From contig JAURHD010000019.1 of assembly GCA_030833445.1 (NCBI GenBank), forward strand, positions 1-49,661: DNA of 49,661 bases. The letters run 5' to 3'. Positions 1 to 49,661 of the stretch are shown here, piece by piece. The position numbers and the translations under genes were made by a program. Source of the stretch: Cephaloticoccus sp. (GTDB lineage: Bacteria; Verrucomicrobiota; Verrucomicrobiia; Opitutales; Opitutaceae). Each line of letters opens with the position of its first letter. Position 1 is the first letter of the stretch. The notes under the pieces are model-generated. The model was given only the letters and a program-made list of their open reading frames with translations, made no database searches and was not told the origin of the DNA.

Positions 1-69
1 GCAATCCAGATACAACCCATAACAAGCTCCCAGACTAACACTCGGGGTGGCTCGAAAACTTGAGGCCGG

Positions 70-225
70 TCACATCCGCAGGGCCTTGAGGAAGTTACCA
101 TTACCGCGGCAAGGTTCGAGGAAGCGGCCGCTGGGTTGAAAATGCGCGACGAGTTTCCGGGCCAGCGCCAGCGGCGTCTGGATATCATCATTGCTGGTGT
201 AATTGCGGTTCGGCTGGGAACGCAT
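70..225 (-). pseudogene. Remnant of the N-terminus of an adenine-specific DNA methyltransferase
   Basis: A 51-codon frame on the minus strand opens with ATG at 225 and stops with TGA at 70-72. It reads as the beginning of a class I SAM-dependent DNA methyltransferase: a segment like DIQTPLALARKLVAHFQPSG is followed by a motif I-like LEPCRGNGNFLKAL (compare LEPCAGDGAFL in intact members). The catalytic (D/N)PPY/F motif and the rest of the fold, normally 150 or more further residues, are missing. The frame after the stop does not resume the family pattern. Motif I carries R and N where the family usually has A and D. I read this as a decayed or truncated gene. It is not certain that the window starts outside the original gene. 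Confidence 0.6.
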
Positions 226-236
226 GGGCGTGCGTC

Positions 237-275
237 ATTGGTTATTGGTTATCTCTTATTGCTTATTGTTAATAG
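237..275. repeat. AT-rich degenerate ATTGGTTAT repeat, copy 1
   Basis: The segment contains ATTGGTTATTGGTTATC and continues with further TTATTG units. A related cluster lies at 2610-2643. Both clusters sit just upstream (5') of a minus-strand start codon, at 225 and 2604 respectively. The origin is unknown; it looks like a dispersed intergenic repeat. Confidence 0.5.
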
Positions 276-510
276 ACCAAATCCAGCGTTTGTTAACCGC
301 TAATAGGCGCTGATATAATGAAACCAGCCCATTCAGGTGCTGAGGTTGTTCGTGTCGGTATGATCATTCGGGAACAGATTCATCTTTAGATCCAATTCCA
401 GATTCCAGTCATAGAATTGCGGCTATGTTATATTGAAACTTTACAAATATCAGTAAGGATACTGCCCGACAAAGTTACCACAATTATTGGGGTTCCTTTT
501 TCATGACACT

Positions 511-541
511 GGCCCATCCCTTTTGGATGGGCCTTTTGTTT
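511..541 (+). terminator. Orphan intrinsic terminator-like hairpin
   Basis: GGCCCATCC at 511-519 and GGATGGGCC at 525-533 form a perfect 9-bp stem with a 5-nt loop. TTTTGTTT follows at 534-541. No plus-strand gene is recognisable upstream in the window, so it may end a small untranslated RNA or be left over from a lost gene. Confidence 0.55.
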
Positions 542-657
542 AGAAATTGCGCCAGTGCAGTAAATTCTGTGCGTGATTCGTTGAATGATCATGCAAGGCC
601 GGGCGGCCTATGCCAGCAATCACTGGTGCCATGGTGTTAGTGTCCCAGCAGACCGCA

Positions 658-1557
658 TCAAAGCTTTACCACAAATCTCCGCTCGGTCGCCAGGCCGCGC
701 AGGTAGGACGCGTGCGTCTTGTGTTTGGGATCGATGTAACCTTTCGCGTAGCGCGGCAGGCCGTGGATGTTGGACGCCGGTTCGTGCAGCGCCTTGGGCA
801 AGTTGCGCACTTCGACCGCGAGCTGCTTTTTCGACACAGTGATCAGCGCATAGTCGTGCGGGAAGGACGCGGTGCCGGCCGTGACGAGATGCCGCACGCC
901 GCGGCGATTGACCATTCCGGTCAGGTGCAGGTGACCGGAGACCACGAGCCGCACATCGGCTCCATAGACATCCAGCAAATCGAGGATTTCCACCTCCAGG
1001 CAGCGGTAGGAACGGAACCCAAAACTCTCATGCAACGCATCGCGATCGCGCAATGAGACCAGCGGGATGTGGCAGATCACGATCTTCGGCACACCGGGAC
1101 GGGCCTCCAACATGGCCTGAAACTTGAGCGCACGTTCCTCGCGGCGTTGAGGCGTGAGGTGATAGGTGCCGGCATTGTTGAGCACGATGATCTCCACCGC
1201 TGGCAGAGAGATCGCGTAGTCAAATTTGTCCGCGCCAAAAGTTTTCGCGTAGGGTTTCTCGTAGGCCGGATCGCCTTCCATTTGACGAATCTCGTGATTG
1301 CCGCAGCAGGGATAAAATGGCATCGCCAGGTTACGCAGGTAAGGATGCAGGGCTTTCAACTCAGCGGAGATGGACTTGATGTCCTCACCGTGAATCAGGT
1401 CCCCCGCCCCGATCACAAAATCCATCTTTGCCAGCGAACCGCCCTGTGCAAACTGCGCGAGCATCCATTCGGCCCGTTCGTTGGCCCCGGGGTAGCCGGG
1501 CTGTTTGGGGTTGGGGGCGAACTGCGCGTGCAGGTCGTTGATCACGGCGAATTTCAC
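658..1557 (-). CDS. Calcineurin-like metallophosphoesterase
   Basis: The 299-residue protein carries the full metal-binding set of the calcineurin-like phosphoesterase superfamily: D8-x-H10, G52-D53, the GNHE block with N87 and H88, H163 in CHIPL, and GHLH with H209 and H211. These ligands hold a binuclear metal centre that hydrolyses phosphoesters. There is no signal peptide, so it should be cytoplasmic. The substrate cannot be told from sequence. It is last in a minus-strand run after the SMP-30-like lactonase, separated by 180 bases that hold two copies of a 29-bp repeat, so it may or may not share a transcript. ATG at 1557 opens directly into the core fold, which supports this start. Confidence 0.85.
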   Translation of the reverse strand: MKFAVINDLHAQFAPNPKQPGYPGANERAEWMLAQFAQGGSLAKMDFVIGAGDLIHGEDIKSISAELKALHPYLRNLAMPFYPCCGNHEIRQMEGDPAYEKPYAKTFGADKFDYAISLPAVEIIVLNNAGTYHLTPQRREERALKFQAMLEARPGVPKIVICHIPLVSLRDRDALHESFGFRSYRCLEVEILDLLDVYGADVRLVVSGHLHLTGMVNRRGVRHLVTAGTASFPHDYALITVSKKQLAVEVRNLPKALHEPASNIHGLPRYAKGYIDPKHKTHASYLRGLATERRFVVKL

Positions 1558-1581
1558 GAGCGGATGGGCTTGGAGATTTGA

Positions 1582-1610
1582 TTAGCCACGGAGGCACGGA
1601 GACGCAGAGC
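1582..1610. repeat. 29-bp dispersed repeat, copy 1
   Basis: A segment containing GCCACGGAGGCACGGAGACG lies between two minus-strand genes. It matches the copy at 1700-1728 in the same direction with one mismatch (A versus G near its right end). Read on the minus strand it codes a short SVPPWL-like peptide that shows up at the start of spurious frames. Confidence 0.7.
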
Positions 1611-1699
1611 AACTGAAACCATCAAAGCCAAAGCGCACTGGAACGGCCGCGTTCACTTGATTTGGTATTCTCCTGACGAGTAGCACAACTGAGTAGATT

Positions 1700-1728
1700 T
1701 TAGCCACGGAGGCACGGAGACGCGGAGC
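1700..1728. repeat. 29-bp dispersed repeat, copy 2
   Basis: Direct copy of the element at 1582-1610, 118 bases downstream, with 28 of 29 positions identical. It ends 9 bases before the stop-codon side of the SMP-30-like gene. The two copies bracket a spacer with no coding signal. Confidence 0.7.
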
Positions 1729-1737
1729 CAGACAGTA

Positions 1738-2604
1738 TCAGCTGAGTTTCGAGCGGAACTTGGCGCGACCGCGCACGCCGGGCACCTGCAGCGTGAAGAT
1801 GGCGCCGTCGATCGAGAGTTTGTCGTCCCCGCCCGCGGTGGAGAGGAACATGGTCCCGAAATCGGGTCCGCCAAAGGTCACCGAACTGACCTTGGCCACA
1901 GGGAATTTGTATTCGCTGAGCACGTGGCCGTCGTCCGCATCATGCTGGCACAACCGGTAGCCGTCCCAGCGCGCGCTCCAGATATTGTCCTCGGTATCAA
2001 TCGTCAGCCCGTCGGTGATCCCCTCTTCGTCATTGGCCTGATACCAGAGGGTCTCGTTGGTGATGTCGCCGGTGGACTCGTCGTAATCGTAGCGGTAAAT
2101 CTGTTTGCGGGTGGAGCAGGTCCAATAGAAGCGCTTGCGATCGGCGGTGAAGGCCATGCCGTTGGAGCAGCCCGTGCCGTAGATGACGCGGCGCACCGAG
2201 CCGTCGGGATCGTAGCGGTAAACCCCGCCGGTGGGCGTGGACTCGGTCATACCCACGGTGCCGGCAAAGACGCGGCCCCGGGGATCAGCAATGACATCAT
2301 TAAAGCGGGAGTTGCCCGGCTCGTTGAACTTGGCGACCTCGCGCACGGTGCCATCTGCCTGGAGCTTCACGATATCGTTGGTGCGAAAGAGCAGCAGCGC
2401 GCCGTCCGCTTCCTGGGTAAACCCGCCGACGTTGGGGCCGGTGTAGATCTGCTTGGTCTCGTTGGTCGGCACATGGTGCGACCAGATGGCGCCGCCGGTG
2501 ATGTTGGTCCAATAGAGCGTATCGGTGAGTTCGTCCCACAGCGGATTTTCGGAGAGTGCGCAGGATTTGTTGACGAGGACTTGGGGAACAGGGGAGACGG
2601 ACAT
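1738..2604 (-). CDS. SMP-30/gluconolactonase/LRE family protein
   Basis: The 288-residue six-bladed beta-propeller hydrolyses sugar lactones in characterised relatives (gluconolactonase, regucalcin, L-fuconolactonase types). The family metal site is visible: E19 in LSENPLWD, N102 in RFNDV, N148 in GCSNGM and D198 in ITDGL. Blade-like repeats with YRYD-type turns run through the protein. No signal peptide is present. It follows the SDR gene by 56 bases on the same strand. A dehydrogenase followed by a lactonase is the usual order of sugar oxidation steps, so a role in oxidative catabolism of a free sugar is inferred. The exact sugar is unknown. An AT-rich repeat lies immediately 5' of the start codon. 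Confidence 0.88.
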   Translation of the reverse strand: MSVSPVPQVLVNKSCALSENPLWDELTDTLYWTNITGGAIWSHHVPTNETKQIYTGPNVGGFTQEADGALLLFRTNDIVKLQADGTVREVAKFNEPGNSRFNDVIADPRGRVFAGTVGMTESTPTGGVYRYDPDGSVRRVIYGTGCSNGMAFTADRKRFYWTCSTRKQIYRYDYDESTGDITNETLWYQANDEEGITDGLTIDTEDNIWSARWDGYRLCQHDADDGHVLSEYKFPVAKVSSVTFGGPDFGTMFLSTAGGDDKLSIDGAIFTLQVPGVRGRAKFRSKLS

Positions 2605-2609
2605 GGGAG

Positions 2610-2643
2610 ATTGGTTATGGGCTATTGGTTATCGGTTATTGGG
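2610..2643. repeat. AT-rich degenerate ATTGGTTAT repeat, copy 2
   Basis: Three imperfect units (ATTGGTTATGG, TATTGGTTATC, GGTTATTGGG) lie directly between the SDR stop and the SMP-30 start, like the cluster at 237-275. It occupies the leader position of the SMP-30 gene. Confidence 0.5.
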
Positions 2644-2660
2644 TGATTTGATCTGACGGA

Positions 2661-3446
2661 TCATTCGAGGGTCCAGCCCGCGTCGACGACGCAGTTGTGG
2701 CCGGTGGAAGCTCGACTGACGTCGCTGAGATAAAACAGGACATGATTGGCGATATCGGCGCCATCGATTTTCAAGCCGAGCGACTGCACTTGGGCGAGAT
2801 AGGCTAGATTTTTGGCGGCGGCATCCCCGGCGAAATATTCCTTCACCTGCCCTTCGGTAAACACCCAGCCCGGCGACACGGTATTGATGCGGATGCCATC
2901 GCGACCGAGTTCGCGCGCGAGCCCGGTGGTGAGGCCAAGGATGCCCGCCTTGGTCGCGGCGTAGATTGAACGCTTGGGCACACCGAGCCGGTAATTGATC
3001 GAGGAAACATTGACGACTGCCTTACCCTGCCCGCGCCGCAACCACGCCACCGATTCGTGCAGGATGAGATAGTAACCCCGCAGGTTGATATCGACGATGG
3101 CCGACCACGTGTCCGCCCCGCCCTCGTCGAGTGAAGCCTTCGTGTCCACGCCGGCGATATTGACCACATAGTCGAGATGGCCGGCTTGTTCGCCGATGGT
3201 GGCCACCAGTAGTTTCAATGCAGGTGCATCGCGCAGATCGCAGCGATGGCCATGAAACCGATCGTGCGTGAGGGTCGCTGCGGCATGATCCAATCCGTGA
3301 ACCGTGGCCCCATTGGCGAGCAGGGCCTCGGCGACGGCGCGACCGATCCCGGAGCTGGCACCGGTGACCAGTGCAGTCCGCCCCGCCAAATCCGGCAGGC
3401 GAATACCGGGACGCGGAGTTTCATCAAATGCGGGTGTCGTGCTCAT
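2661..3446 (-). CDS. SDR family NAD(P)-dependent oxidoreductase
   Basis: A classical short-chain dehydrogenase: TGASSGIG nucleotide-binding loop, NIAG, catalytic Ser in VNVSS and YAATK for the Tyr/Lys pair, followed by the SPGW segment and a C-terminal GHNCVVDAGW typical of the family. I place the start at ATG 3446 (261 residues); an upstream ATG at 3470 would add eight residues without family support. It is flanked by a glycoside-hydrolase-like gene upstream and a lactonase downstream on the same strand. Oxidation of a sugar or sugar alcohol to the lactone that the SMP-30 protein opens is therefore plausible, but the substrate is inference. Confidence 0.9.
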   Translation of the reverse strand: MSTTPAFDETPRPGIRLPDLAGRTALVTGASSGIGRAVAEALLANGATVHGLDHAAATLTHDRFHGHRCDLRDAPALKLLVATIGEQAGHLDYVVNIAGVDTKASLDEGGADTWSAIVDINLRGYYLILHESVAWLRRGQGKAVVNVSSINYRLGVPKRSIYAATKAGILGLTTGLARELGRDGIRINTVSPGWVFTEGQVKEYFAGDAAAKNLAYLAQVQSLGLKIDGADIANHVLFYLSDVSRASTGHNCVVDAGWTLE

Positions 3447-3498
3447 GGGGTGATGCCATTTATCCGCCAAACCCGGTCGCCGGTCGAGTGAAAGTGCT

Positions 3499-5493
3499 TC
3501 AATACTTCAGCTCGACCATCTGGTGGGCCGTAAACTCGGGCACATTGAAAGTGACGGTGCCGTCCTTGGTCGTGAACGGCAGTTCGCCGCCATCGGGCAC
3601 GAGTTGCACGCCCTTGACCTTGCGCGGCAGCCGCAGCGTGACCTCGGAATCGCGCAACGGGATCAGATCCTCGATGATTTCGACGGGGTTGCCGTTGAAC
3701 TTTCCGCGGGTGCTGGTCGGCGCGTAGAGCAGGTGCGCCACGTATCGTTTCTCTTTTTTCTGCTCCATGACGTTGATGCGCGCGGTGGTGGGCAGATTGG
3801 TTTTCACGGGCAGTTTGCCATCGAGCAACCGATTGAGGGCCGCGGCGAAGAAATCGCGATACAGCGGCTGGCCGTAGGTGCGATAGGCGGAGAACAGGTT
3901 GTGCGCGAAGTAGGCGATCTGTTTGCCGATCACCGCAGCCGGCGAAACCGTTTCCGGCGCATCGGGTGCATGCTGGTGCGAGCAATAATGCTCCCAGGTG
4001 CGGTTGAAATAGGAGGCGCGGCGCTCGGCGAGCACCTTAGCCGTGGTCGGCTTGATCTCGTAGGCGCCGCCGAGGATCACAATGGCGGACTTCACCTCAA
4101 TGGCCGGCGTGAGCTTGGTCGCGACGAGGTAATCGGGGTCATTCGTGGAGCGGCCGAGCAATTTCGCCCCGGGGTCGATGGCGAAGCCGGTTTGCGTTTC
4201 ATTCAGCAGCGCGGAACCGGCGGCAATGATGCGACCGCCAGCGGCGAGAAACGCCTTGGTGCGCTCGGTAAAGGCCGGCGTCATCACAAAGGTATCGGGC
4301 AACACGACGAGATCGAATCCCTTCCAGTCGGCATGCTCGTCGAGCACAACAAACGGTTGGTGCAACTCAAGCAGCATGCGACCAACACCTTCGTCAGCCA
4401 CGACCGATTGGGCATGACCGCCGCGCCAGCGATGCTGGTTTTGTTCGCAACTGACGAGCGCGATTTTGACGACGGGTTTCACGTAGTCGCACCATGGTTC
4501 CTTGCGCTCCACCTCGGCATAGGCCTCGCCCATGATCCGGTAGGTATCGATGTTCATCTCGCCATTCGGGTGGAGCTGATCACCGATGCTGCACTTGGCG
4601 CCGTAGGCGATCATCGCGCCGCATTCGTAGCGCAACGCCTCAGGCCGTTTGAATCCGCCGAACTCGCCCCATGTGTTGTGGAACTTGCCCGTCATCCCGA
4701 GGAAATCGAACTTCTGTGTGATGGCGTAGCGGGCCGACAACGGGAAGTGATCGTAACCCCAGCCGCCGGTCGGCAGGGATTCGAGTTCAAGGTGGGTGTT
4801 GTGAGACAGGGCCTTGCGGGCGCCGACGGAAATGTGGCCGGAGTTATGGAAGACCGGGTTGTCCTTGCGCACGGACTGGGCGGCGGCGGTGGAGGCCTTG
4901 AAGTAGCGAAAGAGCACTTCCTCGCTGTAGCTAGCCACGTCATCGTCATTCTCGGGATTGTAACCGCGCTGCTTCATCTCCTTCAGCGCGTCGTCGCTGT
5001 AATCTCGGTGTGTGCCGATGATGTCGAAAAAGATGCCGTCGTTGTCGGGCCAGCGTTGCACGACCTCCTCGGTCTGCGCGCAAAGGTAATCAAGATAAGG
5101 CGAGTTGAAACGCAGGATGCGCACGAACCACTCCACCTCCAGCGGCTTGTAAGTGGTGCCGTCCTTCTTCTTCACGACCCAGGTCGGATTGGCAAAGGCC
5201 GCGAGTTCGTCGAGACCGGCGCTGATGTAGATCGGGCAGCGCACGTTGATTTCGCGGCAGGCGTCGATCTGGCGGGCGAGCAGATCGAATTTCAGATGCG
5301 GGTGCATCTGACCGACCTTGGTGGGATGATAGCTGTAGCCGTGATGGCATTTGGAGAACAGCGTGATCGAGTTGACGTGGCCAACCTTGAGCGCCTCCTG
5401 AAACTGGCGCTTGTTGAACTTGCTCCCGATACCGGGAATCAAGCCGCTGGTGTGAAAATCGAGGTGAACCTGACGATAACGTAGGTGATACAT
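3499..5493 (-). CDS. Putative glycoside hydrolase (GHL6-like TIM barrel with glutamine amidotransferase-like domain)
   Basis: The product has 664 residues. The N-terminal ~330 resemble hypothetical glycosyl hydrolase family 6: the opening RQVHLDFHTSG, a KCHHGYSYHP segment, HPHLKFDLL, and FFDIIGTH as a likely beta-strand bearing an acidic residue. The middle (about 375-540) looks like the beta-galactosidase trimerisation/class I amidotransferase-like fold (FDLVVLPDTF, FLAAGGRIIAAG). The C-terminal part is a beta-rich domain. There is no signal peptide, so it would act on small imported glycosides. ATG 5493 is preferred because the 21 residues added by ATG 5556 are unlike the family. It heads the minus-strand run GHL6-SDR-SMP30, suggesting a sugar-release and oxidation pathway. 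Activity on a given glycoside is not established. Confidence 0.7.
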   Translation of the reverse strand: MYHLRYRQVHLDFHTSGLIPGIGSKFNKRQFQEALKVGHVNSITLFSKCHHGYSYHPTKVGQMHPHLKFDLLARQIDACREINVRCPIYISAGLDELAAFANPTWVVKKKDGTTYKPLEVEWFVRILRFNSPYLDYLCAQTEEVVQRWPDNDGIFFDIIGTHRDYSDDALKEMKQRGYNPENDDDVASYSEEVLFRYFKASTAAAQSVRKDNPVFHNSGHISVGARKALSHNTHLELESLPTGGWGYDHFPLSARYAITQKFDFLGMTGKFHNTWGEFGGFKRPEALRYECGAMIAYGAKCSIGDQLHPNGEMNIDTYRIMGEAYAEVERKEPWCDYVKPVVKIALVSCEQNQHRWRGGHAQSVVADEGVGRMLLELHQPFVVLDEHADWKGFDLVVLPDTFVMTPAFTERTKAFLAAGGRIIAAGSALLNETQTGFAIDPGAKLLGRSTNDPDYLVATKLTPAIEVKSAIVILGGAYEIKPTTAKVLAERRASYFNRTWEHYCSHQHAPDAPETVSPAAVIGKQIAYFAHNLFSAYRTYGQPLYRDFFAAALNRLLDGKLPVKTNLPTTARINVMEQKKEKRYVAHLLYAPTSTRGKFNGNPVEIIEDLIPLRDSEVTLRLPRKVKGVQLVPDGGELPFTTKDGTVTFNVPEFTAHQMVELKY

Positions 5494-5735
5494 GGGGAAG
5501 CGGGAACGATGGGCGGAAATTTCCACCGGACGCAACCCTGTCTCGCGACATAGCACCGACTAAACGTGAACCGGGTGGCCATCCCGCCGATATAAGCGGC
5601 AAGTTTCCGAATCATAGCTTGTTAAACATGCGCTTCTGAATGCATGCTCAATGAAAATTCACTGGCCATCCCCCACCCGTTTTTTCAGCCTCCGCCCTTC
5701 TCTTAGATAAGTTTCCCAACCCCTGTTAATCCCCT
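5494..5735. promoter_or_regulatory. Divergent intergenic region
   Basis: These 242 bases separate the minus-strand carbohydrate genes from hppA on the plus strand, so promoters for both must lie here or close by. I see no consensus -35/-10 pair, strong palindrome or riboswitch-like fold. The part from 5605 to 5680 is AT-richer than the surrounding coding sequence. Confidence 0.35.
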
Positions 5736-8483
5736 ATGAATGTATCCGTAGCGTGGCCGTTGGCCACCATGTCTGATATTCCGTCACTATTCTGGCTGGC
5801 CCCGGTCGCCGGAATCATCGCCCTCCTGATGGCGCGTGTCTTCAGCGCCTCAGTCATGAAGCGCTCGGAAGGCGACCCCGAGATGGTCCGCATCGCCCAA
5901 GCCGTCCGCGACGGCGCCATCGCCTATCTCAAGCGCCAATACCGCGTCGTCGCCTGGGTTTTTGTGGCGCTGGTCGGTTTCCTCGGCATCCTCGCCTGGC
6001 TTGGTCTCCAGCCGAAACTCACGATGATCGGGGTGCCACTCGCCGGCTTGCTATCCGGTCTGACCGGCTGGTTCGGCATGAAGATGGCGACCAATGCCTC
6101 CGCCCGCACCGCCCACGCCGCCAAGAGTTCGCTCAACGAGGGCTTGGTCGTCGCGTTTCGTTCCGGTGCCGTCATGGGCCTCAACGTGGTCGGCTTCGCC
6201 CTGCTCGATATTTCCTTTTGGTTTTTCATACTCAACAGCTACGGCGACTTCTTCGGCCTGACCGGTGGACCCGCCGAACGGCTCGCGGAAATGACGACCG
6301 TCATGCTCTCCTTCGGCATGGGTGCATCGACGCAGGCGCTCTTCGCCCGTGTCGGTGGCGGTATTTACACCAAGGCGGCTGACGTCGGCGCCGATCTCGT
6401 CGGCAAAGTCGAAGCCGGCATCCCCGAGGATGATGCGCGCAACCCCGCCACAATCGCGGACAACGTCGGTGACAACGTCGGCGACGTCGCCGGCATGGGC
6501 GCCGACCTCTACGAATCCTATTACGGTTCGATTCTTGCGACCCTCGCGCTCGGTGTCGCCGCCGCGATCTCGGTGCTCGGCGTCACGGTCGAAGCCGCGG
6601 CCTTTGCCGCCAAACTAGCCGCCGCACCGATCGCATTGGCCGGTCTCGGTATCCTTTGTTCGGTCATCGGCATCTTCGCGGTGCGCACCAAGGAAGACGC
6701 GTCTTTCGCGGAACTCCTCAAGAGTCTGCACACCGGAGTCTATGTGGCCTCGGTTCTCATTGTGGTCGGCGCAATGGGCCTGCTCTACATGCTCTTCGGT
6801 TCCGGCTCAGGAGCCGCCGATCTCGCGGCCGCCGGCACAACTTGGATGAAACTCGGCGGTTCAATCGTCTTTGGTCTCGCGGCCGGTCTCGTGATCGCCT
6901 ACGCGACGGAATATTATACTTCCTACGAAAAGCCGCCGACCCAGGCGATTGCCAATCAGGCGCTCACCGGCCCCGCCACCGTAATCATTGCCGGCGTCGC
7001 CGAAGGCATGAAGTCCACTTGGGCTTCGTTGCTCACCACCGCCGTCGCCATCATGGGTGCGTTTCTCTTTGCCGGTGGCAGTGAAAGCTTCCTGATGGGT
7101 CTCTACGGAGTCGGTATCGCCGCGGTCGGCATGCTCTCGACCCTCGGCATCACGCTCGCAACCGATGCCTATGGCCCGATTGCGGACAACGCCGGTGGCA
7201 ATGCGGAAATGTCCGGCCAAGAGCCGAATGTCCGCAAGCGCACCGACATGCTCGACTCGCTTGGCAATACGACCGCGGCCACGGGCAAAGGCTTCGCCAT
7301 CGGTTCCGCGGCGCTGACCGCCCTCGCCCTCTTCGCCGCCTACGTGCAGATCGTGCAATCACAGATCACCACCCAAGCGGTTGATTTCGGCAAAGCCCAC
7401 GCCGGCGAAGTGTCCACGCCCGAAGCGATCCACCAAGGCTACGGCAAATTCGCCGTCGCTTTCCCCGGCGCCAAAGCGGATGGCACCGATTATTTTGATG
7501 GGGCCTTCTTCCTGCCCACCCACGAGATTCCGAACAAAGCGATCAAGGATCTGCCCATCGGCGCCAAACTCCCCGTCTCGGCATACGGGGCCAATGCGGT
7601 GGATGCCAATCGTTACACCGTGCTCTGGCCGGACATGAACAAGACGTTCGATATCGTTTCCTCTCGGCAGGCCACGATCGACGAGATCATGCGTTACTTT
7701 GATGTGACCCTGACGAACCCCAAGGTCATCGCCGGTCTATTCATCGGCGTGCTCCTGACCTTCCTATTCTGCGCGCTCACGATGAACGCCGTCGGTCGCG
7801 CGGCGTATCAAATGATGCGCGAGTGCCGCCGCCAATTCGGCAAGATGCGCGAAGCCTTCCGGGCTTCGGGTATGAGCGAAGAAAACATCGCCGATCCGGA
7901 AACCTGGCCGAAGCGGGTGAATTTCGAAGGCGTGGAATATCCCGATTACGCCAACTGCGTTTCGATCTCCACGGCTGGGGCGCAGCGCGAAATGGTGCTG
8001 CCATCCATCCTCGCCATCGTCGCTCCCATCGCCCTCGGTCTGATCCTTGGCGTCGCCGGCGTGCTCGGCATGTTGGCGGGTGGCTTGGTCTCCGGTTTCG
8101 CCGTCGCGGTCTTCATGGCCAACGCCGGTGGTGCTTGGGACAATGCCAAGAAGCTCCTCGAATCCTACGGCCGGATCACGGCCGAGGACGTGAAGCATCA
8201 GAAGGAAACCCGTGAGAGTATCCCGGTCGAAGTGCGGGACGCCATCGTGGCCCGCGCCGAGGATGAAATCGCCGCCGGTCGCCCCAAGACCATCGTTTAC
8301 GGCAAGGGTTCGCCTGACCACAAGGCGACCGTCGTGGGTGACACCGTGGGCGATCCGTTCAAGGATACTTCCGGCCCATCACTCAACATTCTGATCAAAC
8401 TGATCTCCATCGTTTCAGTAGTGTTCGCTGGTCTGATCGTGCGCTTCTCGCCGATAATCGGCCACTGGATCGGTCTGAACTAA
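5736..8483 (+). CDS. hppA: Membrane-bound ion-translocating pyrophosphatase, K+-dependent type
   Basis: This integral membrane enzyme couples PPi hydrolysis to H+ or Na+ export. Signature segments are complete: GGGIYTKAADVGADLVGKVE (about 207-226), DNVGDNVGD (242-250) and GDTVGDPFKDTSGPS near the C-terminus. GNTTAATGKG at 510-519 has Ala (514) and Gly (517) where K+-independent enzymes have Lys and Thr, so potassium dependence is predicted. H+ versus Na+ specificity cannot be read safely. At 915 residues it is longer than usual (about 670-770). Most of the excess is an insertion of roughly 100 residues between a transmembrane helix ending near 540 and TNPKVIAGLFIG near 661; a smaller one precedes the last GKGS loop. 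ATG 5769, just ahead of the first helix, is an alternative start; neither has a Shine-Dalgarno sequence. Confidence 0.95.
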   Translation: MNVSVAWPLATMSDIPSLFWLAPVAGIIALLMARVFSASVMKRSEGDPEMVRIAQAVRDGAIAYLKRQYRVVAWVFVALVGFLGILAWLGLQPKLTMIGVPLAGLLSGLTGWFGMKMATNASARTAHAAKSSLNEGLVVAFRSGAVMGLNVVGFALLDISFWFFILNSYGDFFGLTGGPAERLAEMTTVMLSFGMGASTQALFARVGGGIYTKAADVGADLVGKVEAGIPEDDARNPATIADNVGDNVGDVAGMGADLYESYYGSILATLALGVAAAISVLGVTVEAAAFAAKLAAAPIALAGLGILCSVIGIFAVRTKEDASFAELLKSLHTGVYVASVLIVVGAMGLLYMLFGSGSGAADLAAAGTTWMKLGGSIVFGLAAGLVIAYATEYYTSYEKPPTQAIANQALTGPATVIIAGVAEGMKSTWASLLTTAVAIMGAFLFAGGSESFLMGLYGVGIAAVGMLSTLGITLATDAYGPIADNAGGNAEMSGQEPNVRKRTDMLDSLGNTTAATGKGFAIGSAALTALALFAAYVQIVQSQITTQAVDFGKAHAGEVSTPEAIHQGYGKFAVAFPGAKADGTDYFDGAFFLPTHEIPNKAIKDLPIGAKLPVSAYGANAVDANRYTVLWPDMNKTFDIVSSRQATIDEIMRYFDVTLTNPKVIAGLFIGVLLTFLFCALTMNAVGRAAYQMMRECRRQFGKMREAFRASGMSEENIADPETWPKRVNFEGVEYPDYANCVSISTAGAQREMVLPSILAIVAPIALGLILGVAGVLGMLAGGLVSGFAVAVFMANAGGAWDNAKKLLESYGRITAEDVKHQKETRESIPVEVRDAIVARAEDEIAAGRPKTIVYGKGSPDHKATVVGDTVGDPFKDTSGPSLNILIKLISIVSVVFAGLIVRFSPIIGHWIGLN

Positions 8484-8505
8484 GTTCTAAACGCATAGTT
8501 TTGCC

Positions 8506-8537
8506 AACGGCCGCAGCCTCAAGCTGCGGCCGTTTTT
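8506..8537 (+). terminator. Intrinsic terminator of hppA
   Basis: AACGGCCGCAG at 8506-8516 pairs perfectly with CTGCGGCCGTT at 8524-8534 (11 bp) across a 7-nt loop, and the T run extends to 8537. It starts 22 bases after the hppA stop codon. Confidence 0.9.
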
Positions 8538-8588
8538 ATTGGGTGACCGCAAACAAACAGACGGCATAATTTCCCCAAGACCACATCC

Positions 8589-9401
8589 ATGCCTAACGCC
8601 GCCTTCGATCTCCCGGCTTATCTTAATCGCATCGGTTACAACGGGGAATGCCGACCGAATCTCGAGACTCTGCAGTCGCTGCACCAGCACCACGTGCAAG
8701 CAGTTCCCTTTGAAAACCTCAGCGTGCTACTGGGTGAACGGATATCGTTGGATCCGAAGGTGATCTCGGAGAAAATCATCGGTCAACGTCGCGGCGGATA
8801 TTGCTTCGAACAGATCACCCTGTTCCGAGAGGTGCTTCAACTCATCGGCTACCAGGTCACACCCTTGCTCGCGCGCGTGCGCTGGAAGGTGCCACCCGAG
8901 GTCAGGACTCCGCTCACCCACATGGTGTTACGCGTGGTCGTCGCCGACCAACCGTGGCTGGCCGATGTCGGCTTCGGAGCCATCGGGACACCAGCACCGC
9001 TGCGCCTCGACACCTCCAATGAGCAGCCAACCACTCATGAGCCACGCCGCATCATCTGCATCAAACATTTTTGCACGCACCAAGTCCGCATCGGCGAGGT
9101 GTGGCAGGACATCTATCAGTTCGCACAGACACCGCCCGCGCCCATCGACTTCGAACTGGGCAACTGGTATAGTTGCACCCATCCAAAGGCGCTGTTCGTC
9201 AATAATCTGATTGTCACGCGGGTAATCCCGGAGGGCCGTTACAGCATCTACAACCGTGAGTTCACATGGCGTGACCGTCAGGGCAAAGCCTCGATATCGA
9301 CCATCCGTTCAATGGGAGAGCTGCATAACCTCCTCCGTGAAAAATTCGGCCTGAATCTATCTGAAGAAAACAACCTAACAATTCCCTCGGCCCCTTGGTA
9401 A
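8589..9401 (+). CDS. nat: Arylamine N-acetyltransferase
   Basis: This 270-residue cytoplasmic enzyme transfers acetyl from acetyl-CoA to arylamines, hydrazines or related amines. The Cys-His-Asp catalytic triad is visible: C72 in RRGGYCFEQ, H111 in LTHMVLRV and D126 in WLADVGFG. The length is normal for the family. It follows hppA but is cut off from it by a strong terminator, so it is probably transcribed on its own. Some family members act in polyketide or amide-forming pathways, but nothing nearby suggests that here. The start at 8589 leads into the usual N-terminal YLNRIGY helix. Confidence 0.92.
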   Translation: MPNAAFDLPAYLNRIGYNGECRPNLETLQSLHQHHVQAVPFENLSVLLGERISLDPKVISEKIIGQRRGGYCFEQITLFREVLQLIGYQVTPLLARVRWKVPPEVRTPLTHMVLRVVVADQPWLADVGFGAIGTPAPLRLDTSNEQPTTHEPRRIICIKHFCTHQVRIGEVWQDIYQFAQTPPAPIDFELGNWYSCTHPKALFVNNLIVTRVIPEGRYSIYNREFTWRDRQGKASISTIRSMGELHNLLREKFGLNLSEENNLTIPSAPW

Positions 9402-9525
9402 GAGCCAATGCAGCGACCGGGGTTTGCCCTTCTCGCATACCAGTCAAGTTGGCTGTAATATAGATCAATCCCGATATGCCATAAGCAGATAATCCTCTTT
9501 TTATATCCTTTAGCCTCTGACCAAG

Positions 9526-9553
9526 TTTACAAAATGAGCGACTGGGTCATACT
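9526..9553 (+). promoter_or_regulatory. Possible promoter
   Basis: TTTACA at 9526-9531 and CATACT at 9548-9553 are spaced by 16 bases and resemble sigma-70 -35 and -10 boxes. If used, transcription would begin after ATG 9554 and the following gene would start at ATG 9614. This is a visual match only. Confidence 0.25.
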
Positions 9554-10408
9554 ATGGTTGCCCCCATAGAATTTGGGCCTAAAGTTCCCCGTAGCAGCCG
9601 ACCGCATCATAACATGTCCTTGCCCTCAGCGCCTTCCGCATTCCCGACGCAATTGCGCGGTATCTCGGCCGATTTTTCGGAAATTAGTCTGGGCCTTGAG
9701 GAAAAAGATCTCGGTTCCCTCACGGAAGAATCACTGATCGATTTATTGAAGCGATTCCTGGCCATCGATCCAGTAGATCTCATCGATGCCGACCCAGAGA
9801 TCATCATCACCGGTCGCCGCGGTCGCTATAGTGTCAAAAACAGCCACCATAAACTGACTTTGCGACCCGTAGCCGATCCCATGGCCGCTTTTGTCGAGCT
9901 GAGCGCTGAGGAAATCCCCTCCTGGATGGATCAAACGGACAGCTTATTGCAGCCGGAAGACCACACCTCGGAACGCAATCAGGCTATCCTCCTGATCCAT
10001 CAAAGATCGCCACGGCAGTATTACGTCGCCGCGCTCATGATCATCAGCCTGGGTATCTTTGGTGCCACGGTATATTATTCATTTCGCCCTGCCCCGATTA
10101 ATGACGAAGCCGAATATCAACCGGTCAAGAATCCCCAAAAAATCGCCACCCTCAATAAAATGGCCGTCGGGCGCTTTACCAATATCGACGCCAGTGTAAA
10201 AATTCTAGTGCAGGACAACAACCGGCTCGTTCTGATCAAACTCGACGGCCCGCAGCATCGCCAAAAAAATGAATCCACTCATTCCTACAGATTCATGACC
10301 AACGCCAAAGGAGAACCCGTCCTCTATACCTCCGAGATCGGCGTGATCATTCTGACCGACCAGTCCACCCTGCGCTATAACGGGGACACCTATCGACGGA
10401 CAAACTAA
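9554..10408 (+). CDS. Bitopic membrane protein of unknown function
   Basis: I do not recognise this 284-residue protein. The first ~170 residues look cytoplasmic, acidic and partly helical (SLTEESLIDLLKRFLAIDP). One transmembrane helix follows (YYVAALMIISLGIFGATVYY). The remaining ~95 residues would lie outside the membrane and look beta-rich. It ends four bases before the prepilin-like gene, so the two are almost certainly co-transcribed and may act together at the cell surface or in a pilus-like export system. ATG 9614 is an alternative start (MSLPSAPSAF). Confidence is high that it is a gene and low for any role. Confidence 0.75.
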   Translation: MVAPIEFGPKVPRSSRPHHNMSLPSAPSAFPTQLRGISADFSEISLGLEEKDLGSLTEESLIDLLKRFLAIDPVDLIDADPEIIITGRRGRYSVKNSHHKLTLRPVADPMAAFVELSAEEIPSWMDQTDSLLQPEDHTSERNQAILLIHQRSPRQYYVAALMIISLGIFGATVYYSFRPAPINDEAEYQPVKNPQKIATLNKMAVGRFTNIDASVKILVQDNNRLVLIKLDGPQHRQKNESTHSYRFMTNAKGEPVLYTSEIGVIILTDQSTLRYNGDTYRRTN

Positions 10409-10412
10409 ACTC

Positions 10413-11186
10413 ATGAAGTCATCTCTGAAAAATGCCTCTCGAAGAATCAAGGGCTTCACCTTGGTCGAAATTATGGTCGTGGTTACGATCATTGGCATAC
10501 TGGCAGCCCTGGCGATACCCTCCCTGCGGAGAATTCAACTCAAGGCCAAGGCAGAGGCCCTGATCAACGATTTGCGCGTCTATACCCAGGCATTCCATGG
10601 CTTCGCCATGACGAAGTCCTACTACCCTGACGATACCAGCAAAGGCATCATCCCGGATGGGATGCAGGTGTATCTGGGGGTGAAGTGGACTCAAACCACC
10701 CCCATTGGCGGGCTCTACGATTACGAATATCTAAAACGAGCCGGTGGCCAACTTTTCACCGCGGCCATCGCCATCGGGGACGACGGAGAAAACAAGGTGA
10801 GCCGGGATATGGATCTGCTCCTACTCATCGACAAAGAGATCGACGACGGGAATTTGTCCACCGGCCAATTTTTACTCGGGACCGGCAACACGCCCTTTTA
10901 CGTCGTGCAGATAAATGGCTATAATGCTGGCGCGCCAGTCGCCACGACACCACCGGCGGCGCCTGAATCCACCCCCACACCACCCGTTACAACTCCAGCA
11001 CCGGTGCCAGCACCAAATCCGGCACCGCCTGAGACCACGCCTCCTGATGCGCCAGTTGAGCCCTCTTCACCGGATGAGAAAGCCAAGAAGGAGAAGGAGG
11101 AGAAAGAAAAAAAGGAGAAGAAGGATAAAGAGGACAAGGAAAAGAAGGAGAAGGGAGATAAAGAGAAGAAGGACAAAGATAAGTAG
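10413..11186 (+). CDS. Prepilin-like protein with Lys/Glu-rich C-terminal tail
   Basis: The protein begins with a type IV prepilin/pseudopilin leader: a short basic stretch, then G14 followed by FTLVEIMVVVTIIGILAALA. Glu at position +5 of the mature form is present, so cleavage and N-methylation by a prepilin peptidase are expected. Residues 40-160 look like a minor-pilin or type II secretion pseudopilin globular domain. From about 170 comes a Pro/Thr/Ala-rich linker (APVPAPNPAPPETTP), then about 36 residues almost entirely K, E and D. Such a tail is unusual for a pilin. Pilin-like proteins with short heads are common in Verrucomicrobiota and Planctomycetes. No other pilus gene is nearby except the upstream membrane protein. 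Confidence 0.85.
   Translation: MKSSLKNASRRIKGFTLVEIMVVVTIIGILAALAIPSLRRIQLKAKAEALINDLRVYTQAFHGFAMTKSYYPDDTSKGIIPDGMQVYLGVKWTQTTPIGGLYDYEYLKRAGGQLFTAAIAIGDDGENKVSRDMDLLLLIDKEIDDGNLSTGQFLLGTGNTPFYVVQINGYNAGAPVATTPPAAPESTPTPPVTTPAPVPAPNPAPPETTPPDAPVEPSSPDEKAKKEKEEKEKKEKKDKEDKEKKEKGDKEKKDKDK
11071..11183 (+). repeat. Low-complexity purine-rich tract coding a K/E/D tail
   Basis: About 110 bases made almost only of AAG, GAG, AAA and GAT/GAC codons encode the tail of the prepilin-like protein. The coding strand is nearly pure purine, with motifs such as GAGAAGAAGGA repeated irregularly. Slippage could change its length between strains. Confidence 0.7.
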
Positions 11187-11379
11187 ATCGTCTTGGTCTT
11201 TCAGCGTCTCTGCATCGCTTTCGGGTGACGATAAATGCCGTCAACCAATCGATGTGACGATTCGTGAGTGAACACGGAAACGATCATCAAGGCAGGTCGC
11301 ACACTCCTAGCGCGCAAATCTATCCACTTTTAAGAGGAACGTTTGCCATTGATATCCCCTGCCGCTATTCACTCGTTGC

Positions 11380-12390
11380 ATGGAATACCGGAACTTCGGA
11401 CGCACAGGGATCAAAGTCAGCCCGCTCACCCTTGGGTGCATGATGTTTGGCGGCAAAACCAACCTCGAGGATACCAGCACGATCATTGATCGGGCAGTGG
11501 ATGCCGGGATCAACTGCATCGACACTGCGAACATCTACTCACGCGGCAAAAGTGAGGAATTCACCGGCGAAGCGCTCAAGCGCAACGGCAAGCGGTCCGA
11601 GGTGGTGCTCTGCACCAAAGTTCACGGTGCAATGCATGACACCGATCCCAACATGCGGGGCAACACCCGCCGTAATATCATCGAGCAATGCGACGCCAGT
11701 CTGAAGCGGCTCCAGACCGACTACATTGATCTCTACCAAATCCACCGCCCGCAGTCAGACGTGCCGATCGATGAAACCTTGCGCGCGATGGACGACCTCG
11801 TCCGCGCCGGCAAGGTGCGCTACACCGGCACCTCCACCTTCGCCGCCTGGCAGTTCCTCGAATCCCTTTGGTGCGCCAAGGAGCTTCATCTCACGCCCTT
11901 CTCCTCCGAGCAGCCGCCCTACAACCTCCTCGATCGCCGAATCGAACGCGAATTGCTGCCCATGTGCCGCACCTATGGCATCGCCACGCTGCCTTGGAGT
12001 CCCCTCGCGAGTGGCATCCTCAGCGGGAAATACCGCGCCGGCCAAAAAGCCCCGGCGGATTCCCGTTTTGCAAATGCCGGGGACAATGCCTTTCTCAAGC
12101 AACGCTGGTCGGATGGGTCCCTCAACGTAGTGGAGAAACTCATTCCCCTCGCCGAGGCGAAGGGCCTTACCTTATCGCAATTCGCGCTCGCCTGGACCAT
12201 GCAGCAACCCGGCATCACCAGTCCGATCATCGGCCCGCGCACACTGGAACAGTTGGAAGATAATCTGAAGGCGATCGGGGTAACCCTAACCGACGCCGAA
12301 CTTAAGGATGTAGATGAAATCGTGCCCCCGGGCACCTATACCTCGGTTTACTACGAGGCAGATTTCGGCCCGCATCTCCACCGCTGGTAA
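11380..12390 (+). CDS. Aldo/keto reductase
   Basis: A 336-residue TIM-barrel NADPH-dependent oxidoreductase. The family tetrad is visible as D48 and Y53 (CIDTANIYSRG), K80 (LCTKV) and H122 (LYQIHRP). SPIIGPRTLEQLEDN near the C-terminus is the usual cofactor-binding region. It resembles the AKR group of voltage-gated channel beta subunit/YajO-like enzymes. Physiological substrates of this group are mostly unknown. The next gene, ten bases downstream, is a second, distinct aldo/keto reductase, and the pair probably forms an operon. Confidence 0.93.
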   Translation: MEYRNFGRTGIKVSPLTLGCMMFGGKTNLEDTSTIIDRAVDAGINCIDTANIYSRGKSEEFTGEALKRNGKRSEVVLCTKVHGAMHDTDPNMRGNTRRNIIEQCDASLKRLQTDYIDLYQIHRPQSDVPIDETLRAMDDLVRAGKVRYTGTSTFAAWQFLESLWCAKELHLTPFSSEQPPYNLLDRRIERELLPMCRTYGIATLPWSPLASGILSGKYRAGQKAPADSRFANAGDNAFLKQRWSDGSLNVVEKLIPLAEAKGLTLSQFALAWTMQQPGITSPIIGPRTLEQLEDNLKAIGVTLTDAELKDVDEIVPPGTYTSVYYEADFGPHLHRW

Positions 12391-12399
12391 ATTTAAATC

Positions 12400-13389
12400 A
12401 TGCAATTTCGCAACTTCGGTAAGCATCCATTCCAGTGTTCGGAAATCGGATTCGGAGCCTGGGCCATTGGCGGAGCCTGGGGCGACCAAGCGGATTCGGA
12501 CTCCCTCGCGGCCCTGAACCGTGCGCTCGACCTCGGCTGCAACTTCATCGATACCGCCGCCGGTTACGGCAACGGCCGGAGTGAACGGCTGATCGCCAAG
12601 GTGCTCAAGGAGCGCACCGCGGCTGGTAAAAAGGAAACGGTCTTCGTCGCCACCAAGACTCCGCCAGACACCGGCAACTGGCCACCCTCCCCCTATGATC
12701 TGGCCGATGCTCGTTATGCCGAAACTTACCTGCGCGCTAATATCGCCGAGCGGCTGGCGTGCCTCGGCACTGCTAAACTTGATTTGTTGCAACTACACAC
12801 GTGGACCCGGGCTTGGAACCGCAATCCGACGCCGTTTAAAATTCTGCGCAAATTGCAAAGCGAAGGCCTGGTCGGATTGATCGGCGTATCCACGCCGGAG
12901 CATGATCAAAACTGTGTCATCGATCTGATGCGCGGGGGTTGGATCGATAGCGTGCAGGTTATCTACAATATCTTTGAACAGGAACCCGCCGCGGAATTGC
13001 TCGATGTCGCGCAGGAATGCGGGGTCGGTATCATCGTGCGGGTCGCCTTTGACGAAGGCTCTCTTACCGGCAAGTTCACGGCGCAAACCCAGTTTGCCAA
13101 GGATGATTTCCGCACGGGTTACTTTGCGGGTGATCGACTGGTCCGCACCGTCAACCGGGTGGAAGCAATCCGGACCGATTTGACTGACAGTGGCTACACG
13201 ATGGCGCAGGCCGCCTTGAAATTCGTGCTGGCTCATCCGGCCGTATCGGTGGTGATCCCCGGCATTCGCAATCTGAGCCAAGCCGAGGCCAATTGCGGGG
13301 TGAGTGATCTGCCGGCGATGCCTGTTACGGTGGTGCAGAGATTACAAAAACATGCCTGGCGGCGGGCCTTTTGGTATGGCGGTAAATAG
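12400..13389 (+). CDS. Aldo/keto reductase, second of a tandem pair
   Basis: A 329-residue aldo/keto reductase with D51 and Y56 (FIDTAAGYGNG), K86 (VATKTPP) and H133 (LLQLHTW) as the expected catalytic residues, and SVVIPGIRNLSQAEAN as the C-terminal cofactor segment. It is only distantly similar to the preceding reductase, so this is not a recent duplication. A ten-base gap suggests co-transcription. The substrate is unknown; sugar aldehydes or ketones are typical for such bacterial enzymes. Confidence 0.93.
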   Translation: MQFRNFGKHPFQCSEIGFGAWAIGGAWGDQADSDSLAALNRALDLGCNFIDTAAGYGNGRSERLIAKVLKERTAAGKKETVFVATKTPPDTGNWPPSPYDLADARYAETYLRANIAERLACLGTAKLDLLQLHTWTRAWNRNPTPFKILRKLQSEGLVGLIGVSTPEHDQNCVIDLMRGGWIDSVQVIYNIFEQEPAAELLDVAQECGVGIIVRVAFDEGSLTGKFTAQTQFAKDDFRTGYFAGDRLVRTVNRVEAIRTDLTDSGYTMAQAALKFVLAHPAVSVVIPGIRNLSQAEANCGVSDLPAMPVTVVQRLQKHAWRRAFWYGGK

Positions 13390-13444
13390 TCCAAACGGGT
13401 CGCCGGCAGATTGGTGCCAAGTCTAACCCAAGCTATACTTTCCC

Positions 13445-13813
13445 ATGCCGACGGCACTACTGCTGGCTCCTCTGTTTCTGCTCTTTGAGCTATGGCAGTT
13501 GGTGATTTGCGAACGCTATGTGGGCATCAGACAAATAGAACGCAATGGGGACCCGCGCTCGTTAGGACCCAACGAAGGGGTAGCTTTCGGATGGACGGCC
13601 AGTTTGGTCTTCTACTGGACCTGGATGCTGGTGCTCCTACTGCAGTCCCAAGGGCGGGTGCATGGAGTCTGTCTGCTGGCAGTCAGTTTACTTGGCTATG
13701 GATTAAGGCGAAGCTGCGGCCTCAAATGGCTGCTTGTGGTTCTGACCTTTGAGGGGGCGGTGCGCATCGGTTTGTTGTTTTCTCTCTGTGTCTACGTATG
13801 GCGACGGCTCTAG
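13445..13813 (+). CDS. Small membrane protein of unknown function
   Basis: 122 residues with three or four hydrophobic helices (about 3-20, 47-68, 74-86 and 93-118) and a polar loop between the first two (YVGIRQIERNGDPRSLGPNE). I do not recognise a family. It sits 55 bases after the aldo/keto reductase pair, on the same strand. Hydrophobicity pattern and a clean open frame support a real gene. Confidence 0.55.
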   Translation: MPTALLLAPLFLLFELWQLVICERYVGIRQIERNGDPRSLGPNEGVAFGWTASLVFYWTWMLVLLLQSQGRVHGVCLLAVSLLGYGLRRSCGLKWLLVVLTFEGAVRIGLLFSLCVYVWRRL

Positions 13814-13905
13814 TAGGTGGGGTAACTACGTAGCCTGAATTCACGTAATACTACCGATGCGGCGGGGCGGAGACGTTTGGTATGCTGGGTGGGTTGATTA
13901 CCACC

Positions 13906-14169
13906 ATGCGCACAAAATTGATTGCCTTCACGTTACTGGTCGCGGGCCTCGGTCTCACCGGTTGCCAAACCAAAACCGCCCGGGTTCCTGCGCTCGCAGT
14001 ATATAGCGCCGAGGACCTGAATCCCCGAAAGCTCTTCGGTGGCAGCATTGGTTCTCAAATCACGGCGACAACCAAGCCAGCCAACGTCCCCGCCACCAAC
14101 GAATCCGACAGTCTGGCCCACTCACTCGAGCGCGAATACTTGATGTGGAAGCTGGCCAACCGCTCCTAA
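13906..14169 (+). CDS. Small lipoprotein
   Basis: From ATG 13906 the protein starts MRTKLIAFTLLVAGLGLTGC, a textbook lipoprotein signal with Cys20 as the acylated residue; the upstream ATG at 13882 would spoil it. The mature part is only about 67 residues and ends with a short helix (HSLEREYLMWKLANR). The function is unknown. It ends six bases before the EF-hand protein, so the two are likely co-expressed. Confidence 0.7.
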   Translation: MRTKLIAFTLLVAGLGLTGCQTKTARVPALAVYSAEDLNPRKLFGGSIGSQITATTKPANVPATNESDSLAHSLEREYLMWKLANRS

Positions 14170-14175
14170 GCCATC

Positions 14176-14790
14176 ATGCGCGTTTTCTACGGCCTCACTC
14201 TCCTGCTAATCGCGTTCAGCACCACGGGGAGGGCTCTCCCCGATGCGACGGCGCTGCAGCAGTCGTTTGACCGCTTGGACCAGAACCACAATGGCAGCAT
14301 CAGTTTGGTGGAGTGGGACCAGCATGCCTTCGCTTTTTTCAAGGCGACGGACCGCAACAATGACAATGAGATTGATCCCACGGAGATCACCGATGACACC
14401 GAAACGGTAAATAGTTTTTCCCGTTCGGACGCGAAACGGGATGGACGACTCGGCATAGAAGAATTCATGCAGTTGCGTCGTCAGCTTTTCAAGGTGGCCG
14501 ACATTCACGCCAACGACTCAATTGATCGGACGGAGTTCGAGCTATACAACCTGATCAGTGAGACCGGTTGGGATGATGCAAATACCAATGGTCGACTCGA
14601 TTTGGCGGAAATCCGCGGCAGCCTGCAGGAATTGGTCAAACTGGCCGACCAGGACCAAGACGGTATACTTTCCCCGGAAGAGGCTAATTTCCTCTCATCG
14701 GAAGCCTTCACCCAATTGACGGCTGACGGCCCGTTGAGTCCAGCGCGACTTTACACCCATTACCGTGATATGCTTATGGGCAAACAGTAG
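14176..14790 (+). CDS. Secreted EF-hand calcium-binding protein
   Basis: A 204-residue protein with an N-terminal signal peptide (cleavage likely near residue 20) and six EF-hand loops. Four are canonical D-x-(N/D)-x-(N/D)-x loops at 35-46, 59-70, 134-145 and 158-169. Two are degenerate, at 85-96 (Lys at position 3) and 109-120. It therefore should bind calcium outside the cytoplasm. Similar EF-hand proteins are common in Planctomycetes and Verrucomicrobiota, where their roles are mostly unknown. It sits in a run of small envelope proteins. Confidence 0.88.
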   Translation: MRVFYGLTLLLIAFSTTGRALPDATALQQSFDRLDQNHNGSISLVEWDQHAFAFFKATDRNNDNEIDPTEITDDTETVNSFSRSDAKRDGRLGIEEFMQLRRQLFKVADIHANDSIDRTEFELYNLISETGWDDANTNGRLDLAEIRGSLQELVKLADQDQDGILSPEEANFLSSEAFTQLTADGPLSPARLYTHYRDMLMGKQ

Positions 14791-14834
14791 CGTTCACCCA
14801 GCCTGCGAACCTACCCTGCTGAAAAATATACCCC

Positions 14835-14861
14835 GCCAGTCTGCAGCTGACTGGCAATTTT
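14835..14861 (+). terminator. Probable terminator after the EF-hand gene
   Basis: GCCAGTC at 14835-14841 pairs with GACTGGC at 14849-14855 around a 7-nt loop and AATTTT follows. The stem is short, so termination may be partial. It lies 44 bases after the EF-hand stop and ahead of the next lipoprotein gene. Confidence 0.5.
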
Positions 14862-14887
14862 GGGGGATATCTTCAAGTTGTATCACC

Positions 14888-15592
14888 GTGAAGCTACTCT
14901 CTTTCATTCTGGTCACTGGCGCACTCATGCTGGGTGGTTGCGCAACCACCTATCAGGTTCAGGTCAGTGCTCTCGCCGACCCTGAACTCGCCACAGGAAA
15001 CCGCCTCTTTCAATTCACCCAAGCCGAAGAGAGCAAAGCCGAACCCGGTGACCTCCAATATCGGGAGGTGCTGCGTAATCTCAGTGGCATGCTCTCCGCT
15101 CATGGCTACGTGCCGGCAGCGAGATCCGAAGTGCCTGGCTATACCCTGCTGGTGGACTATGGAGTCGGTGAACCCGTAACCAAGACGTATACCTTTGCGA
15201 CCCCAGTCTACGCCGAATTGGGCGGCGGCTACACCACCCTGACCAAAGAAACCAAGGACGCCGCGGGCAAAGTAACCAAAACCTCGGAAACGGTGCGTGT
15301 CCCCGGTCGCTACGAACGCGTGGGCACCGACGTCAGCATCAACTCCGTAACCACCTACCGGAAATACCTGCAGGTTTCAGCGCGACTGCGCCAAACCGGA
15401 CAATCGGAAACCCGTGGCCCGGAAGCCTGGACGGTCACCGCCGTGGTCGATGACGAACGCACGGATCTACGGGCTGCCCTGCCCTTGTTGGTTGAAGCGA
15501 TGGCCCCTTACGTGGGCAAAGATACGCATCAGGCAATTGTCGTGGAGTTCACCGAAAAAGACGGTCAGTTCGAACGAGTCGAACGACGTTAG
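14888..15592 (+). CDS. Lipoprotein, DUF4136-like
   Basis: I place the start at GTG 14888 because it gives a clean lipoprotein signal (VKLLSFILVTGALMLGGC, Cys18). The longer frame opening at 14765 overlaps the EF-hand gene and the hairpin and buries the signal. The mature 216 residues show the pattern of DUF4136-type envelope lipoproteins: a YREVLRNLSGMLSAHGY helix (entries predicting an element of higher instance number in time), then a beta strand TLLVDYGVGEP, and a C-terminal DLRAALPLLVEAMAPYVG helix. No function is established for the family. Its stop lies five bases from that of a convergent small gene. Confidence 0.75.
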   Translation: MKLLSFILVTGALMLGGCATTYQVQVSALADPELATGNRLFQFTQAEESKAEPGDLQYREVLRNLSGMLSAHGYVPAARSEVPGYTLLVDYGVGEPVTKTYTFATPVYAELGGGYTTLTKETKDAAGKVTKTSETVRVPGRYERVGTDVSINSVTTYRKYLQVSARLRQTGQSETRGPEAWTVTAVVDDERTDLRAALPLLVEAMAPYVGKDTHQAIVVEFTEKDGQFERVERR

Positions 15593-15597
15593 GCGAT

Positions 15598-15924
15598 TCA
15601 GCGCAAGAAGCGCGGACGGATCACCTTGGTTTCGGCGGTCGCAAAGGTTTGCGCAAAAAACTCTTGGGCCGATCCGATCAAATTTGCGCATTTGCCGTAA
15701 TTCCCCGACCAGGAGTTCGGCAGGCAAATGCGCTTGATCACGCCTTTGCCCACCTTGTCCGGGGCATCCCGATCCGGGACCAGCTCCATTGAAAAACGCG
15801 GATCAACCGTATGCACGATATAGTGCTTCGTTCCGGCCTGCTCGTCGCGCTGGATACGCAAAAAATGGCTGAAGCTCATTGACGAAACTACGGTGTGGCG
15901 GATGCCGTTGGGTGACAATCCCAT
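15598..15924 (-). CDS. Hypothetical protein
   Basis: A 108-residue protein I do not recognise, with no signal peptide or membrane segment. It has a predicted beta strand (KHYIVHTVDPRFSMELV), two cysteines (ICLPNSWSGNYGKC) and a basic C-terminus. It lies alone on the minus strand between two plus-strand envelope-protein genes. ATG 15879 is a possible later start. Confidence 0.45.
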   Translation of the reverse strand: MGLSPNGIRHTVVSSMSFSHFLRIQRDEQAGTKHYIVHTVDPRFSMELVPDRDAPDKVGKGVIKRICLPNSWSGNYGKCANLIGSAQEFFAQTFATAETKVIRPRFLR

Positions 15925-15994
15925 TTACCAGCTGCTTTGTCCTTGAGAATACAGCGCTCCCGGCACAGATAATCCGCGCGTCCGTTGCCATCCC

Positions 15995-17137
15995 ATGAGC
16001 ATGTTACCCTCTGATACCCCGCGTTTGCCCAAATGGCCTTTTCTCGTTGGTGATGCCGCGTTGTTGGGCGGAGCCATCCTGCTGGCCACCCGCAGTCCCC
16101 AGCCCTACTCCAATCCAGTCATAGTGACGATCGCCGTGTGCGTCGCGCTCGCCTCGATTTTGGGCGTCATCCCTTTTCTGGCCGACTACGCACATCGACA
16201 AGATGAAGCTCTGGACGAACGCCAGCGCGGACTCGAAGCCCTCACCCGCACCATCGCGAACTCGGCCGAGCAAATCAGTGTGGCCGCCACCAGTCTGCAC
16301 GAGTTCAGCGAATCTTCCCGGCTACCATCCACCCCGGCGGTCACGCTGCCGACTGCGCAAATTGAGGAGCAACTTGCCAACATGGCGGAGCAACAGATCA
16401 AAGGTCAGGCTGAAACCAGCGAGTTGTTGCGTCAGGAACTCAAAACCCTGCGCAATTCTCTGCGCGAACAGATTGCCGCTTTAAAATCCACGCTGGTGGT
16501 CACTCCGGTCCTCGCTGCGGTGCCGGCAGCACAGTCGGTGGAGACGAAATCCAGCGAATCCCCGGCGGTCCCGATCGAACCGGAGCTCAAAGCCAAACCA
16601 GCTCCGACAGAAATCACCTCCCCGACACCGTCACCTGAGCCGACCAGTGCAACGCCAGTCGAACCAGTTATCGAACCTCCGGCACAAACCCCGGTCGAGA
16701 GTGAGCCCAAATCCGCCAAAAAAGCTCCGGCCGTGAAAAAGGCCAAGGTCAACGAACCAGAAGTGACGAAAGAAACGGCATCCGCAAAAGCAGCGTCATC
16801 ATCTGATGAGTTGCCCCTTTCCGGCGATGACGCCGAACCTGATTTTTCTGCGAAAAGCAACCAGCGGATGGCGGCGGATGGAGCCACCCGCCTCTTGGTC
16901 ACGGCCTATATCGGGATCGGGAACCGGCTATTCATTCGCGGTGATGGCGCCGGCCTGAGCCCGGACAAGGGCGTGCCACTCCAGTTTGTTTCCATTGGCA
17001 AATGGCAGTGGGAAACCAAGGAAGCCACCGGAGCGATCCGGGTAAAACTTTACAAGAACGATGAGATCGAATGCGTCTCGCTCGGCGAGCTCACCCTCGA
17101 CTCCGGCCACCAGGCGGAAGTTTCCGCCTCGTTCTAA
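15995..17137 (+). CDS. Membrane-anchored coiled-coil protein with Pro/Glu-rich linker
   Basis: 380 residues in four parts. Two transmembrane helices lie at about 15-30 and 40-65. A helical coiled-coil segment (about 68-165, RQDEALDERQRGLEAL onward) follows. Next is a low-complexity Pro/Ala/Glu/Lys linker (about 170-275). A C-terminal beta-rich domain of about 85 residues ends it (RLLVTAYIGIGNRLFIRGDG). No family is recognised. The architecture suggests an inner-membrane protein that carries a ligand-binding domain on a long flexible arm. It converges with the glycosyltransferase gene downstream, with an 11-base gap. Confidence 0.7.
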   Translation: MSMLPSDTPRLPKWPFLVGDAALLGGAILLATRSPQPYSNPVIVTIAVCVALASILGVIPFLADYAHRQDEALDERQRGLEALTRTIANSAEQISVAATSLHEFSESSRLPSTPAVTLPTAQIEEQLANMAEQQIKGQAETSELLRQELKTLRNSLREQIAALKSTLVVTPVLAAVPAAQSVETKSSESPAVPIEPELKAKPAPTEITSPTPSPEPTSATPVEPVIEPPAQTPVESEPKSAKKAPAVKKAKVNEPEVTKETASAKAASSSDELPLSGDDAEPDFSAKSNQRMAADGATRLLVTAYIGIGNRLFIRGDGAGLSPDKGVPLQFVSIGKWQWETKEATGAIRVKLYKNDEIECVSLGELTLDSGHQAEVSASF

Positions 17138-17148
17138 TCAAGCTTCCC

Positions 17149-18378
17149 TCAAGGCATCACGGTCAGTGGCGGATTCACCTTCGGCGGGGGAAATGCCTGC
17201 CGATCCAAGTCAGCCTGCGCCACTTCATTGGCCAAGGAAACCAATTCATCGATGAGCAAAGTCGGGTCTTCCTCGTAACGTAATTGCAGGAATTTCTCCC
17301 GGTCAGATTGAAAGGATGCAGGATCACGCATCCACTCACCGATGATGCCGGCGAAGTCCGCCGCTGACTCGATTTTTTTGGAATCGGCCCCGTTGCGGAA
17401 GAATTTCCAGGTCAACTCCTCCTGAGGCATAATCCCGCCAAACGCGTTGAAAATGATGGGACAACGGAAATTCAGGGCCTTGGCACAAGTGGTCGTGCCG
17501 CCCCGGGTGACAATCACATCGCTCACCTGCAATAACAGATGAACAATTTCCGAGTAGCCCTCGATGTAGCAGTTGAACTCGGGATGATTCGCCCGCCAAT
17601 GAATGAGGTCATTGTAAGCCTGTTTGTTGTGGCCGCAGATCACGACCGCCTGACACCGGTCGGCATAACGCAAGAGCGTCGGCAACAAGGCGAAATGGTT
17701 GTTGGCGCCGTTACCACCGGTGGCGAGGAACACCGTAAAGCGGTCGGACCGGAGGCCGAGTCGCTTTTCCAGATAGGCGCCACGTTGCTGGGCGGAAATG
17801 CGCTCGAGATGGGCCACCGGCCGCATGAGATAACCCCGCACCAAGGCACGTTCGGCCGGGATGCCCTTTTTAACTGCATAATCGCGAGCGGTGGGCGTCC
17901 GCGAGAAATACAAGTCCACTGAAGGTTCAATCCAATTGCGCGAATAGCCCCAGCCACCGGAAAACTCACCGCAATAGGTCGCCGTGCGCACTTGCGCCTC
18001 CCCCAGGACATCCCGCGCCAGTTGGAAATAGCCGCGATTGAGGCAATCATGCACACTCAAGACCAGATAGGGCCGGTATTCCTGCAAGACCTGCAAATAA
18101 AAATGCCGGCCAAAGGTGACCGAGCTGCGGTTCAGAAAACTCAGGGCCTCGACCACGGTATAAAATATCTTATGCATCCAGGGCGACCGGCGCTGAATCC
18201 AGTTGTAGATATTTACGCCCGTGCGGTTGATGACGGAGGAATTCTCCAACATCTGCTCAATGCGCACATCCACATCATGGCGGTAGAGTTGGAAGCACCA
18301 CTCCGCAAAGGCCTCGGCCCGGGCGTCGTGTCCGCCGCCGGTGCTGGATGTCAGAACAAGAATGCGGACTTTGGACAT
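17149..18378 (-). CDS. MGDG synthase-like glycosyltransferase
   Basis: 409 residues of the GT28-type fold related to plant/bacterial monogalactosyl- and glucosyl-diacylglycerol synthases. The N-terminal lipid-acceptor loop STGGGHDARA (about 11-20) is present, as is a C-terminal UDP-sugar site (LATGGNGANN, then VIVTRGGTTTCAKAL). Members act at the inner face of the membrane, adding a hexose to a lipid acceptor. It starts two bases after the SDR gene stop, as the last gene of the ketoacyl-synthase operon, which ties it to a product made by the acyl-chain enzymes. Whether the acceptor is diacylglycerol or the product of this cluster is inference. Confidence 0.85.
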   Translation of the reverse strand: MSKVRILVLTSSTGGGHDARAEAFAEWCFQLYRHDVDVRIEQMLENSSVINRTGVNIYNWIQRRSPWMHKIFYTVVEALSFLNRSSVTFGRHFYLQVLQEYRPYLVLSVHDCLNRGYFQLARDVLGEAQVRTATYCGEFSGGWGYSRNWIEPSVDLYFSRTPTARDYAVKKGIPAERALVRGYLMRPVAHLERISAQQRGAYLEKRLGLRSDRFTVFLATGGNGANNHFALLPTLLRYADRCQAVVICGHNKQAYNDLIHWRANHPEFNCYIEGYSEIVHLLLQVSDVIVTRGGTTTCAKALNFRCPIIFNAFGGIMPQEELTWKFFRNGADSKKIESAADFAGIIGEWMRDPASFQSDREKFLQLRYEEDPTLLIDELVSLANEVAQADLDRQAFPPPKVNPPLTVMP

Positions 18379-18380
18379 GG

Positions 18381-19214
18381 TTAGAGATTAAAATAGCGGG
18401 CCTGAATCCGGCGCTTCAACCGCAGGGAACCAAAACGGGCGATGAAGGGTGCCACTACCGCTTGAAAAAAACGTCCGCACCGCACGGTCCCACTGCGTTG
18501 CCGGCGCAAGGCACGCTGCAATGCCGCCGCCGCATGTGCGGGCGTCGGCCCCGATGCCATCATCTGCTCGAAAGCGGACCACGTGCGTTGCATGGCCGGA
18601 GTTTCGTTTTGATTGGGTCGGAGCACCGAAGCTTCGAAATCGGTGCGGTAGTCTCCCGGACGCACATCGAGCACGATCACCTTGGAACCGGCCGTCTCGA
18701 TCAGCAGGCTTTCGTTCAGGGCCGTGAGTCCGGCCTTGGCCATGTTGTAGGCGCTTTGGTATGGCAGGGGAAACTCGGCGGCCAGGGAGGAAATGTTGAC
18801 CAATGCAGCTGAGGTAGCCCGATCCCGCAGCACCCGCATGGCGGCATGGGTCAACCGCGCAGTATTGACCAGCATGACTTCAAGTTGATCCTGCCACACG
18901 GAAAACTCTGTGGCGGCAAAATCGCCAAAGGCACCGTAACCGGCGTTGTTGATCACGATGTCAAATCCTCCCGCAGCCTGATTGGCGGCCAAGAATATCC
19001 GTTCCGCCGCAGCTCCATCGCGCAGGTCCAGGGCGACCGCGGTAAATCCGGCAGTTTTCTCCAAGTCGGATAAGCGTTCAATCCGCCGTGAAGTGCCCCA
19101 AACTTGCACTCCCTCCTGCAGCAACATGTCGGCAAACGCCCGGCCCAAGCCCGTGCTCACCCCGGTGACAAAGGCTGTGCGGTATAAAGAGGATAACGGA
19201 AGTGCGTTGGGCAC
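18381..19214 (-). CDS. SDR family reductase, probable 3-ketoacyl reductase or related
   Basis: A 277-residue short-chain dehydrogenase with TGVSTGLG (cofactor loop), NNAGYG, the catalytic Ser in VNISSLA and YNMAK for the Tyr/Lys pair. The C-terminal part is longer than in FabG and basic (FGSLRLKRRIQARYF). It starts one base after the ketoacyl synthase stop, so translation is coupled. From the context I infer that it reduces a 3-ketoacyl-ACP made by that synthase. SDRs of this subgroup also reduce other carbonyls, so the substrate is not settled. Confidence 0.88.
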   Translation of the reverse strand: MPNALPLSSLYRTAFVTGVSTGLGRAFADMLLQEGVQVWGTSRRIERLSDLEKTAGFTAVALDLRDGAAAERIFLAANQAAGGFDIVINNAGYGAFGDFAATEFSVWQDQLEVMLVNTARLTHAAMRVLRDRATSAALVNISSLAAEFPLPYQSAYNMAKAGLTALNESLLIETAGSKVIVLDVRPGDYRTDFEASVLRPNQNETPAMQRTWSAFEQMMASGPTPAHAAAALQRALRRQRSGTVRCGRFFQAVVAPFIARFGSLRLKRRIQARYFNL

Positions 19215-19215
19215 G

Positions 19216-20478
19216 TTAGGTGGCGCGTTTCAGCACCAAGCTGACATTGGCCCCACCAAATCCACTGCTGTTATTCAGCACGACATTCGGTTGGGCCGGC
19301 AAGGTTGAGCGGATGATGTTCAAGCCCTCGCATTCAGGATCCAAGTTGGTGATGTGAGCCGAGCCAGGCATAAAGCCATCCCGAATGGCGATGGCACAAA
19401 AGGCACTTTCCATTGCGCCAGCCAAAGACAAGCCGTGCCCAGTCAACGCCTTGGTGCTGCTGATAGCCGGGCGCGCGGCCGGGGTTTTGAAGAAGGCCTT
19501 CAAGGCCCGGGCTTCAGAAATATCCCCGATCGGCGTGGAAGTTGCGTGGGCATTGATGTAATCAATCGATTCCGACGACGTGTTCGTAGCCTTGAGCGCA
19601 TTTGCCATGGCCACGCGCAAACCTTCACCATCGGGATGAGAGATCGCCACATTGTGACCATCAGAGGCCTGGCCCCAACCCGCAAATTCACCGTAGACCT
19701 TGGCTCCGCGTCGCATTACCTCGTCCTCGGTTTCCAACACCAATACTGCGGCGCCGCCGGTGCCGACAAATCCGTCCCGTGCCGCATCAAACGGGCGCGA
19801 GGCCATGACCGGATCTTTCTGAATGGACAAGGCTCGCATCCCGGCAAACGGGAGAATGCTGTCCACATTGCCATCCTCGGCGCCGACCACAAACATCCGT
19901 TTCTGACGTCCGAGCACGAGATCGTCATAGGCATAGCCCATCGCATGAGAGGAGGAAGCGCAGGCAGAGGAAAATCCGCAGGAAGCCCCCTTGATCTTGA
20001 AATGGGCTACCAAGTTAAAATTCAGCGTGCCGGATATCGCCGCCACAATACCCAAAGGGGAACACCGCATCGGACCCAAAGTATGCATGCGATTCAGCAT
20101 GTAGCCCATCAACTGGGGTGAACCGCCTGATGCTGCATAAAGTCCGGTCTGCTCATTGGAAACCTCAGCCTCCGTCAAACCCGCATCTGCCACCGCCTGC
20201 TGCATGGCACACCATGCGTAGACCCCATTCGGCGCCATGCCGCGGAGGATTTCGCGTTTGATGGTGTAGGCTGACGGAAAGGTCCAGTCTTCCGGATCAT
20301 TGGAATCCGTCACGAAATCCTTCACCGGCGCGGCCACTTTGACCGGAATACTTGCATCCGCAAAGGGAGGATACGTCACAACCCCATGCCGGAGTTCACG
20401 CAAGCTGGTCGTTACAGTTTCGACATCATTGCCTATGCTGGTGATCAGTCCGAGTCCGGTGATAAATACTCTGGGCAT
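19216..20478 (-). CDS. Beta-ketoacyl-ACP synthase (FabF-like)
   Basis: 420 residues of the elongating (KAS I/II) condensing-enzyme fold. The full Cys-His-His set is present: C173 in FSSACASSSHAMG, H311 in NAHATSTPIGD and H348 in STKALTGHG, with the conserved Lys343. It therefore should catalyse decarboxylative Claisen condensation of malonyl-ACP onto an acyl-ACP. The sequence departs from housekeeping FabF (a long insertion around 55-75 and GLSLAGAMES after H348), pointing to a specialised pathway. It lies between the ACP-dehydratase fusion (151-base gap) and the SDR (one-base gap). Polyene and aryl-polyene condensing enzymes are alternative relatives. Confidence 0.9.
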   Translation of the reverse strand: MPRVFITGLGLITSIGNDVETVTTSLRELRHGVVTYPPFADASIPVKVAAPVKDFVTDSNDPEDWTFPSAYTIKREILRGMAPNGVYAWCAMQQAVADAGLTEAEVSNEQTGLYAASGGSPQLMGYMLNRMHTLGPMRCSPLGIVAAISGTLNFNLVAHFKIKGASCGFSSACASSSHAMGYAYDDLVLGRQKRMFVVGAEDGNVDSILPFAGMRALSIQKDPVMASRPFDAARDGFVGTGGAAVLVLETEDEVMRRGAKVYGEFAGWGQASDGHNVAISHPDGEGLRVAMANALKATNTSSESIDYINAHATSTPIGDISEARALKAFFKTPAARPAISSTKALTGHGLSLAGAMESAFCAIAIRDGFMPGSAHITNLDPECEGLNIIRSTLPAQPNVVLNNSSGFGGANVSLVLKRAT

Positions 20479-20629
20479 TATTTTAAACAGTCTGAAACGA
20501 GGAAGACACCGCCGGCCGGTTGAGGTCCAAAAAACAGCGGTCCAGCATGGAAGGCATATAACCCGCCGTGGTCAACGCGAGAGGTGGGGCAAATTCAGTC
20601 CCCGCTTCAAAGCTCCGATTAGATTTTAA

Positions 20630-21598
20630 TCAGGAGTTTACGGCCTTGCGCACCGGAGCAGCCTCAGGCGTGGCCTTGACAGCCGCAACGTTAACCGCCG
20701 ATTCAGCCGGCTGCGCGGGGATTTCCGCAAACCCGAAAGTCAGGGTGATTTCCTCGACAATTGCAGCTTTCTCCTGGCCGACCCGGATCGCACCTTCAAA
20801 CGTTGCCAAGGGCATCTTGGCGCGCTTGGGCTTGATCGACATGGTCAGGATATCACCGGGACGGCAGACCCGATGGGCGCGCACGCCTTCGCATCCGGTG
20901 AAGAAAATGGTGGATGGATTGACCATCTTGCCGGGTTCGGGGGTCATACCTTCGAGCAAATATAGCACCGCCAGTTGACCCAGAGCTTCCAACATAATGG
21001 AAGCCGGCATCACGGGATTATCCTTAAAATGACCCTGCAGGAAGAACTCCTGGCCAGTAATCTTGTATTTGGCGTTGGCTCCGCTGGAACTGACTGAACC
21101 CTCATTGAGGAACAGAAACGGAGGCTGTATCGGCATTACTGTCGCGATATGCTCAATCGGAAGAAACTTGGTGGGCTCTGGCAGAGGCAGGCCGCGCACC
21201 TTGCAGTCAATGAAAGTCTTTACGTCACCCACGGTCCGCAGGTTGCGCAACTCCTCATTATTAATAGCCATATGGAGCACCTCTTCGACGAGGATAACGA
21301 TCTCCATCATCGTCAACGAATCGACCCCCAGATCCTCAATCAGACGCAGATCATCGTCCGCATCCTTGAGCTTCATGCGCAAATCCGGTTCTACAAAACG
21401 CTCGATTACGCCGATCACCACGGCAGGCAAATGCTCGGGATTACCCGTCCTGCGATATTGCACTGCGGCCTCGAAGGTCGAGGGTGAGCACCGTTTGAGT
21501 GATTCACGCAGAGCGGCTTCGTCCTCCGGAGTGAACGATTTGGCCTCTTGCGCGAACGGTTTATTGGTGCCCGTGCTGGGTTGAACTGCTTCTGGCAT
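20630..21598 (-). CDS. Acyl carrier protein-3-hydroxyacyl-ACP dehydratase fusion
   Basis: A single 322-residue chain joins two functions. Residues about 55-135 are an acyl carrier protein with the phosphopantetheine site S94 in LGVDSLTMMEI. Residues about 145-300 are a FabZ/FabA-type hotdog dehydratase. The catalytic pair is present as His190 (FFLQGHF) and Glu204 (MPASIMLEALGQL). The usual PHR of FabZ near PFLLV is PIQ here. An N-terminal ~50-residue extension and a C-terminal Ala/Pro/Val-rich tail flank the domains. This carrier would be loaded by a phosphopantetheinyl transferase encoded elsewhere. It is the first gene of the minus-strand operon with the ketoacyl synthase, SDR and glycosyltransferase. 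Confidence 0.85.
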   Translation of the reverse strand: MPEAVQPSTGTNKPFAQEAKSFTPEDEAALRESLKRCSPSTFEAAVQYRRTGNPEHLPAVVIGVIERFVEPDLRMKLKDADDDLRLIEDLGVDSLTMMEIVILVEEVLHMAINNEELRNLRTVGDVKTFIDCKVRGLPLPEPTKFLPIEHIATVMPIQPPFLFLNEGSVSSSGANAKYKITGQEFFLQGHFKDNPVMPASIMLEALGQLAVLYLLEGMTPEPGKMVNPSTIFFTGCEGVRAHRVCRPGDILTMSIKPKRAKMPLATFEGAIRVGQEKAAIVEEITLTFGFAEIPAQPAESAVNVAAVKATPEAAPVRKAVNS

Positions 21599-21797
21599 TG
21601 TGTGTCACTTGTATGTTATGCGGCCTCGTAATGTAAACCCCTTTCTTAGGGCCCACTATAGCCAATATGGTCTTCTCCAAAATCGTATTGCTCCGTAATT
21701 TGCATCGAAAAATGTGGCCGTAGCAGACGCTTGCTAGCAGGGCTCATTCCGACTCAATTGCCTCCCTGTCGCCCGGCTTACCGCAAGGTCAATCCAC
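21599..21797. promoter_or_regulatory. Divergent intergenic region of the acyl/glycosyl cluster
   Basis: 199 bases separate the start of the ACP-dehydratase gene (minus) from that of the GT4 gene (plus). Both transcription units must be driven from here. The half next to the ACP gene (about 21605-21715) is AT-rich. A short palindrome TGCTAGCA lies near 21730. No clear promoter or operator could be assigned. Confidence 0.35.
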
Positions 21798-22940
21798 ATG
21801 CAGAATCTTCCGCATATCTTCATAACCCACGAATTTTATCCGCGGCGCGGGGGCATCGCGACCTTCGTGGAGGAGATGGCGGTTGCGGCCACCGGGATGG
21901 GGCTAAGCGTGGAGGTCTGGGCCCCGGCGGCTCCGGCTCACATCAAGGAAAAATCCTGGCCGTTTAGTTTGCGGCGCCTCCCCCTCAGCGGATCCCACGA
22001 CCTGATCTGCCAGCTCAGACTGGCGCGGGACATCATCCGCCATCGGCGCCGGTTACGTCATGCGGTAGTCTATCTCGTGGAACCCGGGCCGATGCTGACC
22101 CTGATGTGGTTGCAGTTCTTTCACGCCTTCAGACCCAATCGCCTCCTACTGACTTTTCACGGCTCCGAGATCCTGAAGTTTCAGCAAAATCCACTCATCC
22201 GTTCCATGGCCAGTAAACTGATAGCGCATGCGGAACGCATCAGCACCCTGACCACATACACCCGAAATCTGCTCGGTGAATCGTTTCCCGATGCACTGGC
22301 CAAGACCGTGCTGACGCCGGGCGCGTTGCGGTCAGATTTAACGGAATCAAGTTCCATCACCGACAAGTCGACCGATCGGCTCGTGATTTTGACGGTAGGC
22401 CGACTGCATCCGCGCAAAGGCCAGAGGGAAACGCTCGCAGCACTGGCTACATTGCCGGCGGCCGTGCGAGTGAAGTTGGAATACTGGATCGTCGGCACGG
22501 CCAGCAAGGGCCACTACGAGACCAAGCTCAAGAAACTCGCTGATCAATCTGGTCTGGTGGTGAAATTTCTGGGTGACCTGCCGGATGAAGAACTGAGCGG
22601 CATTTATGCTCAGGCTAACTTGTTTGCCCTAACCAGTATCGCCTACAAATCCAGCATTGAGGGATTCGGTTTGGTCTATCTTGAAGCATCAGCACATGGT
22701 TTACCCATCGTGGCCCATGATATCGGAGGAGTGCGTGAGGCAGTGATCGACGGTGAGACCGGCCTCTTGGTCCCGCCAGACCAGCCCGAACAATTGACCC
22801 GGGCTTTTCAGCGATTGATCGGCGATGCGGAGCTCCGGCGGCGATTGGGTGAATCGGGCCGGACTTGGGCCCGGCAAACCAACTGGAAAAAATCGGCTGA
22901 ATTGCTTTTTGCGCCAATCACGACTGAGTTAGCCCCATGA
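21798..22940 (+). CDS. GT4 family glycosyltransferase
   Basis: 380 residues with the GT-B fold: N-terminal HEFYPRRGGIATFVEEMA (acceptor-side glycine-rich loop) and a C-terminal donor domain with VGRLHPRKGQRETLAAL and the EX7E motif EGFGLVYLEASAHGLPIVA, ending in GVREAVIDGETGLLVPP. GT4 enzymes retain the sugar configuration and often decorate lipids or polysaccharides. Its stop overlaps the start of the thioesterase by four bases (ATGA), so the two are translated together. It is divergent from the ketoacyl-synthase operon, which encodes another glycosyltransferase. Donor and acceptor are unknown. Confidence 0.92.
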   Translation: MQNLPHIFITHEFYPRRGGIATFVEEMAVAATGMGLSVEVWAPAAPAHIKEKSWPFSLRRLPLSGSHDLICQLRLARDIIRHRRRLRHAVVYLVEPGPMLTLMWLQFFHAFRPNRLLLTFHGSEILKFQQNPLIRSMASKLIAHAERISTLTTYTRNLLGESFPDALAKTVLTPGALRSDLTESSSITDKSTDRLVILTVGRLHPRKGQRETLAALATLPAAVRVKLEYWIVGTASKGHYETKLKKLADQSGLVVKFLGDLPDEELSGIYAQANLFALTSIAYKSSIEGFGLVYLEASAHGLPIVAHDIGGVREAVIDGETGLLVPPDQPEQLTRAFQRLIGDAELRRRLGESGRTWARQTNWKKSAELLFAPITTELAP

Positions 22941-23341
22941 TCACTTCGCGCAGCCAAGTCACAGTTCGCTACGCCGAAACCGATATGATGGGCATCGTCT
23001 ATCACGCCAACTTCCTGCCGTGGTTTGAAATCGGCCGGACCACACTTTTGAAGGAGCAGGGACTCCCCTACCGCGAATTGGAGGCCCAAGGCTATCGGCT
23101 GCCAGTCTTGGAAATTTCCGCCAAATATCTTCGGCCGGCACTGTATGATGACACGTTGACGATCATCACCACGATCAAGGAAAAGCCCCTGCTGCGCATC
23201 CGCATCAGTTATGAAGTTCGCCGGGGGCATGAATTGCTCGCGACCGGCGAAAGCAGTCACGCCTTTGTCGACCGGGAAGGTAAACCCGTGCGCCCGCCAC
23301 CGATGTTCGTTACCAAGATGAACAGTCTTTTTGCCCGCTAG
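22937..23341 (+). CDS. Hotdog acyl-CoA/acyl-ACP thioesterase (YbgC/4HBT type)
   Basis: 134 residues of the 4-hydroxybenzoyl-CoA thioesterase family. The active-site segment is RYAETDMMGIVYHANFLPWF with Asp16. It releases acids from CoA or ACP thioesters. It is translationally coupled to the GT4 gene, and homologues recur in polyene and unusual-lipid clusters, so I infer that it releases or edits the acyl product of the divergent operon. A general housekeeping YbgC role is the alternative. Its TAG stop lies in CTAG at 23338-23341, which also provides the stop of queG on the other strand. Confidence 0.9.
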   Translation: MITSRSQVTVRYAETDMMGIVYHANFLPWFEIGRTTLLKEQGLPYRELEAQGYRLPVLEISAKYLRPALYDDTLTIITTIKEKPLLRIRISYEVRRGHELLATGESSHAFVDREGKPVRPPPMFVTKMNSLFAR

Positions 23342-24471
23342 CTCACGGACTGGTGGTCCCACCAAGCGTATTCTGCCAACACGTCCTCGTCAGACTCCCG
23401 CGTTCGCTGTTCAGCCAAACCCGTCCCGCCCAGCAATCGGTGCACGGCCCACACCGCATGCACCCGGACCATGGCCAGATCATGCGCGGCGAGGGCAATT
23501 AACTCCGGCAGTAGATCCGCATCGTCCCCGTTACCAGCCACCACACAGGCATTGCGCAAGAGACCGGCCAATTTGAGCCGCTTGATCGGCGTGCGGCGGA
23601 AAATCTCGGTAAAACGTTCGGGTGTCAGGGCAAGTAATCCACGCAATGGAATTGCCGGCAGATCATCCCGCACACTTAACAGCAGTTGCCGGCCAACTTG
23701 GGCGAACCGGTTCCACGGGCAAACCTCGAGACAAATGTCACAGCCGTAAATATGGCGGCCGATCCCGGGCCGGAGTTCCCGTGGGATGATGCCCTTGTTC
23801 TCGATCGTCTGATAGGAAATGCATCGACGGGCATCCACCACTCCGGGCGCCGCAAACGCATCCGTCGGACAAGCATCCAAACAACGCGTGCATTTGCCGC
23901 AGAGCAAACCGACATCGGCAAATCCAGTCTGCTGTTGGCGAACCGGCGGATCGGGTTCGAGCTCAACCGTGGTCAGGATCGAAGCCAAAAAGAGCCAGTT
24001 GCCGTGCCGACGGGAAATCAGCATCGCATTCTTCCCCACAAAACCCAGGCCAGCCTTGGCCGCCCACCCGCGTTCAATCACCGGACCGGTATCCACGTAA
24101 TAGCGGTAATCGGTTGAACTCACGCCAAAGACCTCCTCGATCACCCGCCCCGCCGCCGCCAGTGCGGGTTTGATCGTGTCGTGGTAGTCTTCATACAACG
24201 CATAGCGGGCCCACTGCGCGCCGGGCTGAGCTACTTCGCCCGGCCAGTAATTGACTCCCAACATGATAATCGAGCGTGCACCGGCCAAAACCAAATCGGG
24301 CTGCAAGCGCTTGGTGACCGAACGCTCCATCCAGTTCATGTCGGCATGCATTCCAGCGTCCAACCAAGCTGACAATTTGTCCCCGGCCAAGGCATGCAAC
24401 GAGGCCATGCGCACCTCGTCGAAACCCAGTTCCGCCAAACGGGTCCGTAGAATTTGCTGACGTGAATCCAT
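23338..24471 (-). CDS. queG: Epoxyqueuosine reductase
   Basis: This cobalamin-dependent iron-sulfur enzyme makes the last step of queuosine, reducing epoxyqueuosine in tRNA wobble position 34. YYVDTGPVIERGWAAKAG holds the catalytic Asp region. Two ferredoxin-type [4Fe-4S] sites follow (CGKCTRCLDACP and, after CISYQTIENKG, CDICLEVCPWN). A HEAT-like C-terminal region ends the protein. I place the start at ATG 24471 (377 residues), four bases after the aroK stop; an ATG at 24504 would overlap aroK. It is downstream of aroK in one operon and shares CTAG with the convergent thioesterase stop. Other queuosine genes are not in this window. Confidence 0.95.
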   Translation of the reverse strand: MDSRQQILRTRLAELGFDEVRMASLHALAGDKLSAWLDAGMHADMNWMERSVTKRLQPDLVLAGARSIIMLGVNYWPGEVAQPGAQWARYALYEDYHDTIKPALAAAGRVIEEVFGVSSTDYRYYVDTGPVIERGWAAKAGLGFVGKNAMLISRRHGNWLFLASILTTVELEPDPPVRQQQTGFADVGLLCGKCTRCLDACPTDAFAAPGVVDARRCISYQTIENKGIIPRELRPGIGRHIYGCDICLEVCPWNRFAQVGRQLLLSVRDDLPAIPLRGLLALTPERFTEIFRRTPIKRLKLAGLLRNACVVAGNGDDADLLPELIALAAHDLAMVRVHAVWAVHRLLGGTGLAEQRTRESDEDVLAEYAWWDHQSVS

Positions 24472-24475
24472 CCGT

Positions 24476-25030
24476 TCAAACGGACGACCGGTGCACCCGG
24501 GCAAAATCCGCCGCTTCCCGCCGCCATGTCCGCAACACGTGTGCGACGATGTCGTTCAACGGCCTTGCATCGGTCAGGATTAAACTGCCCGCCCGTCGGT
24601 AAACGGGTTCGCGTTCCGCATACAGTTCGCGGATGCGCGCCATCGGATCGTCCACTTCAAGCAGGGGCCGATTGCGATGCCGTTGGGTGCGCTCCAACAC
24701 CGTTTCCAAGGAGGCATGCAGACAGATCACCACCCCCTTGCTGCGCAACTGCTCAAGCATGCCGGGTTGGACCACGAGTCCACCGCCGCAAGCGATGACC
24801 GTGCGCTCAGCCGGGTGGCCGTTTTCAATAAACGCCCGTTCCATCCCGCGGAAAGCGGCTTCACCCTCCGCCGCAAATATCTCCGCGATACTCCGGCCCT
24901 GCAGGTGTTCGATTTCATGATCACTATCGATTTGTTTAAATCCAATCCGCCGTGCCACGAGCCGCCCCACGGTGCTTTTACCGGTGCCCATGAATCCCAC
25001 CAAATAAAGGTTAACGTCCGCTGCGTTCAT
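24476..25030 (-). CDS. aroK: Shikimate kinase
   Basis: From ATG 25030 the protein has 184 residues, normal for AroK. It phosphorylates shikimate with ATP in aromatic amino-acid synthesis. Walker A is GFMGTGKST (12-20), the shikimate-binding DSD is at 35-37, and FRGME and ACGGGLV supply further substrate contacts; the lid Arg lies in RNRPLL. A longer frame opening at 25096 adds residues foreign to the family. It is transcribed ahead of queG and divergently from the threonine aldolase gene, with a 92-base gap. Confidence 0.93.
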   Translation of the reverse strand: MNAADVNLYLVGFMGTGKSTVGRLVARRIGFKQIDSDHEIEHLQGRSIAEIFAAEGEAAFRGMERAFIENGHPAERTVIACGGGLVVQPGMLEQLRSKGVVICLHASLETVLERTQRHRNRPLLEVDDPMARIRELYAEREPVYRRAGSLILTDARPLNDIVAHVLRTWRREAADFARVHRSSV

Positions 25031-25122
25031 CTGTGCGCCAAGGCAACGGGCAAGGCCGCCGCTTGCCAAACACGAAAACACCTTGGCCTCCGCCAAGGAT
25101 TAGGACTGGATGCCATTCGCGC

Positions 25123-26163
25123 ATGAATTACACCTTCGCCAGCGATAATACGGCCGGCATCTGCCCCGAGGCATTTGCCGCCCTTGCCGAAGCAAACCCC
25201 GGCCATGTTCCCAGCTACGGCGACGACAATTGGACCACCCGCGCCCGGGCTGCGATCCAAGAGCTTTTTGACCATGAGTGCAGCGTGCATTTCGCCTTCA
25301 ACGGCACCATGGCCAATGCCCTCGCACTGAGCGCTACGTGCCGCAGTTTCCAGAGTGTGTTTTGCCATGAACACGCGCACATCCATGTCGACGAATGCGG
25401 CGCACCGGAGCACTTCACCGGCGGCTCGAAGCTCATCGGCCTGCCCGGCAATGACGCCAAACTAACCCCCGACTCCTTGGAAGAAGCCACGCACCGTGGG
25501 CATGGCGTGCATTTCCATCAACCCGGCGCAGTCTCACTCACGCAGGCCACCGAGCTCGGCACGGTTTACTCCGCGGCCGAGGTGGCCGCGATCGCAGAGG
25601 TCGCGCGGCGCCACGGTATGGCAGTGCACATGGACGGCGCCCGGTTTGCCAATGCCGCAGCCACGCTGGCCACCCGCAATGGCGCGACCCCAGCGGACTT
25701 TACCTGGCGGGCCGGCGTGGATGTGCTGTCCTTCGGCGGCACGAAAAACGGCATGCTCACCACTGAGGCCGTCGTCATCTTTAACCCCGAGATCGCCACG
25801 AATTTCGCCTACCGGGTGAAGCAGTTCGGCCAGCTCGCCTCGAAGCAACGTTTCGCCACCGCCCAATGGGTTGCCATGCTTCAAGACGGTGTTTGGTTGC
25901 GTCATGCCCGGCATGCCAACGCCATGGCGCAGAAGCTCGGTCAGGGATTGGCCGCCCTGCAGGGCTGTGCGTTGGCCCACCCAACCGAAGCCAATGGGGT
26001 CTTCGCGCGCCTGCCCATAGATCTCGTCACCGGACTGGAGGCACGCGGCTGGCAATTTTACCCGTTCGGCGACACTGGCACTTACCGATTCATGTGTGGC
26101 TGGGACACCCCGGCCTCGGCCGTCGATGCTTTGATTGCCGACGCCCAAGCCATCGCGGTCTGA
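25123..26163 (+). CDS. ltaE: Threonine aldolase (low-specificity L-threonine aldolase type)
   Basis: A 346-residue PLP-dependent fold type I enzyme cleaving L-threonine or allo-threonine to glycine and acetaldehyde. The family opening FASDNTAGICPEAF is present, the PLP-ring contact is in VHMDGARFANA (D171) and the Schiff-base lysine is K208 in SFGGTKNG. ATG 25123 is chosen since the family starts here; the frame upstream overlaps the aroK start region. Together with glyA elsewhere in the window it can supply glycine. A strong hairpin terminator follows seven bases after the stop. Confidence 0.9.
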   Translation: MNYTFASDNTAGICPEAFAALAEANPGHVPSYGDDNWTTRARAAIQELFDHECSVHFAFNGTMANALALSATCRSFQSVFCHEHAHIHVDECGAPEHFTGGSKLIGLPGNDAKLTPDSLEEATHRGHGVHFHQPGAVSLTQATELGTVYSAAEVAAIAEVARRHGMAVHMDGARFANAAATLATRNGATPADFTWRAGVDVLSFGGTKNGMLTTEAVVIFNPEIATNFAYRVKQFGQLASKQRFATAQWVAMLQDGVWLRHARHANAMAQKLGQGLAALQGCALAHPTEANGVFARLPIDLVTGLEARGWQFYPFGDTGTYRFMCGWDTPASAVDALIADAQAIAV

Positions 26164-26169
26164 CAATAA

Positions 26170-26200
26170 AAAACCTCCGGGCGAAAAGCCCGGAGGTTTT
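26170..26200. terminator. Bidirectional intrinsic terminator
   Basis: AAAACCTCCGGGC at 26170-26182 pairs perfectly with GCCCGGAGGTTTT at 26188-26200 (13 bp) over a GAAAA loop. A-rich and T-rich flanks allow termination in both directions. It sits between the convergent threonine aldolase and FKBP genes. Confidence 0.92.
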
Positions 26201-26218
26201 GCAATGGGTTACGGCCGA

Positions 26219-27007
26219 TTACTTGGCGCCAGTCGGCGATGGGGTTGGCGCAATATTCAGCACCTCGATCTCGAAGATCAAGGAAGACGCCGGTGGGATG
26301 CCACCCGAGCCTTCGTCGCCATAGGCCAACTGCGGCGGGATGTAGAGTTTGATTTTACCGCCCTTGTTGATCTTTTGCATGCCCTCAGCCCAGCCGGGGA
26401 TGGCTTCGTCCACCGCAATCACGAGTGGCTCACCGTGTTGCTCGGAGCTGTCGAAGACCTGACCGTTGAGCAGCATGCCGGTGTAGTTGATCGTCACGGT
26501 ATCATCCGTGGTCACATTCGGACCGGTGCCGGGGCTAACGATCTCGTAACACAGACCGGAAGGAAGCGAAATGATGCCAGGACGTTTCTTCAGTGAACTG
26601 AAGAAGGTAACGGCAGCCTCTAGATTGCGCGCCTTGGCGCGTTCCATGGCGGCTGCCTGCCGCTCACCAATGAACTCATCCATCGCAGGACCGACCTTGC
26701 TCAAATCGTGCGGGGGCTCCTTGCCGGCGGCGGCCAGCGAAACGCCACGCGCAAAGGCCTCGATCTGCTGTGGCGTAAATTGCAATTCGGCCACGCCAAG
26801 GCGGGCCATCATGAACCAGCCGAAAGTCTCCAGCATTTCGGTATCGGTATACGTGGGTGCGGTCGGGGTCGGGGCCGGCGCAGTTGTCGCTGCCGGAGTT
26901 TGGGCCGCGGCTTCCGCCGGGACGTTCAATTTGACTTCCTGCGCGAGCAGGACGGTCGAAACGGCCAAGCAAAGAATGCCGGCCTTGAGGGGAATCATGG
27001 GTTTCAT
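26219..27007 (-). CDS. Exported FKBP-type peptidyl-prolyl cis-trans isomerase
   Basis: 262 residues. An N-terminal signal peptide (MIPLKAGILCLAVSTVLLAQ, cleaved near residue 23) is followed by an Ala/Pro/Thr linker, a helical FKBP_N-like dimerisation region (about 55-150) and a C-terminal FKBP domain (about 160-257). The latter has the usual VTINYTGMLLNGQVFDSS, VIPGWAEGMQ and IPPQLAYGDEG segments. It catalyses prolyl isomerisation and chaperones proteins in the periplasm, as FkpA and Mip do. ATG 26998 is a possible alternative start. It converges with the threonine aldolase over a shared terminator. Confidence 0.93.
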   Translation of the reverse strand: MKPMIPLKAGILCLAVSTVLLAQEVKLNVPAEAAAQTPAATTAPAPTPTAPTYTDTEMLETFGWFMMARLGVAELQFTPQQIEAFARGVSLAAAGKEPPHDLSKVGPAMDEFIGERQAAAMERAKARNLEAAVTFFSSLKKRPGIISLPSGLCYEIVSPGTGPNVTTDDTVTINYTGMLLNGQVFDSSEQHGEPLVIAVDEAIPGWAEGMQKINKGGKIKLYIPPQLAYGDEGSGGIPPASSLIFEIEVLNIAPTPSPTGAK

Positions 27008-27149
27008 ACGTGGAGTTGGAAGGGGATTTGGAAACGTAGCGGCAGGATTTGTGCCGCAAAGTTTTTGGATGTGCCACCGCGGACGTTCAAATGCAATCCA
27101 TTAGTCCCCACTTGTATCAGCTGGGGTTTGCGGCATCGTGTCACCAAGT

Positions 27150-29060
27150 ATGAACCCCGACCAATTTTGGACCAGTCAGGACGGTCAGATCCTCAAGATT
27201 AAAAACAAGGACAAGCAGACCTTGGCGCTCGCCTTGGCTTTCTGGCCGCGCAACCCGACTGAATTTGAGTTTCTAAAGTCCAATCTGGCGGACTTGAAAT
27301 TTACCGAACGCAGCTCCCTCGCCCGGATTGGCATAGAGATGCTGCGGAAAGGCCGCCCCAAACTGGACGGCAACCGGGTGGTAATGGAGGTAGAGGCTTC
27401 GATCTACGATCAAAGCTTTCCCAACACCCCCTACTGGAAGAAGTTGTTACGGTTGGGCACCCCGGTTGGTCGCCTGTTCTTCGCCCCCGCTGAGGCCAAG
27501 CTCTCGAGCACGGAAATCTGGGACGCGATCAAGGCCAACGCCATCAAGCTGCCCAATACCATTTCCATCGATTCGAGCGGCCGGGTCTTTTTCACTCCGC
27601 ACGCCGTCAGCTACACCCTTAACCCACGCCTGCAAGAGCTCAACTTCGAGCACATTGTCAGCGGATATGCGGGTCGGTCGTTCCTGGACAAGGTGCAGGT
27701 TCGCCACGATGCAGCCCCGCTGACTATTCCAGCCAAGTCGGGCATCCTCACCAGTTGCTCCATGTATCTCAGGGAACACTATGTGGTGCTTAATCCCGGT
27801 GAAGGAAATTTCGGCCTGCATACCAGCGCCGTCCTGCTGGATCCGGTGAAAACTTTTGGCACCAATATCATGCTGGAAATCTATAACACCGGCGAACATC
27901 CGGTGGTGAACCCGATGGTTTCCGTCGAGGTTTTCCGGGCCCCACCCTACACCGACCCCGAGGCCAAGACCCTCACTAAAAAACGGCAACGGCTCCTCGG
28001 CACAGCGGCCAATCTATTCAAATGCCTCGATGAGTTCCCAGCGGCAAAAACCGGCGCCCCATCACCCAAGACTAAAATTGTGGTGCGTGGTCAGAGCGCC
28101 ACGATGGAAAATCGCACGGTATTTGTCCGCGCCAATGATGAGGAATTGCGCAAGTTGCTGAAAGGCGACGCCTGCCCGGTCGGGAGTCATACGATGATCC
28201 AAGCCCTCGATGCCGGTCCGGCCGACGCGGACGCTCTGGTCGTCGATTTTTTTCCGGATCTGCTCGAACACATGGAGCTGATTACGCGGCTGGGTGACAT
28301 GAAGCTCAAGCGGATCATCTTTCGCCGGGCCTCGCGCACCCATGGCTACTTTCTCTCCAGCAATGCCCATGCGCGGCTCGACACCTTTTACTCCATTGGG
28401 GTGAAGGTTTATTGGTATGACGAACTGACCAAGGATCTCTATCTCCACTCCTACAAACGCGATCATGGGTTCTTTGTCCGAGAAGAAATGGCGCGCAAAT
28501 TCCAAGAGAGCACCATCCTCGCCTTCTATGGATCGGCGGTCGGGCTCAACCAAGCCGACACGGACCGCATCTCTTCACTCGTGGACAAGCTCACCGGTTT
28601 TCTGGGCGGCAATCTCGGCGTGCTCACCGGCGGCGGGGGCGGCGTCATGCGTCTCGCCACCGATCAGGCCCGGGACAAGGGCGCCCTTACCGGCGCATGC
28701 TTTTTAGAACTCGAAGCGCAACCGCCGGAACTCGGCGTGGATTTCTTCAACACCTTTCAGGAAAACTCCCGGCACTTCCGGCAAAAATGGTTCGAGGCGG
28801 CCGACTTTTGCATATTCAACGTCGGTGGGGTTGGCACGTTGGAGGAAATCGGCATCGAGCTCTGCAACCTCAAGCTCGGCATTCGCCCACGCGTGCCCTA
28901 CGTGTTTTTCAACGCCAAGTTCTGGGGCCCGTTGCGCCGGCAAGTCGAAGCCATGATCGCCGACAAACGCGCCCCGGCCTGGATGGCGGACTATATCCTC
29001 TTCACTGACGATCCCGATGAAGTCGTCAGCTTTTACCGCAGCAAGCTGCAGGTGTTATAA
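27150..29060 (+). CDS. Large LOG-family protein with an unknown N-terminal region
   Basis: 636 residues from ATG 27150 (a GTG four codons earlier is possible). The C-terminal ~190 residues are a LOG/TIGR00730 Rossmann domain: AFYGSAVG, LTGGGGGVMRLATDQARDKG and NVGGVGTLEEIGIEL. The usual PGGxGTxxE has Val in place of Pro. Characterised LOG enzymes cleave cytokinin or other nucleoside monophosphates. The first ~440 residues match no family I recognise and include LVVDFFPDLLEHMELITRLGD, perhaps a second Rossmann-like unit. The gene stands alone upstream of purD, with a 140-base gap. The biological role is unknown. Confidence 0.8.
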   Translation: MNPDQFWTSQDGQILKIKNKDKQTLALALAFWPRNPTEFEFLKSNLADLKFTERSSLARIGIEMLRKGRPKLDGNRVVMEVEASIYDQSFPNTPYWKKLLRLGTPVGRLFFAPAEAKLSSTEIWDAIKANAIKLPNTISIDSSGRVFFTPHAVSYTLNPRLQELNFEHIVSGYAGRSFLDKVQVRHDAAPLTIPAKSGILTSCSMYLREHYVVLNPGEGNFGLHTSAVLLDPVKTFGTNIMLEIYNTGEHPVVNPMVSVEVFRAPPYTDPEAKTLTKKRQRLLGTAANLFKCLDEFPAAKTGAPSPKTKIVVRGQSATMENRTVFVRANDEELRKLLKGDACPVGSHTMIQALDAGPADADALVVDFFPDLLEHMELITRLGDMKLKRIIFRRASRTHGYFLSSNAHARLDTFYSIGVKVYWYDELTKDLYLHSYKRDHGFFVREEMARKFQESTILAFYGSAVGLNQADTDRISSLVDKLTGFLGGNLGVLTGGGGGVMRLATDQARDKGALTGACFLELEAQPPELGVDFFNTFQENSRHFRQKWFEAADFCIFNVGGVGTLEEIGIELCNLKLGIRPRVPYVFFNAKFWGPLRRQVEAMIADKRAPAWMADYILFTDDPDEVVSFYRSKLQVL

Positions 29061-29200
29061 ACACCGCCCATTCTCAGGATCACTATTTATCATCGAGGAA
29101 GATACACTGGGGGGGGTAAGGTGAATTTTTTGACCAGCCGCTGACATGGATTAACCAATGGCGACTTTACGCGGCGCATATCTGTCTTCATCAGTTCACT

Positions 29201-30484
29201 GTGGCCAAGATTCTTCCAACTTCCGTTCTCGTAGTCGGTGCAGGTGGGCGTGAGCACGCTCTCGTCCGCGCATTGCTCGCGTCTCCCGCCAAGCCGCGCA
29301 TAATTTGTGCTCCGGGCAACGCCGGCATCGCGGACGATGCCAAATGCTTTCCCGTGGCCGCGGACGATATCACCGGACTCGTCGCCCTCGCCAAATCTGA
29401 ACAGGTTGAATTCGTTGTCGTGGGTCCCGAAGTGCCGCTGGCATTGGGCCTGTCCGACCAACTCATCGCCGCGGGTTTTCCGGTCTACGGCCCCACGGCC
29501 GACGGAGCGCGACTTGAGGCCTCGAAGATTTTCACGAAGCAAATCCTGCTCAAATATAAAATTCCCACCGCCCCTGCCGGTATTTTTTCCGCCGTCGAAC
29601 CCGCGCTTGAATACCTGCGCCGTCGTGGCGCGCCGATTGTCATCAAGGCTGATGGCCTTGCGGCGGGCAAAGGCGTGACGGTAGCCCAAACGATCGCCGA
29701 AGCTGAAGCTGCAGTGCGCGACATGCTGGGCGGCAAATTCGGCGCCAGCAGCAGTGAAATCCTGGTGGAAGACTGCCTCATCGGTGAGGAAACCTCCATC
29801 CTCGTGGTGGTCTCCGGCCGCGACTACGTCATCCTCCCCACCTCGCAGGATCACAAGCGGATCGGTGATGGTGACACCGGCCCCAACACCGGAGGCATGG
29901 GCACCTACTCTCCCGCCGAAGTGGTGACACCGGAAATTTACCGCCGGATCGAAAACGAAATCGTCAAACCGTCCGTCGAAGCGATCGCGGCCGAGGGCAT
30001 CGAATTTTGCGGCACCCTGTTCATCGGCATCATGCTCACCCCCACCGGACCGAGCGTGATCGAATACAACACACGTTTCGGTGATCCAGAAACCCAAGTG
30101 GTGCTGCCCCGCCTGAAAACAGATTTGCTTACCCTGCTATGGGCGGCCGCGCAGAAGGACCTAAGTGGTTTCAAACTCGAGGTATCATCTGATTATGCAC
30201 TCTGCGTGGTTATGGCGGCAAAAGGTTACCCGGAAGCCTACCCCAAGGGCGATCTCATCACCCTGCCCACCCTACCGGTGAATGTCGCCGTGATCCACGC
30301 CGGCACTTCCCGCAATCAAGCGGGGGACCTCGTGACCAACGGTGGCCGGGTGCTGGGCGTAACCGCCCTCGGCAGCACGTTGGCCCAATCCGCCCATGAC
30401 GCATATGCCGTATGTGATGCGATTGAGTGCGCTTCAAAATACTTTCGGCGCGATATCGGGGCCCGGCAGCTCAACCGCCCATGA
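29201..30484 (+). CDS. purD: Phosphoribosylamine-glycine ligase
   Basis: 427 residues of GAR synthetase, the second step of de novo purine synthesis (phosphoribosylamine plus glycine plus ATP). It shows [17 protein letters not shown] at the N-terminus, the ATP-grasp core [14 protein letters not shown], and [20 protein letters not shown], with [18 protein letters not shown] near the end of the ATP-grasp domain. The start codon is GTG at 29201, which places the Rossmann strand correctly and has no nearby ATG. Its TGA overlaps the ATG of a secreted protein gene by four bases. Glycine for the reaction can come from GlyA, encoded nearby. Confidence 0.96.
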
Positions 30485-31131
30485 GACTTTTGTCGGTTTG
30501 TCTCCTGTGTTTAGTGGGGTTCGCCTGGTCGGCCCATGCCGCACCGTTGGTCCGGGATTTGGGCGATGACCTTACCTATCTGCGTATCGCAAAACTTCCG
30601 GAAGATCTGCCGACCACGAATCTAATGCGTCCGTGCGTGCTCGATCTGCGGTATGCCAAAGGCGGTGAATCAGCCGCTCTTGGACTGCGAATGAAACTTA
30701 AGGCAAGCGTCGGCCGCAACGGGCCAATCCTGGTGCTGTGCAATGCCGAAACGGACCTTGCCCTGCGACACGAGTTCGCCGGGTGGCGAGGCCTAACGGG
30801 AGTGTTAACCCTGGGAAGCGTAAGCAAGGAATATGCTCCGGATATCAGTATTCGCACCGATCCAGATGTGGAAAGGCACGCGTATGATGCCCTGCCGGTC
30901 ACATCCGACATCGCCACTTTGCTTTCAATTGTTTCCGCAAAAGTTCGCTACGATGAAGCCGCCATTACCGAGGCCAGAAGTCATGGACAAGAGCTCGAAG
31001 ATGAACCGCCCCCGGAATTAACCGATTCTGCAGATGCAGAAAAAAATCCCGGCCCTCTCATTGATCAGGCTTTGCTCCGCGCCACTCAGATCTATCACGC
31101 ATGGCGGATTTTGAAAACTCCACCGCGCTGA
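30481..31131 (+). CDS. Secreted protein of unknown function, coupled to purD
   Basis: From ATG 30481 the protein has 216 residues and opens with a signal peptide ([20 protein letters not shown], then APLVRDLG). The middle has [17 protein letters not shown] and [10 protein letters not shown], resembling a rhodanese-like or S41-like beta/alpha core, but no catalytic Cys or Ser motif is certain. The C-terminus is acidic and Pro-rich, then helical. The four-base ATGA overlap with purD suggests translational coupling, although the function need not be related. Its role is unknown. Confidence 0.7.
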
Positions 31132-31182
31132 GGAGTCCGTCTTTGCATTTTACGCCAAAACGTATCCCATAGGAATTCAGCG

Positions 31183-31671
31183 ATGTCTGCACCTGGTTCC
31201 ATATTGATTGTCTGCACGGCCAATATCTGCCGCAGCCCGATGGGCGAAGGGCTGTTGCGCCATGCCTTGGCGGCAGAGCCGGAACCCCTGCGCTCCCTGA
31301 AAGTATTATCCGCCGGGGTGGCTGCCCGTGACGGGGAGCCGGTTTCGGAAAATTCGTTGATCGCCCTGAAAAAGGTCGGGATCAATATCGCCGATCATGC
31401 CAGCCAGGTCATTACGCAGGAAATGCTCGATGACGCCGTGCTCGTGCTTTGCATGACCGAGACCCATCGCGCCATGATCCAGATGCAGGCCGCCCCCGCC
31501 CCCAAGGAACTGCGGCTATTTCGCGAATTTATGCCCGTGTCCGCCGACAAAGAGGTCCCCGACCCCTTCGGCGGCCCGCTCAAGCTATACGAATTGTGCC
31601 GGGACGTATTGGTCGAAGCCATTCCCTCCATCATCGCCCACCTTAAGACACTGGTGCGGGTGAAAAGCTGA
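31183..31671 (+). CDS. Low-molecular-weight protein-tyrosine phosphatase family protein
   Basis: 162 residues with the CX5RS phosphate loop at C11 to S18 (VCTANICRSPMGEG) and the downstream acid loop VPDPFGGPL. In the arginine phosphatase YwlE the residue at position 15 is Thr, while tyrosine-type enzymes have Ile; this protein has Ile15, so a tyrosine-type activity is more likely. An AGGA lies about ten bases ahead of the ATG. It is 51 bases from the purD-coupled gene and 51 from glyA. Its protein substrates are unknown. Confidence 0.88.
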   Translation: MSAPGSILIVCTANICRSPMGEGLLRHALAAEPEPLRSLKVLSAGVAARDGEPVSENSLIALKKVGINIADHASQVITQEMLDDAVLVLCMTETHRAMIQMQAAPAPKELRLFREFMPVSADKEVPDPFGGPLKLYELCRDVLVEAIPSIIAHLKTLVRVKS

Positions 31672-31722
31672 GGAAAAACTTTGCCTCTTCGGGGGCTTTC
31701 CGCGTGATTGCACGGCATCACC

Positions 31723-32988
31723 ATGCTCACCGCCACGCCCCTCCAAACCCTCGATCCGGAAATCTACGCCGCCATCACGGCTGAGCTCGCCCGCCAGCAA
31801 AGCCATATCGAGTTGATCGCCTCGGAAAACTTCACCTACCCGGCCGTCATGGAGGCCCAGGGCAGTGTGCTGACCAACAAATACGCCGAGGGTTATCCGG
31901 GCAAACGCTGGTATGGTGGCTGTGAACAGGTGGACAAGGTCGAGCAGTTGGCCATCGATCGCGCCAAGCAACTATTTGGCGCCGATCACGCCAACGTGCA
32001 ACCGCACTCCGGATCCCAAGCCAATTTCGCAGTTTACACGGCAGTGCTCCAACCTGGGGATAAAATCCTCGGCATGAACCTGAGTCACGGCGGTCACCTC
32101 ACGCACGGCAACCCGGCTAATTTTTCCGGCAAGTTATACGAATTCGTGCAATACGGGGTGCGCGAGGATAGCGGCTTGATTGATTACGATGAACTGGCCG
32201 CGGTGGCCGAACGTGAGAAACCAAAAATGATCACGGTCGGCGCCAGTGCCTATTCCCGGATCATTGATTTCGCCCGCATGGGTGAAATTGCCAAGAGTGT
32301 CGGGGCCTATCTGTTTGCAGACATCGCGCACATTGCCGGCTTGGTCGCCTCGGGTCATCACCCAACCCCGGTGCCCCACGCCGACTTCGTGACCACCACC
32401 ACGCACAAGACCCTGCGTGGACCCCGCGGTGGATTGATTCTTTGCAAGGCCGAGCATGCCAAGGCCATCGATTCGGCGGTATTCCCCGGAGCCCAAGGCG
32501 GTCCGCTTGAACACGTCATCGCGGCCAAGGCCGTGTGTTTCGGCGAGTGCCTCAAGCCCGATTTCAAAACGTATTCCGGCCAGATCGTGAAGAATTCCCA
32601 AGCTCTCGCCGCCGCCATGATCGCGAAGGGCTACAAAATCATTTCCAACGGCACAGAGAACCATCTGATGCTGATCGACCTGCGGGCGAAATTCCCCGAG
32701 CTCACCGGCAAGGTCGCCCAAGCCACCCTCGATCTGGCCAATATCACCTGCAATAAAAACACGGTGCCATTCGAAACCCGATCACCCTTCCAAGCTTCCG
32801 GTATCCGTCTGGGCACCCCGGCGGTAACCACCCGCGGAATGCTCGAAAGCGACATGGCGGAAATCGCCTCTTGCATCGATGATGTGTTGAGTGCGGTCGG
32901 CACGCCGGAACAGGACAGCACCATCGCCCGCGTCAAAGCCCGGGTATTGACTCTGACCGGTCGTTTTCCCCTTCCATACAATCGTTGA
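31723..32988 (+). CDS. glyA: Serine hydroxymethyltransferase
   Basis: This PLP enzyme converts serine and tetrahydrofolate to glycine and 5,10-methylene-THF, the main one-carbon source for purines, thymidylate and methionine. From ATG 31723 the protein has 421 residues. Lys229 in [14 protein letters not shown] forms the Schiff base (the same number as in E. coli GlyA). [15 protein letters not shown] and VGASAYSR are present. A TTG at 31708 is a possible but less likely start. A perfect 21-base palindrome overlaps its stop codon. Confidence 0.97.
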
Positions 32989-33002
32989 TTTAAAATCAAC
33001 GA
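32982..33002. repeat. Perfect 21-base palindrome overlapping the glyA stop
   Basis: TCGTTGATTT at 32982-32991 and AAATCAACGA at 32993-33002 are exact inverted repeats around a single A, and the TGA stop lies inside the left arm. There is no T run downstream, so it is a poor terminator. It could be a weak hairpin or an operator for the following histidine kinase gene. Confidence 0.5.
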
Positions 33003-33057
33003 CCAAGCGGGTTTAAGGGTCTTGCGATCAGACTGGTAGCAGCCAGCATCTGCACGC

Positions 33058-35655
33058 ATGGCACCAATCGTGCGAACTCCCCGCAGTTTCAGACGAGCAC
33101 TGGTCGCGGTGGTGATTGCGGTGGGCATAGGGCTGTCGCTTTTAGCCCACCACCTTGCCCGCCAGGATGAGGAAGCGCACCTCTTCGCCGATTTTAACCG
33201 CCGGGCGGAAAATTATAACAAGCTCGTGCGGGAGGTGGTGGGAAACTTCGAGAATGGACTATTTGGTCTGCACAATCTGTTTGTCGGCTCGAACATCGTT
33301 TCCCGCGAGGAATTCGCCATCGCGTCTCACGAAGTGCGCCAGCGTTACAGCGGCATCACCGCTTTGGAGTGGGTGCCCATCGTGCCGGACCCCAAACGAT
33401 CGGCGATTGAAAGCGCCGCGAGTCGGGAGATCGGCCGGGCCTTTCAATTCAAGACGGACCAAGGGGAACCGGCGCCAACCGCGGTCGAATACCTGCCGAT
33501 CCTCTACGTGGAACCCGTGACCGGCAATGAGCGGGCCCTGGGCTATGATCTGAAATATGGCCCTACTACCACGGAATTAAACGTGGCGCGTGATACCGGC
33601 CAATTCGCCGTGAGCCAACGTATCCGACTGATCCAAGAATTGGAGCAGGATCGATACAGTATCATCCTGATATGGCCGGTGCTCAAAGTCATTGAAGGAC
33701 AAACGACCTGCATAGGCTTTGTGCAGGGCATCTTTCGGATCGCGGACCTGCTCGGGCGCCATACCAGTCAAACCCTCGATGTCATGTATCTGGACCCGGC
33801 GGCCGACGCGGCCAACCGGATCATTTTCATGGATTCACCCAGCATGGGTTCCACCGAGAAACCCACCATGAGTGAGGCAGACTTCCAACAAGGGATGCAC
33901 AAGGAAATCAATTTGCCCATCGGCAATCGGCAATGGCGGGTCAGCTATCGACCAAATAGCGAATGGCTGCAGCAGAACACCTCTCAAAACCCGACTTGGC
34001 TGCTACTGGCCGGATTATCCATCACCGGATTACTGGGAGGACTCATGCATGTGTTGGACCGTCGCACTGACACCATTGAGGCCGAAGTGGAAAAACAAAC
34101 GCAGGAGCTCAAGGAAAGCCGCCGGCAGTTGGAAAATCTGATGCAAAGTCTGCCGGGAATGGCCTTTCGTTCCAGCTACGAGCCCCACAGCCAAATCTTG
34201 TTTATGAGCGAGGGCGCACAGGCCCTCACCGGTTACACCGCCGCGGAATTCATGTCCAATAAGTCGCACCCCAGTAAAATCATCCATCCCGATGACTTGG
34301 ACAGCGTGCGAGAAAAAACCAAGGCGGCGATTGCCGCCAAAACGCCCTTCGAGATGGAATACCGTCTTCGCACCCGCAACGGTGAGGTTAAGTGGGCTTT
34401 GTCGCGGGGCCGAGGAGTCTATGAGGAATCGGGCGCGCTGCGGTTTATCGAGGGTTTGGTGATCGATATCACCGCGCAGAAAACCGCCGAGGCCGAGAAG
34501 CTGGCCATCGAGCGTCTCATGCAGGAGGGACAGAAGCTCGAAAGCCTAGGCATCTTGGCCGGTGGCGTCGCCCATGATTTCAACAACCTCCTGACCACGA
34601 TCCTCGGCAATACCGGACTGGCACGCCAAGAAATCGGGAGTCATTCAACCGCGTTGGAAAATCTCCATCAAGTCGAGCTGGCCAGCCAACACGCGGCCAT
34701 GCTCTGCCGGCAAATGCTGGCCTATGCCGGCAAGGGTCAATTGATCAAGGAGCCGCTCGATTTGGAGGAGCTGGTCACCCAACTGCAACCCCTCCTGAAA
34801 AGTTCGGTCGGCAAGCATATCGACCTCCAATTTCACCACGATGAATCGGTGCCCAAGGTTTATGGTGATCGCACGCAATTGAACCAGATAATCGTTAATC
34901 TGGTGATCAATGCGGCGGAAGCCATGGAGCATGAATCCGGGCAGATCATTCTACGCACCCAAGTGCGGGTGGTGAATGAAATCACCCTTGGCCAGACCGT
35001 GGCCGGTCAAGACCTGCCACCCGGCGAATACGTCATCCTTGAAGTTCAGGATCAGGGATCCGGGATGGACGACTCCACCCTGCAACGCATTTTCGAACCC
35101 TTTTTCAGCACCAAGTTTGAAGGTCGGGGCCTGGGACTCGCAGCGGTGCTGGGCATTGTGCGCGGCCATCACGGTGCGATGTCGGTCAGCAGCGAGCCCG
35201 GTGCAGGCACCTGTTTTACCCTCATGTTACAGCCTCATCGGATCGAAAGTCATGAACTCATTCCAGCGGAAACCACCCAGCCCATCGCGATGGTGGTAGA
35301 TGACGATGAACCCGTCCGATTGGTCACCGGCCAGCTGCTTGAATCCATGAACTATTTCCCGGTAACCGCCGCCAGTGGGATCGCGGCCATTGAACTGCTG
35401 CGACAGAATCCGCATCGCTTTGCGGTGGTTTTATTGGATTGCGTGATGCCAGACATGAGCGGGGAAAAGACCTTGCTGAAGCTGCGAACAATCCGCCCCG
35501 GTCTGCCAGTGCTGATGATGAGCGGACTTACTGAGCGCAGCCACAATTTCCCACCTACCGACGACCCGTCCTTTGGTTTCATCACCAAACCATTCACCCG
35601 CGCCACCCTGCAGGTGAAGCTCGAGGCATTGCTCGCTAAAAAAAGAGCTACCTGA
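33058..35655 (+). CDS. CHASE-domain hybrid sensor histidine kinase
   Basis: 865 residues. TM1 at about 16-32, an extracytoplasmic CHASE domain (about 55-270; REVVGNFENGLFGLHNLFVG and FAIASHEVRQRYSGI), TM2 near 320-340 (WLLLAGLSITGLLGGLMHVL), a short coiled coil, a PAS domain (about 360-475), HisKA with H506 in LAGGVAHDFNNLL, a HATPase domain (N box VNLVINAAEAM, G boxes DQGSGMDD and GRGLGLAAV), and a C-terminal receiver with D794 (VVLLDCVMPDMSG). CHASE domains bind small external ligands. It would sense an external signal, autophosphorylate and pass phosphate to its own receiver. No output regulator is adjacent, so it is an orphan hybrid. The start at ATG 33058 precedes TM1. Confidence 0.93.
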   Translation: MAPIVRTPRSFRRALVAVVIAVGIGLSLLAHHLARQDEEAHLFADFNRRAENYNKLVREVVGNFENGLFGLHNLFVGSNIVSREEFAIASHEVRQRYSGITALEWVPIVPDPKRSAIESAASREIGRAFQFKTDQGEPAPTAVEYLPILYVEPVTGNERALGYDLKYGPTTTELNVARDTGQFAVSQRIRLIQELEQDRYSIILIWPVLKVIEGQTTCIGFVQGIFRIADLLGRHTSQTLDVMYLDPAADAANRIIFMDSPSMGSTEKPTMSEADFQQGMHKEINLPIGNRQWRVSYRPNSEWLQQNTSQNPTWLLLAGLSITGLLGGLMHVLDRRTDTIEAEVEKQTQELKESRRQLENLMQSLPGMAFRSSYEPHSQILFMSEGAQALTGYTAAEFMSNKSHPSKIIHPDDLDSVREKTKAAIAAKTPFEMEYRLRTRNGEVKWALSRGRGVYEESGALRFIEGLVIDITAQKTAEAEKLAIERLMQEGQKLESLGILAGGVAHDFNNLLTTILGNTGLARQEIGSHSTALENLHQVELASQHAAMLCRQMLAYAGKGQLIKEPLDLEELVTQLQPLLKSSVGKHIDLQFHHDESVPKVYGDRTQLNQIIVNLVINAAEAMEHESGQIILRTQVRVVNEITLGQTVAGQDLPPGEYVILEVQDQGSGMDDSTLQRIFEPFFSTKFEGRGLGLAAVLGIVRGHHGAMSVSSEPGAGTCFTLMLQPHRIESHELIPAETTQPIAMVVDDDEPVRLVTGQLLESMNYFPVTAASGIAAIELLRQNPHRFAVVLLDCVMPDMSGEKTLLKLRTIRPGLPVLMMSGLTERSHNFPPTDDPSFGFITKPFTRATLQVKLEALLAKKRAT

Positions 35656-35719
35656 GCAGAAGCCTTGAGCAATCCCGCCATTAGGGACGCTGGAATTTCA
35701 GTTTGCGCCTTGGCGTGAG

Positions 35720-37078
35720 GTGCCGAACTGCTTTGCTCAGTATTCCGCCGTGTCCCATCCCACCACCCATACGTCATCGAATGGTCAATCGCTCTCCCTG
35801 GGCGTCATCTTCCTGACTATCTTCATCGATCTGTTGGGATTCACGATCATCTTCCCGTTGTTCCCGGCGATTCTGGACCATTACCTGACGGTGGAAGGCA
35901 CGGGCGGAATACTGGGATGGATTCTGGCCCGCATTGATCAGTTCGCCGAACTCGCGGGATCCCACGCCAATTATCGGGCCGTGCTTTTCGGAGGAGTGCT
36001 CGGTTCGCTCTATGCCTTCCTGCAGTTCATTTTTGCCCCCATCTGGGGTGGATTATCCGACCGGATTGGTCGACGCCGGGTGCTGCTGATCACTGTCACT
36101 GGCACCACCCTCAGCTATGTGCTCTGGTTTTTCAGTGGTTCATTCCTGTTGTTCATCGTCGCCCGTTTGGTTGGGGGAGCTTTTGCCGGAAACCTGTCCG
36201 TGGCCACGGCCGCAGTCGCGGATGTAACATCCCGGGAAAACCGCGCCAAGGGCATGGGCATCGTGGGCGTGGCCTTCGGGCTCGGATTTCTTTTCGGCCC
36301 CGCCATCGGCAGCATCGCTTCATTCCATGATCTCAGTAAATCCCACCCCAGCCTCACGCAATTTGGCGTGAATCCGTTTTCGCTGCCGGCCCTACTTTCA
36401 TTCGGATTCAGCCTCGTAAATCTCATTTGGATTTGGCGGCGGTTTCGGGAATCGCTGAATCCGGCCGATCGGAGCAGCGAAACCGTGCGCATCCGGCATC
36501 CCCTCCATGAACTGATTCATGCCGAAGCCGGCCCGGCCCGACGGACCAACTGGCTCTATTTCATTTTCACCCTGGCCTTCAGTGGAATGGAATTTTCCCT
36601 GCCATTTCTGGCGGCCGAGCGCTTCGGTTATCAGCCGACCGATATGTTCAAGATCTTCGTTTTTCTCGGGCTGGTGTTGATCCTCACCCAAGGAGGGATT
36701 GTGCGTCGCGCCGTCCCACGCTTTGGGGAAAAGCCCGTGCTGCTGAACGGCTTGTTTATGGTCTGTTTGGGCATCGCCCTGATCGGATTGGCCGGTTCCA
36801 ACCCGTGGTTTTATGCCGGACTGGCGGCCATTGGCATCGGCGCCGGTTTAACCAACCCCACCGTATCATCTTTGGTTTCCCTCTATAGCCCGCCCACCCA
36901 CCAAGGGCGGATGTTGGGAATATTTCGCTCCCTGGGTTCGCTGGCCCGGGGGATCGGACCCTTGATTGCCTGTCTCGCCTATTGGTGGCTGGGCGGCACC
37001 ATCACATACTTGGCCGTGGCCGCCGTGGTCATTGCCCCTTGGTTAATGACCCTGCACCTGCCCAAACCCGAAAAATAA
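35720..37078 (+). CDS. Major facilitator superfamily transporter (TetA-like)
   Basis: About 452 residues with twelve hydrophobic helices, of the tetracycline-efflux branch of MFS: LGVIFLTIFIDLLGFTIIFP in helix 1, GGLSDRIGRRRVLLI as the loop 2-3 signature and GAFAGNLSVATAAVADVT in helix 5. An extra stretch between helices 1 and 2 (EGTGGILGWILARID) is common in Verrucomicrobiota and Bacteroidota relatives. Export of small molecules by proton antiport is inferred. The start is a GTG at 35720, with another in-frame GTG at 35750; the choice is uncertain. Its stop overlaps the next start by one base (TAATG). Confidence 0.88.
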   Translation: MPNCFAQYSAVSHPTTHTSSNGQSLSLGVIFLTIFIDLLGFTIIFPLFPAILDHYLTVEGTGGILGWILARIDQFAELAGSHANYRAVLFGGVLGSLYAFLQFIFAPIWGGLSDRIGRRRVLLITVTGTTLSYVLWFFSGSFLLFIVARLVGGAFAGNLSVATAAVADVTSRENRAKGMGIVGVAFGLGFLFGPAIGSIASFHDLSKSHPSLTQFGVNPFSLPALLSFGFSLVNLIWIWRRFRESLNPADRSSETVRIRHPLHELIHAEAGPARRTNWLYFIFTLAFSGMEFSLPFLAAERFGYQPTDMFKIFVFLGLVLILTQGGIVRRAVPRFGEKPVLLNGLFMVCLGIALIGLAGSNPWFYAGLAAIGIGAGLTNPTVSSLVSLYSPPTHQGRMLGIFRSLGSLARGIGPLIACLAYWWLGGTITYLAVAAVVIAPWLMTLHLPKPEK

Positions 37079-38265
37079 TGCGGCAGTCCGCCCTCATCTT
37101 CTGCCTCGCCGGAGCCTTTCTGCTATTGGCCGGGGGGTGCAAATCCCTGCAGCGCGAGGCACCGCGGCCGGGCCGCACCAGCATTTCCAGTCCGTTGGTC
37201 GTCCTGCCGGCGGAAACCATTGGCAATTATCTGATCGTCGAAGGGAAATGGGATCGGCACGGGCCCTACCATTTTCTCGTCGATACCGGTTCATCGGTCA
37301 CCCACGTATCGCCCGAACTTGCGGAGCGTTATCGATCGAAGAACATTCCCCCGGCGGGTATTCGACCGGTGATGGTGAAATCGGCTGCGGGTGATATCAT
37401 CAAGTTACCCGAGATCACCCTGAGCCTGATCAAGCTGGGTGATGCGCGCTTCGAAGACGTGCCGGTGCTGATCTACGATTGCACCCCGTTGTCGGACCAT
37501 CTCGGCATCAAAATTGACGGCATCCTCGGTTTCCCTCTTTTCCGCGACACCCTGATGACTTTGGATTATCCCCAGTCGCGCATCATAATTTCTCCTTACA
37601 ATCCCGCGGCACTCGTGCCGGGCCGGACCATTGCATTTAATAATGACCATCGCACCCCGCAGATCCCCCTTGATCTGGGCCAAGTGCAAATTGATGCGCT
37701 GATCGACAGTGGAAGCGATGCGGCGCTCAACTTGAATCCTCAAGGCCTCACGTTGGATTACGCCGTGAAACCCCGACCGGCGGTAATAATGGGCACATTG
37801 TCGGGGGATCACCTGCAATATGCTGCGCGGCTGCAGGACAGTCTAAGCATTGGCGATTACGTCGTGCGCCAACCCTTGGTCTACTTGACGGACGGGTTCA
37901 CCTCACTTGGCGGGGATGTGCTGAGACATTTCAGTCTCACCTTTGATCAGGAACGCAACCGGGTGACCATCTATCGCGAATCGCGCGACCCAATCTACAT
38001 CCCGGCCAAACGCAGCACGGGGCTGACCTTCAGCAAGACCCCCGCCTACTGGCGTGTGGCCGGCGTGGTGCCGGATACCCCTGCGAGTGTCAGTGGAGTG
38101 CAAGCCGGTGATCTGGTCAGCCGGATCAACGGCGAACCGATCACCCAGTGGAATCTGGGCCGTTACGAACAACTCATCCGCGAGGCATCGGAAATCACTT
38201 ATACTTTCCTGAGTGGCACCACGGAATCATCCCGCACGCTGCAAGTGATCGCCTTGGTGCCGTAA
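37078..38265 (+). CDS. Lipoprotein with two-lobed retropepsin-like aspartyl protease and PDZ domain
   Basis: From ATG 37078 the protein has 395 residues and a lipoprotein signal (MRQSALIFCLAGAFLLLAGG then Cys21). Lobe one carries FLVDTGSSVTHVS with D69-T-G, and lobe two carries DALIDSGSDAALN with D210-S-G. Both catalytic aspartates are thus in one chain. A PDZ-like domain follows at about 315-395 (VAGVVPDTPASVSGVQAGD). Envelope-localised proteolysis is inferred. The start overlaps the MFS stop by one base (TAATG), so the two are translationally coupled, and the protease ends four bases before the convergent rsmB stop. Substrates are unknown. Confidence 0.82.
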   Translation: MRQSALIFCLAGAFLLLAGGCKSLQREAPRPGRTSISSPLVVLPAETIGNYLIVEGKWDRHGPYHFLVDTGSSVTHVSPELAERYRSKNIPPAGIRPVMVKSAAGDIIKLPEITLSLIKLGDARFEDVPVLIYDCTPLSDHLGIKIDGILGFPLFRDTLMTLDYPQSRIIISPYNPAALVPGRTIAFNNDHRTPQIPLDLGQVQIDALIDSGSDAALNLNPQGLTLDYAVKPRPAVIMGTLSGDHLQYAARLQDSLSIGDYVVRQPLVYLTDGFTSLGGDVLRHFSLTFDQERNRVTIYRESRDPIYIPAKRSTGLTFSKTPAYWRVAGVVPDTPASVSGVQAGDLVSRINGEPITQWNLGRYEQLIREASEITYTFLSGTTESSRTLQVIALVP

Positions 38266-38269
38266 CTAA

Positions 38270-39580
38270 TCAGGTAACACGACGCAGGCGAAATACCCCC
38301 GCCCCATCGTGCCCGGATTGCCACGGGAAACTTAATTCGGTGTGCTCCAATTTGAAAGGACCACCTGCTCGGCTGTCGAAGAAGGCTTTGATGACTTTCT
38401 CGTTTTCCTCCGCATCGATACTGCAGGTGGAATAGACCAGCCGCCCTCCGGGCGCCACGAAACGCGCCGCGGCATGCAGCAAGGCAAGTTGCTGTTTGGG
38501 GTGCTTGCGGAAATCGCCTTCCTGCAAACGCCACTTCACGTCGACCCGGTGCCGCATCACGCCCGTGTTGCTGCAGGGTGCGTCAATCAGCACGGCGGCA
38601 TAGGTCGTCGGCAGATTGTGCTCGAGCAGAATTTTGCCCAATCCTTCCAGGAGATCCGCCTGCACCAAGGCCACTTCCGGACCGGTGATTTTCGCGAGAT
38701 TCTCTTTCAAGCGGTCAATCCGGGCACCAGGCAAATCCAGCGCGACGATCTGTCCGCCCGGCCCTTGGGCTGTCATGGTATCGGCGATCAAAAGACTCTT
38801 GCCGCCGGGGGCCGCGCAAAGATCCAACACCGATTCGCCGGCGGATAGTTCCAAGGCCGACACCGCCAGTCGCGTGGCCGGATCCTGCAAATATACCTTG
38901 CCCGACTTAAGCAGCGGTTCGACCTCCGTCCAACGCCCAGGCCCGATCTCGAAATAGCCGGGCCACTCCGTGGGAGTCAGAAAATCTGGCGGGGGCGTTC
39001 CGGCGTCGCGCCAACGCAGACAGGCCCGGGCCGGGGTTTGATTCCACTCCAATAGTTTGCGCGTGGTTTCCGCTCCATATTGCACCAGCCAACGGCGCAC
39101 CATCCACTCGGGGTGGGAAAAATACTGTGCCAACACTTCCGCCGTCGCGAGTTTCGATGGAGCGGGTTGAGCCAACAAAGGGGCCAATTTGCGGACTACC
39201 GCATTGACCAAACGTGCCTCGGCTGGACTGGCCAACTGCTTGGTTTGCTCAACCGCATGGTGCACAATCTTGGCCACCATGCCGTCCTCGGGTGCACTAT
39301 TGGCCGCCTCAATCAGTTCAAATCCCGCGATAAATAAAACGGCCCGAGTCGCAAAGCGCGGCGGATGGGCAATCAAACCGTCCAGTGCGGACTCTATCCG
39401 GCCGGAATGGCGCACCACGCCATACACAAGATGTTGGCAGCGAGCACGATCCGACACCGACATCCGTGCCGGCATGGTTTCAAGCAGGGTATCGACCCGT
39501 TCACGCAAATCGAGCCAGCGAGCGATGAATCGCGCTGCCTGCGGCCAAGCCGCGACGCTATCCGCTGCAGAGGCACTCAT
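38270..39580 (-). CDS. rsmB: 16S rRNA (cytosine-967-C5)-methyltransferase RsmB-type
   Basis: 436 residues. An N-terminal NusB-like helical domain (about 10-135) precedes a RsmB/NOP2 methyltransferase domain. SAM motif I is LDLCAAPGGKSLLIAD (253-268). The two catalytic cysteines are C336 in DAPCSNTGVMRHRVD and C386 in YSTCSIDAEEN. It places m5C in 16S rRNA. The NusB-domain fusion is diagnostic for RsmB rather than RsmF. It converges with the protease gene and is divergent from the long greA (81-base gap). Confidence 0.94.
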   Translation of the reverse strand: MSASAADSVAAWPQAARFIARWLDLRERVDTLLETMPARMSVSDRARCQHLVYGVVRHSGRIESALDGLIAHPPRFATRAVLFIAGFELIEAANSAPEDGMVAKIVHHAVEQTKQLASPAEARLVNAVVRKLAPLLAQPAPSKLATAEVLAQYFSHPEWMVRRWLVQYGAETTRKLLEWNQTPARACLRWRDAGTPPPDFLTPTEWPGYFEIGPGRWTEVEPLLKSGKVYLQDPATRLAVSALELSAGESVLDLCAAPGGKSLLIADTMTAQGPGGQIVALDLPGARIDRLKENLAKITGPEVALVQADLLEGLGKILLEHNLPTTYAAVLIDAPCSNTGVMRHRVDVKWRLQEGDFRKHPKQQLALLHAAARFVAPGGRLVYSTCSIDAEENEKVIKAFFDSRAGGPFKLEHTELSFPWQSGHDGAGVFRLRRVT

Positions 39581-39601
39581 AGGTTAAATCCGACACACTG
39601 T

Positions 39602-39631
39602 TTGACAACGCTAGTCATTGTAAGCTGAACT
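39602..39631 (+). promoter_or_regulatory. Possible promoter of the long greA
   Basis: A perfect TTGACA at 39602-39607 is followed, after 18 bases, by TGAACT at 39626-39631. The second element is a poor -10 match, so only the first half is convincing. It lies 30-60 bases upstream of the greA start, in the gap to the divergent rsmB. Confidence 0.25.
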
Positions 39632-39661
39632 TAATCCTTTCAGGCCTTTAAACACGCAATC

Positions 39662-41506
39662 ATGAATTCAGAAGCAGTCTCCGCGCTCATCGCTAAAAAT
39701 CCGTCTCTCAAGGCATCCAAAGCCAAGATCGAGGCCATGGAACCCGGGGCCTACTGTGTGCACCGCAGCTGGGGTTTCGGCCAAATCAAGAGCTACGACG
39801 AAGGGGCGCAGCGCCTAATCATCGACTTTAAGGACAAGTCCAACCATCCGATGGACCCGGTTTTCTGCATCTCCACGATGGAAGTGTTGCCCGCCAACCA
39901 CTTGCTGGTTCGCAAGGAGACCGACACCGCCAAGATTACCGAGTTGATCGCGGAAAATCCAGCCCAACTGATTGTCGAGGCACTTGAGTCCTACGAGAAC
40001 AATGCCGCCACCGCCATCGAGATTGAGATCGTGCTGACCCAAGTTGTCGGCCCGGACAAATTTAAGAAGTGGTGGTCATCCGCCCGCAAAGCCATCGCCA
40101 AGGACCCTCGCATCACGGTGCCGGAAAAGAAGACCGAGTGCTATATCCTGCGCGAAACCCCCATATCGGCTGAAGACGAAATTCTCGAGCAGTTCAAATC
40201 CACTCGCTCCGCCCGCCGTCGTATCGCCCTCGCCGTCGAGTTGCTCGATACCGCTACCAAGAAGGACATCAAGGACGAGTTGAATGAAATCCTGTCCGGC
40301 GTCGTCGACGCCGTGCGCGACAGTAATCAAATCGACAGTGCTGAGCGTCTCTACGGTGCCGCTGTGCGTGATGATCTGGCGAAGCTACTCGGCTCGACCG
40401 AGGAACAGGAACCCACGCAAGCTTCCCTCATCGCCGAAGTCCGTGATCTGGCGGGTATTGCCGAAAACATTCCGGTTCATTTCCAGCGCCGCTATCTCGA
40501 CCTGATCAACACGACTCATCCGATCGAGTCGCGCGACATCATCTTCAATTTGCTGAAAGTTTCCCAAGGCAAGTTCACCACCGAGTGCATCAACTTCCTC
40601 GTGGAACACGATCACGCCGCCGAACTCGCCGCCGCGCTCAAGCGCTGGCAAACCGAGCAAAATTTGCGCGCCCCGGTCCTCCTCTGGATCGTCAAGAACC
40701 GCCATTCCAAGAAATTCGCCAAGCTGCTCAATGACCTCATCACGCCCCGCCTGTTGAGCGCGATTTTCTTCGCGATCGATTACGAGGCCCTGCAGGCCTC
40801 GACCACGCGCCGTATTCCATTGGCCGACATTCTCAGCGACGACACCGACCTGATCGCCGATCTGCTTTCCACCGCGGATCCCGAGACTGCCCGCGATCTC
40901 GCGAACACGCTGTTGCTCAATCAAGGATTTGAGGAACTGACCAAGAAGTCCCTCCTCGCCCGCTTCATCAAGATCTTCCCGAAGATCCAGTCGCTGGTCG
41001 CCGCTGATGCCGAGAGCAAGGACGAGCAACTGCTCGTCTCCCGCGCCAGCCACGCCCGCAAGCGCGAGGAATACGAGACCATCGTCTCGAAGAAGATTCC
41101 CGAGAATTCCAAGGCCATCGCCACCGCCCGCGAGCACGGCGACCTCAAGGAAAATTCCGAATACAAGATGGCCAAGCAGGACCAGCAGGTTCTCATGTCC
41201 CAGAAGACCAGCCTCGAACGCGACCTCGGCCGCGCGCGCATCACCGACTTCACCGACGCTTCGATGGATCAGGCCAGTGTTGGCAGTATCGTCGAGGTCA
41301 AGAACGTCGCCAATGGCCAGGTCACCAAATACACCATCTTGGGTGCCTGGGATGGCGAGCCGGACAAAAATATCATCTCCTACAAGACCGCCCTCGGCAC
41401 CGCCATCGTCGGCAAGAAGGTCGGCGAAACGGTCAACGTCAAGTCCGGCACCAACGAGGAGGATTACACCATCCTTAGCCTCGCTCGCTACGTCGATACC
41501 CTGTAA
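39662..41506 (+). CDS. greA: Long GreA-type transcription elongation factor with N-terminal extension
   Basis: 614 residues. The C-terminal ~155 are a complete GreA: coiled-coil tip EHGDLKENSEYKMAKQDQQ with the two acidic residues (D494, E497) that activate RNA cleavage in the polymerase secondary channel, and a C-terminal domain (GSIVEVKNVANGQVTKYTIL). Residues about 27-88 form a CarD/Tudor-like beta unit (AYCVHRSWGFGQIKSYDEG). The central ~360 residues are mostly helical with no named domain. Chlamydial GreA is similarly long, and the usual bacterial length is about 158. It probably combines transcript cleavage with an extra polymerase contact. A strong terminator follows. Confidence 0.88.
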   Translation: MNSEAVSALIAKNPSLKASKAKIEAMEPGAYCVHRSWGFGQIKSYDEGAQRLIIDFKDKSNHPMDPVFCISTMEVLPANHLLVRKETDTAKITELIAENPAQLIVEALESYENNAATAIEIEIVLTQVVGPDKFKKWWSSARKAIAKDPRITVPEKKTECYILRETPISAEDEILEQFKSTRSARRRIALAVELLDTATKKDIKDELNEILSGVVDAVRDSNQIDSAERLYGAAVRDDLAKLLGSTEEQEPTQASLIAEVRDLAGIAENIPVHFQRRYLDLINTTHPIESRDIIFNLLKVSQGKFTTECINFLVEHDHAAELAAALKRWQTEQNLRAPVLLWIVKNRHSKKFAKLLNDLITPRLLSAIFFAIDYEALQASTTRRIPLADILSDDTDLIADLLSTADPETARDLANTLLLNQGFEELTKKSLLARFIKIFPKIQSLVAADAESKDEQLLVSRASHARKREEYETIVSKKIPENSKAIATAREHGDLKENSEYKMAKQDQQVLMSQKTSLERDLGRARITDFTDASMDQASVGSIVEVKNVANGQVTKYTILGAWDGEPDKNIISYKTALGTAIVGKKVGETVNVKSGTNEEDYTILSLARYVDTL

Positions 41507-41542
41507 TCCAATCGGGTGAGCGCTGCCACCAGCAGTTTTATC

Positions 41543-41573
41543 AAGCCCCAGCCTTTATGGTTGGGGCTTTTTT
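41543..41573 (+). terminator. Intrinsic terminator of the long greA
   Basis: AAGCCCCA at 41543-41550 pairs with TGGGGCTT at 41562-41569; the stem extends inward with a G-T and two G-C pairs around TTTAT, and a run of six or more T follows. It lies 37 bases after the stop codon and 23 bases before the LysE start. Confidence 0.9.
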
Positions 41574-41595
41574 CCGCCCAGCCGGCCAACCTCTG

Positions 41596-42225
41596 ATGTC
41601 ACTGCTGCTCAAAGGCTTTGCCATTGGTCTGGCGATCTCCGCCCCGGTCGGGCCGATCGGCCTGCTCTGCATCCGCCGCTCCATGGTGGACGGTCGGCTG
41701 GCCGGATTGTTCACCGGTTTGGGTGCGGCCACGGCCGACGCCATTTATGGACTGATTGCGGTGCTGGGCCTGTCCGCCGTGACCACGCTGCTGCTCACCC
41801 ACACCACCGCGATCCATTTGGCGGGTGGCATCTTCCTGATTTACCTCGGGACGCACATGATGCGGAGCAAACCACCGGTGCTGAATGCTGGAACCGGCCG
41901 AACCCGCAGCTTGAGCGGCGCCTATTTCAGCACAGTTTTCCTGACCTTGGCCAACCCCATCACCATACTGGCCTTCATCGGTATCTTCAGCGGACTGGGG
42001 ATTAGCATGAGCACCACCGGCCACCCGTGGAATGCCGGCAGTCTGGTGCTCGGCGTATTCTTGGGTTCCTGTTCCTGGTGGCTCTGCTTGAGCAGTGGAG
42101 CCAGTTGGATTTCGGGCCGGCTGAATCCGGAAAATCTGCATAGAATCAGTCTGGTCGCCGGCGGTCTTATCATTGGCTTTGGTGTCTGGCAGATCGGTCA
42201 ACTTCTGGTGGCATGGATCGGTTGA
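41596..42225 (+). CDS. LysE/RhtB family exporter
   Basis: From ATG 41596 the protein has 209 residues and about six transmembrane helices. LLKGFAIGLAISAPVGPIGL is the conserved first helix of the LysE/RhtB family, and ALANPITILAFIGIFSGLG is present here as TLANPITILAFIGIFSGLG. These proteins export amino acids or related metabolites. It starts 23 bases after the greA terminator and 26 bases ahead of the ArsR-methyltransferase gene. That order suggests one transcript under control of that regulator. The substrate is unknown. Confidence 0.88.
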   Translation: MSLLLKGFAIGLAISAPVGPIGLLCIRRSMVDGRLAGLFTGLGAATADAIYGLIAVLGLSAVTTLLLTHTTAIHLAGGIFLIYLGTHMMRSKPPVLNAGTGRTRSLSGAYFSTVFLTLANPITILAFIGIFSGLGISMSTTGHPWNAGSLVLGVFLGSCSWWLCLSSGASWISGRLNPENLHRISLVAGGLIIGFGVWQIGQLLVAWIG

Positions 42226-42251
42226 GTGGTCGGTAGGTTTACCAACGTGCG

Positions 42252-43241
42252 GTGTTGTCTGAAAAATTGCATTTCAGCCGACACTCCCCATGTTCAGGTC
42301 CGTTGAATGCCTCTTGGGACATCTTAAAAGTTATCTCCGACCCGACGCGCCTGCGTTTGCTCGCCCTCTTGCTCCGCGAAGAGCTCTCCGTGGCGGAATT
42401 GCAGGATGTCCTCGTAATGGGGCAGTCCAGAATTTCCTCGCAGCTCGCCCTGCTGCGCCAAGCCGGCATCGTTCACGATCGGCGGGAAGGCAAAAAGGCC
42501 TTCTATTCATTGCGCACCGGTCTGCCGGAAAAACACCTGGCCCTCGTGCGCGCTGCGTTGACCGCGGTAGACGACCTCTCAGTCCTTCATGAGGACGGCG
42601 AAAACCTTGATCGCATCCTGCAGAAACGGCGCCGCACCCAGGAACAGTATTTCAATCTGATCGCCGGTCGATTGGGCAAAAACTATTGTCCCGGGCGTTC
42701 ATGGGAAGCCATCGGTCATCTCGCTTTGCGGCTGGCTCCGGCCATCACCGTCGCTGATCTCGGCGCAGGTGAAGGGCTGATCTCCCAACTGCTCGCCCGT
42801 CGGGCCAAGCAGGTATGGTGCATCGATAATTCGTCCCGCATGGTCGAGGTCGGCACCGAGCTCGCTCAGAAAAACGGTTTGGATAATCTCGGTTACAAAC
42901 TGGGAGACATTGAACAGGTCCCCTTGCCGGACAAGTCAGTGGATCTCGCCATACTTTCCCAAGCGTTGCATCACGCCCAGCATCCACAAACGGCCGTCAA
43001 CGAAGCGCACCGTATTTTGAAACCGGGTGGCCAGATCCTGATTCTTGACCTGAATGAGCATACCTTCGAAAAGGCCCGTGAGCTCTACGCCGATGTCTGG
43101 CTCGGCTTCAAGGAAAGCACGCTGCACGGCTTCCTGAAGCAAGCCGGCTTTACCAAGGTCGAGGTTAACGCAGTCGCGAGTGAAGAATCGGAACCGCATT
43201 TTATCACCCTGCTCGCAAGCGGGGTGAAAAGCGGAAAGTAG
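42252..43241 (+). CDS. ArsR-type regulator fused to a SAM-dependent methyltransferase
   Basis: 329 residues. Residues about 20-95 form an ArsR winged helix (DPTRLRLLALLLREELSVAEL, SRISSQLALLRQAGIV). No ArsR metal-binding CxC is seen. Residues about 140-300 form a class I methyltransferase: motif I VADLGAGEGLISQLLARRA, SVDLAILSQALHHAQHP, and LKPGGQILILDL. Fusions of this kind occur in several phyla, with roles suggested in control of S-adenosylmethionine and methionine metabolism; direct evidence for this one is lacking. The start is GTG at 42252. It probably shares a transcript with the LysE-type exporter. Confidence 0.88.
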   Translation: MLSEKLHFSRHSPCSGPLNASWDILKVISDPTRLRLLALLLREELSVAELQDVLVMGQSRISSQLALLRQAGIVHDRREGKKAFYSLRTGLPEKHLALVRAALTAVDDLSVLHEDGENLDRILQKRRRTQEQYFNLIAGRLGKNYCPGRSWEAIGHLALRLAPAITVADLGAGEGLISQLLARRAKQVWCIDNSSRMVEVGTELAQKNGLDNLGYKLGDIEQVPLPDKSVDLAILSQALHHAQHPQTAVNEAHRILKPGGQILILDLNEHTFEKARELYADVWLGFKESTLHGFLKQAGFTKVEVNAVASEESEPHFITLLASGVKSGK

Positions 43242-43256
43242 GATCGCCTCTCAGCC

Positions 43257-43463
43257 TCAGTAATGCGGCGGTCGCTCGTCCGTCAGACCGCCGGGTGATC
43301 CCTCTGTATCGCCGGTTTCTGAAAACCTCGCCCGTATCCCAGCGAGATCACCCTTCAAACGCTCAAGGGTTTCCGCCAGCTCAAGCATCACCTTGTCCTG
43401 TTCGACCACGTGCCGTTCCAAGTAAGCGATCTTCTCCTCCAATCGTTGCAGCGAATCACTCAT
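43257..43463 (-). CDS. slyX: SlyX family protein
   Basis: 68 residues, mostly a coiled coil (EEKIAYLERHVVEQDKVMLE), ending in PPHY as in other SlyX proteins. The function of SlyX is unclear. It overlaps the response-regulator stop by four bases (ATGA on the minus strand), and so is translated with it. It converges with the ArsR-methyltransferase gene. Confidence 0.85.
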   Translation of the reverse strand: MSDSLQRLEEKIAYLERHVVEQDKVMLELAETLERLKGDLAGIRARFSETGDTEGSPGGLTDERPPHY

Positions 43464-44050
43464 CCCGATTGTTTCTTCAGTTCTTCGATCTCCGGAATCA
43501 CCACCCGTTGATAGCAGTCCGGGCAGACCGAGTGACTGAATTCACTGCCGGTGCGTTCGTTGATGTAGCCCTCGATCTGCTGCCAGTAATTTTTGTCGTC
43601 GCGGATCTTTTTGCAGTAGGAACATATCGGCATCAATTCCTCCAACTGTTGCAACTTCCGGGTAAACCCCAGGATCCGCCCGGCCACGCGCAAACGCATC
43701 CAAAGATCATTATACTTGAGCGGCTTGGTTAGAAAATCATCAACCCCGGCGTCGGCCGCCTCGCGCTGGTTGGCCTCGGTTGCATCGACCCCGGTCAGCA
43801 GCACAAAATAAACATAGTCTTCACGGGCCCGCTCGCGGATTCGTCGGCAAAGTTCCAAGCCGTCCACCTCTGGCATCATCCAGTCACTGACCACAATCCG
43901 GATCGGTTCGACCTGCAATTTGGCCCAAGCATCCTCGCCGTTTTCTGCCGCTACGACGTCATAACCCAGCTTGGTCAAGGCCTGAACCAACACGCGACGC
44001 GCCACGACATCGTCTTCTACTGCGAGAACTTTGGTTGGTGGAATACTCAC
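43460..44050 (-). CDS. Response regulator with C-terminal zinc-type motif
   Basis: 196 residues. A receiver domain (about 5-125) has the acidic pocket EDD (12-14), phospho-acceptor D56 in VVSDWMMPEVDG, T in LLTG, and K in LTKPL. A helical linker leads to a C-terminal unit with two CxxC pairs (PICSYCKKIRDDKNYWQQIE and SVCPDCYQR), likely a zinc-binding module. No DNA-binding domain is present, so it would act by protein contacts. Proteins of this shape are widespread and often pair with hybrid kinases. It follows the DUF255 gene by 30 bases on the same strand and overlaps slyX. Confidence 0.88.
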   Translation of the reverse strand: MSIPPTKVLAVEDDVVARRVLVQALTKLGYDVVAAENGEDAWAKLQVEPIRIVVSDWMMPEVDGLELCRRIRERAREDYVYFVLLTGVDATEANQREAADAGVDDFLTKPLKYNDLWMRLRVAGRILGFTRKLQQLEELMPICSYCKKIRDDKNYWQQIEGYINERTGSEFSHSVCPDCYQRVVIPEIEELKKQSG

Positions 44051-44080
44051 GCTATTAGATCGAAAGTTGAGTCAAGATGC

Positions 44081-46255
44081 TCAACCCGCGCCTTCATTCA
44101 ATAGTTTCCTCAGGTCTGCTGCAACCGTGACTGGAGCTTGGCAGGTAAAATTTTCACAAAGATAGGCCGTGGCACGCCCATTCACCGGCTTCATAGCCGC
44201 CATAGCCGGGACTTTCTGCTGCAGCCAGGAATTTTGGGCATCTCCGGGCATAACAGCGAGCAAGCTGCGGCGAGGTCCCAAACGTTCGCGACAGACCGCC
44301 GCCAATGCCTTGAAATCATCCTTGGTCGGATCTCCGGCGATCACGACCTGCCGGGGCACCTCCAAGGCGCGTTCGAGCGCACACAGCATCTCGGGCAGTG
44401 CATGGGGCGTGGCGGACCAGACAGCTTGCATCGCCACTATTGCACACCGTCCGCGCACCCGCCGGGATTCATCCTGCGTAATCGCGGCCAGTCGCAGCAG
44501 ATTGGCCGCGGCCACGGAACCGGGCGTGGGTTCAGCCCCATCGTAATCCTCTTTCAAGCGCAGGATGATACTGGCATCCCCTTCCGCGGAGTTGAAATAC
44601 CCCCCGGCTTCGGCATCGAGAAACAACCGATCCATCGTCTCCTGCAAACGATCCGCCCATTGCAGCCAACGCTCCTCAAAGGTCGCTTCGTAAAGCTCCA
44701 GTAACCCGGCGATGAAATAAGCATAGTCCTCGGCAAATCCTTCATTGGCGCCGCGACCATTACGGAAGTTGCGATAAAGCACCCCACGCGAGTCATCATA
44801 CAATTCCCGGTGCACAAACTCCGCCGCCCGGACCGCCGCCGATCGATACGCCCCGCGCTGGTCATCAAGGCAGGCCGCCGGGGCCACCGCACCTCGGGCC
44901 AAGGCCGAAATCATCAAACCATTCCAAGCGGTGATCACTTTATCATCAAGATGGGGCCGGGGCCGATGTGCCCGCACCGCGCGCAATCGTTCCAAGATTG
45001 TCGCCAGTATTTCGGCCGCTACTTCCGGCTCAAGTCCATGCGTCTTCGCACTCACCAGCAAGGACCGTCGTTGGTGCAGGATATTCTTCAGCACAAACTC
45101 ACCCTGGGGATCCTGGGGCGGCGGGACGTTACCCTCCGGCTTGACCCCAAAGTGATCGCAGAAAAAAGCGGCGTCATCGCCCAGCAATTGCTGCAGTTCA
45201 TTATGCGACCAGACATAGAATGCCCCTTCAGCGTGATCAACCGCGCCATGAGTCAGCAAGGAATCGGCGTCCTCCGCCGAATAGAAACCGCCATCAGGAT
45301 GCGTCAGGTCGCGTAGCACATAATCAAATATTCCCTTGGCGACCCAAGCGAACCGTTCGTCGCCGGTGGCCAGCTGGGCATCGAGCAGATTCACGGCAAT
45401 CTGCGCCTGATCGTAGAGCATTTTCTCGAAGTGCGGCACAAACCAGCCGTCATCCACCGCGTAACGATGAAATCCGCCGCCGATGTGATCGTGAATTCCG
45501 CCCGCGGCCATTTTCTGCAATGTCGTGGTGGCGAGTCGGACCGCCTCGCGGCCCAATTCTGATTCCACTCCCTGCACCGCGGCGCAGCGAAACAGGAAAT
45601 TCAAATTTGAAGCTCGGGGGAATTTTGGCGCGCCACCAAATCCCCCCTGCTGTTCGTCGAAGCTTTCAAAAAAATACTGATAGCCTTTTTCGAAGGCGGT
45701 GCCGCCCCATTCCGCCAGTTCCGCCCCGGGATCAACCACGGTGTTACGCCCAGCATAGTATTCGCGCAGCGAACCAATCACTCGTTCGGATTCGCGTATC
45801 AGTTTGTCTCGTTCATCCACCCAGCCCTTGGCGATAGCTTTCAACATGGACGGAAATCCCGCGCGACCCTGTCGATCCTCTGGCGGAAAATACGTGCCGC
45901 CAAAAAAGGGCTTCAGTTCCGGGGTCAGCCACGCGCTCAAGGGCCAGCCCCCGTGACCGGTCAGCGCCTGCACGTAGCTCATGTAAACCTTGTCCACATC
46001 CGGTCGTTCCTCCCGGTCCACCTTGATCGAAACGAAATACTCATTGAGTAGTGCCGCCACGTCTTCGTTTTCAAACGATTCATGCGCCATCACATGGCAC
46101 CAATGGCAGGTCGAGTAACCGATACTCAGAAAGATCGGTTTTTGTTCCAATCGCGCCTTGGCAAAGGCCGCTTCTCCCCACGGCAACCATTGCACGGGAT
46201 TACCGGCATGTTGCAGCAGATAGGGAGACTTCTCGGTCGCAAGCGCGTTGGCCAT
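44081..46255 (-). CDS. Thioredoxin domain-containing protein, YyaL/DUF255 type
   Basis: 724 residues from ATG 46255. The N-terminal thioredoxin-like domain has [20 protein letters not shown] with C50-x-x-C53, followed by [11 protein letters not shown] and [23 protein letters not shown]. The remaining ~500 residues form an (alpha/alpha)6 barrel like N-acylglucosamine epimerase, with [14 protein letters not shown]. The human homologue is spermatogenesis-associated protein 20. The bacterial function is not established; the cysteine pair suggests redox activity. Frames starting further upstream (46573, 46372) overlap the divergent FAD gene and lack family similarity, so I choose ATG 46255. Confidence 0.9.
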
Positions 46256-46370
46256 AAAGGGAAACGGTCGCGCAAATTCGGACGGATGCAAAGTTTTCCG
46301 CCCAATAATACCGATTCGGTTTCCTGCCCACGCTTGAGTTTCGGAGGGCAAAGCGTCTTCGTCATACCAC

Positions 46371-47963
46371 ATGTCCGCCACCCGCGTTGAAACCGTCGAT
46401 GTAATCCTGCCCCTCGTGCAATCCGAGGATGCCACGGCGCGCACCCAAGCGGCCGCCCGGGCCTTGGGTTTGCCCGTCAGCCGGATCCGCGAGGTGCGCC
46501 TGCGCAAGCATTCGATCGATGCCCGCAAACGGGATATCAAGATCCAGCTCCGTCTCGAAGTCGGCATCGACACGCCATTGCCAGTCGAGTCTCTGCCACG
46601 ACCGGACTACCCCACTCTGTCAACCACTGCGCCCCGCGTCCTCGTTATCGGCTCGGGACCCGCCGGCTTGTTTGCCGCCCTCGATTTGATCAAGCGCGGC
46701 GTGAAACCCATCGTCTTGGAACGCGGCAAGGATGCCTCCGCGCGACGTTTCGATCTCGCACCGATCCTGCGGGAAGGCCGCGTCATCGAAGATTCCAACT
46801 ACTGTTTCGGCGAAGGCGGGGCCGGCACGTTTTCCGATGGAAAACTCTACACCCGCGCCACCAAACGCGGACCCGTGGCGGAGGTCTACGATACCTTCGT
46901 AGCCCATGGCGCCCCCGCCCAAATCCTCGTCGATTCTCACCCGCACATCGGCTCGAATTTGTTACCCAACGTGGTCAAGGCGATGCGCCAAAGCATTCTC
47001 TCCGCCGGCGGTGAAGTCCATTTCGGCGCGAAGGTCACCGGATTATTGCGCAAAGACGGACGTCTGCTCGGGGTCACAACCGCCGATGGCCGTGAGTTTT
47101 TGGGTGATGCCACGATCTTGGCCACCGGTCACAGCGCACGGGATATTTATCAGTTGTTGCACCGCGAAGGTGTCCGACTGGAACAAAAGCCGTTTGCCGT
47201 TGGCGTGCGCATTGAGCATGCGCAGGGTTTCATCGACAGTCGGCAATACCACTATCCTGCCGGACAGGAACGCCCCCATTTGTTACCGGCTGCAAGTTAC
47301 CGGCTTGCGACCAAGATCAACGACCGTGGAGTTCACTCTTTCTGCATGTGCCCGGGAGGATTTATTGTGCCCGCGGCTACGGAAAACGATGAAGTCGTTG
47401 TCAATGGCATGAGCCTATCGCGACGCGATTCACCGTTCGCCAACAGCGGTTTTGTCGTCACGGTCGAACCCGAGGACACGGCCCAGTGGCAGGAGGAACA
47501 CGGCGTCCTAGCAGGCATCGCCATGCAGAAATCACTGGAGCAAGCGGCCAAGCTCGCGGGCGGAGGTGGTCAGGTGGCCCCGGCCCAGCGCGTGACCGAC
47601 TTTATGGCCGGATTGGTTTCTAGTTCGCTGGATCCCACCAGTTATTTTCCGGGACTGAATCCCGCCCGCCTCGACAAGTTGCTGCCCGGGCCGATTGCCT
47701 GGCGCATGAAGCAGGGCCTGAAATTGTTCGGTCAACAAATGCCGGGCTACGTCAGCTCCTCAGCCCAACTCATCGGGGTTGAAACCCGCACGAGCTCACC
47801 CGTGCGCATCCCCCGTGACGATACGACCCTCCAACACCCGGAGGTCGCCGGGTTGTATCCTTGCGGGGAAGGTGCTGGCTTTGCCGGCGGGATCGTCAGC
47901 GCCGCCCTCGACGGGCTGCGCTGCGCAGAAGCCGCCGCGCTTACTTGCCGAGGACCCAGTTGA
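46371..47963 (+). CDS. FAD-dependent oxidoreductase (COG2509-like)
   Basis: 530 residues. An N-terminal ~85-residue domain with basic segments ([20 protein letters not shown]) precedes the FAD-binding dinucleotide fold [20 protein letters not shown] (about 90-109). The family hallmark [20 protein letters not shown] and the C-terminal FAD segment [21 protein letters not shown] follow. It belongs to the uncharacterised NAD(FAD)-utilising dehydrogenase group of COG2509; no substrate is known. It is divergent from the DUF255 gene (115-base gap). Its last 23 bases overlap the convergent deoxyhypusine-synthase-like gene. Confidence 0.88.
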
Positions 47964-49002
47964 AGATCAACGGCGCGACAATCGTCGCATCGCTTTCGAC
48001 GATAAACTTCGGCGTGGAGCCCGCGAGTTTGCCCCAAGTGATCTTTTCATTCGGCACCGCCCCGGAATAGCTGCCGTAGCTGGTGGTGGAATCGCTGATC
48101 TGCGCAAAGTAGCCCCAGAGCGGCACGCCCGTGCGTTGCAAATCTTGGTGCAGCATCGGCACTACACAAATCGGAAAATCTCCGGCGATACCGCCGCCGA
48201 TTTGGAAGAACCCGATCGAGCCTTCACCATTCTTCAGCTTCTTCGCGGTCTTCGTATACCACGCGGCCAGCCAGGTCATGTATTCGATACCCGTGCGAAC
48301 CGTGTGCACATTCTTGATTTCGCCCGTCACGCAGCGCCCCGCATACATATTACCCAAGGTAGCATCTTCCCAACCGGGCACGATAATCGGCAGGTTCTTT
48401 TCGCAGGCGGCGAGCATCCAGGAATTCTTGGGGTCGATCTGGTAGCTCTTCTTCAGCTTACCGCCCCGGATGATCTTATACATGAACTCATGCGGAAAAT
48501 AGCGTTCACCCGCTTGATCCGCCTTGGTCCATTCATCCGCCACCACGGCCTCGATCCGACGCATGGCTTCCATTTCGGGAATACAGGTATCGGTCACCCG
48601 GTTCATGTGACGTTCCACCAGGGCCACTTCGTCCTCCGCTGTCAGGTGACGATAGTGCGGCACGCGCTCATAGTAATCGTGGGCCACCAAGTTGAAGATA
48701 TCCTCTTCCAGATTGGCACCGGTGCAGACAATTGCGTGGACCTTGTCCTTGCGAATCATCTCGGCGAGCGAGATACCGAGTTCGGCCGTGGACATGGCAC
48801 CGGCCAAGGTGACCAGCATTTTTCCGCCAGCTTTCAAGTGGGTTTCGTAGCCCTTGGCCGTATCGAGAAGGGCGGCCGCGTTAAAATGGCGGTAGTTGTG
48901 CGCGATAAACTTGGAGATCGGGCCCTTCTTGGCCGCCAGCTTGGCGTTGACGGACTCCGGCTTAACCTTGGCTTTTTTAGCTTTCATGTATGCCCAATGC
49001 AT
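47941..49002 (-). CDS. Deoxyhypusine synthase-like protein
   Basis: 353 residues with the NAD-dependent deoxyhypusine/homospermidine synthase fold: LAGAMSTAELG, ICTGANLEEDIF-type segment (VCTGANLEEDIFNL), VPGWEDATLGN, and the C-terminal WGK of the catalytic lysine at K325. The His pair that contacts spermidine in eukaryotic enzymes (KHH in GGGMVKHHIAN) is replaced by GDF in GGGIAGDFPI. Bacteria lack eIF5A, so a polyamine or another acceptor is more likely, such as homospermidine. ATG 48987 (MKAKKAK) is an alternative start. It converges with the FAD gene and follows the TPR gene by 50 bases. Confidence 0.85.
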   Translation of the reverse strand: MHWAYMKAKKAKVKPESVNAKLAAKKGPISKFIAHNYRHFNAAALLDTAKGYETHLKAGGKMLVTLAGAMSTAELGISLAEMIRKDKVHAIVCTGANLEEDIFNLVAHDYYERVPHYRHLTAEDEVALVERHMNRVTDTCIPEMEAMRRIEAVVADEWTKADQAGERYFPHEFMYKIIRGGKLKKSYQIDPKNSWMLAACEKNLPIIVPGWEDATLGNMYAGRCVTGEIKNVHTVRTGIEYMTWLAAWYTKTAKKLKNGEGSIGFFQIGGGIAGDFPICVVPMLHQDLQRTGVPLWGYFAQISDSTTSYGSYSGAVPNEKITWGKLAGSTPKFIVESDATIVAPLIFNWVLGK

Positions 49003-49052
49003 AGCAGTCCCGCCCCGCTATTCACTATAAAAAACTTCCCCGGTGAAAATCG

Positions 49053-49661
49053 TCACAACTGCACCTGCCGCAAAGCCTCACCCGCGGCACGAGTCGCGGC
49101 ATGCTCCGGGCCATATTTTTTCAAACTTTGCTCATAGACTGCCTGATAGAGCACCGCCGCTTTCGCCGGTTGATTCTGGTGGAAATAGGCCGCCGCCAGT
49201 TCGGATTTAACCTCCAAGGTAATCGTAGCGTTTTCCCCGATGCGGGTCTCCGCCGCGGAAACCGCCGGCTCCAACAACCCTACGGCCCGAGCCCAATCAT
49301 CCTGCGCGATTGCAATCCTCGCCATGAGTCGGGTCGCCTCCAGAGAATCCGTGTAACCCAGGCCGAAGCCACGCATAAGCCCATCCAAGGCAGGGCTCAG
49401 CAATGCACTAGCCTCCTCGAAACGACCGGCATCGTAACTGAGGGTCGCACGCAACAAGCCGACATTGAGGGTGGCGGGATGGTCTGGGCACACCACCTTG
49501 ACCAGCAACGCTGCCGTCGGCGGCAGGAGTTGTTGTGCCGCACTTTCATCATGCGCAGCCACCAACACCCCGCCGAGAATCACCGCCGTTGACCTGACCT
49601 CGCTATTTTGAGCCACCTTTGATGTTAGTCTGGGCCCCAGAAAGGACCCAGACCATGAAAG
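49053..49661 (-). CDS. TPR-repeat protein, 5' end beyond the window
   Basis: The frame stays open from the stop at 49053-49055 to the right edge (about 202 residues visible), so the true start probably lies outside; GTG at 49616 is a possible internal start giving 187 residues. At least three helical pairs of tetratricopeptide type are visible: RFEEASALLSPALDGLMRG, DDWARAVGLLEPAVSAAET and NQPAKAAVLYQAVYEQSLKKYG. The pattern matches TPR_12-like repeats found in kinase- or scaffold-associated proteins. Its partner and role are unknown. Confidence 0.7.
   Translation of the reverse strand, partial: LSWSGSFLGPRLTSKVAQNSEVRSTAVILGGVLVAAHDESAAQQLLPPTAALLVKVVCPDHPATLNVGLLRATLSYDAGRFEEASALLSPALDGLMRGFGLGYTDSLEATRLMARIAIAQDDWARAVGLLEPAVSAAETRIGENATITLEVKSELAAAYFHQNQPAKAAVLYQAVYEQSLKKYGPEHAATRAAGEALRQVQL
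49628..49653. repeat. Imperfect palindrome near the right edge
   Basis: GTCTGGG at 49628-49634 and CCCAGAC at 49647-49653 are inverted repeats. They fall within the open frame of the TPR gene, so this may be a coincidence of coding sequence. An ATGAAAG begins at 49655 on the plus strand but is cut by the edge. Confidence 0.3.

Follow-up and report, generated by a model that had tools for sequence, protein, structure and literature searches.

A gene cluster for acyl-chain synthesis and sugar transfer in a Cephaloticoccus species as the probable first half of a glycosphingolipid pathway

Contig JAURHD010000019.1 of Cephaloticoccus sp. (Opitutaceae) carries, within the 49,661 nucleotides analyzed (the window), six neighboring genes for acyl-chain synthesis and sugar transfer. 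A first-pass annotation, made from the sequence alone, took them for a dedicated unusual glycolipid pathway or possibly a polyene system, which raises the question of what such a set would make. Probably these genes form the first half of a pathway to a glycosphingolipid, in which a dissociated, dedicated acyl module would feed a serine palmitoyltransferase (SPT), followed by reduction and glycosylation. Sphingolipids are a lipid class better known in animals and plants.

Six genes in two divergent operons

The minus-strand operon consists of the genes for a GT28 glycosyltransferase (17149–18378; 409 amino acids), a relative of MGDG synthase and processive diglucosyl-diacylglycerol synthase, for an adh_short-type SDR (18381–19214; 277 amino acids, GTG start), the proposed 3-ketosphinganine reductase, for a beta-ketoacyl-ACP synthase (KS; 19216–20478; 420 amino acids) and for an ACP-FabZ fusion protein (20630–21598; 322 amino acids). 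A divergent intergenic region of 199 bases, read from the sequence (21599–21797), separates it from the plus-strand operon, in which a GT4 glycosyltransferase recognized by Pfam (21798–22940; 380 amino acids), divergent from the fusion, is followed by a hot-dog thioesterase (TE) of the YbgC/FadM type (22937–23341; 134 amino acids). The first-pass annotation had placed all six open reading frames and their spacings correctly: 2 bases between GT28 and SDR, 1 base between SDR and KS, and a 4-base overlap of GT4 and thioesterase. Between KS and fusion there are 151 bases, so the fusion is coupled less tightly. The domain assignments are backed for each domain by Pfam and NCBIfam profiles.

The same gene order in relatives had been suggested as a check, and the six genes do stay together. 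Of 59 named loci that could be evaluated, 40 have the identical order; of the remaining 19 loci, 17 lack only the SDR and two have only TE-GT4-fusion. This conservation exceeds chance. The GT28 gene comes after SDR or after KS, the KS-GT28 spacing in the 17 SDR-less loci being only 35–219 bases, and the divergent GT4 is also found in other families of the class (L065–L067, L075–L078). Conservation of the cluster, a KS apart from housekeeping FabF (see below) and lipid-type GT28 and GT4 enzymes that travel along all speak for the dedicated glycolipid pathway first suggested. The set is not complete, however: it is half of a probable pathway, its SPT partner lying elsewhere with three GT4 genes.

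The acyl-chain module

The KS had been called FabF-like. It is a ketoacyl synthase, but FabB (KAS I) scores slightly higher than FabF, both with NCBIfam profiles (340 versus 328 bits) and among the best PDB chains (279 versus 220 bits). The catalytic residues C173, H311, K343 and H348 are kept in 48 of 48 cluster KS. In a tree with 32 of these 48 rows (16 close relatives thinned out) and calculated without aryl-polyene KS, the cluster KS form a clade of their own (SH-aLRT 100) next to E. coli FabB (97), rather than grouping with housekeeping FabF; the KS from contigs C55 and C33 sit on long branches and their placement is unsure. Of 76 genomes, 24 have this kind of KS, scoring at least 398 bits; the 19 genomes with the SPT described below are all among them, and the best KS outside the kind reaches 244.5 bits.

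The fusion protein begins with an extra helical hairpin (about residues 24–51), followed by an ACP (about 54–135, S94) and a FabZ-type hot dog (about 144–292, H190 and E204). This layout is based on the domain profiles and on an alignment of 27 of 47 fusion sequences; alignments exclude rows with an internal stop codon (e.g., L063, L069, L077, L087). The AlphaFold2 model has a pLDDT of 85.5, and its top Foldseek match is FabZ (E 6e-12). A KS beside the fusion was not seen in L055 and L056. The thioesterase scores 82.3 bits with TIGR00051 (cut-off 68.7); its residues D16 and H23 are retained in all 20 copies from such clusters.

Domains and catalytic residues are shared with the housekeeping type II system (FabB, FabF, FabZ, ACP), and KS, ACP and dehydratase of that type are what housekeeping or redundant fatty-acid synthesis genes would look like. 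In the window's genome, however, a fabG-acpP-fabF set sits separately on contig C12, and the cluster KS is only 37% identical to its FabF and belongs to another clade. Unlike its housekeeping counterparts, the ACP-FabZ is fused, has a conserved N-terminal helical extension and is patchily distributed, the fusion or its two halves being limited to 58 of 286 genomes of the class. The cluster is not housekeeping fatty-acid synthesis, and we regard a reading of it as such as very unlikely.

An aryl-polyene or other polyene pigment cluster is likewise highly improbable. With KS, ACP, dehydratase and SDR but no enoyl reductase, such a set could build a conjugated chain, and an antiSMASH arylpolyene region has been called in an Opitutales strain (PMC12193912). 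But the six genes do not bear this reading out: AMP ligase, MMPL exporter and acyltransferase are absent from them by Pfam and NCBIfam profiles, as the first reading had it. Because of the linkage to SPT and the placement of the KS on the FabB side (in the tree calculated without aryl-polyene KS) it was set aside.

The link to serine palmitoyltransferase

The genome of the window (G000) encodes on contig C55 (27872–29059) a protein of the alpha-oxoamine synthase family, adjoined by three GT4 genes, that is predicted to be an SPT from its grouping with known SPTs. Its nearest PDB chain is the Sphingobacterium SPT 3a2b (328.6 bits, 42% identity over 363 columns), the SPT motif is present around the PLP lysine, and in the tree it is separated from BioF and Kbl and joins the known SPTs at an SH-aLRT of 88, which is below the 95 mark. 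With the NCBIfam SPT models a copy from locus L066 scores far below the cut-off (398 of 640).

In relatives the genes of both contigs are found together. The Opitutaceae row reads TE-GT4-fusion-KS-SDR-GT28-GTb-GTa-SPT-GTc (L037 and others), all ten genes being present in 19 of 80 named loci; in G000 this set is divided between contigs C10 and C55, and the two congeners examined (G108 and G198) show such a split as well. Since SPT and three GT4 genes lie beside the cluster in many relatives and on C55 here, the six genes are half of the probable pathway, with its second half on C55, and the link to SPT in this genome rests on relatives. In three families SPT, fusion and KS stand in one row, with the SPT intact in two: in L080 and L081 they are consecutive on one strand, with gaps of 18 and 14 and of 136 and 35 bases, respectively, whereas in L082 the SPT of the same row is broken into frames.

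Fusion and SPT occur together in 51 of the 286 genomes, the fusion only in 7, SPT only in 2 and neither in 226 (Fisher 3.7e-46; within families, of which 11 were entered, Mantel-Haenszel z 6.2). The two are at most 20 kb apart in 26 of these 51 genomes.

These data bear on the question whether the product contains a sphingoid base at all. Instead, a special fatty acid could be the product of KS, fusion, thioesterase and the SDR, here acting as ketoreductase, with GT28 and GT4 attaching sugars to it and the SPT being a mere neighbor in some genomes. Fusion and KS do occur without such an SPT in 7 of the 58 genomes; two of these are incomplete (G034, G045), but G113, G122, G169, G213 and G281 are 97–100% complete, which means that the fusion-KS part can exist without SPT. 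Moreover, GT4 and thioesterase remain with fusion-KS in four Opitutaceae (L057, L058, L062, L064), in which SDR and GT28 are elsewhere, and 10 of the 17 SDR-less named loci still have the SPT in the row. Against this stand the presence of the fusion in 51 of the 53 SPT genomes, the other two (G061 and G160) having a KS and an ACP near SPT, and the SPT-fusion-KS rows. We therefore regard a glycolipid free of sphingoid bases as unlikely.

The role of the SDR is part of the same question. KdsR and FabG are near-equal for the window SDR (94.8 versus 94.0 bits, NCBIfam), which does not separate the two. Five orthologues from other families reach 129–162 bits with KdsR (cut-off 400), which ranks 1, 1, 3, 3 and 6. 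In L247–L250 an SDR orthologue and GT28 adjoin SPT and move with it, which argues against the sphingoid-free product and disfavors the SDR as ketoreductase of the acyl module; it is more likely, judged from sequence and gene neighborhood, to be a 3-ketosphinganine reductase. In four genomes without an SDR at the KS locus the SDR is found 3.6–3.7 kb from SPT; of 11 genomes whose fusion locus lacks the SDR, two yielded no orthologue at E 1e-20. The GT28 (Pfam MGDG_synth 26 bits, cut-off 25; nearest PDB chain MGD1 4wyi, E 1.1e-11) is proposed to be a lipid glycosyltransferase acting on a sphingoid base or ceramide.

Proposed pathway and precedents

The glycosphingolipid reading starts from the genes themselves: they are conserved, they co-occur with SPT and lie next to it, KS and SPT form separate clades, and active-site residues are retained. 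From these observations we infer each reaction, the substrates, the order of the steps and the product. KS and ACP-FabZ fusion, with housekeeping FabG and FabD and probably an enoyl reductase, would assemble a dedicated acyl chain, carried by the ACP of the fusion itself. The C55 SPT would condense the acyl thioester with L-serine to 3-ketosphinganine, which the SDR would reduce to sphinganine. After N-acylation by a further enzyme, GT28 would attach the first sugar, and GT4 enzymes (one encoded in the window, three beside SPT) would lengthen the head group; the thioesterase may edit or recycle ACP-borne acyl chains. A ceramide synthase was not found in G000, where a search for homologues of YghO, by our guess a ceramide N-acyltransferase, came back empty (run without positive control).

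Sphingomonas has a sphingolipid in place of LPS in its outer membrane, and the lipid proposed here could be used likewise. A large head group, as suggested by the five glycosyltransferases, would suit such a role, but LpxC is found in 273 of the 286 genomes of the class and, at E 3e-98, in G000, and because of this the idea, extremely improbable in our view, was dropped.

The closest precedents are PfSgaAB, in which a type I PKS is paired with SPT, and AcpR/AasR/SPT. In PfSgaAB(C) from Pseudomonas fluorescens MYb115, one iterative type I PKS makes C24–C28 sphinganines (PMC12134224). Like our cluster and its partner genes, that neighborhood combines a dedicated chain builder with an SPT from the alpha-oxoamine synthase family and a reductase proposed to act on 3-ketosphinganine, whereas here the builder is dissociated, with a separate KS and an ACP fused to FabZ, and glycosyltransferases lie within the cluster. 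KS and ACP-dehydratase being two separate proteins, the chain builder is not one type I PKS. Caulobacter and E. coli B have the AcpR-AasR-SPT-CerR system (PMC9386255, PMC11324152), in which a ready fatty acid is loaded by AasR and CerR is a proposed dehydrogenase; common to both systems is a specialized ACP that bears the acyl chain for SPT, its gene lying next to that of SPT. Unlike the cluster, the AcpR/AasR/SPT operon of E. coli B has neither KS nor dehydratase. Orthologues of AasR (best match to the E. coli B protein 44 bits, 27%) and CerR (only a partial match, 33.5 bits) were not found in G000. Sphingolipid synthesis of the Bacteroides type, with the reductase BT_0972 (PMC9278070), offers a further comparison. 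The nearest PDB SPT (3a2b) is of this Bacteroides/Sphingobacterium type, whose kind of SDR the cluster's SDR orthologues resemble. We know of no KS and ACP-FabZ fusion beside SPT in that type.

Spt-like proteins have already been reported in 22 Verrucomicrobiota MAGs from the Black Sea (PMC11334938). In the literature searched, which left most subscription papers outside, we found neither a paper linking them to KS and an ACP-FabZ fusion nor a direct report of Verrucomicrobiota sphingolipid clusters; glycosphingolipids are mentioned in PMC5673642 with respect to their breakdown. If our reading is true, a defined set of Verrucomicrobiota are probable glycosphingolipid makers, a dissociated dedicated synthase is a third route of acyl supply to SPT beside acyl-ACP synthetase and type I PKS, and the ACP-FabZ fusion together with SPT is a genetic handle for spotting such lipids in environmental genomes.

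The module contains a ketosynthase and a dehydratase, whereas an enoyl reductase is not part of it; a hand-over of enoyl-ACP to SPT is conceivable, if quite unlikely. If trans-2-enoyl-ACP were passed on directly, the acyl C2=C3 would become C4=C5 of the base, and 4E sphingosine-type bases would arise without a desaturase, by halting fatty-acid elongation one step early. Likewise, if 3-hydroxyacyl-ACP were passed to SPT, 5-hydroxy bases would result.

The six-gene cluster and its conservation

The window is all of contig C10 of the 2.9 Mb, 72-contig assembly G000, and the cluster sits well within it, away from the contig ends. The six open reading frames of the first-pass annotation, with their order, strands and spacing, agreed with the sequence, and Pfam and NCBIfam backed the predicted kinds: a GT28 glycosyltransferase of the MGDG-synthase kind (17149-18378, minus strand), an SDR (18381-19214, minus), a beta-ketoacyl synthase (KS; 19216-20478, minus), an ACP-FabZ-type dehydratase fusion (20630-21598, minus), a GT4 glycosyltransferase (21798-22940, plus) and a YbgC-type thioesterase (TE; 22937-23341, plus). 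The KS had been called FabF-like; it is a beta-ketoacyl synthase, but slightly nearer to E. coli FabB (39.7% identity) than to E. coli FabF (37.6%).

The catalytic residues are retained throughout: C173, H311, K343 and H348 in 48 of 48 cluster KS, ACP S94 and dehydratase H190 and E204 in all 27 aligned fusions, and SDR Y156 and K160 in 34/34 sequences, a set that includes one unrelated SDR (of locus L094). In the AlphaFold2 model of the fusion (pLDDT 85.5), which shows the FabZ fold (Foldseek E 6e-12), the ACP is preceded by a helical hairpin conserved as LKRCSPET.EAA..FR in the fusion alignment. The N-terminal stretch of a stand-alone ACP on contig C13 of G000 (L090, 6253-6660), which adjoins a 187-aa protein without Pfam match, resembles this extension. 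Positions 14176-14790 of the window encode a protein with several EF-hand repeats.

The cluster is real and conserved. Among 286 genomes of the window's class the fusion was present in 58, as one matched stretch in 54 (with one stop codon inside in G020, G038, G039, G092 and G169), as neighbouring halves in three (G122, G213, G246) and as halves on different contigs in G281. In a phylum sample of 387 genomes, 50 had a match at E 1e-30 or better, every one of them belonging to the window's class or a closer group, that of G057 being the dehydratase half only; the 317 others are not broken down by class. Scanning named genomes yielded 392 relatives, of which the best 80 were used; their titles are Opitutaceae, Opitutus, Opitutae/Opitutia or Verrucomicrobia-level, except for L179 ('bacterium' only). 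That the six genes are kept together in relatives was confirmed by the gene order: 40 of the 59 loci with enough flank among these best 80 have exactly TE-GT4-fusion-KS-SDR-GT28, 17 lack the SDR alone, and in two (L142, L178) only TE-GT4-fusion is visible. Within the window's own family, 14 of the 23 neighbourhoods retrieved have all six genes; four more family genomes with the fusion fall outside this set.

In the KS tree, the 32 cluster sequences used and 12 paralogues nested among them formed one clade (SH-aLRT 100); its neighbour is E. coli FabB (97), and the housekeeping FabF of the class stands apart. This kind of KS (lowest score 398 bits vs 244.5 for the next KS) is found in 24 of 76 genomes, including all 19 with the serine palmitoyltransferase-like gene (SPT) described below; of the remaining five, G075, G009 and G044 carry nothing but paralogues. 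A second KS of G000 (L094 on C72, 9161-10840), 55% identical to that of the window, lies with a stand-alone ACP; similar paralogues, found in several Opitutaceae, fall mostly into a subclade of their own.

A serine palmitoyltransferase-like gene and further glycosyltransferases

The cluster is more than the first-pass annotation could see. A gene family recurring near it in relatives encodes an alpha-oxoamine synthase, whose L066 copy has its best NCBIfam match in the serine palmitoyltransferase model, at 398 bits against a cut-off of 640. G000 has one orthologue (C55, 27872-29059; 56% identical to the L066 copy), near which lie three GT4 genes, GTc, GTa and GTb (8640-9788, 11057-12076 and 12073-13323 of L099, on C55); the other match in G000, on C12, groups with Kbl. 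In L037 and other loci there is a single row TE-GT4-fusion-KS-SDR-GT28-GTb-GTa-SPT-GTc. All ten genes are present in 19 of the best 80 of the 392 named loci, and an SPT match in 29 of the 50 of these with at least 9.5 kb downstream. Cluster and SPT half also lie on two contigs in the congeners G108 and G198, so the split is not explained by a break in a single assembly.

In the tree, the 24 SPT rows, one of which is a duplicate, make up a single clade (100). It falls on the known-SPT side (88, below the 95 mark) and is separate from BioF and Kbl. The identity with the Sphingobacterium SPT 3a2b amounts to 42% across 363 columns, and around the PLP lysine the group has GSLSKSLASTGGF vs GTFSKSLASLGGF in 3a2b. 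Another SPT-like kind on this side of the tree (L234-L237; G162, G259, G199, G086) comes from fusion-less genomes in other families of the class.

Counted as a group of at least 50% identity, SPT is present in 53 of the 286 genomes (partial in G182 and G235): 51 have both fusion and SPT, seven the fusion only, two SPT only and 226 neither, an association that persists within families (z 6.2, 11 families entered). Both SPT-only genomes have a KS and a dehydratase-less ACP near SPT (G061 in L089, G160 in L255). Fusion and SPT are at most 20 kb apart in 26 of the 51; SPT, fusion and KS form a one-strand row in L080 (gaps of 18 and 14 bases), a like row in L081 (136 and 35 bases) and also in L082, there with SPT broken into frames. 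The frame-split match (L082 10453-11681, G235) is a broken gene or an assembly error. Against the link stand G113, G122, G169, G213 and G281 (97-100% complete), in which the fusion, whole or in halves, occurs without this SPT; it also counts against that no KS was seen beside the fusion in L055 and L056 (G203, G127).

Outer-membrane efflux protein genes lie near SPT in L080 (2914-8193) and L066 (213-1631) and, with the MacB-like permease of L080, are candidates for an exporter. The cluster surroundings also contain radical SAM proteins (family f10; L071 6990-8255 and 12496-14088), one of which matches B12-binding kinds.

The proposed pathway and the role of the SDR

Judged from the sequences, a glycosphingolipid pathway with a dedicated acyl-building module is the best explanation and a fairly probable one. 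KS and fusion would make a dedicated acyl chain carried on the fusion's ACP, SPT would join it to serine, the SDR would reduce the ketone, a further, unassigned enzyme would catalyze N-acylation, and GT28 and the GT4 enzymes would attach sugars.

That the SDR acts at the step after SPT is favoured, not proven. The KdsR model scores 129-162 bits in five SDR orthologues from other families; its rank is first for L078 and L075, third for two others and sixth for the remaining one. In G276, G241, G208 and G261, where fusion and KS are located elsewhere, the SDR is first in a row SDR-GT28-GTb-GTa-SPT, 3.6-3.7 kb from SPT; the distance is 13.8 kb in G132, and in G113, G203, G127 and G271 the SDR does not adjoin SPT. 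In the 17 SDR-less named loci the KS and GT28 matches are 35-219 bases apart with nothing SDR between, and 10 of these rows still have SPT, so that another reductase would have to serve there. This true absence weakens the sphingolipid explanation and strengthens its main rival, a glycolipid pathway without a sphingoid base, which we nevertheless regard as rather unlikely. Among 11 genomes picked because their fusion locus lacks the SDR, nine have a homologue elsewhere (38-46% identity); none was found at E 1e-20 in G064 and G042.

For the preferred glycosphingolipid pathway there are partial precedents. PfSgaAB, described in PMC12134224 as combining a type I PKS, SPT and a proposed reductase, is likewise a dedicated chain builder with SPT, whereas here the builder is dissociated; AcpR, described in PMC9386255 as the special ACP of rhodobacterial SPTs, is a precedent for a special ACP with SPT. 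Orthologues of E. coli B AasR and CerR were not found in G000. A sphingolipid substituting for LPS is disfavoured because LpxC is present. Within bacterial sphingolipid synthesis the pathway would be a variant, marked by a glycosylation set and by a dedicated chain builder that is dissociated; it would not be categorically new.

A separate locus on contig C33 of G000 (L093, 8001-18956) contains OleA-like (17038-18072) and OleB-like (18045-18956) genes, named by eye, as were their neighbours, a FabZ-like protein, an enoyl reductase-like SDR and two CrtI-like proteins; a divergent KS lies upstream. It probably encodes hydrocarbon synthesis together with fatty-acid enzymes of its own.
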